This document shows, one piece after another, positions 1 through 39,111 of a stretch of 39,111 bases of DNA; position 1 is the first letter of the stretch, and each line of letters begins with the position of its first letter. The notes beneath the pieces are model-generated. The model made no database searches and had not been told where the DNA came from. It saw nothing but the letters and a program-made list of their open reading frames with translations. The stretch spans positions 1 to 39,111 of the IMG/VR virus record IMGVR_UViG_3300037847_003074. One strand, 5' to 3'. A program made the translations under genes and the position numbers. Source of the stretch: a virus.

Positions 1-12
1 TATAGGATTATT

Positions 13-939
13 ATGGCTTACGATTTTTTAGGTTTATCTAATTTAGTTCTTGCAAGATTTAACGAGGTTGCTTTAACCTCTGCTAATTTTGCTAGTTCAA
101 GAGGATTTCAAACACAGTGTAAGAATGCAGTTAACGATTCAATTAATTACATTAATCAAAGAGAATTTGGATGGGGATTCAACCATGATAATCAAACTAC
201 TACGTTAGTTCCAGGAACTATACGTTATAGTATCCCAACAAATGCAAAGCATGTTGACTATGAAACATTTAGAATAACTAAAGATGGTGATTTAGGAACA
301 GCAGGCGGTGCGTTAACTGTTATGGATTATAAAGAATATTTAGATTTGCACGTTACTCAAGAAGATGATGTAACTGCTACATTATTGAATGGAGCTATAA
401 ATAGCTCTGCAACAACTATAACTGTTGATAGCACAACAGGATTTTCTTCTACAGGCACACTTTATATAGAAAGTGAGCAAATAACATACACAGGGACAAG
501 CTCAACTACCTTTACAGGATGCACAAGAGGTGCAAACTCTACAACTGCGGCATCACATGCAGACGATGTTAGAGTAGCACAGTTTGATTCAGGGGCAACA
601 CCAAGACATGTTGTTCGTACTGCAGATAATAATTTTTTACTATTTCCATACCCTGACAAAACTTATGAATTAAAGTTTGAATTTTTTAAAATTCCTACTA
701 CTTTATCTGGAGCTACAGATGCTCCTGCTATACCAGAACAATTTCAACAAGTTATAGTTGATGGTGCTACAGCTTACGGATATCAGTATCGTGGAGAAGC
801 ACAACAATATCAATTAAACTTTGCTAGATTTGAAGAAGGCATAAAACATATGCAGAGTATTTTATTAAATAGAACAGAATACGTTAGGTCTACATTTATA
901 CAAAGAGCATCTTCATCTGCTTCAGCTGCATTTTTTTAA
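13..939 (+). CDS. Tail adaptor-like virion protein (tail tubular protein A-like)
   Basis: A 308-residue protein whose N-terminal helical part (residues about 1-115) and C-terminal part (about 195-308, ending in a basic/Ser-rich tail) fit the short-tail adaptor that joins portal to tail nozzle in podophages (T7 gp11 type). Residues about 120-190 form a Thr/Ser/Gly-rich beta insertion with the pattern SATTITVDSTTGF...ESEQITYTG, a small surface module common in marine phage virion proteins. T7 gp11 is about 200 residues, so the insertion explains the extra length. The start follows an AGGA-like site. The next gene begins 9 bases after its stop and is the nozzle candidate, the usual order. Function is inferred from fold-like features and position; no catalytic motif is expected. 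Confidence 0.55.
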   Translation: MAYDFLGLSNLVLARFNEVALTSANFASSRGFQTQCKNAVNDSINYINQREFGWGFNHDNQTTTLVPGTIRYSIPTNAKHVDYETFRITKDGDLGTAGGALTVMDYKEYLDLHVTQEDDVTATLLNGAINSSATTITVDSTTGFSSTGTLYIESEQITYTGTSSTTFTGCTRGANSTTAASHADDVRVAQFDSGATPRHVVRTADNNFLLFPYPDKTYELKFEFFKIPTTLSGATDAPAIPEQFQQVIVDGATAYGYQYRGEAQQYQLNFARFEEGIKHMQSILLNRTEYVRSTFIQRASSSASAAFF

Positions 940-948
940 TGGTGATAT

Positions 949-2451
949 ATGGCAGATGAGTCACAATTAAGTCCGTTCGTATTTGCATTACAAGGTGGAT
1001 TAGTTCTAGACCGTTCTACATTTACTATGGAAGCTGGCATGGCCTTTGAGTTAGAAAACTTCGAGCCAGACCCTAGAGGTGGATATAGAAGAATCAATGG
1101 ATTTACAAAATGGAACACTAACATAGTTCCTCAGACAGCAAACAGTGGAGAAGCTGTTTTAATGTCTGCATTTTTTAAAGGTAACGTAATTGCTGCTAGA
1201 GGAGAAAAAGTATTTAAAGGGGGTTCAGGTTCAGGTGCATGGACAGAAATTGACACAGGCAGAACTAATGCAGGTAAATTTTCACACTTTAAATATAATT
1301 TAGGTGGTACAGATTTTATAGTTTGGGCAGATGGAGCTAATCATGCTTCAAAGTATGATGACACTACAGTAACCGATTTAAATGGAGCAGGAGCACCATC
1401 TAATCCCAAATTTGTAACTAGTTTTAAAAACTCTTTGTTTTTTGCAGGAATGTCTGCAACACCACAAGAATTAGTATTTACTGCACCATACAGTGACACA
1501 GATTTTTCTACAGGAAATGGGGCAGGGTCAATAGGTGTTGATGGTAAAATAACAGGATTACAACCCTTTCGTGATGCACTGTATATATTCTGCGAAGAAA
1601 GTATATTTAAATTAGTTGGTAATACATCTGCAGATTATCAATTAGCTCCAGTAACAAGAGAGCTAGGATGTAAAAATGGGTTTACAATTCAAGAATTTGC
1701 AGGCAATTTAGTATTTCTTGGTCCAGATGGATTACGTACAGTTGCTGGTACAGCAAAGATAGGTGACGTTGATTTAGGTTCTATATCTTCAGCTATACAA
1801 CAAATATTTGTAGATGAAACAGTTGTAGCAGACTTTGACAGCGTTGTTATACCAGAAAAAACACAATATCGTATTTTCTTTACACGAGCCGCTGGTGACT
1901 CACAAAAAGGTATTATATGTGTTAGAAAAGCTGACAAGTATGAATTTTCTGAATTTGTAGGTATTAGACCATCTTCTACAGATTCCACAATATTTGAGGG
2001 TGCAAGTTTTGTTATACATGGTGGATATGATGGTTTTGTATTTAGACAAGAACAAGGTAATACATTTGATGGCACAACAATAATAGGAAGATTTCGCTCT
2101 CCTGATTTAACTATGGGTGACGCAGGAATTAGAAAAAACTTTCAAAGAGCTATACTTAATTACGCACCGACAGGAACTGTAAATGCTGACTTGTTTGTTA
2201 GATACGATTATGAAGGACCAGACACACCGAGACCAGCACCATATCCGTTTGATAGCACAAGTATTGTGGCGTTATACGGAACAGCAACATATGGTACAGT
2301 TACATACGGAGGACAATCTAATCCACTAGTTAGACAACCTATAGAGGGTGGTGGATTTGCAGTTGCTTTAAGAGTAGTAGACAATGGAGTTTCAGCTCCA
2401 TATTCCCTAAAAGGGTTTCAATTAGAATTTGACGCAGGAGCTAGGAGATAA
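949..2451 (+). CDS. Tail nozzle/stabilisation-like virion protein
   Basis: A 500-residue, beta-rich protein without signal peptide or membrane segment. Its N-terminus (FVFALQGGLVLDRSTF, then FEPDPRGGYRRINGF) is the type seen in marine podophage proteins annotated as stabilisation protein or tail tubular protein B. The body has many short Gly-bounded strands (for example GPDGLRTVAGT near residue 262), consistent with a beta-propeller such as the T7 gp12 nozzle. It lies directly between the adaptor-like protein and the long fibre, and its TAA is followed immediately by the fibre ATG (GGAGATAAATG), so the genes are probably translationally coupled. The role in the tail tube is inferred from position and general character. 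Confidence 0.55.
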   Translation: MADESQLSPFVFALQGGLVLDRSTFTMEAGMAFELENFEPDPRGGYRRINGFTKWNTNIVPQTANSGEAVLMSAFFKGNVIAARGEKVFKGGSGSGAWTEIDTGRTNAGKFSHFKYNLGGTDFIVWADGANHASKYDDTTVTDLNGAGAPSNPKFVTSFKNSLFFAGMSATPQELVFTAPYSDTDFSTGNGAGSIGVDGKITGLQPFRDALYIFCEESIFKLVGNTSADYQLAPVTRELGCKNGFTIQEFAGNLVFLGPDGLRTVAGTAKIGDVDLGSISSAIQQIFVDETVVADFDSVVIPEKTQYRIFFTRAAGDSQKGIICVRKADKYEFSEFVGIRPSSTDSTIFEGASFVIHGGYDGFVFRQEQGNTFDGTTIIGRFRSPDLTMGDAGIRKNFQRAILNYAPTGTVNADLFVRYDYEGPDTPRPAPYPFDSTSIVALYGTATYGTVTYGGQSNPLVRQPIEGGGFAVALRVVDNGVSAPYSLKGFQLEFDAGARR

Positions 2452-5400
2452 ATGGGAGCATCATATACAAGACAATCATCTTACACCACTGGCGATACAA
2501 TTCAGGCCGCTGATACTAACGATGAATTTGACCAACTATTAGCAGCATTTAATGCTACATCTGGACACAGTCACGATGGTACAGAGGGTGAAGGCGGGCC
2601 TATTACTGGTCTAATAAGTAATACACTTACATTTGGAGCAGGGTCTGCAGGAACTGATATTACAATTACATTTGATGGTGAAACAAATGATGGTATATTG
2701 AAATGGATGGAAGACGAAGATTACTTTGAGTTTCCTGATGATATTCTTATATCGTCTAATGAAAAACTACAATTTCGTGACACTGCTATTTACATTAACT
2801 CTAGTACAGATGGGCAACTAGACATTGTATCTGACACTTCAGTACAGGTTGTAAGTGCAACTTTTGGAGTGGACGTAAGTGGTGACATTACATTAGATGC
2901 AGGCGGAGCAGATGTAGTGCTAAAAGATGACGGTACACAATATGCTTCTTTTACTAATAGTTCAGGTAATTTGGTTATAAAATCAGGTTCTACTACAGCT
3001 ATGACTTTTAGTGGAGCTAACGTAACTTTTGCAGGAACAGTCACTATAGGTAGTGCTGGTATATCAGAGGCTGAATTAGAAATATTAGATGGGGCAACTG
3101 TAACAACTGCAGAGTTAAACATACTTGATGGAGCAACTGTAACTACAACTGAATTAAATATTATGGATGGTAATACAAGTGCATCATCTACAACCATAGT
3201 AGATGCTGACCGAATTGTACTTAATGATGATGGTACAATGAAACAAGTTGCTGTAACAGATTTAACCACGTACATAACATCAAACATAACCTCTGTTGGT
3301 GCTTTAAACAGTGGGTCTATAACTTCAGGTTTTGGAACAATAGACACAGGCTCATCTACAATTACAACTACAGGTTTAATAACAGGTGGTTCATTAGATA
3401 TAGATGATGTTGTTATAAATGGAAGCACTATCGGTCACACAGATGACACAGATTTAATAACTGTAGCCAATGGTGTTGTTACAGTTGCAGGTGAAATATC
3501 TGTAACTACTCTTGATATAGGCGGCACTAACGTAACAGCAACTGCTACGGAACTAAACTTATTAGATGGTGTATCAGGATTAGTGCAGGCAGATTTTACT
3601 AAATTAGCTGCAGTAGATGCAACTGCTACTGAATTAAACATCATGGATGGTGATACAAGTGCATCATCTATAACTTTAGTAGACGCTGATAGAGTTGTTA
3701 TTAATGATAATGGAACTATGGCACAAGTAGCTCTTAGTTCTTTGGCAACTTACATGGAAGGGGCGATTGATACTGGTTCTAATATTACAACCGTTGGTGC
3801 TCTAAATGCAGGAAGTATAACTTCTGGTTTTGGTAACATTGATAACGGTGCATCTAATATTACATCAGGTGGATTATTAAAACTTGATGTAGATGCTGAT
3901 GCTGATGATGCAACAGGAGACAGTGCAACTGGTAGATTAACCATAGGTGCTGGAGAAGACCTTAACTTATATCATGGTGGAACTCATTCTTATATAGTAA
4001 ATGACACTGGTGATTTAGTAATAGATACCGAGGGCGACGTAATATTAGACGCTAATGGTGCAGATGTAGTGTTAAAAGATAATGGTTCACAATACGGAGC
4101 TTTGACTAACTCTTCTGGAAACTTAATTATAAAATCTGGGTCAACTACAGCGTTAACTTTTGATGGTGCTAATGTTACCATAGCAGGAGATTTAACTGTA
4201 TCTGGTGATGATATCACTATGGGTACAAACACTTCTGGTAACTTGTTAATAGCAGATGGCACAAACTTTAACAGTGTAGCAGTAAGTAGTTTGTCGGAAA
4301 TATCTACAGTTGCAAATGATGATGTATTTCTTGCTGTAGATACATCAGGAGGTGGGTTAAAGAAAATTACTAGAAGTGCTATAGTTTCTGGTCTTGCTAC
4401 ATCTGCAGCTCTATCAAATGTATCCGAAGATTCCACCCCTCAGTTAGGCGGAGACTTAGATGTAAACGGCAACGGCATTGTATCGACATCTAATGGTAAT
4501 ATAGCTATTACGCCAAATGGCAGTGGAGTGGTAAGATTAGATGGTAATGTAGATATTCAAAGTGGTACTATTGATTTAAAAAACTCAGGTTCAAGGTCTA
4601 AAATTAATTTTTACTGTGAATCAGGTAATGCTCACGCACAAGCACTACAGGCCGCACCACACTCAGAAGCTGCTTCAAATACACTAACCTTACCGAGCAC
4701 AGGCGGGGATGTTGATTTAGTTTCAACAGCTTCAACTGCTACTCTTACAAACAAAACATTTGGGGATAACGTAAGTTTTGGCGATAACAATATTACTAAT
4801 GTTGGTGATATTGCACTTGATTCTATTAGTGCAGACGGTACAGATATAAATGTAGCTGTATCAGATAACTCCGCAACTGCTCTTACAATCAAACAAGGTT
4901 CTGATGCCTACCTTATTATAGATACTGCAGACTCAAGTGAATCTGTATCTATAGGCACAGGCGTATCAGGAACAGCTATAACCTTGGGGCATAGCACATC
5001 AGAGGTTACGGTGTCAGACAATCTTACAGTAACAGGTAACCTTACAGTATCAGGCACAACTACAACTGTTGATACCACAAACACAACTATTAAAGACAAT
5101 TTATTAGAATTAAATAGTGGAGCTTCTAGTAACTCTAATGACGCAGGTATTATTATTCAACGTGGTTCTACTGGTAATGATGCTTTAATTATATGGGATG
5201 AGTCTGAAGACAAGTGGGCTTTAGGTACAACTACTTCTTCAGCAGGAGATACTGGGAATCTTAATATGACCACAGGTACACTTGTAGCTAATCTTGAAGG
5301 AAATGTTACAGGTACATTACAGACTGCGGCCCAGACTAATATTACATCTTTAGGAACTCTTACAGCTCTGACGGTAGATGATGTAGCTGTGGATGGTAAA

Positions 5401-7281
5401 GTTATTACTATGACAGGTTCTAGTGGTGATACTGCTGTGTTTACAGTGGGTACAAACGGTACTTTGAGTATAGTAACGACAGATGCTGCAGCTGCAGCTG
5501 CAAATATTCAAATAACAGCAGATGGCACAGCTGAACTTGCAGGTACTACTGTAACTCTTGATTCTGGTGGAGACATAGAACTAGAAGCCACAGACGACAT
5601 AAATATCCCTGCAAACGTAGGATTAACTTTTGGTAATGATGCTGAAAAGATTGAAGGTGATGGCACTGACCTTACCATTACTGGTAATAATATCAATTTA
5701 ACAGCTTCAGCAGACGTAGTCATACCTGCTAATATAGGTATAACTTTTGGTTCTGGCGAGAAAATAGAAGGTGATAACACTGATTTAACTGTAACGTCTG
5801 GGGCGGACATCAACCTTACTGCAACTGCAGATGTTAACATTCCTGCTAATGTAGGCATTACTTTTGGTGATGACGGTGAAAAGATTGAGGGAGATGGCAC
5901 TAATTTAACTGTTGCTAGTTCTAATAACCTCACTTTAGATGCTGATGGCAATATTACTATTGACGCAAATGGTGGCACAATTACATTTTCAGATAACGGT
6001 AGTTCTCTTGGAACTATTACTTCTTCAGGATATTCAGGTAACGCTGCTACGGCAACTGTAGCTACTACTGTAACTATAACAGATAATGAAAGCACTAATG
6101 AAGATAACGCTATTGTTTTTACAGCAGGTGGGGATGTTGATGGTGGTAATTTAGGATTAGAAAGTGATGGTAATTTAACTTACAACCCTAGCACAGGAAG
6201 ATTAACAGCAACACAATTATCTGGTACACTTCAAACAGCAGCACAAGCTAATATTACAAGTCTTGGCACATTAACAACTCTTACTGTAGACGACATTACA
6301 ATAAATGGTTCAACCATATCTGATGCAGGTGATTTTACATTAGATGTTGGTGGTGATATTACTTTTGATGCTAATGGGGCAGATGTTATATTTAAAGATG
6401 ATGGTACACAAATAGGGCGAATAAGAAATGTAAGTTCTGGAGAGTTTACGTTTCAAGCAGATGTATCTAATAAACGTATGGTTTTTAACGGAAATGATGG
6501 TGGGGTAACTGTTACTGCCTTTACCTTAGATATGGAAAATGCAGGAGCAGCTACGTTTAATTCTACTGTTACAGCAAGTACAGGAGGTAGTGCAGCTCCT
6601 AGTTTTACTTTTAGTGGTGATACAAATACAGGTATGTTTAAGTCAGCAAATGACACAATTGGATTTACTACTGGTGGAACTGAACAAGTACAAATTGGTA
6701 GTTTTGGTGTTGCAACAGATGCAATCACAAATAAAACAGCTAGTGGTGACATAACCATTGATGTCGCAGGAGACCTTATCATTGATGTAGATGGGGCAGA
6801 AGTTAAACTAAAAGATGATGGTACACAATTTGGACAAATATATCAATCATCTAACAATTTCTATGTACAAAGCTCAGTTTCAAACAAAGACATGAGATTT
6901 GAGGTAAACGATGCTGGCAGTATAACTACTGCTCTTAGTTTAAGTGGTCCAAATGCAGGGGCAGCTACGTTTAACGACAACGTAACAGCGTACTCTGATG
7001 CAAGATTAAAGTCTGATGTTAAAACGATTGAGGGCGGTCTTGAAAAAGTATCACAACTCAGAGGTGTCACATACATTAGAGATGACAATAAAGATGGTGG
7101 ACAACGAATAGGTGTGATTGCTCAAGAAGTGGAGAAAATTATTCCGCAAGTTGTCATGACAGCTGATGATGAAATGGGAACTAAATCTGTAGATTATGGT
7201 AGGATAACAGCTGTTCTAATAGAATCTATAAAAGAATTAAAAGCAGAAATTGATGAATTAAAGGAGAAACTAAATGGCTGA
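2452..7281 (+). CDS. Long tail fibre with C-terminal S74 chaperone/peptidase
   Basis: A 1609-residue fibre subunit. The N-terminal about 60 residues probably attach it to the tail. The shaft is a long set of Thr/Ser/Asn/Gly repeats: TELNIMDG-type units around residues 205-245 and again near 390, and cassettes built on ADVVLKDDGTQ and NLTVDADGNI/PANVGITFG. The last 96 residues (1514-1609) are a Peptidase_S74 intramolecular chaperone, starting YSDARLKSDV and ending in a coiled coil. The Ser-Lys pair five residues apart (S1515, K1520) matches the self-cleaving dyad of this family, so the domain should trimerise the fibre and then cut itself off. SD AGGAG precedes the ATG. The receptor is unknown. 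Confidence 0.85.
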   Translation: MGASYTRQSSYTTGDTIQAADTNDEFDQLLAAFNATSGHSHDGTEGEGGPITGLISNTLTFGAGSAGTDITITFDGETNDGILKWMEDEDYFEFPDDILISSNEKLQFRDTAIYINSSTDGQLDIVSDTSVQVVSATFGVDVSGDITLDAGGADVVLKDDGTQYASFTNSSGNLVIKSGSTTAMTFSGANVTFAGTVTIGSAGISEAELEILDGATVTTAELNILDGATVTTTELNIMDGNTSASSTTIVDADRIVLNDDGTMKQVAVTDLTTYITSNITSVGALNSGSITSGFGTIDTGSSTITTTGLITGGSLDIDDVVINGSTIGHTDDTDLITVANGVVTVAGEISVTTLDIGGTNVTATATELNLLDGVSGLVQADFTKLAAVDATATELNIMDGDTSASSITLVDADRVVINDNGTMAQVALSSLATYMEGAIDTGSNITTVGALNAGSITSGFGNIDNGASNITSGGLLKLDVDADADDATGDSATGRLTIGAGEDLNLYHGGTHSYIVNDTGDLVIDTEGDVILDANGADVVLKDNGSQYGALTNSSGNLIIKSGSTTALTFDGANVTIAGDLTVSGDDITMGTNTSGNLLIADGTNFNSVAVSSLSEISTVANDDVFLAVDTSGGGLKKITRSAIVSGLATSAALSNVSEDSTPQLGGDLDVNGNGIVSTSNGNIAITPNGSGVVRLDGNVDIQSGTIDLKNSGSRSKINFYCESGNAHAQALQAAPHSEAASNTLTLPSTGGDVDLVSTASTATLTNKTFGDNVSFGDNNITNVGDIALDSISADGTDINVAVSDNSATALTIKQGSDAYLIIDTADSSESVSIGTGVSGTAITLGHSTSEVTVSDNLTVTGNLTVSGTTTTVDTTNTTIKDNLLELNSGASSNSNDAGIIIQRGSTGNDALIIWDESEDKWALGTTTSSAGDTGNLNMTTGTLVANLEGNVTGTLQTAAQTNITSLGTLTALTVDDVAVDGKVITMTGSSGDTAVFTVGTNGTLSIVTTDAAAAAANIQITADGTAELAGTTVTLDSGGDIELEATDDINIPANVGLTFGNDAEKIEGDGTDLTITGNNINLTASADVVIPANIGITFGSGEKIEGDNTDLTVTSGADINLTATADVNIPANVGITFGDDGEKIEGDGTNLTVASSNNLTLDADGNITIDANGGTITFSDNGSSLGTITSSGYSGNAATATVATTVTITDNESTNEDNAIVFTAGGDVDGGNLGLESDGNLTYNPSTGRLTATQLSGTLQTAAQANITSLGTLTTLTVDDITINGSTISDAGDFTLDVGGDITFDANGADVIFKDDGTQIGRIRNVSSGEFTFQADVSNKRMVFNGNDGGVTVTAFTLDMENAGAATFNSTVTASTGGSAAPSFTFSGDTNTGMFKSANDTIGFTTGGTEQVQIGSFGVATDAITNKTASGDITIDVAGDLIIDVDGAEVKLKDDGTQFGQIYQSSNNFYVQSSVSNKDMRFEVNDAGSITTALSLSGPNAGAATFNDNVTAYSDARLKSDVKTIEGGLEKVSQLRGVTYIRDDNKDGGQRIGVIAQEVEKIIPQVVMTADDEMGTKSVDYGRITAVLIESIKELKAEIDELKEKLNG

Positions 7282-7459
7282 TAAGAAATATGGTGATGTA
7301 GACTGGGATGATTTATCTGGAAGCTCAGACATGGCGACTGTAGTAGCTGCTTTAAAAGAGCTAGAAGCTGCTTTTGCACTTAAAACAGCTACTTTTCCCG
7401 TTGATAACTCAGACATAAGAGAATTAAAAACAAGAGTTAATACTTTAGAAAGTAGTTAA
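7274..7459 (+). CDS. Small 61-residue fibre-associated protein
   Basis: An acidic 61-residue protein with no recognised domain. Residues about 18-38 (MATVVAALKELEAAFALKTAT) and 46-60 (IRELKTRVNTLES) are heptad-like and probably form a short coiled coil. It starts 8 bases inside the 3' end of the fibre gene behind a good AAGGAG site, so it is made together with the fibre. Its size and coiled coil suit a fibre chaperone, adaptor or trimeric collar, but that is only inference from position between two fibre genes. Confidence 0.6.
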   Translation: MADKKYGDVDWDDLSGSSDMATVVAALKELEAAFALKTATFPVDNSDIRELKTRVNTLESS

Positions 7460-7461
7460 AA

Positions 7462-8553
7462 ATGGCTTTACAAAGTAGTGGTGCAATATCACTGAATGAA
7501 ATACATATAGAAGCAGGGGGTTCTAGTGGAACAACAGCTTCAATTAATGACTCAGATATTCGTGGTTTAATAGATAAATCCTCTGGAGCAACTATGTCAT
7601 TCAACGAATGGTATGGTGCATCTGCATTCACAGCTAGATGGGTAGGTGCAGGAGGTGGTCGAAGGAGGTCTATGCAGTACGTTGATGTAGCTACTTTAAG
7701 TAACGCTAGTGATTTTGGAGATATGCACTTTCATAACAATGGTGAATCAAGACAACTGTGTGCAAGTTGTGCCTCTATTACTAGAGGAGTTTATATAGGT
7801 GGAAATTCTAGTGAAGCAAGAACAACATTAGAATATATTACGTTTGATACATTAGGAGATGGAACAGATTTTGGTGACTGTGGAAATAATTATGGGTCTG
7901 CTGGAATCAGTAATGATACCAGAGGAGTTTATGCAGGTAACGCTTATGACTACACTGAAATAGAGTACATAACAATAGCATCAACTGGTAATACTCAAGA
8001 TTTTGGAGACCTTAATGACCAAGGGCATACTAGTGCAGGTTCTTGTGCAAGTAGCACAAGGGGATGTTTTGGTGGTGGATACGCTAGTAATGGCAGAACA
8101 GAAAGAATAAGTTATATAACCACTGCTAGCACTGGTAATAGTACTGATTTTGGAGATTGTGCAGAAGATTTAAATGCTAGAGCTAATGGTTCTATGGGCA
8201 GTAACACCAGAGGTTTATTTTGTGCTGGAAATCATGGTAGTGAAGACCAAACTAATGCAGCAAATGGTCCAAGAGATACAATAGAATATATAACGATATC
8301 ATCAACTGGTAATGCTACTGATTTTGGAGATGCACTTTCAAAAAGGTCTCATCCAGCTTGTGGTTCAAGTAAGACAAGAGCTTTGCCTAGATGTGGTGGT
8401 TATAACTATGAATCTCCAGGTAGGTCTACTACAATGGATTATATAACAATAGCTTCTACTGGTAATGCTTCTGACTTTGGAGATTTAGTAGATGGAGAAA
8501 TGCAATGGTCGGGTGCTTCTAATGGTTGTGGTGGTACATCCTCAACTTCATAA
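7462..8553 (+). CDS. Second tail fibre with propeller-like DFGD repeats
   Basis: A 363-residue protein. Residues 1-58 (ALQSSGAISLNEIHIEAGG...SFNEWYGAS) are a module common at the start of marine phage fibres. Six DFGD motifs follow at residues 84, 136, 180, 229, 287 and 338. Each is preceded by a YITIASTGN-like strand and, in most units, followed about 20 residues later by TRGVY.GG. The repeat length of 44-58 and the split first and last units suggest a Kelch/RCC1-like beta-propeller closed by its two ends. Cysteines recur in several units. Such propellers in fibres usually bind surface glycans or proteins. It sits directly after the long fibre, only 2 bases past the 61-residue gene, with no strong SD. 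Receptor binding is inferred. Confidence 0.65.
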   Translation: MALQSSGAISLNEIHIEAGGSSGTTASINDSDIRGLIDKSSGATMSFNEWYGASAFTARWVGAGGGRRRSMQYVDVATLSNASDFGDMHFHNNGESRQLCASCASITRGVYIGGNSSEARTTLEYITFDTLGDGTDFGDCGNNYGSAGISNDTRGVYAGNAYDYTEIEYITIASTGNTQDFGDLNDQGHTSAGSCASSTRGCFGGGYASNGRTERISYITTASTGNSTDFGDCAEDLNARANGSMGSNTRGLFCAGNHGSEDQTNAANGPRDTIEYITISSTGNATDFGDALSKRSHPACGSSKTRALPRCGGYNYESPGRSTTMDYITIASTGNASDFGDLVDGEMQWSGASNGCGGTSSTS

Positions 8554-8565
8554 AAGGAAAAGTAA

Positions 8566-9381
8566 ATGGAAAATCAATTAGCGATAAAAGAAATAAAAAC
8601 AGTTTTAACTTCAAGTAAGCCAGAATATCTTGCTATGATAAAAAATATAGATTCTAAACTACCTGCAGTAGAAAAAGCTTGTTCTAATTTTTATAAAACA
8701 TCTTCTCAATTTAAAAACATTACTTTAGATGTTACAGCTATTACACCTATAAGGTCTATTAAACATACATTAGCTGAAATAGAAAAGACAAAACTTGCTA
8801 TAAAAAGCAATATGATTTCAAGTAAAAAAGCAAATGTTAAATTAAAAAAACATGAAATAAAACTTAAAGAATCTACAGATGAACTTGAAAGGGAGTTGTT
8901 AGAAATAAAGATACTAGAACTGCGAAGTGGTCTTGAAAGCACCAAGAATTATTTAGAAGGTGCTATTCGTAAGATGAATTTTTTTATTAACCAATATAAT
9001 GAGTTACTTGAACATATTGGAATAAAAGAAGTTACTGAAGAAATGTATGAAAGAGAAGAAAACAGATACCACATCATGACAGCTCTGAAACAAGCTTTAA
9101 GTGCAGCTAGAACAAAAGGGGGTTTAATAGATGAAGGAAACCATATTTATCTTTTTGATTTAGGTATCAATGGAGCTTCAGCACAAAAAGAAGTTTTTAA
9201 TTATCTTAAAATGGAAAATGAATTAATTAATAATGGTAGTGAACCTACACATGAGATGTCTATGAGATGGCTTGAAAAATGTGCAGACAAATTTGAGAAT
9301 AATCCAAAAACTTTTGCTGAAAGGAGAGGATTTAAACTTCTTGATAAACAGTCTTTAACGAATATAAATATTAAACAATAA
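8566..9381 (+). CDS. Coiled-coil protein of unknown function
   Basis: A 271-residue Lys/Glu-rich protein. Residues about 60-140 are a long helical coiled coil (HTLAEIEKTKLAIKSN...ESTDELERELLEIKILELRSGLES). The C-terminal third is globular with DLGINGASAQKEVFNYL near residues 200-217. No signal peptide, membrane segment or enzyme motif is visible. It follows the fibre gene behind SD AAGGAAAAG, and its TAA overlaps the next ATG (TAATG). Its location in the virion block suggests a structural or assembly protein, but I do not recognise the family. Confidence 0.65.
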   Translation: MENQLAIKEIKTVLTSSKPEYLAMIKNIDSKLPAVEKACSNFYKTSSQFKNITLDVTAITPIRSIKHTLAEIEKTKLAIKSNMISSKKANVKLKKHEIKLKESTDELERELLEIKILELRSGLESTKNYLEGAIRKMNFFINQYNELLEHIGIKEVTEEMYEREENRYHIMTALKQALSAARTKGGLIDEGNHIYLFDLGINGASAQKEVFNYLKMENELINNGSEPTHEMSMRWLEKCADKFENNPKTFAERRGFKLLDKQSLTNINIKQ

Positions 9382-9857
9382 TGTTTGACCCTATTACGAT
9401 TGGTGCAGCTTTAACCACGGCAAGCACGGCATTTGCAGGCTTAAAGCGAGCCTTTCAAGCAGGGCGAGATATAGAGTCTATGACAGGAGATTTATCAAGG
9501 TGGATGAGTGCCGTATCAGATGTTGAACAAAAAGAAAAGTCAGCAAAAAATCCACCTATCTTTCGTAAGATATTTGGTTCAGTAGAACAAGAAGCTTTAG
9601 AGGCTTTTGCGGCTAAGAAAAAACTAGAAGAACAAAGATATGAACTTAAAACCTTTATTCAATTCTCTCACGGACACAAAGCTTGGGATGAATTATTGGC
9701 AATGGAGGGGAAGATTCGTAAAGCTAGGCAAGACCAGCTTTATCGTCAACAAGAAATAAAAGAGCGTATAATTGAAGGCATATTTATTTTCATACTACTG
9801 GCAACAATTGTTGGATTTATATGGCTCGTCTGGTATCTCAAATCAATACAGGAGTAA
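9381..9857 (+). CDS. Tail-anchored membrane protein, unknown
   Basis: A 158-residue protein with an amphipathic N-terminus (MFDPITIGAALTTASTAFAG), a charged helical middle (residues about 40-130), and one strong membrane segment close to the C-terminus (IFIFILLATIVGFIWLVWYL, about 134-153). It would be anchored with most of its mass in the cytoplasm. Translation is probably coupled to the preceding gene by the TAATG overlap, since no SD is evident. The next gene is also a single-span membrane protein. Together they could belong to a holin/spanin-type lysis set or to the DNA-ejection apparatus. No motif decides between these. Confidence 0.6.
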   Translation: MFDPITIGAALTTASTAFAGLKRAFQAGRDIESMTGDLSRWMSAVSDVEQKEKSAKNPPIFRKIFGSVEQEALEAFAAKKKLEEQRYELKTFIQFSHGHKAWDELLAMEGKIRKARQDQLYRQQEIKERIIEGIFIFILLATIVGFIWLVWYLKSIQE

Positions 9858-9860
9858 GAG

Positions 9861-10091
9861 ATGGAAATAAGTATGTGGATGTTTTGGAATGTAATTTTAA
9901 CTTTAGTTATAGCTCCTGCAGTTTGGGCATTTAGAGGATTAATACAAGAGGTAAAAAGAATAGATATATTATTAAATAAAACACGAGAAGAATATGTTAC
10001 TCGTGGTGAACTTAAAGATTCTACACAAGCAGTGATGGATGCACTGCATAGAGTAGAAGATAAATTAGACAGAGTTCTTAGCAATAGGTAA
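9861..10091 (+). CDS. Single-span membrane protein with coiled coil
   Basis: A 76-residue protein: membrane segment near residues 5-26 (MWMFWNVILTLVIAPAVWAFRG), then a charged coiled coil (about 28-75, VKRIDILLNKTREEYVTRGE...VEDKLDRVLSNR). An N-terminal anchor plus a coiled coil is the plan of inner-membrane spanins and of XhlA-like holin partners, but no family signature confirms either. SD GGAG lies 6 bases before the ATG, overlapping the end of the previous membrane gene. Lysis function is a guess from architecture; the recognisable endolysin is far away on the other strand. Confidence 0.55.
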   Translation: MEISMWMFWNVILTLVIAPAVWAFRGLIQEVKRIDILLNKTREEYVTRGELKDSTQAVMDALHRVEDKLDRVLSNR

Positions 10092-10102
10092 AGGTATATA
10101 TC

Positions 10103-12151
10103 ATGGCAAGTTTAATACAACCTACACCAATAGACACCACTCCAAATACTAACCCTAATAAAAAAGTGGTACAACCTGTAAACGGAAAAACTGGTGTAAA
10201 TGAAGTAAGTGTAGCTGACATAATGGGACAGAATGTTACTAACCCATTAATGGCACAACAATCTGTGTACACTCCTGGAAAACAAACAGTGCAAACAAAT
10301 GAAATAATTGGTAGTACGGCAGGACAAGCTAAAGACACCACACTATTTGCTGCTGGACCTAGTGCATCAACTGCTGCTACTGTAGCACCTACAACAGTTA
10401 CACCAGCGGCACAAGTAACTGCCGCAGAAGGCACAGCCGCTACTACAGATGCCGCTAAAGGAACTGTAACAGATAAAATTACTGCACAAACAGGGCAAGC
10501 TTCACTAGGAGTTGGAGCGGCTCAAGATGATTTGTCTGGATTTGATAAACAAGCTTTTGGAAAAGTAGTTCAAGATATTGTTCTTAATCAAATTGGTATT
10601 CCTGAATATTCTACAAGTTATGACCCCGTAACTAATCGTGTGGTTACAACTGGTATGTTAGGACAGGAAATAGGTTCAGTTTCAGCAGAGGAGTTTGCTC
10701 AGAATAATAATATAGACCTTAACAAATTTAAAAAACCAACTCAAATAATAGACCCTATGACAGGTCGAGTAGTAGACCAAACTAAAGAACTTGCTACTGC
10801 CGCAACAGCAGATAGAAGTTTCTTAGGACAATACGACCCAGCTCAATCAACATTTCAATCTGATATGCAAGCCGCAACTATGGAAGTCACAGATGAAATG
10901 ACTGTCCAAGGACAACTAGCACAATTAAGTAAGCAATTTGAAGATGGTAAAGTACCAGGATGGGCCGCAGGAGTTATTCGTGGTGCTAGTCAACAGATGG
11001 CGGCTAGAGGATTATCTGCCTCATCAATGGCAGGAGCTGCAATAACACAAGCAGCATTAGAGGCTGCATTACCTATTGCTACTCGTGATGCGGCTACATA
11101 CTATGATACTGCTAAAGCAATAATGAATAATAAACAGCAGGCTAACTTAACAAATACTCAAAATAATTTACAAATAGAAATGGCTAACCTGTCTAATAGA
11201 CAACAAGTTAGTCTAGCAAAGATGCAAGTCGAAGCATCATTAACAGGTCAAGAACTTAGCAATCAACAACAAGTCAACATCCTCAATGCTAATAGGTTCG
11301 CAGAAGCAGCAAACATGACGTTCACTCAAGAACAGAACCGAGTGTTTGCTAATTCTAAAATGATTGAAACGCTTAACTTACAAAACTTATCTAATCGACA
11401 AGCTATGGCGTTAGCTAATGCCGCTAGTGTAGCCAATATGGATATGGCTAATTTAAGTAATAGACAACAAGCAGAAGTGCAAAATGCTCAGAACTTATTA
11501 CAGATGGATATGGCTAATCTTTCTAATGAGCAACAGGCTAAAACTATTAATCAAGCGGCTCAGCAACAGGCAATGTTATCTAATCAAGCAGCAGTTAATG
11601 CAGCCGCCCAGTTTAATGCTACGTCACAAAACCAAGTAGACCAGTTCTTTGCTAATTTAAAAACTAGTATAGATACTACAAATGCAGCATCTAAAAATGC
11701 ATCATCACAGTTTAATGCTGGGCAAGTAAATGCAATGAATCAATTTAAACTACAACAAAAAACAGATATAGAAAAGTTTAACGCTAACAATGCTTTAGTT
11801 ATTGCACAAAGTAATGCACAATGGCGTAGAAATGTAAACACGGCTAATACTGCCGCCCAGAATGCGGCTAATCAAATTAACGCACAAAACTATTTTAATT
11901 TGTCAAATACAGCGTTAAGTAATATATGGCAAGAGTACAGAGATGAAGCATCTTTCGTGTATCAAAGTTCTCAAAATAATTTAGATAGGGCATTTAATTA
12001 CTCTATGGCTGTACTAGAAGCAGAGACTACACAAGAAATGTTTGATAAAAAGGTAGCACAAAGTAATGCAAATTCTATAGGTAGTTTTTTAGCTACCCTC
12101 ATTCATGCCGCTACAAGTACGCCAAGCAAAGAAAATGAAGGAGACAAATAA
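10103..12151 (+). CDS. Asn/Gln-rich internal virion protein candidate
   Basis: A 682-residue protein. The first about 150 residues are disordered Pro/Thr/Ala-rich sequence. A globular part follows (about 150-270). From about 330 to 610 the protein is an extended helix-forming array with a recurrent ANLSNRQQ motif and very high Asn/Gln/Ala content. The C-terminal part includes NLSNTALSNIWQEYRDEASF. In size, repeats and position it resembles the first of the three ejected proteins of T7-like virions (gp14-like), but sequence identity to gp14 is not evident. Its stop overlaps the next start (TAATG), with SD GGAG inside its 3' end. Virion location is inferred from the neighbours. Confidence 0.55.
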   Translation: MASLIQPTPIDTTPNTNPNKKVVQPVNGKTGVNEVSVADIMGQNVTNPLMAQQSVYTPGKQTVQTNEIIGSTAGQAKDTTLFAAGPSASTAATVAPTTVTPAAQVTAAEGTAATTDAAKGTVTDKITAQTGQASLGVGAAQDDLSGFDKQAFGKVVQDIVLNQIGIPEYSTSYDPVTNRVVTTGMLGQEIGSVSAEEFAQNNNIDLNKFKKPTQIIDPMTGRVVDQTKELATAATADRSFLGQYDPAQSTFQSDMQAATMEVTDEMTVQGQLAQLSKQFEDGKVPGWAAGVIRGASQQMAARGLSASSMAGAAITQAALEAALPIATRDAATYYDTAKAIMNNKQQANLTNTQNNLQIEMANLSNRQQVSLAKMQVEASLTGQELSNQQQVNILNANRFAEAANMTFTQEQNRVFANSKMIETLNLQNLSNRQAMALANAASVANMDMANLSNRQQAEVQNAQNLLQMDMANLSNEQQAKTINQAAQQQAMLSNQAAVNAAAQFNATSQNQVDQFFANLKTSIDTTNAASKNASSQFNAGQVNAMNQFKLQQKTDIEKFNANNALVIAQSNAQWRRNVNTANTAAQNAANQINAQNYFNLSNTALSNIWQEYRDEASFVYQSSQNNLDRAFNYSMAVLEAETTQEMFDKKVAQSNANSIGSFLATLIHAATSTPSKENEGDK

Positions 12152-12372
12152 TGTTTGGAGATTTATTAAAAGGTGTAATATTAAGTAAATTTGGAAAAAA
12201 AGCTCCTGCACCACAAGCTGATATATACTTACCAGAAGTAAACTTTACTAAATTTTTTGTAAATAGTCCACAGGTCGAAACGTCAAGAGTTGTGTCAGCT
12301 GTAAGAAGTGCAGACTTGCAAGCTAGCTCTAAGTATTTTAGATTTTTAGAATCATTAATGTTGAGGTCGTAA
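12151..12372 (+). CDS. Small hypothetical protein
   Basis: A 73-residue protein beginning MFGDLLKGVILSKFGKKAPAP, a short amphipathic helix followed by a Pro/Ala linker, then a mixed segment ending AVRSADLQASSKYFRFLES. No domain is recognised. It is coupled to the upstream gene by TAATG and lies 2 bases before the next one, inside the presumed internal-virion-protein operon. It could be a minor virion component or assembly factor. Confidence 0.6.
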   Translation: MFGDLLKGVILSKFGKKAPAPQADIYLPEVNFTKFFVNSPQVETSRVVSAVRSADLQASSKYFRFLESLMLRS

Positions 12373-12374
12373 TA

Positions 12375-12917
12375 ATGGAATCAATAGAGTTAGATTTTAA
12401 TGAAGAGTTATCTTTACCATCTGGTGACACTAGGAGTATGTTTGAAAAACCTGTTCCTGGACAATCTCTAACAGAAGACCCTGGTAGGTATCCTTGGGAT
12501 AAACCTCCACAGTATACAAACATAGATGACGTTATGCAAATGTATATGGGTATTGTCACAGATGATGATACTATGTTTAATTTATTGAACGCTCTTGAAG
12601 CTAAAATACCTGTGTCACAAATAGTACAAGCTATGATTTTACAAGGTATAGGAGAGGGTTTGTACACTCCAGACATGGGACTGTTAATTATGGAGGAGCT
12701 AGTTATGTTAATAATTAATATAGCTAAAGCTGCAGGATTAGAATATAGAACTGGGTATGAAAAAGAAGCAAAACAAAATATGGTAAAGCTAGCTAAAGCT
12801 AGAAACGAACTAATGAATATAAATCCAGAAACTTTAGAAGCCGCTAAAGAAGTAGTAGAAGAAAAAACAACAGAGGCAGGTGGATTAATGAGTAAGCCTG
12901 AATCTATGGAGGAATAA
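12375..12917 (+). CDS. Hypothetical acidic structural-block protein
   Basis: A 180-residue acidic protein. The N-terminal half holds a Pro-rich turn region (VPGQSLTEDPGRYPWDKPPQYTN is at about 27-49). The centre, about 60-135, is a hydrophobic helical domain (for example PVSQIVQAMILQGIGEGL and LLIMEELVMLIINIAK), too interrupted to be an obvious transmembrane span. The C-terminus is charged. SD GAGGT lies 8-12 bases upstream. It sits between two large candidate ejection proteins, and a role in internal virion assembly is plausible but unproven. I do not recognise the family. Confidence 0.6.
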   Translation: MESIELDFNEELSLPSGDTRSMFEKPVPGQSLTEDPGRYPWDKPPQYTNIDDVMQMYMGIVTDDDTMFNLLNALEAKIPVSQIVQAMILQGIGEGLYTPDMGLLIMEELVMLIINIAKAAGLEYRTGYEKEAKQNMVKLAKARNELMNINPETLEAAKEVVEEKTTEAGGLMSKPESMEE

Positions 12918-12918
12918 A

Positions 12919-15900
12919 ATGGGATTAATGAAATTTTTAGCAAGTCCACTAGGAAGCATAGCTGCAGGAGCAGCAGATACTCTTACAGATAACTATTGGA
13001 ATAATGTGCTTCCAAATGATGAAAAAGCTGCTATGAACTTTAGAGAAACAGTTTTAAAGAAACAGGCTGCTAGAAAAGCAGCTATTGCTACAGGAAATGC
13101 TATCAATTCTAGATTAGCAAGTCAGGCAAAAGCCCTTTCAATGATGGAAGGTTTTGAAAAGTATAGTTTAGATAATTTAGCGGCAACAGTTCAAATGATA
13201 GAGGACGCAGGACTAGCTGAAGAAGGGCAAGCCGTTAAATATATAATGGATAACCCTAACACACTCACAAAAATTAATCCAAAACTTCAAGCAAAACCAG
13301 ACCCAAAAGCAGATGCTACTACTCAAACTGGTGCGTTGTTAGGTACAACTAAACCAATGAGTATGAAAGATAACGCTGAAGAAAAAAGAAGTGCATTTCA
13401 TATTATGCTACATGGCAGAGGAACACGTGCTATAGAAAATAGTGTTCTTAAAGAGTTAGGTATGACACGAGAATACTATAACAATTTATCCAAACCAGCT
13501 AACGTAAAAAGATTAGGTATGGGGGAATCTATATTAAAATTGGCACAAGCTAGAAAAACTAGTCCATATCTCATAAAACACTACGAAAATCAAATGAATG
13601 CTGCATTAGCAGCAGGACAAATTAATGAAGAAACTAATGCACCTTATATTAAGGGTACTGATATTATATTTACTCATACTGCAAAAAATGAGAAAGGTGA
13701 AAATGTAGACATACCAGTAACTTATGAAGAAGGTATTACCCTACTTGAAGAACTAACAACTAAACCTCAAGAACTTAACCAACAGGAAAAACTTATAAAA
13801 TTAAAAATAACTAGTGGTATAAGTAATCTTTCTTTAGCTAGTAAAGGGCTAGCTACGTTAGGAGCATCTTTGGCAAAAGATTTTGATGCAGTAGAAAAAT
13901 TTATAAGTAATAAAAATAATAATGTTTATGACCGTGAAGACGCAATAGAAATAAGTAACGAATTGCATATGTTACAAAATGAAATATTAATGACAACAAG
14001 CATAAAAGAAAAAACTGCCCTTAGAAAAAAGATAATGGAAAAGAAATCTGACTTAAATCTAGTATTACTTTCAGATGCTGCTAGATTACCCACAACATTA
14101 AGTTCTTTAGATGGTACATTAGATAAGGTAGCAGCAACTATTAGTAACACACAACAAGTTACGGCAGGACAAGCTAAAGGCAAAAATTGGCAAAAGGAAT
14201 ATATAAAATGGAAGTCAGCTTTTGCTGCACTTAAAGATAATTATCCTAATCTCAGGGAAATACAACAGAACGCACAAGTTGAGGCGTTATTAAATTCAGG
14301 AGAAGTTTTGGCATTAACACAACCATTTGTAATAAGTGGAAGTGTTGAAAGTAACTCTGAGTTTATAAACACAAATCGTGAAAAATTATCTGGCAAATTT
14401 ATTGAATTGCCTATGCCTGGGGACTTAGAAGGTCCAGGAAATAAAATGGATGCTACTGAATTTTTAATAACCATGTATCAACCTAAGCTTGACTCTTACC
14501 TTAGTGGACAAGACACAAGTGATGAGAATAAAGAGGCATTAGATATGATGTCTGCTCAACTGTCTGAACTTATAAATGATGCGGATGGAGAGGATAAAGA
14601 CGATATAAATATAATTGACGAACTTGCAAAAATAAATAAGGCACAACCAGAAACAGCTATTACGTTTACTAATTTTGAGAATAAGTCAAGCAAAGGTGAA
14701 TTAAATGCTCAAGAATTAGAAATATATAAAACTGCAGATGAACAAAGAAAAGAATCAAAACAAAAGCTGTTTAAAATGGTTACCGCATATGAAGAAGGAA
14801 AAATTGACGCTAGCGAAGTACGATTAGGTCTACAAGATTATGCGTTAGTAACTAGTGAGTTGGGATTTTTACTTAGACAATTAGATAGAACATCTCAGAC
14901 CTCACCATATGACAGCACGCTTGATTTGTATACGGCCCAGACTAAACAATCACTAAAAGACTTGATGGAAAACGCTGGAGCATTTAGCAACGAGGAATAT
15001 CTAGATGCTATGAATCTTATAAATGAATTTAATGTGTTAAGCACATCAAAGTTTGATTTAACTCCTGATGAACAATCAGATGAAAACGCCATAAGAGAAG
15101 CAAAAACAGCAAGGCTGCAAGAGTTAGCTCCGCTTGTAACTGAATTAGTAGCTATATCTAGAAAAGTAACAAGACCTAAACTAACATCAAGAGAAGAAGA
15201 TGTTAACGATATAATAAAAATGGAAATGATAGCTTTTAGAGATAACAACGATAGAGATATGACTGAAGATGAGATGAGAGTCGCTAAAATAAGAATTGCT
15301 GGTATGTTAGCTAGTGGTAACATCAAACTTACAAAGAGTGGTCCAATGTTACTAAGATATGACCCAGAAACTCAAACGCATAGATTAGTTAAAGTAGATG
15401 CTTTTACTTCAGGTGGTGGATTAATTACACTTAATGATAAACAACAAACACTGTATGAAGAAAAGAGAACTACAGCGTTACAGGGAGAAGCAAGATTAGG
15501 AAGATTACTAACAACCTATCTTGAGTATCCTGATGCGTTTAACATTCTAGGTTCAGCTAAATTGCTTGGAGGTGACATTAGTGATATCTTTGGTAGTTTA
15601 TCTAGAGGTAACAAAACATTATTTGGTAACAGTGCAAAAGATATAGCAGCTATGCAAAGAGCTAGAACTGATGGTATAGCATTACTAGGGGAAGCTAAAG
15701 ATATATTATTTAAAGACCCTCGTTTATCTGACCAGGATTTAAAAATTGTAAGAAACTTTATATTTGTGCTAGAAAATAGTTCCTTACTTGGAACTACAAG
15801 AGGACAAGCGGCATTAATGGTTATTCAAGCTGCTATGACTAAAGATGCAATGTTGCGAGCATATGATTTAGACTTTGATAAAGAGTTAGCGGTTCAGGAA

Positions 15901-16311
15901 GTATACGAACCTTTGGTCGAAGGACTAGACCCATCTAATGAACAAGACTACATAGCACTAGGAGAACAAGTAGGAGTAGAGGCCGCATATATTAATTCCA
16001 TAGAAAAACAATTAGGTTTTAAAATAGGAAAAGACTCTGGCGATTCATTAGCAAAACAAACATTTAATAGACTTGTGCGTGGTTATGGAGTAGATAAAAT
16101 TCCTAATGCACAAGAATTAGGACAAATGACGGAAGATGAAATAAATATGTTTAATGCTAAAGTTAGAATGGCAGTTTCTCAGATGCAGTTTGTTATGCAA
16201 GATTTTCATTTATATGCATTAGGTGGTGAAAAACATAGAAACAGTAACGTCAACTCTTTATTAGATAGTCATCCAGAATTAGACTGGGATAATTTTACTA
16301 CTAGAAACTAG
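12919..16311 (+). CDS. Large (1130 aa) internal virion protein candidate
   Basis: A 1130-residue, mostly helical and charged protein without signal peptide. The N-terminus (MGLMKFLASPLGSIAAGAADTL) is a short hydrophobic amphipathic stretch, followed by long helical regions rich in Lys, Glu and Asn. No lysozyme, transglycosylase or peptidase motif is visible. SD GGAGG stands 6 bases before the ATG. Size and order (N/Q-rich protein, two small proteins, then two proteins above 1000 residues) parallel the gp14-gp15-gp16 ejection proteins of T7-like phages, making this a gp15-like candidate by position only. Confidence 0.55.
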   Translation: MGLMKFLASPLGSIAAGAADTLTDNYWNNVLPNDEKAAMNFRETVLKKQAARKAAIATGNAINSRLASQAKALSMMEGFEKYSLDNLAATVQMIEDAGLAEEGQAVKYIMDNPNTLTKINPKLQAKPDPKADATTQTGALLGTTKPMSMKDNAEEKRSAFHIMLHGRGTRAIENSVLKELGMTREYYNNLSKPANVKRLGMGESILKLAQARKTSPYLIKHYENQMNAALAAGQINEETNAPYIKGTDIIFTHTAKNEKGENVDIPVTYEEGITLLEELTTKPQELNQQEKLIKLKITSGISNLSLASKGLATLGASLAKDFDAVEKFISNKNNNVYDREDAIEISNELHMLQNEILMTTSIKEKTALRKKIMEKKSDLNLVLLSDAARLPTTLSSLDGTLDKVAATISNTQQVTAGQAKGKNWQKEYIKWKSAFAALKDNYPNLREIQQNAQVEALLNSGEVLALTQPFVISGSVESNSEFINTNREKLSGKFIELPMPGDLEGPGNKMDATEFLITMYQPKLDSYLSGQDTSDENKEALDMMSAQLSELINDADGEDKDDINIIDELAKINKAQPETAITFTNFENKSSKGELNAQELEIYKTADEQRKESKQKLFKMVTAYEEGKIDASEVRLGLQDYALVTSELGFLLRQLDRTSQTSPYDSTLDLYTAQTKQSLKDLMENAGAFSNEEYLDAMNLINEFNVLSTSKFDLTPDEQSDENAIREAKTARLQELAPLVTELVAISRKVTRPKLTSREEDVNDIIKMEMIAFRDNNDRDMTEDEMRVAKIRIAGMLASGNIKLTKSGPMLLRYDPETQTHRLVKVDAFTSGGGLITLNDKQQTLYEEKRTTALQGEARLGRLLTTYLEYPDAFNILGSAKLLGGDISDIFGSLSRGNKTLFGNSAKDIAAMQRARTDGIALLGEAKDILFKDPRLSDQDLKIVRNFIFVLENSSLLGTTRGQAALMVIQAAMTKDAMLRAYDLDFDKELAVQEVYEPLVEGLDPSNEQDYIALGEQVGVEAAYINSIEKQLGFKIGKDSGDSLAKQTFNRLVRGYGVDKIPNAQELGQMTEDEINMFNAKVRMAVSQMQFVMQDFHLYALGGEKHRNSNVNSLLDSHPELDWDNFTTRN

Positions 16312-16320
16312 GAGATAATA

Positions 16321-19300
16321 ATGAGTGCAATACCTGATATACGGAGTATGTTAAAAGAAGAAGAGACTGAAACTTCTCCTGATATAAATCAAGAAGACAC
16401 TACAGTCGAAGTTACTCCAACAGAGCCTAAAAAATCTAAATTACAACAAATACTAGATACTACTTTAAAGGGTGTTGCTGGCAGCACTGGCAGCATGTTT
16501 ACTTTACCCCTTGGAGAAGGCGACCCCATAAAAACATTTGAAGATAGGGCAAAGGAAACTGCTCAACGTAGACAACAACTAGTAGAAAACATAGGGGGTG
16601 AATTAGATTTAACATCAGATGAATCCGCTAGTTATTTAACTATGACTTCACAAATGAAATCTGCTTTTGGATTAAAAAGAGAAGAAGTAGAAGAGGCATA
16701 TAGATTAGGTTTAACTAAAATGCCTGATGGTGGAGAAAGAGGAATAAAATTTTTATATGATGAAGATGCAAATCCTTTGTTTTTTGAAACTGGTATGTTA
16801 ATTAGTGTGGAACGTGATGATGGTTCATTTACTCCTTATAGTACAACTAAATATGGATTAGCTGATTATACTCAGACTTATGTTCCTTATATAGCCAGTG
16901 AACTTGCACTAGATACTGCAGTGGTTGCTACTGCTCTAACTACAAGTGCTGCTGTATCAAGAGCAGGACTACCTGGAAAAATAGCTGCACCTTTTGTATT
17001 AGCGTACTCTCTTTATGCAGGCGGAGTTCAGGCAGAAAAATTTCGTAATGAAATATCGGAAGCATTAGGACTAAAGGAAGAAGAGACAGAAACATTTTTT
17101 GAAACTTTAGGAGAACTTGCTCAATCTACGGTACAGCCATTACCTTTTGTAGGAGATGACTTAACTCAAGAAGAAATAATGTCAGGTAGAATAGAAGCTT
17201 TATTTGGAAGTATTCCTCTAAGTAAAAAAGTTATTACTTACGTTAGTAGACAACTTTCAAGAAAATTACATGACCAATTTGCAAAACCCGCTTTAGATAC
17301 CTCAACATCAATATTTAAATCTGCAAGCGAAGCTGCTGATTTTGCTGAAAAATTTAAGTTAGGTAAATTATTACCTACTCAAGTAACATCAGATAAAATA
17401 TTACAGCGTTTTGCATCTCTTGCAGAACAGACAACTAATGTCATACCATTTAAGTTTCGTACACAGAATAGAAAGTTTATGAAGTTTATAACAGAATTAA
17501 GAGACAAAGGAATAACAGATGATGCAGGAGACTTTATACCTCCTATGGGAGGAGGAGATTTAGAAAAATTTCAAGAGGGATTTGCAGCCTTTGACAGGTC
17601 TGTAAGAGATTTAGATTTTGATAAATTAGGTGATGCACAAGCTGAGATGGTGTTATTATACGGACTCTTAAGAAATCTACAAACTCGATTAATGTATAGA
17701 GAAGTTACGAATACTGTAGGTAGTCGTGCTTTAGATTTAACAAATGTTAAGTCTTTTATAAGAGAAACTAAAAAGACAATTGTACCAGTAACATCTAAAG
17801 AGTTAAAACAAGAAAAAACCATAAAAATAATAGGTGAACTGTCTAATGTAGAATGGGCTAATGGACAGTTAGAAATGATTGAGGAACAGTTACTTAGATT
17901 AGGTAAAGGTAATCAGCTCAACAAAGAACAAATAAGAGCAGCTAAAGATGACTTTATAAAAAATATGCAAAATAATGTAGATACTGTTTCTCAGGTTAAA
18001 ACGCCTGCACAAATAATTTTTGAGTACTCTCAACAATTATCAAACATAGATAAAAGAATAAGAAGTAGTTTTGAGGGCAAGACTATGCCAGTTCCAGTGC
18101 AAAATCAATTAGATTATATTAGGAAATTAAGAAATACATTAATAAACACTTATAAAAATCCTATATTAAGAAAAAATGATAAATTTAAAGACGATGGAGC
18201 TACTTTAATTAAAGAAATAGACCAAAAATTAAAACAAGCAAATACATTTTACGCAGAAACCAAAGTTGTAACAAGAAATGAATTACTGAACCTAGTTGCA
18301 GAAGCGGATAGGTTAGGCAAAGAAACTAAACCATTTGTAGCTAGTATACTTGGTAGTAAGGTAGGTACAGTTGACCCAACTGAAGTACCTACTAAAACTT
18401 TGAAGACAATGGAAAACCTAGAACGGTATATAAGAGCTACTCTTAAAAACTTACAATCAACTGAACCAAAAGTTGTGTTTGGAAAAACTGAAATTAAAGA
18501 TTTTGGTGATGAAACAGATAGAGCATTAAGACTTAGAGAACCAAAAAGTCAATTAGTTGATACAAAAGGAGAAACATTAACACCAGAGCAATATTTAGGA
18601 ACTACACAAATGAAATTAGCTTTTGCTTCTTTAATTAGCAATAAGTTAAAAGATATGGCTGCAACTAATTTAGCTGAGGGTAGTACAAATCCCAAAGTCT
18701 TAGTGGATTATTTAAGGAGTTTTAGTGGACCAGAAAAAAGAATATTAGGTTTAGATGAAATTAATGAAAAACTTTTAGTTCAAGAGGCCATAACACTATC
18801 TAAAATACAAGCCAGAATAACTGGTGATGTACTACAGATGGAAAAAACTACACCTTTTGGTGCGGCTATTAATGATTTTTTTAAAGACCCAGCACAAATA
18901 GAATCTAATGCTAAATCTATGTTAGACATTATATACAAATCAGATGGTATCAGCACAATGCGTACAGGAAGACCTGGTCCGCAATTGCTTAATGCTAGAA
19001 AAGGTGTTTTTGACCACATATTTAGTAAAGAAAGTGGTGTTATAAAAGATGTGACCAAAAACAGTGCGTATGGTGAAGTAGGAGATTTTACTATAGACCC
19101 TAAAGTATTAGTGGATAAAGTTACGCTAATAGAAAATAACCCATCATTAAAAAAATTAGTGGGTGAAGAAAATTTAGAAATAATAAAAGGGATAACAAAC
19201 TATGCACAAGTAATACAATCTACAGGTACAGACGCTGGTTCTGCTTTGTCTGGTGCTCAATTAATAGCAAACTTATATACTTTAGACCCTGCAAAGTTTA

Positions 19301-19608
19301 TTTTTACAGTAGGTAGATTAAGTGCTCAAAAAAGAATGGGTAAACTATTATCAAATCCTAGATTAGCAGATTTAATGTTAAGAAAAATTAAACAAGCAGA
19401 AGTAGGAGATGATGGAATAATCAGAGAAATGTTACAACTTGATGGATACTTAGGCACAGTGCTTGCTACTGCTTATTTAGAAGCGGGCCGTTCTGATGGT
19501 TTGTTAGACCAATCATTTGAACTATTTGGTGGAGGCGATTCTATCAATGGTATAACAAATAGTAATTTTAAATCGAATATACCTGATATTAGAACCATGC
19601 TCAAGTAA
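16321..19608 (+). CDS. Large (1095 aa) virion protein with matching N- and C-terminal tags
   Basis: A 1095-residue protein at the end of the virion block. Residues about 195-240 contain hydrophobic Ala/Gly-rich helices (VVATALTTSAAVSRAG, then APFVLAYSLYAGG) that could insert into membrane. The rest is charged helix. The first residues (IPDIRSMLK, 4-12) are repeated almost exactly as the last nine (IPDIRTMLK, 1087-1095). Different codons at four of nine positions suggest protein-level constraint. No peptidoglycan-cutting motif is seen, unlike T7 gp16. SD AGGAG precedes the start. Its 3' end overlaps the convergent gene by 8 bases. Candidate ejected internal protein by size and position. Confidence 0.6.
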   Translation: MSAIPDIRSMLKEEETETSPDINQEDTTVEVTPTEPKKSKLQQILDTTLKGVAGSTGSMFTLPLGEGDPIKTFEDRAKETAQRRQQLVENIGGELDLTSDESASYLTMTSQMKSAFGLKREEVEEAYRLGLTKMPDGGERGIKFLYDEDANPLFFETGMLISVERDDGSFTPYSTTKYGLADYTQTYVPYIASELALDTAVVATALTTSAAVSRAGLPGKIAAPFVLAYSLYAGGVQAEKFRNEISEALGLKEEETETFFETLGELAQSTVQPLPFVGDDLTQEEIMSGRIEALFGSIPLSKKVITYVSRQLSRKLHDQFAKPALDTSTSIFKSASEAADFAEKFKLGKLLPTQVTSDKILQRFASLAEQTTNVIPFKFRTQNRKFMKFITELRDKGITDDAGDFIPPMGGGDLEKFQEGFAAFDRSVRDLDFDKLGDAQAEMVLLYGLLRNLQTRLMYREVTNTVGSRALDLTNVKSFIRETKKTIVPVTSKELKQEKTIKIIGELSNVEWANGQLEMIEEQLLRLGKGNQLNKEQIRAAKDDFIKNMQNNVDTVSQVKTPAQIIFEYSQQLSNIDKRIRSSFEGKTMPVPVQNQLDYIRKLRNTLINTYKNPILRKNDKFKDDGATLIKEIDQKLKQANTFYAETKVVTRNELLNLVAEADRLGKETKPFVASILGSKVGTVDPTEVPTKTLKTMENLERYIRATLKNLQSTEPKVVFGKTEIKDFGDETDRALRLREPKSQLVDTKGETLTPEQYLGTTQMKLAFASLISNKLKDMAATNLAEGSTNPKVLVDYLRSFSGPEKRILGLDEINEKLLVQEAITLSKIQARITGDVLQMEKTTPFGAAINDFFKDPAQIESNAKSMLDIIYKSDGISTMRTGRPGPQLLNARKGVFDHIFSKESGVIKDVTKNSAYGEVGDFTIDPKVLVDKVTLIENNPSLKKLVGEENLEIIKGITNYAQVIQSTGTDAGSALSGAQLIANLYTLDPAKFIFTVGRLSAQKRMGKLLSNPRLADLMLRKIKQAEVGDDGIIREMLQLDGYLGTVLATAYLEAGRSDGLLDQSFELFGGGDSINGITNSNFKSNIPDIRTMLK

Positions 19609-19900
19609 CTATAGTAAAGGATTTAGCTTTCTTTAACAGTAAGTCAGATTGCTGTTTCATTATGAGAACTACTTCAAGGAGATATTTGTAACTGTCTTCA
19701 GTAATTCGTACATCTTTATCGTGTAACACTGGTATTGTATGAGCTTCACACAATCCCCCTATAAGCTCCGCCCAATTATATTCTGCGTAAGAAGCCGCCT
19801 TTCCTGGCGTTTCAGGTGCTAAAGTTACTCCAATACCTCTAGGGGTAGGAGATAGATGCACCTCTAATTCACTTTTTAATTCAAGCATTTTACTTGGCAT
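19601..19900 (-). CDS. Hypothetical protein, last gene of leftward block
   Basis: A 99-residue soluble protein starting MPSKMLELKSELEVHLSP. A longer frame reaches back to 19945 but lies inside the upstream gene; the chosen ATG has AAAGGG upstream and overlaps that gene by 11 bases. The centre (YAEYNWAELIGGLCEAHTIPVLHDKDVRITED) is globular, and the C-terminus is a basic amphipathic helix. No family is recognised. It converges with the large virion gene, overlapping it by 8 bases. Confidence 0.6.
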   Translation of the reverse strand: MPSKMLELKSELEVHLSPTPRGIGVTLAPETPGKAASYAEYNWAELIGGLCEAHTIPVLHDKDVRITEDSYKYLLEVVLIMKQQSDLLLKKAKSFTIVT

Positions 19901-20078
19901 CTTTACAAACCCTTTCGTGTTTATTGTTTTCCCAACAATCTCCATCAGGTAAATGCATTTTCCAAAACATATCCCATGTGCCTAGCGATGTAAAAAGAAT
20001 CATTGCAGGAAAAACTAGCATAAAAAATATTATCGTTAGAAAAGCTAGACCAAAACCTTCATTGTTATACGGTTTCAT
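19890..20078 (-). CDS. Small single-span membrane protein
   Basis: A 62-residue protein with a strong hydrophobic segment at about residues 10-31 (LAFLTIIFFMLVFPAMILF), then a hydrophilic C-terminus with two cysteines (GDCWENNKHERVCKD) that could form a disulfide if outside the membrane. Its ATG overlaps the stop of the lipoprotein gene (ATGA). A membrane protein next to a lipoprotein near the end of an operon is reminiscent of lysis cassettes (holin or spanin pair), but no family motif supports that firmly. Confidence 0.6.
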   Translation of the reverse strand: MKPYNNEGFGLAFLTIIFFMLVFPAMILFTSLGTWDMFWKMHLPDGDCWENNKHERVCKDAK

Positions 20079-20284
20079 TTTAATCCCATCCTATCTTTAT
20101 ATTCTTCGTGTAGAGCAGAGTTACCTGTTCCGCCTGTGCCATCTACACCAAAATTACAGGACGCTAGTACAATAAGAATAAACAAGCAGTAATACGAAAA
20201 CCACTTGCAAAACCATAAGAACATACCGTAAGCTTCCTCTGATTGCTTTTGACATATCTCTTTTACCTCTCTATCTGTTAACAT
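20075..20284 (-). CDS. Small lipoprotein with two possible starts
   Basis: A 69-residue protein. A hydrophobic run ends in the lipobox-like LASC with Cys at residue 43, followed by a short Gly/Thr-rich exported tail (26 residues after the Cys). From the first ATG (TAATG overlap with the upstream stop) the leader has a 20-residue charged extension. From the internal ATG at 20224 it becomes a compact lipoprotein signal, and that ATG has a much better SD (AGAGGAAG, 8 bases upstream). Both starts may be used. A short outer-membrane lipoprotein beside a membrane protein would suit an o-spanin, as inference only. Confidence 0.6.
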   Translation of the reverse strand: MLTDREVKEICQKQSEEAYGMFLWFCKWFSYYCLFILIVLASCNFGVDGTGGTGNSALHEEYKDRMGLK

Positions 20285-20682
20285 TATTTTTTATCCACAT
20301 CAAATAATTCTGCAAGTTTTACTAAATACATTTTGGCTCTTCCACCATCGCCACCATAACAGTATCTAAATGTGCTAGCTATCTCACGCATTCTATCTGT
20401 TGGAAAAACAAGATGCCCCCAGTATGCATCTCCGTAACATAAATTTATACCATAATAATCAGCTTCTGTTTTAGCTATACCTGATGGTTTTCCATTACAC
20501 TCAAACTCAATAGCAATATTACCTGTGGACTTCCATTTCCTATCAGATTTAACTTCCATAGTAGAATTACGTATTATGTTATATAAATCGTTCTCGCCTT
20601 TTTCTCCAAATTTTAAATCATCAGTAAACTTAATATCCCATTTACTTCTGTCTTCTTTACTTGGTCTTTCTATTTTGCTCAT
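20284..20682 (-). CDS. PD-(D/E)XK-type endonuclease-like protein
   Basis: A 132-residue protein with a nuclease-like core: E30 in a helix (GEKGENDLYNIIR), then the strand MEVKSDRKW (E43, K45) and the strand GNIAIEFE (E59). This matches the E...ExK...E layout of small phage and resolvase-type PD-(D/E)XK enzymes. It would cut or trim DNA, perhaps recombination or packaging intermediates. Its ATG lies 26 bases inside the upstream 68-residue gene, and its stop overlaps the lipoprotein start. The exact substrate cannot be read from sequence. Confidence 0.6.
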   Translation of the reverse strand: MSKIERPSKEDRSKWDIKFTDDLKFGEKGENDLYNIIRNSTMEVKSDRKWKSTGNIAIEFECNGKPSGIAKTEADYYGINLCYGDAYWGHLVFPTDRMREIASTFRYCYGGDGGRAKMYLVKLAELFDVDKK

Positions 20683-20863
20683 GAGCTTTCTGCCTTTTTA
20701 AATTTATAAAATAACTGTTATTAAATCCACGTTGCCATTCTTTTCCTTTATCTGATTCTGCAGGAAAAGGATTAGACACATGGTGTTTTCTGTTTCCTAT
20801 TTCTTCTACTTTGTAAAAGTCTTTACGACCTCTATAAAAGAACTTAATGTTTTTCTTTATCAT
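20657..20863 (-). CDS. Small basic protein, weakly Rmf-like
   Basis: A 68-residue Lys/Arg-rich protein. The segment NPFPAESDKGKEWQRGFNNSY (about 31-51) resembles the core of ribosome-modulation-factor-like small proteins (Asn-Pro-aromatic-Pro, then a basic residue, Trp and Gly-aromatic). That similarity is short and could be chance. Its SD (AGGAG) lies within the 3' end of the ribonucleotide reductase gene, one base of gap separates the genes, and it overlaps the following nuclease gene by 26 bases. Nucleic-acid or ribosome binding is possible. Confidence 0.5.
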   Translation of the reverse strand: MIKKNIKFFYRGRKDFYKVEEIGNRKHHVSNPFPAESDKGKEWQRGFNNSYFINLKRQKAHEQNRKTK

Positions 20864-20864
20864 G

Positions 20865-22853
20865 TCAAGCTCCTATATCAACAATCTCACATGAATCTCC
20901 ACTACATGCAAAAGTCTGGGATGACTTTGTAGTGTCTTCTTTTTCAAAGTCGGCTAGCTTAGTCCAATCAATTGAGGCAGGCATATTTCTTTTCATAGCA
21001 TTGTAGTGCTCAACTGTAAATGGTACATCTTTTCCTGTCGGTGCATGTGTAGATACACCAAGTTCCCAAGATTGTTCTGCTGATATCATATCTTGATATG
21101 GTGCTTGTTGATACACATGGTCATCATAAGGTAAAAAAGATACACCAGACATCTCATCAAAGTTTTTGTACACGAATGCACCTACATCAACCCATTCGTC
21201 AGGTTTAACAGATACAGTTACAGATGGCTTATGCTCACACCAATTCCTTTGATATATTAGCCACATCTCTAGTTGTTCTATAGCAGACATATGATGCCTA
21301 GTAACACAAGAGTCTGGTGACTTCATTGGAAAACTAAATACAGTTGTTGTCTCTGGTTTCATAACACAAGGCTCATTAGGTATGCCCTGATTTTGCATGA
21401 ACTGTGTAAGTGGGTCTTTGTTGTCTCCACGAACTGTACGCACGTAAAATCTACTGTGTCTGGCATGGATACCTGATGCACTGTTGCATAATTGTGACAC
21501 TGTACCACTTGGCTTAACACAAGTTATAGCAGTACTTGCAGGAATGTTAAACTTTTTAGCATATTCTATATTAGTTTCTACTGCTGTCATTCTAAGACTT
21601 TCAAGAATACTAGGTAACTTTTCTCTGTGTAATGGGGTTTGCCCACTCATCATAATGTTATCCATAATACCTGTCAAAGATACACCAAGTAGTCTTTCTT
21701 CTTCAGTATTCTTTTTCCATATCTTTCTTAAATATGGGAAGTTTGTCAGTGTAGCTTGTGCTGTTCCAAGTATAGTAGCTATCTTTACTTTCTGACAAAT
21801 AGCATTATAGTCATCTCCCTCTCTAATTACCACCTCAGTGAGGTTACAGAACTGATAGGGACGCAAAATGATTTCACTGCAGGGGTTACATCCAAAATCG
21901 TGTTGTGGGTCTCTACGGCCATAACTCATGGCCTGCTTACGTGCGGCTACTCTATTGAATATACCTCTTTCTCCAGAGCGAGACTCTACAAGTGAAGTCC
22001 ACTCTCTTAAAAAAGTTTCAGAATCTGGCTTATCTGTATACGCAACACTGTTATTAGACAACGCCATGTGAGGTGCAGTTTCCCACCAATTACCTGTTTT
22101 AGCATGTCTCATTCGTATATCAGATAAATTAGATAAAGATATCATGGCACTTCTACGAACACCCCCAGATACAACTACTTCACCAATCTTACACATTAAA
22201 CTGTGACAATCATAACTAGAAAGTTTCTTACCTTTATTTTCTTTAAATAAATTTACAGTAAATGTGAATAAATTATTTAGTGGGCCTGGTCCAGATGCTC
22301 TACCACCAAATATCTTTAGTCTAGCACCCGCAGGTCTTACTTTAGATAAATCCCAAGACGGTATCTCTCCTGCATATAATAAAGCTATTAATTTACGTAA
22401 AGCTTTTGCCCATCCCTCTTTGCTATCGTGTACACCAATAATGTCATCACTGTCGTATAAGGTATGTGGTATCTCTGGTAGTTTATTTATCTTGTCTCTT
22501 TCTACAGAAAACCCTACACCAGTTCCACATAATAGTACATACATAGCTTCATCAAATGATTTCATATCATCAACAGGAAGATAAGCACAATTATAGCCTG
22601 CAGTATTATCTCTTTCTAATGCAGGTCCAGCGGTCATCAAAGCTCTCATACTTGGCATCACTTGTAGACTATATATAGCATCCCATATCTGTTCTGTGGT
22701 ATCATAATCTATGTTAGCTTTACTAGATATAAAGTCTACATATCGAGTCACAGTTTCGCTCCATGTTTCTCTACGTTGTTGGTCATCCATCCAACGTGCA
22801 TAACGTGAGATAGCTATAAAATTTTGATAATCAGTTGGTAATGCGTTATTCAT
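20865..22853 (-). CDS. nrdJ: Monomeric class II ribonucleotide reductase (B12-dependent)
   Basis: A 662-residue enzyme that reduces ribonucleotides to deoxyribonucleotides with adenosylcobalamin as radical source, supplying phage DNA synthesis. It matches the monomeric Lactobacillus-type reductase. C89 (AGYNCAYLP) and C336 (YQFCNL) are the substrate-reducing pair, C325 in NPCSEI is the thiyl-radical cysteine with N323 and E327 beside it, and the C-terminal CSGDSC (C650, C655) relays electrons. The 11-residue gap between C325 and C336 equals that of the type enzyme (408/419). No intein or truncation is seen. The start has a strong AAAGGAG site. Class II enzymes need no oxygen or separate small subunit but depend on host or environmental B12. 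Confidence 0.95.
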   Translation of the reverse strand: MNNALPTDYQNFIAISRYARWMDDQQRRETWSETVTRYVDFISSKANIDYDTTEQIWDAIYSLQVMPSMRALMTAGPALERDNTAGYNCAYLPVDDMKSFDEAMYVLLCGTGVGFSVERDKINKLPEIPHTLYDSDDIIGVHDSKEGWAKALRKLIALLYAGEIPSWDLSKVRPAGARLKIFGGRASGPGPLNNLFTFTVNLFKENKGKKLSSYDCHSLMCKIGEVVVSGGVRRSAMISLSNLSDIRMRHAKTGNWWETAPHMALSNNSVAYTDKPDSETFLREWTSLVESRSGERGIFNRVAARKQAMSYGRRDPQHDFGCNPCSEIILRPYQFCNLTEVVIREGDDYNAICQKVKIATILGTAQATLTNFPYLRKIWKKNTEEERLLGVSLTGIMDNIMMSGQTPLHREKLPSILESLRMTAVETNIEYAKKFNIPASTAITCVKPSGTVSQLCNSASGIHARHSRFYVRTVRGDNKDPLTQFMQNQGIPNEPCVMKPETTTVFSFPMKSPDSCVTRHHMSAIEQLEMWLIYQRNWCEHKPSVTVSVKPDEWVDVGAFVYKNFDEMSGVSFLPYDDHVYQQAPYQDMISAEQSWELGVSTHAPTGKDVPFTVEHYNAMKRNMPASIDWTKLADFEKEDTTKSSQTFACSGDSCEIVDIGA

Positions 22854-22864
22854 ACTTTTCTCCT

Positions 22865-23032
22865 TTAATAACTTACACTTACATCTTTTGCATCTATTCC
22901 AGAAAATTCATGTATTAAATCTTCTACTGCTTCTTCTAACATGATTGGCAGTTCTTCTTTATCTGGTGTGAACTCCTCCACATCCACATTAGCTATAATA
23001 CTTATTTTAACCTTTACCGTTTGAGTTGACAT
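22865..23032 (-). CDS. Small hypothetical protein upstream of nrdJ
   Basis: A 55-residue acidic protein (MSTQTVKVKISIIANVDVEEF...). The frame is open back to 23065, but the internal ATG at 23032 is preferred because the extra 11 residues (MNYYKKLLGLI) look like out-of-frame read through the previous gene. It has a predicted beta strand followed by a helix (ELPIMLEEAVEDLIHEF). It overlaps the end of the DUF3310 gene by 26 bases, and its stop precedes the nrdJ SD. Function unknown. Confidence 0.6.
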   Translation of the reverse strand: MSTQTVKVKISIIANVDVEEFTPDKEELPIMLEEAVEDLIHEFSGIDAKDVSVSY

Positions 23033-23291
23033 TATTAGACCTAACAGTTTCTTGTAGTAATTCAAGATACCAATGTGCTTTCTGTAAGTCTTGCTCAGGC
23101 TTACCTTTGTAGTGATATCTCCACAGATACTTTAATATAGCACCTTGTAAATAGTATTCAAAACCATCCCCTAACATTGCTTTCATTGCTTCTATACACT
23201 CTATATTTCCTTGTCGATAATGAAATGGACTATTAACCTCATCTCCATCATCTTGATTATATATACCATTAAAATGTAATTGCTCTGACAT
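23007..23291 (-). CDS. DUF3310 (SaV-like) protein
   Basis: A 94-residue protein with the hallmark pattern of DUF3310: NSPFHYRQGNIECIEAMKAM (residues 20-39), then YYLQGAILKYLWRYHYKGKP and DLQKAHWYLELL. The family is widespread in phages, usually among nucleotide-metabolism or replication genes, and its biochemical role is not settled. A strong SD (AAAGGAGG) lies 5 bases before the ATG. Context here, between nucleases and the ribonucleotide reductase, agrees with a part in DNA or nucleotide metabolism. Confidence 0.85.
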   Translation of the reverse strand: MSEQLHFNGIYNQDDGDEVNSPFHYRQGNIECIEAMKAMLGDGFEYYLQGAILKYLWRYHYKGKPEQDLQKAHWYLELLQETVRSNNVNSNGKG

Positions 23292-23301
23292 AATTCCTCC
23301 T

Positions 23302-23562
23302 TTAGTGTATGGTATGTAATTGATTAAAATCTCTTGAAAAACTTAACTGACCTTGTTCTATTAGTGACTCTGGATTATTCATAGCATAGTCTGCCATGCC
23401 ACGCAATAGTAAAGTATAAAAAGCTACTTCATCATCACTCATATCTTTTTTATTTGGAAAATGATGAAGTATTTCTACATCATACGCTTCATCTTCTTTA
23501 ACAGTTCTAATTATTAAGGCTGAATCTCCTTCAGCTAATGTTATTGTTTTAAGTTTTTGCAT
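23302..23562 (-). CDS. Hypothetical protein
   Basis: An 86-residue acidic protein: N-terminal beta part (KTITLAEGDSALIIRTVKEDEAYDVEILHHF) followed by a helical part (SDDEVAFYTLLLRGMADYAMN). No motif is recognised. Its ATG lies 22 bases inside the upstream nuclease gene. It is part of the contiguous replication operon, so a role in DNA metabolism or its regulation is possible. Confidence 0.6.
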   Translation of the reverse strand: MQKLKTITLAEGDSALIIRTVKEDEAYDVEILHHFPNKKDMSDDEVAFYTLLLRGMADYAMNNPESLIEQGQLSFSRDFNQLHTIH

Positions 23563-23894
23563 GAGACCATCTCTATAAAATGTTCGGCATCTACGATTGC
23601 CAAGGGTTTCTGTCTATTCATTTTTATTATTAATAAAGGTTCGCCCTTATTATTGTGTGAAATTGCTTGTTCATAATAATTATAAATTGTTTTTGTTCTT
23701 TCTGTATTCTTACACTCTATATCATAAGAAAATTTTTTAAAGGCGGCAGTAGATAATTGCACATCTACTCCATTGACTCCCATTGGAGTTGACCTAACAT
23801 CTAAACTAGTTAAGTTTTTAAATACAGAAAGTAGTTTGTCTGCTACCCAGGTTTGTAATCTTCTACCCTTTGCTTTTGATGTCCTTGGGGACAT
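23541..23894 (-). CDS. Small PD-(D/E)XK nuclease (resolvase-like)
   Basis: A 117-residue protein from the ATG at 23894, which has a GAAGAAG site upstream. The longer frame to 24056 would cover the preceding gene completely and is low-complexity basic sequence. The core is GRRLQTWVADKLL (helix), GVNGVDVQLS with D44, then the strand YDIECKN with E60 and K62, and a helix with Q76 (YEQAIS). This is the D...ExK arrangement of Holliday-junction-resolvase-like and VRR-type nucleases, with a basic N-terminus for DNA contact. It lies beside the Cas4-like exonuclease and SSB-like genes and may process recombination or replication junctions. Confidence 0.65.
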   Translation of the reverse strand: MSPRTSKAKGRRLQTWVADKLLSVFKNLTSLDVRSTPMGVNGVDVQLSTAAFKKFSYDIECKNTERTKTIYNYYEQAISHNNKGEPLLIIKMNRQKPLAIVDAEHFIEMVSCKNLKQ

Positions 23895-24084
23895 TTTCTT
23901 CTTCAATACGTATCTCTTTGACGGTTTTGATAGGGATGTACGTTGAGGTTTCTTCGCTTCTGATGCAGGGGAACGCCTCACCACTCTGGATTTGTTGTAT
24001 AAAATCTTCCGCTTCGTACCTCTTGAGTTTAAAGTTTTTGACATTGTCATCCCCATACTTAATCTGCAGTGTTACGCCACTCAT
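23863..24084 (-). CDS. Small hypothetical protein between two nucleases
   Basis: A 73-residue protein (MSGVTLQIKYGDDNVKNFKLKRYEAEDF...). A longer frame to 24312 exists but lies in another frame of the exonuclease gene, so the ATG at 24084 is chosen, overlapping the exonuclease 3' end by 26 bases. Predicted mixed alpha/beta with a charged C-terminus (ENVPKDIKSKG). It overlaps the next nuclease start by 32 bases. No family is recognised. Tight coupling suggests a partner of one of the two nucleases. Confidence 0.55.
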   Translation of the reverse strand: MSGVTLQIKYGDDNVKNFKLKRYEAEDFIQQIQSGEAFPCIRSEETSTYIPIKTVKEIRIEEENVPKDIKSKG

Positions 24085-24946
24085 CAGATATTGTTGTATA
24101 CCAAGTCCACTTTGGGTTTTTTCCTTTGCTGGGGAGTTGGCGTCTATATTCGAGGTTTTCCCAACAGGAAAACTTGTATGGGCAGTAAGAGCATTCAAAT
24201 CCCAAGATTCTGTTTCCTGTAGGTTTTGAATAATAAGTCTCTTCAACGTCGGTGAAACATCTTTTAAAAGGTTCTCCATTATGAATGGTCCTATGAGTTT
24301 TTTTGATAGCATCTACAACCTCTTTCTTTTGCTTCTTATCATCTGGAGCTTCTGCAAAAGCTATTTGACCTGTAGATTTGTTAAGAGCTATCCACCCTTT
24401 AAATGGTCTGCCTGCCGCAACTCCATAACCATAACCTTGAGATACATAACCAAAGGTGTCACTGCTTTTTATACTTTCAAATGCATTGTCCACACTAAAC
24501 TTATGGTCGAATGCATATGGTGATACAGTTTTAATATCATAGATGCCATCAGATAATTCTATATCGAACTCACCTTTGACATCTATATCTTTGTCTTGTA
24601 ACTCAACTTTTTTGTGAATATTTTTTACCTCTATGTCAGATGCCTTAATTAAAGTTATAAGCACTGCTTCTAGAATATCACCAATAATCATACGCATTTT
24701 AAAACTATAATCATTGGGTTCTTCTTCCTCCCCTCGTGCTTGCATCTGTAATTGACAAAGAGGTTTGCCAATATTGCTCATTCTTAATCTAAAGCCTTCA
24801 TCTAATATATCTTGCTTAGTGAAATGCTTCTGCAAGGCTTTCTTAGCTAAATCCCCAAACTCCTCTAGAAGTTGAGAGGGCATTTCTGCCCCCCCATTTG
24901 CTGCTTTGGATAAGAATGAAAGCAATTTGGCTTGATGAATGTTCAT
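24059..24946 (-). CDS. Cas4/RecB-like iron-sulfur exonuclease
   Basis: A 295-residue PD-(D/E)XK exonuclease. Core motifs: IIGDILEA (D90, E93), GEFDIEL (D128), YDIKT (D137, K139) and the QGYGYG helix (Q170) of the RecB/Cas4 clan. Four cysteines are placed as in Cas4: C64 near the N-terminus and C252-x2-C255-x5-C261 near the C-terminus, predicting a 4Fe-4S cluster. No CRISPR array or other cas gene is present, so it is a replication or recombination nuclease that probably resects DNA ends. Its ATG overlaps the stop of the SSB-like gene (ATGA). It is followed by another nuclease, forming a processing cassette. Confidence 0.8.
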   Translation of the reverse strand: MNIHQAKLLSFLSKAANGGAEMPSQLLEEFGDLAKKALQKHFTKQDILDEGFRLRMSNIGKPLCQLQMQARGEEEEPNDYSFKMRMIIGDILEAVLITLIKASDIEVKNIHKKVELQDKDIDVKGEFDIELSDGIYDIKTVSPYAFDHKFSVDNAFESIKSSDTFGYVSQGYGYGVAAGRPFKGWIALNKSTGQIAFAEAPDDKKQKKEVVDAIKKTHRTIHNGEPFKRCFTDVEETYYSKPTGNRILGFECSYCPYKFSCWENLEYRRQLPSKGKNPKWTWYTTISDEWRNTAD

Positions 24947-25836
24947 CCGCTGACCATCAACTCAGGGTTGTTCAAATCATCATCAAGAGCACTGTCTATG
25001 TCAGTGATTGCATCGTCTACGATTGTATCATCACTCATTGACGCATCAACAATGATACCTTTACTTTGTAGTGCTTTATCATGCTGTCCCATGACATATT
25101 TGTTCTCTTTATCCACTAAATCAGAGAAATAGTGAAGTAGTTCTTGGTCGGCAGGGGTAAACTCCAATGCCTGCTTGTCTACAGCAAACTCCGCTACGTA
25201 GTACACATTACTACCTTTCTTCTTCTTAGTAAGTGTAGCACTTAAATTATAAAAGATAAAAGGTTTTTTCTGTGATGACAAAGAGTCTAGTGTTTCAGAC
25301 AGAGGCATAAAGTTTGCTCCCCTAGCTCTCCAAAGAACAGGAACGATGACATCCCCAACATCTTTACCATCAGCATCGACCGCATTTGCTAGGGATGCCT
25401 TACCGTATAGCATCCTGTAACATGATGTCTGCTTTTGGCGAATGGCATCATCTCCAGTTAGTGAATCCCTCTTTGCGAGAGGAACAGAACCACAACGCAT
25501 AGTGCCAAGACAATCTGGAATCTCTGTGTTAGGAAAGAGATTCTTGGCCATAATTGACTTGTTAACTGTTTCACCTGCGTCAGGGTCATATTGTTGATAT
25601 TGGAATCTCTGCAAGAATATTTGTAACTTGACATCTCTAGAATATACGACGTTTCCATCCATATCCATAGTTGTCCAAGAGCCTGCAGGAATCTGTCTTC
25701 CATCATCATCTTCGTGGTCTCTATTTATTTTTAAAATAGAGTGAGCCATGCTTGGCCCATCAACTGTAGTTTGACCAATAACATCTGCTATGTCATTGAA
25801 ATTTATATCTTTTTTTATTGTAGGTAAACTATTCAT
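24943..25836 (-). CDS. SSB-like protein with acidic tail
   Basis: A 297-residue protein from the ATG at 25836, which has a strong AAGGAG site 7 bases upstream; the frame extends further but without support. The body is beta-rich with DNA-binding-like basic and aromatic patches. The last about 30 residues (SDDTIVDDAITDIDSALDDD and on) form a very acidic tail, like those by which T7 gp2.5 and other SSBs recruit partner proteins. It lies between DNA polymerase and a recombination nuclease, the usual place for a phage SSB. A sigma70-like promoter in the 3' end of the polymerase gene could give it extra transcription. The assignment rests on context and tail, not on a clear OB-fold match. Confidence 0.5.
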   Translation of the reverse strand: MNSLPTIKKDINFNDIADVIGQTTVDGPSMAHSILKINRDHEDDDGRQIPAGSWTTMDMDGNVVYSRDVKLQIFLQRFQYQQYDPDAGETVNKSIMAKNLFPNTEIPDCLGTMRCGSVPLAKRDSLTGDDAIRQKQTSCYRMLYGKASLANAVDADGKDVGDVIVPVLWRARGANFMPLSETLDSLSSQKKPFIFYNLSATLTKKKKGSNVYYVAEFAVDKQALEFTPADQELLHYFSDLVDKENKYVMGQHDKALQSKGIIVDASMSDDTIVDDAITDIDSALDDDLNNPELMVSG

Positions 25837-25866
25837 ATAGGTTTCTCCTTTTCTACTACCTTTAGA

Positions 25867-25893
25867 TTTATATGTTGTACACGATAATGTCAA
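25867..25893 (-). promoter_or_regulatory. Possible promoter for the SSB-like gene
   Basis: TTGACA at 25893-25888 and TATAAA at 25872-25867 on the minus strand, with a short 15-base spacer. A second TTGACA lies at 25902-25897. It lies just past the end of the polymerase gene and 30 bases before the SSB-like ATG, whose strong SD is the only other element in this gap. Confidence 0.45.
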
Positions 25894-25898
25894 GGGTG

Positions 25899-28007
25899 TC
25901 AACATAATATATTTTTTTCTTTCATATTTAACCAATCTTTTCCAATCTCTATGTCAACTTCTAGTGGCACTGTCCACTTTACATTGTACATATTCTCAAA
26001 CAAATCAGTTACGCCTGTCATAGAGTCGTATGCAATTTTAGCTACAGTGTCCTCTTCACCAGGAAATACATCAATTACAACGGAGTCATGGACCGTATTA
26101 ATAATAAGAGAGCGTAACTTTTTGTGGTTAATTTGATATTGTAATTTAATAAGTGCCAACGGCATAATGCAACCACCTGCAAGACCTTGTACAGGGTAGT
26201 TTTTGATTGCAGGGGCGTTCGACGCAACACCACTAGCAAGACGTCTAGTATCTGGAAAAGCAAACTGCTGACCAGTATACAAAGCAACAACACCTGTCGA
26301 TATAGCTTCAGTTTGTATATTTTCATGCCATTCTCCTAACTTTGGGTATTTTTCTACAAAAGCTTTATAATATGCTGTTTCATTTGGTGAACCTGTGACA
26401 CCCCCATACAAGGGTTTAAATGTATGAGCCTTTGCCATAGTCCTTTCTTCCTTTGTAACATCTTTTTCTGGTTTGTCAAATATAATTGATGCAGTGTACC
26501 TATGTACGTCACTACCATCTAATATATCTTTCAACATATTTTCATCACCACATAGTTGTGCGGCTACTCTAAACTCTAGCTGACTATAATCTGCCTGTAA
26601 TATCTTACCGTTCTCAAATCTAGATACAACAACTGCACGCACAGGAAATGTATTACCTCTAGGTTGATTCTGAAAGTTTGGGTCAGATGATGACAATCTA
26701 GTTGTTCTAGTTACACACTGATTGTATTTAGGATGTAATACACCATTGATACGTGTATTTCTCTCTATACCTCCCACAAAACTGTTAAGATAAACATCTA
26801 CTGCGTTAAGTCTAGTAACACAACCTAAAAATGTTTCAGCATCTTTGTTGCCTTTTCGTCTAGCTACACTTAATAAACGTAACATAGTGGACTTATCAGT
26901 GGCAAAACCGTTAGCGGATACATCTAATATATCTCTAGGGTTCATGGTCAAACCACCAATCTTAGGAAGATTATCTAAGACATAACCCTTGCCAATGCAA
27001 ACAGAACACTTGGTAGGTTTTTTGTAAGGCTTGCCATCTTTTTTTACTTTAGTATATGTACCAATGCCTTTACAACTTTTGCAGTGACTAGCTCTAGTCT
27101 TGTAAACTCTTTGAGTTAAAGCCTTGATATTATTAGCAAAAACACTAGTGCTCATCCTGGGTCTATACAAAGGCTTGCCTTTTTCGTTCAAACCTATATT
27201 AAAAACTTCAGCCCATTTCTTTTTATTGATGACTTTACGAGAGTAAATCATCTGGCTCAACTGTTCTGGTGATGCAAAATTGACACGAGTATCGCCCATG
27301 ACCTCATACATTATCTCTTCCATTTTACTTTCAAGAGATTTTTTCTCATTTTCGTAGTCACGTTTAACTTTTGTCAACTGTTGTAAATCAATTTTTATGC
27401 CATTTCTTTCTATAATCGCTAATATGTACAGAAAACTGTTCATCAACTTCAATTGTTTAGACATATCAAAGTTTACAGGCTTCTTAAATAGGTCAACTTG
27501 TGAGTTATATAACTCTCTTGTAGATAAAATATCAGCACAGCCATACTCTTCAACAACTTCTGGTGGCATTTTATTAAATCCCATGCCTTTTGCAAGATAA
27601 TCTATAACTAAATCACTCTTTTTTAGAGAAACTTTACGTCTTTTGCATGATTCTTCAAGGCTAACCCCCCATTTTTGCCCACGCATCAGTAAATATTCAC
27701 CAATCATAGTGTCATAAACACGTTTATTGTACTTAAATCCACTCTCCCACAACCAAACAAGGTCAAACTTTATGTTATGACCTACAAGTAAATCTGTATT
27801 ATCCAGCACTGATTGCACTTGTGAGTGTGATATTTTTACATCAGTGTCCTTTTCCTCATGATTAAACCAAACAAACTTAGGCTTATTGTCAGAACATGTG
27901 TTATATTGTACTGATACTAGGTAATTATCATGATGAAATGGTGTAGGGTCGGTTCTTCTAGAATCGTCCTTTTGAAATGTTGTTTCTACATCTAATGTTG
28001 TAATCAT
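25899..28007 (-). CDS. polA: Family A DNA polymerase with DnaJ-type zinc insert
   Basis: A 702-residue replicative polymerase. The 3'-5' exonuclease has D6/E8 (LDVETT), N78/D82 (GHNIKFD) and Y155/D159. Polymerase motif A is LQADYSQLEFR (D473), motif B is RTMAKAHTFKPLYGG (R522, K526, F530, Y534), and motif C is VHDS (D641). Phe at the position equivalent to E. coli residue 762 is visible. Residues 309-341 carry CKSCKGIG and CSVCIGKG, a DnaJ-like zinc knuckle between exonuclease and polymerase parts; from memory this arrangement was reported for the SAR116 phage HMO-2011 and relatives. The start overlaps the helicase stop (ATGA). It works with the neighbouring helicase and primase. Confidence 0.95.
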   Translation of the reverse strand: MITTLDVETTFQKDDSRRTDPTPFHHDNYLVSVQYNTCSDNKPKFVWFNHEEKDTDVKISHSQVQSVLDNTDLLVGHNIKFDLVWLWESGFKYNKRVYDTMIGEYLLMRGQKWGVSLEESCKRRKVSLKKSDLVIDYLAKGMGFNKMPPEVVEEYGCADILSTRELYNSQVDLFKKPVNFDMSKQLKLMNSFLYILAIIERNGIKIDLQQLTKVKRDYENEKKSLESKMEEIMYEVMGDTRVNFASPEQLSQMIYSRKVINKKKWAEVFNIGLNEKGKPLYRPRMSTSVFANNIKALTQRVYKTRASHCKSCKGIGTYTKVKKDGKPYKKPTKCSVCIGKGYVLDNLPKIGGLTMNPRDILDVSANGFATDKSTMLRLLSVARRKGNKDAETFLGCVTRLNAVDVYLNSFVGGIERNTRINGVLHPKYNQCVTRTTRLSSSDPNFQNQPRGNTFPVRAVVVSRFENGKILQADYSQLEFRVAAQLCGDENMLKDILDGSDVHRYTASIIFDKPEKDVTKEERTMAKAHTFKPLYGGVTGSPNETAYYKAFVEKYPKLGEWHENIQTEAISTGVVALYTGQQFAFPDTRRLASGVASNAPAIKNYPVQGLAGGCIMPLALIKLQYQINHKKLRSLIINTVHDSVVIDVFPGEEDTVAKIAYDSMTGVTDLFENMYNVKWTVPLEVDIEIGKDWLNMKEKNILC

Positions 28008-29194
28008 GCTGTGAACCTACTTCTTGCTATGTCTAAGTTACACACTATATTACCATGAAAGCCTGTCAATTTATTTTTAGATATAGTAAGATATCTTCTC
28101 TCATCTTTATTGTCAGTTATGTCAGATTTACCGATGCCAACAATTAAATCGGCTTCAGCGGCTTTACCAGTTTTACTATTCTCCATCATAGCATAAGTAA
28201 CATTAGTTTTGCTCTCTGCGTCTGCAGATGCTTGACTAATACCAATACCAAAAAGATTGTGACGTTTACAAACTTCTCTAAACTTAGTGTATATAGCACG
28301 AAGTTTCTCATCAGTTCTGGCGAATGAACCCATAACATTAATCTTATCTAGTTGGTCAATGATTAATATGTCTGGCTTTTTAGTTTCACAATATACATTG
28401 AGCCACTCTATAGATGCATCCACGTTGTCAATCATTGTAAGATTAGGTGCTATCTCTGAGAATACTTTCTTAGCTTCTCCTTTTTTCATAAACAGTTCAT
28501 CTTGTGTATATCCTGTGTATGCAGATGCCGCTCTAAGCATAGTTCTTCTAGCAGGCTCTTCGTTTGTAATAATGTGAACATCCGCACCTTGGCAACAGAA
28601 ACCATTTGGAGATGCGGCTAGCGATACATAGAATGCAGTTTTACCAATCTCAGGTCTAGCAAAAGCAATCATGAACTCGCCACCTTTACCACCACGAACT
28701 AACTTAGATAAGCTGGGTATATTAAACTGCCAGCAATCCTCTGTCTGAACATAGTCTAGTAAAGTATCTAAGTCTGTAGGTACAGGCTCAGTTTCATCAT
28801 CAGGTACAAAGCCATCCTCTGACTTTTCTACGATTGATTTTATCTCTTGTAGTTTTTCAGTAGAGCCTTCCATAATAGCCAAAGACAAATCAGCTATGCG
28901 TCTGCCCACCTCTTGTTGCCATATACTACGTACAACATCATTAGCTACATCCTCACCAATGTGAGGTAGCGAATCAATGTCATCAAGTATATCATATATT
29001 ATTTCTTTACGTGCTCTAGTTGCTGTAGGATTATCCACACTATACAGCTCTCTAACTTCAAGCACAGTTAAATCTCTATCGTACTTGTTGTGACCTTTTA
29101 CGATTGTGTCAAACAAATCCGCCAACTCTTGTGGAAACATAGAGCGAATAACTTTAGATTTATTGTTGTCGTAAAAATCTTTACGAAGCAACAA
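28004..29194 (-). CDS. Replicative DnaB-like (SF4) helicase
   Basis: A 396-residue protein whose C-terminal half (about 150-396) is a RecA-fold helicase: Walker A FARPEIGKTAF (K185, T186; DnaB-type, with Ala in the first Gly position), Glu at NEEP (about 212), Walker B PDILIIDQLD (D280) and the H3 motif GIGISQ (Q321). The N-terminal half is helical and lacks a zinc-primase domain, so priming is done by the separate upstream gene. It should unwind the fork as a hexameric ring. Its stop overlaps the polymerase start, tying their expression. Confidence 0.9.
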   Translation of the reverse strand: MLLRKDFYDNNKSKVIRSMFPQELADLFDTIVKGHNKYDRDLTVLEVRELYSVDNPTATRARKEIIYDILDDIDSLPHIGEDVANDVVRSIWQQEVGRRIADLSLAIMEGSTEKLQEIKSIVEKSEDGFVPDDETEPVPTDLDTLLDYVQTEDCWQFNIPSLSKLVRGGKGGEFMIAFARPEIGKTAFYVSLAASPNGFCCQGADVHIITNEEPARRTMLRAASAYTGYTQDELFMKKGEAKKVFSEIAPNLTMIDNVDASIEWLNVYCETKKPDILIIDQLDKINVMGSFARTDEKLRAIYTKFREVCKRHNLFGIGISQASADAESKTNVTYAMMENSKTGKAAEADLIVGIGKSDITDNKDERRYLTISKNKLTGFHGNIVCNLDIARSRFTA

Positions 29195-29199
29195 CTTAA

Positions 29200-29979
29200 T
29201 TAATTGCTGTTCAATACTAATTGTCTTATCTCCTCTGCGTTATAATATTTTAAGTCATCATTTATTCTTATTATATTACAATTAACAATATATGCTAAAT
29301 ACTTTTGCATGTCAAGTGCCTTGCGAGTTGCGTCTGGGTCGAGACATATCTTTACTTCTTTGAATTTTTTTAGAAAAGTTAAATCGGCATCTTTCATATG
29401 CGTACCCATTAGGGCAACTCCTGTTGCAACATGCGATACGGCACAGGCACTAGCTGCATCCTCAACAAGTATAGCCGTGTCATGATTACCACACGTAAAT
29501 AATTTATTTGATTTTCCATATCTATACCACTTAGGTTTTGTATCTTTGTTCAAACTTCTTCCTATAGCATCAATCGTCTTTCCCTGGAAATCTATTAAGA
29601 ACACAGCTCTGTCTCTTTGTGGGTCATACACAACCTTTACAAGTTTTTTGTTTAGTGCGTCCATGCAGTTGTTTTTATTTAGGTAACTCAATACTCTAGA
29701 ATTTGTGGAAAAAAATGTGAATCGGCCCAAATCTAGAAAATCGGGATAGTAGTCAGACATGTGATAGTTTTTTTGCAAAAAATTTTTTATTTCAGATTTA
29801 GACCTAGAGTAGCCTTGTACTCCTTTGATGTCACAACTAGCCTTGTAGCAGTTCCACAAAAGTTTTCCGTCTATTTTTGAAATAGTTAAAGTGTCCTTAC
29901 CACCACAGATAGGACAAGACATACGCACTCTATCCCCCTCAATAGGTGCGTATCTAGTTATTATATCTGATATGTTCAT
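29200..29979 (-). CDS. T7-like DNA primase (zinc-binding plus TOPRIM)
   Basis: A 259-residue primase. The zinc-binding domain has C22, C25, C44 and C49 (CPICGG...CYKASC). The TOPRIM region has ILVEDA (E173) and the acidic LDPDA (D214, D216). It makes RNA primers, probably in partnership with the separate DnaB-like helicase 5 bases downstream; in T7 the two functions are fused. I chose the ATG at 29979 because it clears the upstream endolysin gene and has GGGA before it. An in-frame ATG at 30009 would add ten residues and is not excluded. An unusual pair of GATAGT words lies inside this gene (29745, 29763). Confidence 0.85.
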   Translation of the reverse strand: MNISDIITRYAPIEGDRVRMSCPICGGKDTLTISKIDGKLLWNCYKASCDIKGVQGYSRSKSEIKNFLQKNYHMSDYYPDFLDLGRFTFFSTNSRVLSYLNKNNCMDALNKKLVKVVYDPQRDRAVFLIDFQGKTIDAIGRSLNKDTKPKWYRYGKSNKLFTCGNHDTAILVEDAASACAVSHVATGVALMGTHMKDADLTFLKKFKEVKICLDPDATRKALDMQKYLAYIVNCNIIRINDDLKYYNAEEIRQLVLNSN

Positions 29980-29980
29980 A

Positions 29981-30361
29981 TCAATCCCATTTGTAGAAAA
30001 TGTGGTCATCTATTCTTACAGTTTTTGTACGTTTTCTTGCCCAAGATGGATTAACGTAATTAGCATGATAATATGTAGCACCATCTGTTATGTCAATGGT
30101 TTTGCCATCATAAACTGTTCTAGCCACCATTAAAGATTTCTGCCATGCTTTTTCTTCGTATGGTTTATCTGATTTTTTATCCCAGAACCAAGAGAACTGC
30201 CCAGGTTGTTTTACAACTTTGCATATGGAATCTGGAAATCTAGTGTCATTAACTCTATTGATGACAACTTGAGTTACTGCAATCTGCCCTGCAGTAGATT
30301 GGTCTCTAGCTTCATGATAAACATTTAGAGCTAGGCACATTAACGCAGTTTTAATTATCAT
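29981..30361 (-). CDS. SleB-type cell wall hydrolase (endolysin)
   Basis: A 126-residue enzyme of the Hydrolase_2/SleB family: LNVYHEARDQSTAGQ (catalytic Glu at residue 17), then AVTQVVINRV, the aromatic run GQFSWFWD, and ATYYHANYVNPSW near the C-terminus. It should cleave peptidoglycan glycan strands at lysis. The first 12 residues (MIIKTALMCLAL) are hydrophobic but too short for a clear signal peptide, so export may need a holin. The start overlaps the upstream stop (ATGA) and has GGGAG upstream; a longer frame to 30412 lies over the neighbour gene. Placement next to the primase is unlike the usual lysis cassette. Confidence 0.85.
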   Translation of the reverse strand: MIIKTALMCLALNVYHEARDQSTAGQIAVTQVVINRVNDTRFPDSICKVVKQPGQFSWFWDKKSDKPYEEKAWQKSLMVARTVYDGKTIDITDGATYYHANYVNPSWARKRTKTVRIDDHIFYKWD

Positions 30362-30567
30362 TTTAACTCTTTCTCCCAAATACTTATCATTCTTTTTAAT
30401 CCTATAGCACACTCCTTTCTACCAAAATGAATTTCTTTATATGGGTCATCTATGTGCTTTTCATCAACTAGCTCATAAGTTGCTTTATACTGTTTTATTT
30501 CAGTTTTTAACCACTTCTTTATTCTTTTTACAAGTTTCTTGTTTAAATCATCTGAGTTATTTTTCAT
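30358..30567 (-). CDS. Small basic protein leading the replication operon
   Basis: A 69-residue Lys-rich helical protein (MKNNSDDLNKKLVKRIKKWLKTEI...). The ATG at 30567 has a textbook SD (AAAGGAG, 7 bases upstream); the longer frame to 30651 would run over the promoter. The C-terminal part (IHFGRKECAIGLKRMISIWEKELK) is an amphipathic helix. First gene after the promoter at 30617-30645, so probably abundant early or middle product. No family is recognised. Its basic helices suggest nucleic-acid or membrane-surface binding. Confidence 0.65.
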   Translation of the reverse strand: MKNNSDDLNKKLVKRIKKWLKTEIKQYKATYELVDEKHIDDPYKEIHFGRKECAIGLKRMISIWEKELK

Positions 30568-30602
30568 TTGTATCTCCTTTATTTTTATAGTTATAGTGGG
30601 GT

Positions 30603-30616
30603 CGGCAGGTATGCCG
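30603..30616 (-). promoter_or_regulatory. Hairpin/operator at the transcription start
   Basis: Inverted repeat CGGCA-TACC-TGCCG (5-bp arms, 4-base loop) directly downstream of the -10 box at 30617-30622, spanning the expected start site. It would form a 5' cap hairpin on the mRNA or serve as an operator. The word TACCTGCC inside it recurs at 37091 and 38912. Confidence 0.4.
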
Positions 30617-30645
30617 TTTATAACATAGCATTTAGAATATGTCAA
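30617..30645 (-). promoter_or_regulatory. Sigma70-like promoter for the lysis/replication segment
   Basis: TTGACA at 30645-30640 and TATAAA at 30622-30617 on the minus strand, separated by exactly 17 bases. It lies just past the terminator that closes the upstream unit and 50 bases before the first gene, so it should drive the endolysin-primase-helicase-polymerase segment by host RNA polymerase. Confidence 0.75.
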
Positions 30646-30660
30646 TATCAAATACCTGAC

Positions 30661-30692
30661 AAAAAAAAGCCCCCACCAGAATTGGCAGGGGC
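30661..30692 (-). terminator. Rho-independent terminator
   Basis: Minus-strand hairpin GCCCCTGCCA/TGGTGGGGGC (10 pairs, two G-U) with an AUUC tetraloop, followed by eight T residues. It ends both the upstream gene unit and the small-RNA candidate. Confidence 0.9.
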
Positions 30693-30731
30693 AAGTGCAG
30701 GGAGGTACTCAACTACTCGTTAATAAGTAGT
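30661..30731 (-). ncRNA. Candidate small RNA with exposed anti-Shine-Dalgarno motif
   Basis: About 71 nt between its own promoter (-10 TATAGT at 30743-30738, expected start A at 30731) and terminator. The order is a 6-bp hairpin ACUACU/AGUAGU with an 8-base loop (731-712), a 19-base unpaired stretch (711-693) containing UACCUCCC, then the terminator hairpin and U-tract. The layout is like cyanobacterial Yfr1 and the CU-rich-loop RNAs of alphaproteobacteria (known examples; no homology claimed). UACCUCC is complementary to GGAGGUA, the SD of the gene at 35603, and CCUCC to several GGAGG sites. It contains no reading frame of note. Expression is inferred, not shown. Confidence 0.6.
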
Positions 30732-30759
30732 AGGCGAACTATACTACATAACCTCCCTG
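30698..30759. repeat. 9-bp inverted repeat enclosing promoter -10 and RNA 5' hairpin
   Basis: CAGGGAGGT at 30698-30706 and ACCTCCCTG at 30751-30759 on the plus strand, 44 bases apart. In a read-through transcript from the peptidase gene these arms would pair and hide the ACCUCC motif. An RNA started at 30731 lacks one arm and leaves the motif free. Confidence 0.7.
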
Positions 30760-30766
30760 ATGTCAA
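30738..30766 (-). promoter_or_regulatory. Near-consensus sigma70-like promoter for the small RNA
   Basis: TTGACA at 30766-30761 and TATAGT at 30743-30738 on the minus strand with a 17-base spacer. The only thing downstream before the terminator is the 71-nt RNA candidate. The spacer holds CAGGGAGGT, which is the exact inverted match of ACCTCCCTG in the RNA. Confidence 0.75.
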
Positions 30767-30775
30767 ACAATAAAA

Positions 30776-32248
30776 TTACCCCCCATAATGTTTATTGAAA
30801 GAACCTGTACCCCAATCGTCTTCATGCTCATGAGCCTCAACGACCATCTCGGCAATATCTCGTAATGACATATCATTTTTGTAAAATGTAAATAGCACTC
30901 TGTCAACCTTATCTCTGGGTTTTTCGTCATCTTCAAAACCAGCTTCTACTTCAAACTCCTCCATTCTGGTGTTTATCTGATGTTGTGCTTTACTAATAGC
31001 AGATTGATTGATTTGAGCAGGAGTCCTCCTTTCATCTTTAGGCTCATCTTTGTCAAACAATTCTTTGACAGTGTACGGAGAAGAACCCCTGTAATAATCA
31101 GAGTCCTCGCCCCATAAACTCCAGGCTCTGTTTCTGTAGCCACCAGAGTATCTGCCAAATGTTTCGATAGCACTTGGGTCACGCTTAACAGGTAACGATA
31201 CCCACTTGACATTGAGTAAAGCAGGAATGAGATGACGTTCTAACCATTCGTGGTCAAAGTGTTCTGACTCCGTATGTTGTCTTTTGTAACCAACAGATAC
31301 ATTTGTACATTCTGGAATGAGCCTAGTGTAGTTGGCAGAGTCAGTAAATGTACCACCAGAAGATTTAGACATTTGTTTTCTAGGTGGTAACTTCACATTC
31401 ATCTGCTCAGCTAATGCATCAGCAAACTCGTCTGAACAACAACGACCACCAGATTGATTAGTGATAATATCTTCATAGTCCATTCTGTCGAAAGCAACAC
31501 AATAGTCTATGTTCTTGACAACATCTGGTGTTTCTTTAGCTATGTAGCTTGAACCAATGCCACCACACTCTTCACCTACATGAAACACATACAGACCTGG
31601 CACTTTAGCCTGCAATAGTCTGCACATAATGTAACAACCAAGTTTGTCATCTGCACCAAGAACATTAGGCAAAGTTTCAAAACCATTGTCAACTTGGTAG
31701 TCCATGCCATCACATAGTGTCCAAGCCTGCTGAAACATATCGTCTGTACCATAGACAGATGCAATACGTCTACGAGTGTTACGTGGCATGATTGTGTAAT
31801 ACTCATAGTCAAAGCCATTATCTCTAGCGAGGCGTTTAATTTCATCTTCTGTATGAACTTCATTTGTCTTTACAGATTTGAATTGATACACCTCTTTGTC
31901 AATGCCTGCATAGACATAGCCATCTTCAGTGGTAAACAAAGTATTATTATCGCCATGACGTTGACCAGATACAACGTCCATGTGACAACTGAACATGGTT
32001 CGTGCATCTTTATCATTTCTGATAATGAGATTACCTTTCTCATCTTTCTTAACCTCACAACCAATCTTGTTTGTAGCCAAGAACTTTTGTATGATAACAC
32101 TAATCTTATCTTCGTGACCATGAGGTGAACGAGTGACAAGTAAATCATACAATAGAGCATTCATATCTTTGGCTCGTTTGATGACAGTAAGCTCGTCAAA
32201 ACTTGGTCTGGATTTATACAAGAGCTGATTATTGTAATATGTATTCAT
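30776..32248 (-). CDS. M20/M42-like zinc aminopeptidase
   Basis: A 490-residue protein whose first about 345 residues look like a co-catalytic zinc peptidase: MFSCHMDVVSG (H89, D91), LGADDKLGCY (D200), HVGEECGGIG (E226, E227), AFDRMD (D254) and YKRQHTESEH (H325) give the expected metal ligands and general base. The last about 140 residues add an acidic, low-complexity linker and a helical tail not typical of the family. Such peptidases trim peptides; in a phage it could recycle host peptides, mature a phage protein or disarm a host factor. SD AAGGAGG is 7 bases upstream, and the ATG overlaps the previous stop (TAATG). Rare in phages. Confidence 0.75.
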   Translation of the reverse strand: MNTYYNNQLLYKSRPSFDELTVIKRAKDMNALLYDLLVTRSPHGHEDKISVIIQKFLATNKIGCEVKKDEKGNLIIRNDKDARTMFSCHMDVVSGQRHGDNNTLFTTEDGYVYAGIDKEVYQFKSVKTNEVHTEDEIKRLARDNGFDYEYYTIMPRNTRRRIASVYGTDDMFQQAWTLCDGMDYQVDNGFETLPNVLGADDKLGCYIMCRLLQAKVPGLYVFHVGEECGGIGSSYIAKETPDVVKNIDYCVAFDRMDYEDIITNQSGGRCCSDEFADALAEQMNVKLPPRKQMSKSSGGTFTDSANYTRLIPECTNVSVGYKRQHTESEHFDHEWLERHLIPALLNVKWVSLPVKRDPSAIETFGRYSGGYRNRAWSLWGEDSDYYRGSSPYTVKELFDKDEPKDERRTPAQINQSAISKAQHQINTRMEEFEVEAGFEDDEKPRDKVDRVLFTFYKNDMSLRDIAEMVVEAHEHEDDWGTGSFNKHYGG

Positions 32249-34407
32249 TATATATCCTCCTTAGATATAATTGGGTTTAAGTAATTAGTACAGTTGCAAT
32301 CGTCAAAGTTTGCTACGTGCTTGACCTCTGCAACATGAGAGTCAATCATAGCTTCTACGTTAATCGTAGGATTTGTTAAGCTAAACAAAGCTCGTTTGGT
32401 TAGCAGTGGATAAGGTTTACTGATGTCAACCTGCTCCTGCCACTCATCAATAGGTATCCTGATTGGGTCTATGCTAAAGTTCTTATACCTTTCTTTGTTG
32501 TTACAAGGCAAATGATAACCATGTAAAATATCATAAGTAGACCAATCTATGTTACGATACTGTGATTCATGAGTACCCCACTTAGCTATAGCTATATCGC
32601 TACCTTTCTTACCACTAGGACATACGTAAGACATCAAACACGTTTCATGTTGACGTTTAATTTCTCCATTGTTTGCAACAAAATGTATATCCTCTGATAT
32701 GGCACACGAATACCTACTAAGTAATACACCTTGACTAAAAGCAACGTAGGGAGTGGCATACCCCCACCTATGTGACATCAAAGCAGGTGTAGATTTAGCA
32801 AAAGTGGGTAGTCCACAGTGAAATGTATACTGAGGCACAAAGGCACGTTCGCCTGCAGGTCTGAAGTTACTTAAGAAATCAGGAGATTGGTCGTTACGTG
32901 ATGAGCCATCAACCCAACGTGTTTCTGGTTCATACCTATCTTCTGAAGACATATTAATGGTAGTCCACCAACCAGCATCTGATACACAATCAGAGTTGCA
33001 GAATGGATAGCCACCAGCATCTAAGTAATCGTCAGCAAGCTCATCTCCACAATGAGTGCATTCTGGATAGTCCTCCTCATACTTATCTTCTGAATACCAG
33101 ATACCTCTAGTAGAAGTCATGTTCGCACCAACACACTTTTGTGTGACATCTCTATCTACAGCCTTAATCCCAGCTAGATGCACAGTAACACCATCACGGC
33201 TTGGTTCACACCAAACTCTAGTAAATGGAGTCCAATCAAAGTAAGGCATAGGTATACAATTTTCACCACCTGATAAGTACCAAGGAATGTGAAACTTTAT
33301 AGGATTGTCTAATGTATCTGTAGCGTTCTTGTAAACGACTGCCCCCTCTTTCTTGAGATGGTCAATGAGTTTAAGTTTATGTGCTTGGATAGAGCCATAC
33401 ACTCTAGTGTACACTTTCTTGCCCTCAAACTCATAGACAAACGTACGAGCTAAGACAACACTACCTCTGCATATGTAATACCCAGTAACAATAGGACAAT
33501 AGTAATACCAATCAATGGGTCTACCATTTACAGCATTCGTGTCTGTTCCATCTGCTTTATATCTCTTCAACTCATTAAAGTGATGAGAGCTGTCCATACA
33601 AGAACCAGGACTTTCGCCATCAGTATATGTATACATAGCTTCATAGTCAGCAAGGCTAGAGCATTTTACGATAGTAGGAGGCTCGCCATAGGCTCGCATA
33701 GTGTCAGCAATAATCTCGATTATCCATGAGCCTCTGTCCAAGTCAGCAATGAATTGTCCATTCCATTTGATAAATCTAGATATTGCTCGCTCAATAGCAA
33801 ACTCTCGCCTATCTGCAAGTCTACGTATGCCTCGACTTAAAGGTGTCCAAGCCTTCTGTTTATGTTCGTCATCTAAATCAGAATAAATATCCTTAATAAT
33901 TGAATTAGAAAAACGAGGCAGTAGAGCATCTTCTTCTTTTAAACTTTGAAGAATCTCCTTTCTATTGTAATCATTGGCACGACTTATATTATTCAGAAAT
34001 CCATTCCTGACTTGGGACATCATTTGAATAATTGGACACGGTAACTTTCTAAAGCACACAACTCGTCTTTTGTCTTTTGACCACACCATAGGAAAAGGAA
34101 TATGCAAATTATCTTCTATTCTGTAGCTGAAGTTTTGTAGAGAACTGCCTGCATCAGCTTTACTAGCTAGATACTCTCTTGCTTCTGTAGGTAATCCCTT
34201 CAACGCACGAGTTAGGTCAGTAATAAAATCAACCATAGGCTCTGCAAGTATACGAAACTTGCGAGCTGCAGATTGACAAACTGGGTGTGCATCTGGTCGT
34301 ACCTCCTCAAAGTGAGAAGCATCTAAGTCATATTCCATGCAAAAGTCAAAGACATTCTTGTTGTGTTCAAGAATTACATCTTTAATCATAGGATTAGTTT
34401 TTGACAT
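32248..34407 (-). CDS. Large protein with zinc ribbon and SCM/LAR motifs, unknown
   Basis: A 719-residue protein of unknown function. Residues 450-474 form a zinc ribbon (CTHC...CNSDC: C450, C453, C470, C474). The centre has SPGSCMDSS (269-271 = SCM), RGSVVLARTFVYEF (R314, LAR at 319-321) and KVYTRVYG (334-338), a motif set I associate with large uncharacterised phage proteins but cannot tie to an activity. No signal peptide or membrane span is seen. It is coupled to the peptidase gene by a TAATG overlap, so the two may act together. Confidence 0.65.
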   Translation of the reverse strand: MSKTNPMIKDVILEHNKNVFDFCMEYDLDASHFEEVRPDAHPVCQSAARKFRILAEPMVDFITDLTRALKGLPTEAREYLASKADAGSSLQNFSYRIEDNLHIPFPMVWSKDKRRVVCFRKLPCPIIQMMSQVRNGFLNNISRANDYNRKEILQSLKEEDALLPRFSNSIIKDIYSDLDDEHKQKAWTPLSRGIRRLADRREFAIERAISRFIKWNGQFIADLDRGSWIIEIIADTMRAYGEPPTIVKCSSLADYEAMYTYTDGESPGSCMDSSHHFNELKRYKADGTDTNAVNGRPIDWYYYCPIVTGYYICRGSVVLARTFVYEFEGKKVYTRVYGSIQAHKLKLIDHLKKEGAVVYKNATDTLDNPIKFHIPWYLSGGENCIPMPYFDWTPFTRVWCEPSRDGVTVHLAGIKAVDRDVTQKCVGANMTSTRGIWYSEDKYEEDYPECTHCGDELADDYLDAGGYPFCNSDCVSDAGWWTTINMSSEDRYEPETRWVDGSSRNDQSPDFLSNFRPAGERAFVPQYTFHCGLPTFAKSTPALMSHRWGYATPYVAFSQGVLLSRYSCAISEDIHFVANNGEIKRQHETCLMSYVCPSGKKGSDIAIAKWGTHESQYRNIDWSTYDILHGYHLPCNNKERYKNFSIDPIRIPIDEWQEQVDISKPYPLLTKRALFSLTNPTINVEAMIDSHVAEVKHVANFDDCNCTNYLNPIISKEDI

Positions 34408-34417
34408 TGTGAACCCC

Positions 34418-35074
34418 CTACTTCATAACTTTGAGTGTTGCCATGCCTCTAGTAACACAAATAGTTTTGTGACCTTTGAGACAGAATGTAAATGCACTCG
34501 CACGATTTTTGTCTGTGACTTTCATCAACAGAACTGGAATGTCAGGGTGTGCATTAGGTACATTACTTAAGTCTGGAGATGCACCGAGACATAGATAGAG
34601 ATTGGACTCGCTATCTTTGTCATCTGGGTTAATCTTGTCATTTGGAAAAGATACATACTTACCAAGTTCTGTGCCAAGATTACGAACTCCAGGAACTTCA
34701 TCAGAATGCCAACCAAATTGAAAACCACCGAGTATGGTGCAATCACGTTCACTGTTCTTAACAGATAAACTGAATGTGCCAAACCCAGCTTTGTTTAGAC
34801 CAGATGTAGCAACATCAAAATTTGAGACTTGACTAGCATTGGTAATTTTTTCAACCTCATCTTTTATATTTGGTTTAAGCATGAAAGACACACGAGCTAA
34901 ATGTCTGTCAATTTCAGGTGGCAAGTTACCTAACGCAAGATAGACATTGTTTGTAGCTGAAAACCCAGCTGATGGTTGAAATTTAAATATAGCACCTAGT
35001 GGTACGTCTTTACGCATCACTGTGCTTCCTATGTCTTGGGCTTGAACGAAGCCTACGTCTTCATTAGTGTACAT
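34418..35074 (-). CDS. Hypothetical protein, beta-rich
   Basis: A 218-residue protein from the ATG at 35074, with SD AGGAG about 10 bases upstream and an 11-base overlap with the previous gene; a start at 35095 would add only 7 residues. The sequence is rich in Gly, Asn and short strands (LGAIFKFQPSAGF, YLALGNLPPEI, GGFQFGWHSDEVPG), suggesting a compact beta fold. There is no recognised domain. It belongs to the unit with the 719-residue protein and the peptidase. Confidence 0.6.
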   Translation of the reverse strand: MYTNEDVGFVQAQDIGSTVMRKDVPLGAIFKFQPSAGFSATNNVYLALGNLPPEIDRHLARVSFMLKPNIKDEVEKITNASQVSNFDVATSGLNKAGFGTFSLSVKNSERDCTILGGFQFGWHSDEVPGVRNLGTELGKYVSFPNDKINPDDKDSESNLYLCLGASPDLSNVPNAHPDIPVLLMKVTDKNRASAFTFCLKGHKTICVTRGMATLKVMK

Positions 35075-35603
35075 AATCGTTTCTCTCCTGTTCATGTTCT
35101 ATTGGAAATGGTGTGAATGTTGATGTATCCACGTATAAGTGATTACCACCAAGTGGTTTTCTTACACGTAAATTCTTGATGCGATTGTATGCAAAGGAAA
35201 CCCACAATAGTCTACGCATAAGGGACTTGTGTTGTTTAACATAATGGGCTTGTGAATATGTTTTATCTATTGCATTCCTCTTTGTTATTGTCGCACTTCG
35301 TATTAATGAAGCAATACTAGAACCCATCAATGCTATGTGAGGATTGTTCATATCTATTTCATTAAGCATTGGTTGCAACTCAGAGGGGATACAACTAAGT
35401 AAATTGTCCCTCCTGTGAGGATTGCTACCATAATAATAATGGTGTGATACCGTAGATGCATCTGTTGCTAGTAATCGCACAAGATATGGTGCGTACTGCC
35501 CAGATGTATAGCCAGTGACTACACCGATTCCATTACAAACATAGTACCTAGACCTGTAGTGTAAATGGACAAGTTGATTAAGTTTAAATCTTTGTCTACT
35601 CAT
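35064..35603 (-). CDS. Hypothetical basic protein
   Basis: A 179-residue His/Arg/Tyr-rich basic protein (MSRQRFKLNQLVHLHYRSRYY...). Two ATGs are adjacent (35606 and 35603); the second has the better distance (5 bases) from GGAGG. The region HYRSRYYVCNGIGVVTGYTSG could be an SH3-like or KOW-like strand set, but that is uncertain. Its SD GGAGGUA (35613-35607) is perfectly complementary to UACCUCC of the small-RNA candidate, so this gene is its best local target. Confidence 0.6.
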   Translation of the reverse strand: MSRQRFKLNQLVHLHYRSRYYVCNGIGVVTGYTSGQYAPYLVRLLATDASTVSHHYYYGSNPHRRDNLLSCIPSELQPMLNEIDMNNPHIALMGSSIASLIRSATITKRNAIDKTYSQAHYVKQHKSLMRRLLWVSFAYNRIKNLRVRKPLGGNHLYVDTSTFTPFPIEHEQERNDYVH

Positions 35604-35694
35604 CATTACCTCCTAATAGACGTTCAATTAAATAAAGAATAAAAATTAAAATTAAGACTATTACTAGTCTCCAAATAATATACCATACAAACAT
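35596..35694 (-). CDS. 32-residue membrane peptide
   Basis: A 32-codon frame, MFVWYIIWRLVIVLILIFIL then YLIERLLGGNDE, that fills the gap between two genes and ends 8 bases inside the next one. It is one long hydrophobic helix with a charged C-terminus, typical of phage micro-membrane proteins. No clear SD is seen 5-10 bases before the ATG, so translation may depend on the upstream gene. The fit between neighbouring genes and the membrane-like composition support it; an AT-rich gap can give such composition by chance. Confidence 0.45.
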   Translation of the reverse strand: MFVWYIIWRLVIVLILIFILYLIERLLGGNDE

Positions 35695-35707
35695 ACGTAA
35701 CACAAAT

Positions 35708-36034
35708 CTAGAAGCTACGATTTAATACTTGTATAGTCAAATACTCCTTTCCTTGTTCTGATAATTCATATACATTACTACAGACAGATTTACCATCTGA
35801 TATTCTGTGTCCTTCTGGTAGTTTGCTGACCGTAATCAGACCTTGTTCATTTAGATTTTGTATTGTTGAACCTATCTTGATAGCGTCAAATATAGATTGT
35901 GTAGAAGTCCTTTGTATCGTACTCCTTAAATCTTTGAACGTAGGTCGTTTATATCTGGTCTGAGCCAGAGATATCAGCAATAGACACTCCAACTGCTTTT
36001 TACTCAATACATGATTTATTTTATTTAGTTTCAT
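35708..36034 (-). CDS. Winged-helix DNA-binding regulator
   Basis: A 108-residue protein from the ATG at 36034 (SD GAGGT, 6 bases upstream). A helix (LSKKQLECLLLISLAQ), a likely HTH (TFKDLRSTIQRTSTQSIFDAIKIGSTIQNLNEQGL) and a wing (ITVSKLPEGHRISDG...VYELSEQGKEYL) match the order of MarR/PadR-like winged-helix proteins. It probably represses or activates a phage or host promoter. The gene sits directly behind an intrinsic terminator (36057-36108) without room for its own promoter, so its level depends on read-through. It is a candidate ligand for the repeated sites at the right end, as speculation. Confidence 0.65.
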   Translation of the reverse strand: MKLNKINHVLSKKQLECLLLISLAQTRYKRPTFKDLRSTIQRTSTQSIFDAIKIGSTIQNLNEQGLITVSKLPEGHRISDGKSVCSNVYELSEQGKEYLTIQVLNRSF

Positions 36035-36056
36035 TGTTACCTCAATGTTAGTTGTT

Positions 36057-36108
36057 AAAAAAGTTCCCCCTATGAAGAAAGGAAACAAAATTAAAATCAT
36101 AGGGGGAA
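36057..36108 (-). terminator. Terminator with 12-bp perfect stem
   Basis: TTCCCCCTATGA (36064-36075) and TCATAGGGGGAA (36097-36108) pair perfectly around a 21-base AT-rich loop. On the minus strand the stem is followed by C and six T residues. It lies 5 bases after the stop of the 36113 gene and before the winged-helix gene, so it may act as a partial terminator (attenuator). Confidence 0.75.
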
Positions 36109-36112
36109 TGGT

Positions 36113-36319
36113 TCACGTTAAGTTATTGTACATTTTTCTGGGTCGTCGCACCTCCTTTCCTCCGTTTTCAATCTCTTTGACCTGACAAAGAAAGCACTCA
36201 TATATAATGGTACTTCCGTCTGGTATTCTGTAAGTACAAGCATGAGCTTCGACCATGAGCTTGCACATATTACATTGTACTTGTGTAGCTGTTAATGTGG
36301 GTAATATTCTAACAGTCAT
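36113..36319 (-). CDS. Small zinc-ribbon protein
   Basis: A 68-residue protein with CNMCKLMVEAHACTYR...YECFLCQ: two CxxC pairs (about residues 16/19 and 42/45) that should bind zinc. The C-terminus is basic (GGKEVRRPRKMYNN). SD GGAGA lies 7 bases before the ATG, overlapping the end of the 39-residue membrane gene. Small zinc ribbons in phage early regions often bind nucleic acid or host polymerase, but the target here is unknown. Confidence 0.65.
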   Translation of the reverse strand: MTVRILPTLTATQVQCNMCKLMVEAHACTYRIPDGSTIIYECFLCQVKEIENGGKEVRRPRKMYNNLT

Positions 36320-36320
36320 T

Positions 36321-36440
36321 TTATTTCTCCGTCAATAATAGCACAGATGCCACAATGACCCATGTGCAAATAATTACATAACAAGAGAAGTGATGTAGCA
36401 TCTGCACATCTGTACGCAAAGTTTCAATCCATTCAATCAT
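36321..36440 (-). CDS. 39-residue membrane peptide
   Basis: A 39-codon frame starting MIEWIETLRTDVQMLHHF, then the hydrophobic SCYVIICTWVIVASVLLL and a charged end (TEK). It starts 2 bases after the upstream stop behind a purine run (AAGAGAGA), and its last codons overlap the SD of the next gene, so it fills the gap exactly. Its plan, a short soluble head and a C-terminal membrane helix, is that of a tail-anchored micro-protein. Function unknown. Confidence 0.6.
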   Translation of the reverse strand: MIEWIETLRTDVQMLHHFSCYVIICTWVIVASVLLLTEK

Positions 36441-36442
36441 GC

Positions 36443-36649
36443 TTATCTCTCTTGCTTGTTGTTAATGCCAATCAAGTCACTCTTACGAGATATAACAACA
36501 TAGTTTGATTTGTGCATAGGTACAACACAAAACTTGACTTTTTTTGCTACTGCCTCACCACAATCTAAACAAGTATTGTATCCGAGTGCGTAACGCTTTG
36601 GGTTAATGTGTTCGTCACATTCAGAACACGTTGGGGATTTTCTAACCAT
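36443..36649 (-). CDS. DksA/TraR-like small zinc-finger protein
   Basis: A 68-residue protein from the ATG at 36649 (SD AAAGGAG). PTCSECDEHINPKRYALGYN then TCLDCGE gives C-x2-C-x17-C-x2-C, the zinc-finger spacing of the DksA/TraR family, including the typical Pro-x-R-(Y/L) stretch between the pairs. It lacks the coiled coil of full DksA, so it resembles minimal phage TraR-like proteins that can act on host RNA polymerase. The rest (KKVKFCVVPMHKSNYVVISRK) is basic and beta-like. Confidence 0.65.
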   Translation of the reverse strand: MVRKSPTCSECDEHINPKRYALGYNTCLDCGEAVAKKVKFCVVPMHKSNYVVISRKSDLIGINNKQER

Positions 36650-36663
36650 TGATTGATTCTCCT

Positions 36664-36756
36664 TTAGAAATCTGATATAAGAGGTGACCACTCTGGGTTA
36701 TAACAAGCATAAGCCAGGAGGACAATAATAATTAATATAAAATTCTTAATCGACAT
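36664..36756 (-). CDS. 30-residue membrane or lipoprotein-like peptide
   Basis: A 30-codon frame, MSIKNFILIIIVLLAYAC then YNPEWSPLISDF: two basic-flanked start residues, a hydrophobic core and a Cys after AYA that weakly resembles a lipobox. The ATG lies 11 bases inside the end of the upstream gene, and the stop TAA merges into the SD of the next gene (TAAAGGAG), a typical compact operon arrangement. No SD of its own is evident. Function unknown. Confidence 0.5.
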   Translation of the reverse strand: MSIKNFILIIIVLLAYACYNPEWSPLISDF

Positions 36757-36955
36757 ATACGTTATACCATTTATCAAACACTCTATCGAGTATAGACGCT
36801 TGAAAGTCATCATCTACTTCTAGTTCGCCCAATGTAACTGGGTGACCTTCTTGTAGGAATAATACAACGTGTTGGAATTGAAAAGGTTTGGAGTCCTCTA
36901 CCTTGAGTTCTCCATCTTTGTAAAGTAAAACACTTGATGCGTGTGTTGTAGTCAT
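36746..36955 (-). CDS. Small acidic protein, first gene of its promoter
   Basis: A 69-residue acidic protein (MTTTHASSVLLYKDGELKVEDSKP...), beta-rich at the N-terminus and ending in a helix (QASILDRVFDKWYNVYVD). The ATG at 36955 has a strong AAAAGGAG site 7 bases upstream, and the promoter at 36991-37019 would start RNA about 30 bases upstream. Early-expressed small acidic phage proteins often inhibit host enzymes, but nothing specific is visible. Confidence 0.65.
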   Translation of the reverse strand: MTTTHASSVLLYKDGELKVEDSKPFQFQHVVLFLQEGHPVTLGELEVDDDFQASILDRVFDKWYNVYVD

Positions 36956-36990
36956 TTTAGTCTCCTTTTGATAAACGTAAACCATATACC

Positions 36991-37019
36991 AATGTAGCAC
37001 AACTAGTTATGTATGTCAA
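36991..37019 (-). promoter_or_regulatory. Sigma70-like promoter for the small-gene cluster
   Basis: TTGACA at 37019-37014 and TACATT at 36996-36991 on the minus strand with a 17-base spacer. Its -35 box is perfect, its -10 box 4/6. It lies about 100 bases downstream of the TGAYAGT array at 37116-37168. Confidence 0.6.
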
Positions 37020-37115
37020 AGTCACAGAGGCGTTTTATCTTTGAAATCAATGATTTATACCTTTTTTGTAAAAAAATGTGAATGGCTATATACCTGCCTA
37101 TTGTACCTCCAGCCG

Positions 37116-37168
37116 TGACAGTACCATTAACATGTAATGATAGTTTGCGAAGCAAGCCTTATGATAGT
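37116..37168 (+). repeat. Three-site array A (TGAYAGT, pitch 22 + 24)
   Basis: TGACAGTA at 37116, TGATAGT at 37138 and TGATAGT at 37162, all plus orientation, start-to-start 22 and 24 bases. Between sites 2 and 3 is a small hairpin TTGC-GAA-GCAA. The array lies in the 222-base gap between the terminator of the 379-residue gene and the small-gene promoter. Confidence 0.75.
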
Positions 37169-37191
37169 TTTTTTTGAAAAAATTTTGGCAT

Positions 37192-37225
37192 AAAAAAAAG
37201 CCCCCCAGAATTTAATCTGGAGGGC
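37192..37225 (-). terminator. Rho-independent terminator of the 379-residue gene
   Basis: Minus-strand stem GCCCTCCAGA/TCTGGGGGGC (10 pairs, one G-U), loop TTAAAT, followed by eight T residues. It starts 17 bases after the stop codon at 37243. Confidence 0.9.
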
Positions 37226-37242
37226 TAATTGAAAAAATTAAA

Positions 37243-38382
37243 TTATTTTTTTCTAATATTTGCTATTTGTTGAAATGGATTTGAGTTTTCCAAACTGCTT
37301 ATTTCTTCAGCAATTTCCTTAACTTCCTTTTTTTCCTCAACTGCTAATTTCATATTTTTATCATCAGTTTTTGGAGTTTCCTTTTTCTCAACTTCAGTTT
37401 TTTCAACTTCAGTTTTTGAAGCTTCGTCAAGTTCATCAGTAGCTTGGTCAACTGGTGTTCCTTCGTCAATTTTAGTTTGATGAAGTAACGCATCAGCATC
37501 AAATTTCAACCTGGCTTTTTCCATTTGGATTTTAATATGGTCTAAAACTTCAAATAGACTAGTAGTCATTAATTTCTTTTCTTTTAATGTTGCTGTGTCG
37601 TCTATTGCATCTCTACCCAACTTACCATTTGGAAGATGAATATTTGCTTTCATATATGAAACCAAAGCTGTGGCACATTTTAAAGCTTCGCTATAACTTG
37701 AGACACTATCCAGATTTAAAGAATTGTCCGCTCCTTTCTTATTTACTTTAAAGCCTGTTGGGGTGTCCTTATCGTTTAATTCTTTCATATTATAAATAAC
37801 TTCATATATCTGGGATACATGGGTTTCAGTTGCATATTTAAGAGAATCACTAAATCTTTCAAAGCTTCCGTCTTTGTCTTTGTAGTGGCTGAACGGTAAG
37901 CTATTTGGTCGGAACAATGCTCTTATATGGTGCTTATTACTTGGTTTAAAATCCGCGTCTGTTTGCCCCAAAAAATAAGCTCTGCTTTGGGTCGTATGAT
38001 AACCGATTGTTAAGTGTCCTGACATTACAAGCCTGATACCTTTGACGGTAAATCCTTTAACTCTGTTTAAGGTTTTCTTTATATCTGCATCAACTGTACC
38101 GTCTGCGTCTGTCCACAAGGTTTCAAATTGTGTTTGCACAATTCCTTCTAGTTCTGCCTGACTAGGTACGTTCTCCAGATAATCATTATCATTTTTAAAA
38201 CCTGCTTGAATTAAAGTAATTCCTGCAATTACTGAGCTATGTAATTGGGTTTCTCTTGTTCTGTCGGTTTTTACCAATGCTTTACCTATACTAAGAAGTT
38301 CGGCTCTGGCATCTTCAACTGACATATCAACTTGCTTGTTTATATTGTCTACAACTTTAAATGTTACGTTTTCTTTAGTCAT
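37243..38382 (-). CDS. 379-residue protein of unknown function at the right end
   Basis: A 379-residue, largely helical, charged protein from the ATG at 38382 (SD AAAGGA, 7 bases upstream); the frame continues to 38466 without support. Residues about 120-185 contain GIRLVMSGHLTIGYHTTQSR and HHIRALFRPNSLPFSHYKDK. The last about 90 residues are Lys/Glu-rich with short duplications (TEVEKTEVEKKET). No domain is recognised. It is the only gene between its own terminator and the array-rich non-coding right end, a single-gene unit. By position it could be an early take-over protein or the factor that binds the adjacent repeats; this is inference only. Confidence 0.6.
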   Translation of the reverse strand: MTKENVTFKVVDNINKQVDMSVEDARAELLSIGKALVKTDRTRETQLHSSVIAGITLIQAGFKNDNDYLENVPSQAELEGIVQTQFETLWTDADGTVDADIKKTLNRVKGFTVKGIRLVMSGHLTIGYHTTQSRAYFLGQTDADFKPSNKHHIRALFRPNSLPFSHYKDKDGSFERFSDSLKYATETHVSQIYEVIYNMKELNDKDTPTGFKVNKKGADNSLNLDSVSSYSEALKCATALVSYMKANIHLPNGKLGRDAIDDTATLKEKKLMTTSLFEVLDHIKIQMEKARLKFDADALLHQTKIDEGTPVDQATDELDEASKTEVEKTEVEKKETPKTDDKNMKLAVEEKKEVKEIAEEISSLENSNPFQQIANIRKK

Positions 38383-38513
38383 TTGTGTTTCCTTTCTATT
38401 TAAACACGATTTACACGGCCTTATGACCGATAAGACTAGTATTACATAGGTAAAAAGATATAGCAACTCTATGAGCCTTAAAACGGCTTTAAAAGGCTAT
38501 TTCCTAGCTAAAA

Positions 38514-38566
38514 TGACAGTAACAAGCCAAACTGCTGATAGTAAAAAAAAATTTTTTTTTGATAGT
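38514..38566 (+). repeat. Three-site array B (TGAYAGT, pitch 22 + 24)
   Basis: TGACAGTA at 38514, TGATAGT at 38536 and TGATAGT at 38560, plus orientation, spacing 22 and 24. Sites 2 and 3 are separated by an A-tract running directly into a T-tract. Array B is the left arm of a roughly 60-base inverted repeat with array C. Confidence 0.8.
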
Positions 38567-38772
38567 ATTTAAGGTTTTTTGCTGGATAAAAACTTATTAA
38601 ATAATTTAAAAAATGGTTTAGCTGCTAGCTGGATAATCTGTTTTTATACAAAAACTAGACCAAACCTTTCACGCGCTCCAGCTGCAACCGATTTTTTTTG
38701 AACCAGAATTAAACCAAATATATACTTTTTTGCCTGATACAACTTCAACTTCTGAACCAGAACTATACCAAT

Positions 38773-38825
38773 ACTATCAAAAAAAAATTTTCTTTTACTA
38801 TCATACTATTGCTTTGCTACTGTCA
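38773..38825 (-). repeat. Three-site array C (TGAYAGT, pitch 22 + 24), inverted
   Basis: On the minus strand TGACAGTA starts at 38825, TGATAGT at 38803 and TGATAGT at 38779: spacing 22 and 24 again. The A/T tract between sites 2 and 3 is kept with one interruption on each half. It faces array B across about 206 bases. Confidence 0.8.
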
Positions 38826-38848
38826 TTTTTAATTTTTTGTACAAATTA

Positions 38849-39089
38849 GATAAGTTATTGATTTTATTACACTTGTTTATTTATTAGGCGTTATCGTACA
38901 CGAACGCATAGTACCTGCCTATATTTTAGGCAATACGTAAACTTTCAAGATGGTTTAACGCACGACCAAAAAAAGTTGAACGCTAAATTATTATTTTAGT
39001 TTAACGCTAAACTATGTGTGACAAAATACACACACAATTTGAAATGCCAGGAGTAAAACACTAGCTTGATAACCTATTGATTTTATTAC
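38849..39089 (+). repeat. 22-base direct repeat flanking array D
   Basis: GATAAGT then TATTGATTTTATTAC (38849-38870) recurs as GATAACC plus the same 15 bases (39068-39089), with only the two bases after GATAA differing. The copies are 219 bases apart and bracket the TTKAACGC array. Confidence 0.65.
38954..39008 (+). repeat. Three-site array D (TTKAACGC, pitch 22 + 24)
   Basis: TTTAACGCA at 38954, TTGAACGCT at 38976 and TTTAACGCT at 39000, spacing 22 and 24. The word differs from arrays A-C but the geometry is identical. Another AACGC (38903) and its reverse GCGTT (38888) lie upstream. Confidence 0.75.
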
Positions 39090-39111
39090 GTTTTTTCTAC
39101 TAGCTGTTAAT

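Follow-up and report, generated by a model that had tools for sequence, protein, structure and literature searches.

Three intergenic arrays of a short repeated site, built from the same words at the same spacing, lie near the right end of a 39,111-bp linear virus record (the window), and clusters of the same word recur at the corresponding place in four related genomes. From their sequence, arrangement and conservation, the arrays appear to be iteron-like clusters for an early phage DNA-binding protein, with a putative role at an origin of replication, in early promoter control, or in both. Our tentative preference is for an initiator-and-iteron module over an operator acting in transcription only.

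The window comes from an uncultured marine phage of the HMO-2011 type and is a linear fragment of its genome. The DNA polymerase it encodes is closest to that of Pelagibacter phage HTVC033P (47%), followed by those of the Roseobacter CRP phages and HMO-2011. Structural genes occupy the plus strand and replication genes the minus strand, converging near 19.6 kb, and the circular record of HMO-2011 shows the same convergent plan. Relatives extend leftward past window position 1 with further genes; part of the genome is missing from the window, and the early operon is complete. HMO-2011-type phages have been described as ocean-dominant, and the paper on their genomes is silent on intergenic elements, promoters, and origins (PMC9038755). 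A literature search turned up no published report of an origin, an operator, or a promoter in HMO-2011-type phages.

The three arrays in the window are as follows.

37116..37168, + strand: array A1, with TGACAGTA, TGATAGT, and TGATAGT at 37116, 37138, and 37162.
38514..38566, + strand: array A2, with sites at 38514, 38536, and 38560 and A9T9 separating sites 2 and 3.
38773..38825, − strand: array A3, with sites at 38825, 38803, and 38779, an inverted duplicate of A2.

All nine words described in a preliminary reading of this DNA are present: each array opens with TGACAGTA and continues with two copies of TGATAGT, at a pitch of exactly 22 and 24 bp. On the opposite strand, each reads ACTATCA-N17-ACTATCA-N15-TACTGTCA. 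The full pattern occurs three times in the window even with three mismatches permitted, and none of 100 dinucleotide shuffles contained it. The bare word TGAYAGT is not over-represented (12 observed versus 15.3 expected), and the arrangement is therefore the signal. A2 and A3 form a 60-nt inverted repeat, 85% complementary with fillers included; as products of one duplication they are not independent evidence for the spacing, and only two arrays are clearly independent. The filler of A1 is unrelated to that of the other two. All arrays are intergenic, as had been claimed, with A1 overlapping only a mechanically called 50-aa open reading frame with a TTG start (37003–37155). Local A+T content is 0.77–0.83 at A2 and A3 versus 0.55–0.75 across most of the surrounding 2 kb.

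Around the arrays, the following early features were annotated.

37243..38382, − strand: first early gene, 379 aa, an orphan family and candidate array binder by co-occurrence with the arrays.
38439..38466, − strand: probable early promoter, TTGCTA-16-TAATAC, proposed from a sequence match.
37199..37226, − strand: intrinsic terminator for the first early gene, immediately preceding A1.
36991..37019, − strand: best promoter-like site of the region, sigma-70-like, TTGACA-17-TACATT, downstream of A1.

In the relatives, TTGCAT-17-TATATT or TTGCAT-17-TATAAT precedes the same first early gene. A2 lies 132 bp upstream of the start of this gene, and A1 follows closely after the gene and its terminator, with 97 bp between it and the sigma-70-like site downstream, a promoter-like site for the next early genes. 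In the ACTATCA direction, A1 and A2 point left, toward the early genes, and A3 points right, toward the late operon as placed by synteny. We infer a divergent early/late control region at the right end of the window, in which A2 faces the first early gene and A3 the late operon.

Clusters of ACTATCA/TGATAGT were found in the same divergent early/late intergenic region of four relatives. In G003 (IMGVR_UViG_3300030450_002408), eight sites at pitches of 23, 22, 26, 28, 12, 24, and 22 bp lie in the stretch that separates its homolog of the first early gene from the late genes. G062 (IMGVR_UViG_3300017912_000774), found with a variable-gap pattern, has five sites at 26, 25, 21, and 17 bp, plus one more, and shares synteny with the window (56% for the primase, 42% for an M42-peptidase-like protein). 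The other two, L115 (G038) and L106 (G034), were reached by synteny, through a terminase search and a small conserved late gene, independently of the pattern; in L115, three sites are spaced at 21 and 24 bp, and in L106 four are spaced at 16, 12, and 56 bp. In every one of the five regions the word is enriched relative to shuffled sequence (p = 0.002–0.006), and ACTATCA is the top-ranked heptamer common to all of them. In 30 aligned sites, ACT(A/G)TC is fixed apart from the A/G position and followed mostly by A, usually with a flanking T on both sides. These results bear out the description of an iteron-like spaced array in the main control region. Its expected recurrence in related phages is upheld for the word but not for the spacing: exactly 22 and 24 bp is seen only in the window and one G003 array, with pitches elsewhere of 12–28 bp and two wider gaps. 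This irregularity argues against strict helical phasing and leaves the proposal that the sites share one DNA face weak. Single-strand hairpins are strong in G003 (z = −6.5), but those of the window are weak or lacking (z = −2.1 and −0.5), and they were rejected as a general array feature. Separately, the window encodes a 719-aa early protein (32248–34407) without a Pfam or PHROG match beside an M42-peptidase-like neighbor (30776–32248), and the pair is kept in G062.

The results do not support the array as a trait of the phage group as a whole: it is absent from 11 complete cultured HMO-2011-type genomes and eight other contigs. HTVC033P and HMO-2011 were both scanned and read by eye, with no array seen. 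The survey pattern misses L106, whose sites are present but too close together. The exact pattern TGACAGTA-N14-TGATAGT-N17-TGATAGT had no match in 2.9 million viral contigs, and a scan for known words in the first 84 loci, most of which stop short of the control region, had none. Several other matches were rejected: L092, matched beside G003 by a looser pattern, has its sites inside a 199-aa open reading frame and is attributed to chance; the 20 loci from the variable-gap pattern were mostly unrelated iteron, integrase, or low-complexity repeats, with G003 and G062 as the only relatives; and the five matches of a genome-contig scan looked mostly low-complexity by sequence. Inverted arrays of ACTATCA sites also lie outside open frames in two other viral contigs (L201:2415–2503 and L202:5226–5314).

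The first early genes of the five array-bearing genomes belong to one family. By profile search, it is present in the four relatives but in none of the 11 complete cultured HMO-2011-type genomes and none of the other contigs tested. Arrays and gene family thus occur together in five genomes, and 19 others lack both (Fisher test, p = 2e-5, a descriptive value that ignores shared ancestry); all five genomes with arrays are uncultured contigs from a single clade, so the co-occurrence may reflect common descent. The 379-aa protein has no trustworthy relative in Pfam, PHROGs, or the PDB and no recognizable DNA-binding domain; its AlphaFold model (pLDDT 39) is too poor for use, and residues 1–170 are basic in four of the five family members. 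Of the two regulators proposed earlier as binders, the product of 37243 emerges as the best candidate by co-occurrence, and it is probably the likeliest partner of the arrays. The product of 35708, whose AlphaFold model is also too poor, is only a weak candidate.

We hypothesize that the 7-bp site ACTATCA (variant ACTGTCA) is bound by a phage-encoded early DNA-binding protein, most likely the product of the first early gene. Occupied sites would mark an origin of replication within the AT-rich control region, or help to open it, and would tie early transcription to replication; A1 may be a second control cluster behind the first early gene. A further repeat family, with a 22–24 bp pitch, adjoins the arrays in G003 and the window and was counted in favor of such a module. 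Counted against it are the absence of Rep_3 (PF01051) matches in the window and G003, the lack of a recognizable DNA-binding domain, and the irregular pitch outside the window. In G062, the minimum of the cumulative GC skew lies about 0.55 kb from the array, which would fit an origin; it also coincides with the change in gene direction and therefore cannot separate replication from transcription. In HMO-2011-type phages without the array, replication must start some other way.

The main rival, a real possibility that we place second to the module, is an operator or enhancer without a part in replication, where a phage regulator would turn transcription on or off at the first early gene, at the second early unit (A1), and perhaps at the late operon. 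Every array in the window lies upstream of a transcription unit, and A1, located beyond the control region, has a terminator on one side and the best promoter-like site on the other. The distances of A2 and the L115 array from the −35 element are similar, the arrays lying 48 and 41–42 bp upstream of it. Across genomes, however, the array is anywhere from about 41 to 234 bp away from the early −35 and its orientation flips, unlike the fixed placement of a classical activator or repressor site. A possible winged-helix gene (35711–36034) in the unit behind A1 could supply the regulator, but its model is weak (pLDDT 47) and it has no Pfam match.

To the right of the arrays lie further elements, conserved or repeated.

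38858..38869, + strand: conserved element TTGATTTTATTA, with a second copy at 39077–39088.
38899..38919, + strand: conserved block CACRAA-N8-TRCCTGCCTA.
38952..39015, + strand: repeat family B, GTTTAACGCTRAACTA-like, with copies at 38952, 38974, and 38998 and a pitch of 22 and 24 bp.

The family B unit, TAGTTTAACGCTGAACTA, is a dyad with a pitch of about 22 bp; G003 has seven copies (22, 22, 22, 22, 24, and 30 bp), and the family is located at L091:1239–1399 and L105:52–150 as well as in the window. G062 and L119 carry TGTCA-N6-TGACA dyads in its place. The element TTGATTTTATTA, or TTGTTTTTATTA, is also found near the control region at L091:937, L198:4322, L119:139, and L097:9262, and a CGACGTCG palindrome is close to it in G003 and G062. 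Between A2 and A3, three 22-nt TTTTGAACCAGAATTAAACCAA-like repeats are spaced at exactly 54 bp (38642, 38696, and 38750). The CACRAA block is present in HMO-2011 at 53530 (− strand), and a palindromic version, TGCACAAGCATTGTGCA, is found in HMO-2011-type members.

The contigs of two relatives, L105 and L119, have the CACRAA block at their very first base (position 1) and L107 and L109 begin 57 bp before it (block at 58), so that the block possibly marks a genome end or an assembly break. The arrays, about 45–120 bp from the block in four genomes, might then be terminase-recognition sites near a physical end at 38899, comparable with lambda cosB. We consider this improbable: the coincidence of contig starts is statistically weak, the contigs of the window, G003, G062, and L106 read through the block, A1 is 1.8 kb away from it, and on the side facing the terminase gene the repeats belong to family B rather than to that of the arrays.

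The remaining readings carry little weight. Sites for a host nucleoid protein or regulator would suit the short core and AT-rich fillers, but the arrays are clade-specific, tied to one phage gene family, and missing from other HMO-2011-type phages, whose hosts may differ; this is very improbable. Even less probable are integrase arm-type sites or a partition site. Both systems use short direct repeats, and one unrelated match (L194) has a tyrosine integrase next to its ACTATCA repeats, but the window has no PF00589 match, with its early operon complete although part of the genome is missing, and no partition gene was recognized among the proteins scanned. A neutral duplicated segment, suggested by the A2/A3 pair, is scarcely credible given that A1 and the four relatives keep the words among different fillers.

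A conserved cluster of sites with a single co-occurring gene is a directly testable candidate protein–DNA pair, and the array is a marker by which the HMO-2011-type group could be split into replication or control types. An unlikely extension of the module reading is that the first early protein founds a new phage initiator class, with no recognizable relationship to Rep, O, or DnaA, and with ACTATCA clusters as its iterons in one clade only. The origin system would then be limited to that clade of HMO-2011-type phages, and the cultured members would use another.

Among known systems, tyrosine-integrase arm sites go with an integrase encoded by the element itself, and no match to one was found in the window. 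The cooperative operators OR and OL of lambda also have three spaced sites repeated beside divergent transcription units, but the array sites are direct repeats rather than palindromes, their distance from the promoter varies, and no repressor or integrase was recognizable in the window. A point shared with lambda replication is that this is a phage with a DnaB-type helicase. The O-protein iterons of lambda at ori-lambda are dyads of about 19 bp inside the initiator gene, whereas the array site is 7 bp, intergenic, and without a dyad, and no O homolog was recognized; the family B repeats of the window do resemble the lambda dyads (PMC5043065).

Iteron origins of plasmids have been reviewed (PMC5043065, PMC10797057), and the Rep-type origins of P1, F, R6K, and RK2 are among the closest comparisons. 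They differ in that no Rep_3 match was found in the window, its first early protein matching no family and possibly having a divergent fold; in that the pitch is irregular among the relatives; and in that origin activity of the array is a prediction. Shared with them are multiple same-direction copies of one putative site in one place, near an early gene that always co-occurs, and AT-rich tracts. Two unrelated records recovered in the pattern searches carry ACTATCA repeats in the neighborhood of Rep_3 initiator genes, at a distance of about 200 bp in G059 and 725 bp in G073. Plasmids P1 and F are laid out as origin iterons, rep, and inc iterons, and the clusters flanking the first early gene on both sides can be likened to this arrangement. 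The arrays are thus a known kind of element, here in a previously undescribed instance with an uncharacterized candidate partner.

Follow-up and report, generated by a model that had tools for sequence, protein, structure and literature searches.

A clustered palindrome beside the late genes of marine podoviruses, possibly an operator array

Layout of the control region

The window, by which we mean the whole stretch of DNA analysed, is the 39,111-bp linear viral record IMGVR_UViG_3300037847_003074. Its DNA polymerase is nearest to those of Pelagibacter phage HTVC033P (47%) and other HMO-2011-type podoviruses; PMC8528129 describes this type and related podoviruses as dominant among marine phages. 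From position 1 the tail genes point rightward, and from about 38.4 kb the replication genes point leftward. The 28 window open reading frames (ORFs) scanned included no terminase, portal or capsid protein and, because these are lacking and HTVC033P measures 53 kb, some 14 kb appear to be absent, probably a quarter or so of the genome, with the contig stopping within the control region. The first late gene and the terminase probably lie past 39111. A 90% relative, L005, terminates before this region.

The right end of the window lies inside a divergent noncoding control region with the following features.

37116–37168, plus strand: third array of three TGAYAGT words, downstream of the early ORF
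37243–38382, minus strand: first ORF of the leftward (early) arm, adjoining the control region; family alignment A6 with 10 relatives
38514–38566, plus strand: three TGAYAGT words spaced 22 and 24 bp, the neighbouring array of the other word
38773–38825, minus strand: three TGAYAGT words, inverted, within the 60-bp inverted repeat 38510–38569 / 38770–38829
38849–38877, no strand: left copy of a 29-bp repeat (TTATTGATTTTATTAC), repeat family D2
38909–38942, plus strand: conserved block TAGTACCTGCCTA..TAGGCAATACGTAAAC directly left of the array, aligning with L107
38952–38967, plus strand: palindrome site 1, GGTTTAACGCACGACC, left half intact and right half lost; rank 8, 4.5 bits
38974–38989, plus strand: palindrome site 2, AGTTGAACGCTAAATT, decayed; rank 2 of 39,096, 11.9 bits
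38998–39013, plus strand: palindrome site 3, AGTTTAACGCTAAACT, with T and A flanks, near-perfect; rank 1 of 39,096, 24.0 bits
39068–39096, no strand: right copy of the 29-bp repeat (family D2), with 83% identity to the left one

The early ORF probably starts at ATG 38382 (MTKENV), where its family alignment begins, rather than at TTG 38466, so that the ORF 37243–38466 would be over-called; with this most likely start, the noncoding part is 38383–39111. A pattern search with the early ORF gave no relatives in the viral collection or among phage isolates. Promoter-like sites in 37100–39111 are not in excess (9, against 7.3 expected from shuffling).

The two copies of the 29-bp repeat bracket the array. 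Their core, TATTGWTTTTATTA, occurs once in L107 and twice in CRP-2, and the left copy matches, on the minus strand, the IHF-type consensus WATCAANNNNTTR. IHF bending was considered and set aside: both flanking repeats fit the consensus, but the L107 copy does not. By eye, CTGCCTA/TAGGCA-like words in other relatives resemble the conserved block at 38909–38942.

The preliminary description placed three words, TTTAACGC at 38954, TTGAACGC at 38976 and TTTAACGC again at 39000, at spacings of 22 and 24 bp, and these are exactly where it put them. The three words are not a chance occurrence. TTKAACGC is found five times in the window against 1.39 expected, the other two (11777 and 12585) being inside long open frames. 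Three sets of 8-mer triplets (up to one mismatch, any spacing of 18–30 bp) occur in 38383–39111, the other two being the TGAYAGT triplets at 38514 and, inverted, at 38772; dinucleotide shuffles gave a mean of 0.04 sets, reached three sets in 2 of 400 cases and never produced the 22/24 pattern.

What the preliminary description missed is that TTKAACGC is only the left half of a palindrome of 16–18 bp, TAGTTTAACGYTAAACTA; the site at 38998 reads AGTTTA-ACGC-TAAACT, and its 16-mer AGTTTAACGCTAAACT recurs identically at 2244 of L015. The sites were ranked with a matrix made from relatives only, the three window sites being left out by design. Site 1 of L107 (AGTTTAACGCACAACC at 1240), which aligns with window site 1, has the same unusual right half (GCACRACC). 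The window array has probably decayed in part, leaving a single strong site and two that are weaker. The further AACGC and GCGTT words described just upstream do exist (38888, minus; 38903, plus), but they are not kept in the aligned L107 and fall outside the 12 top-scoring sites of the palindrome matrix, and they are probably not part of the array. The halves of the palindrome could also pair as RNA; we rejected an RNA hairpin, as T/G versus C/A variants on the late strand go in either direction and the pairing is broken at window site 2 (by eye).

Arrays in other phages

Arrays in other phages were collected by several routes. An alignment of the replication primase (599 relatives, 80 kept) led to L010 and L015, both of which reach the homologous region. 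A scan of the viral collection for triples of GTTTAACG returned 82 stretches that were then filtered for the palindrome, most of them being other things, namely in-frame-looking 33+33 repeats or a GTTTAATGAT-type 21+21 repeat; the filter also removed L094 and L158 (21-bp repeats of the GTTTAATGAT type), and L125 was restored, its sites being palindromic on inspection by eye and the first-late-gene family described below being present in it. A scan for pairs gave 10 stretches, three of them new, of which two were used and one, L293 (a 30-bp-spaced pair on a 434-kb contig), was not. BLAST of the array DNA against 50,697 phage records identified two cultured carriers, Roseobacter phages CRP-13 and CRP-9. 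In CRP-13, which infects Roseobacter FZCC0023, the array occupies 54671–54749 of the record.

Besides the window, this gave 57 sites in 17 arrays from 16 records, with two to seven copies each, nearly always in one cluster. The site matrix is symmetric and, symmetrised over the 57 sites, reads TAGTTTAACGTTAAACTA. Sites were listed at up to five mismatches, and nine weak ones were excluded from the matrix and the spacings (L015 447; L125 5139 and 5434; L134 11983; L136 1234 and 1268; L156 3188; L160 218; CRP-9 9554); including them would bring in a handful of irregular spacings (19, 35, 63 and 91 among them). The nearest relative, L107, aligns through the array and keeps the flanking block, with the array expanded to seven sites. 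When 18 whole records were scanned at up to two mismatches, all 15 array records had sites, 14 of them in a single cluster; the L015 contig had two clusters flanking the early ORF and one lone site, the window its best site only, HTVC033P two scattered single sites and the L010 contig none.

In all 13 measurable cases the array precedes the first late-arm or terminase gene by 0.3–0.7 kb: 328–675 bp from the first late-arm gene in CRP-13, CRP-9, L107, L150, L125 and the L015 contig, 323–562 bp from the large terminase gene (TerL) in L131, L136, L160 and L292, and 574–667 bp from the small terminase gene (TerS) in L124, L154 and L294. Outside this count are L118, in which the contig stops within TerL, and L134 and L156, near whose arrays no terminase was identified. 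By eye, a sigma70-like promoter (TTGACT/TTGACA, 17 bp, TATTAT/TAAATT) follows the array by about 45 bp in L124 and L294, directed toward TerS–TerL.

Clustering of 851 ORFs yielded a family of 72–102 amino acids that is the first late-arm gene in CRP-13, CRP-9 and the contigs of L015, L107 and L150. Its profile also finds L125 and array-less phages including HMO-2011 and CRP-3, and tblastn adds CRP-1, -2, -207, -345 and -603. The family (L333 1928–2146, L328 8805–9059 and relatives) is a conserved first late-arm gene across HMO-2011-type phages; because it also occurs in array-less phages, it marks the place and is not singled out as the binder by co-occurrence. Separately, many HMO-2011-type phages have a conserved G/C-rich core, GGGCCAC..CCCCC followed by TACGTATA and CAGATYAGG-like words, in the interval from the array to the first late gene (L107 about 1415–1437, L125 about 5300–5325, L015 about 410–440, L328 about 9585–9615; also L252 and others). 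It is possibly a packaging or initiation element.

The control regions of seven isolates (CRP-1, -2, -207, -345, -603, HMO-2011 and HTVC033P) and of L010, L079, L175, L184, L200, L207, L252, L255, L262 and L277 hold no GTTTAACG array, that is, no two sites with up to three mismatches within 60 bp. Another palindrome, TTTGTGATCACAAA or a close variant, is present in that region in four of the isolates: CRP-603 four times (L354 1605–1715), CRP-1 twice (L355 1420–1495), CRP-345 twice (L356 1395–1471) and CRP-2 once (L353 1812). Both palindrome words are present in CRP-13 and L150, where TTTGTGATCACAAA is at L328 9779–9855 and L150 3537–3612, respectively.

Site spacing and the neighbouring TGAYAGT arrays

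Across the relatives, the GTTTAACG arrays provide 40 spacings, of which 10 are 21–24 bp, 28 are 28–34 bp, one is 41 bp and one is 58 bp; none falls at 25–27 or 35–40 bp. Sites are thus spaced by about two or three helical turns with half-turns avoided, and the 22+24 of the window belongs to the two-turn class. The evidence for phasing is this two-peaked histogram and not a circular test at fixed period, because the latter, with one vector per array, did not single out 10.5 bp (R of 0.58–0.67 at all periods from 8.5 to 13).

The preliminary description proposed that a second, unrelated word is arrayed in the same control region and that the 22+24 geometry common to both words is itself functional. 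The first part is borne out, and the second word's array is conserved in relatives. L107 aligns through the array, with its seven sites. The spacing is not fixed at 22+24, and the exact geometry as a functional feature is not supported, with 10 of the 40 spacings in relatives at 21–24 bp and 28 at 28–34 bp. A scan of the viral collection for exactly 22+24 recovered no TTKAACGC stretch and, for TGAYAGT, one (L004) that is seemingly unrelated. A TGAYAGT triple scan returned at least 120 stretches, and in L107, L015, L010, L184, L252, L175, L200, L207, L255, L262 and L277 the TGAYAGT spacings range over 12–32 bp. They vary independently of the palindrome (22,22,22,22,24,30 for the palindrome versus 26,28,12,24 for TGAYAGT in L107; 34 and 29,32 versus 28,25,27 and 29,23 in L015), so that the 22+24 common to both words is particular to the window.

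The TGAYAGT arrays have an arrangement of their own. The two arms of the 60-bp inverted repeat in the window are 85% complementary, each with a TGAYAGT triplet, and they enclose a 22-bp unit repeated three times at exact 54-bp steps (38642, 38696, 38750). TGAYAGT clusters lie on both sides of the early ORF in L010 (59–111 and 1259–1319), L015 (635–721 and 2271–2329) and the window (37116–37168 and 38514–38825), and L010 and L015 differ in how this ORF is oriented with respect to the remaining genome. The clusters may mark a movable or invertible unit.

What the array may do

Because other marine phages cluster the word just ahead of their late genes, the array probably offers a control protein a series of docking sites. 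The specific reading that we favour, and hold tentatively, is a cooperative operator array for a phage-specific dimeric protein, placed toward the late arm within the divergent control region. It is favoured because the sites are palindromes, are phased and lie at a near-constant distance from late or terminase genes, with the sigma70-like promoter following them in L124 and L294. As operators would be, the sites are repeated palindromes confined to one regulatory region (14 of 15 records) and in phase with the helix (38 of 40 spacings). From the palindrome and its conservation, position, clustering and spacing classes, we infer dimer binding, cooperativity and a transcriptional role. Each palindrome of 16–18 bp (TAGTTTAACGYTAAACTA) would bind one dimer of a helix-turn-helix-like protein; dimers two or three turns apart would sit on roughly the same face of the DNA, where they could bind cooperatively; and the array, a few hundred bases before the first late or terminase gene, would most likely switch the late arm on or off. 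Counting against an operator, no binding protein was found, the array is near the GC-skew minimum, which suits an origin too, promoter-like sites are not in excess in 37100–39111, the arrays of L134 and L156 adjoin no identified terminase, and of the window's three sites two match the palindrome poorly.

The binder has been sought among the shared proteins. No protein cluster is common to all array phages, and the most widespread, DNA polymerase, also occurs in array-less HTVC033P; of the paralogous binder pair that had been suggested for the two words, no sign was found. Neither the first-late-gene family nor the early ORF family could be linked to the array as its binder: structure models of the two (pLDDT 70, and pLDDT 76 with pTM 0.62, respectively) had no PDB match at E ≤ 0.001, and PDB sequence searches found nothing.

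The serious rival is a replication origin, which we consider unlikely but well ahead of the other alternatives to the operator array: a phage initiator would bind the palindromes as iterons and open nearby AT-rich DNA, as lambda O does at ori-lambda. The GC-skew minimum is 258, 282 and 288 bp from the array in CRP-13, CRP-9 and G008 (1.2–1.5 kb in G003 and G011), but gene direction flips at the same place and skew is therefore confounded with transcription. Tandem sites beside an AT-rich element, as in a lambda-type iteron origin, are seen, local GC being below genome GC in all five array genomes, and DNA polymerase A is the gene most widely common to array phages; yet HTVC033P, HMO-2011 and five other HMO-2011-type isolates share the control region without the array, array phages carry HMO-2011-type and Cobavirus-type replication modules alike, and no initiator was found. 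At ori-lambda, four 18-bp iterons with short spacers are joined to an AT-rich stretch, according to PMC3349717; on that account the array is similar in its tandem sites of about 18 bp adjoining AT-rich DNA, and differs in lying outside any initiator gene, in its larger and variable spacing and in that no O-like protein is seen. Improbable, to our mind, is a cosB-like packaging site at which the small terminase subunit would bind repeats to start packaging. The array is 0.3–0.7 kb from TerS or TerL in L124, L154, L294, L131, L136, L160 and L292, and a run of at least five G or C follows it by 12–84 bp in 9 of 15 arrays; the run is absent within 100 bp in the other six, including the window, whose contig ends after 98 bp. 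In CRP-13 and CRP-9, terS is about 5 kb away. TerS or TerS-like proteins of three groups are unrelated by BLAST, and the TerS of the L107 contig is 42.5% identical to that of array-less HTVC033P against 41.8% to that of array-bearing CRP-13; site specificity does not follow TerS here, because TerS similarity does not follow the presence of the array. The R sites of lambda cosB are likewise three repeats before the terminase genes, whereas the present array is palindromic and TerS does not track it.

Less probable again is that the phages borrow a site that a regulator or nucleoid protein of the host binds. The same word does occur in phages with little gene content in common, and pairs of such words turn up in certain bacteria (33 stretches, the majority Enterobacteriaceae and Enterococcus relatives). 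In 240 genomes of the class of Aestuariispira, a single alphaproteobacterial class sampled for the exact word only, GTTTAACGTTAAAC did not recur as a host regulon would: it was present in two genomes, one of them the centre genome chosen for having the word, against three for the reversed control. CRP-1 and CRP-2, moreover, infect the same strain as CRP-9 and CRP-13, yet have no array. We give very little credence to arm sites for an integrase or immunity operators of a prophage repressor. The array has IHF-type words on its flanks, but the match is not retained in L107; an integrase is present in all HMO-2011-type isolates according to PMC8528129, but among 11 array records G008 alone gave a Phage_integrase hit. 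The complete genomes CRP-9 and CRP-13 gave none, and array-less HMO-2011, CRP-2, CRP-3 and CRP-603 each did. The attP arm-type version is largely refuted. A parS centromere is not supported: as evidence of a ParB-family CTPase, ParB_N scored over its cut-off in none of 17 records, some of them fragments, with controls positive in 10 of 14. Bacterial parS, TGTTTCACGTGAAACA, agrees with GTTTAACGTTAAAC at 12 of 14 inner positions and has the central CG palindrome in common.

Returning to the operator array, the second palindrome TTTGTGATCACAAA in the same control region of array-less relatives is as expected of exchangeable operators. An alternative palindrome in the equivalent place is also the best support for the idea in the preliminary description that unrelated words fill one architecture, across phages and not by fixed geometry. 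The array word precedes three terminase sets that are unrelated by BLAST and accompany differing replication modules. A further proposal, which we offer as speculation, is that the array serves marine podoviruses as a portable control element, its word and a phage-encoded binder being exchanged as a unit that sets which phages can interfere with each other in a shared cell.

Among the papers listed by a literature search, none dealt with gene-expression timing or replication start in HMO-2011-type and related podoviruses. In that search, of a collection with few subscription journals, GTTTAACGTTAAAC and TTTAACGTTAAA appeared as strings in no paper, and TGTGATCACA with phage returned only seemingly unrelated papers. 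As both the word and its location are defined and two carriers, CRP-9 and CRP-13, are in culture, the control region is directly testable.

Among known systems, the clustered phage operators of the lambda OR/OL type are among the closest comparisons for the array. The present arrays differ in their longer spacing, in having up to seven sites, in that no repressor gene was identified and in that an integrase is absent from most array records; what they share is a set of three palindromic sites, some two to three turns from one another, next to gene arms that diverge.
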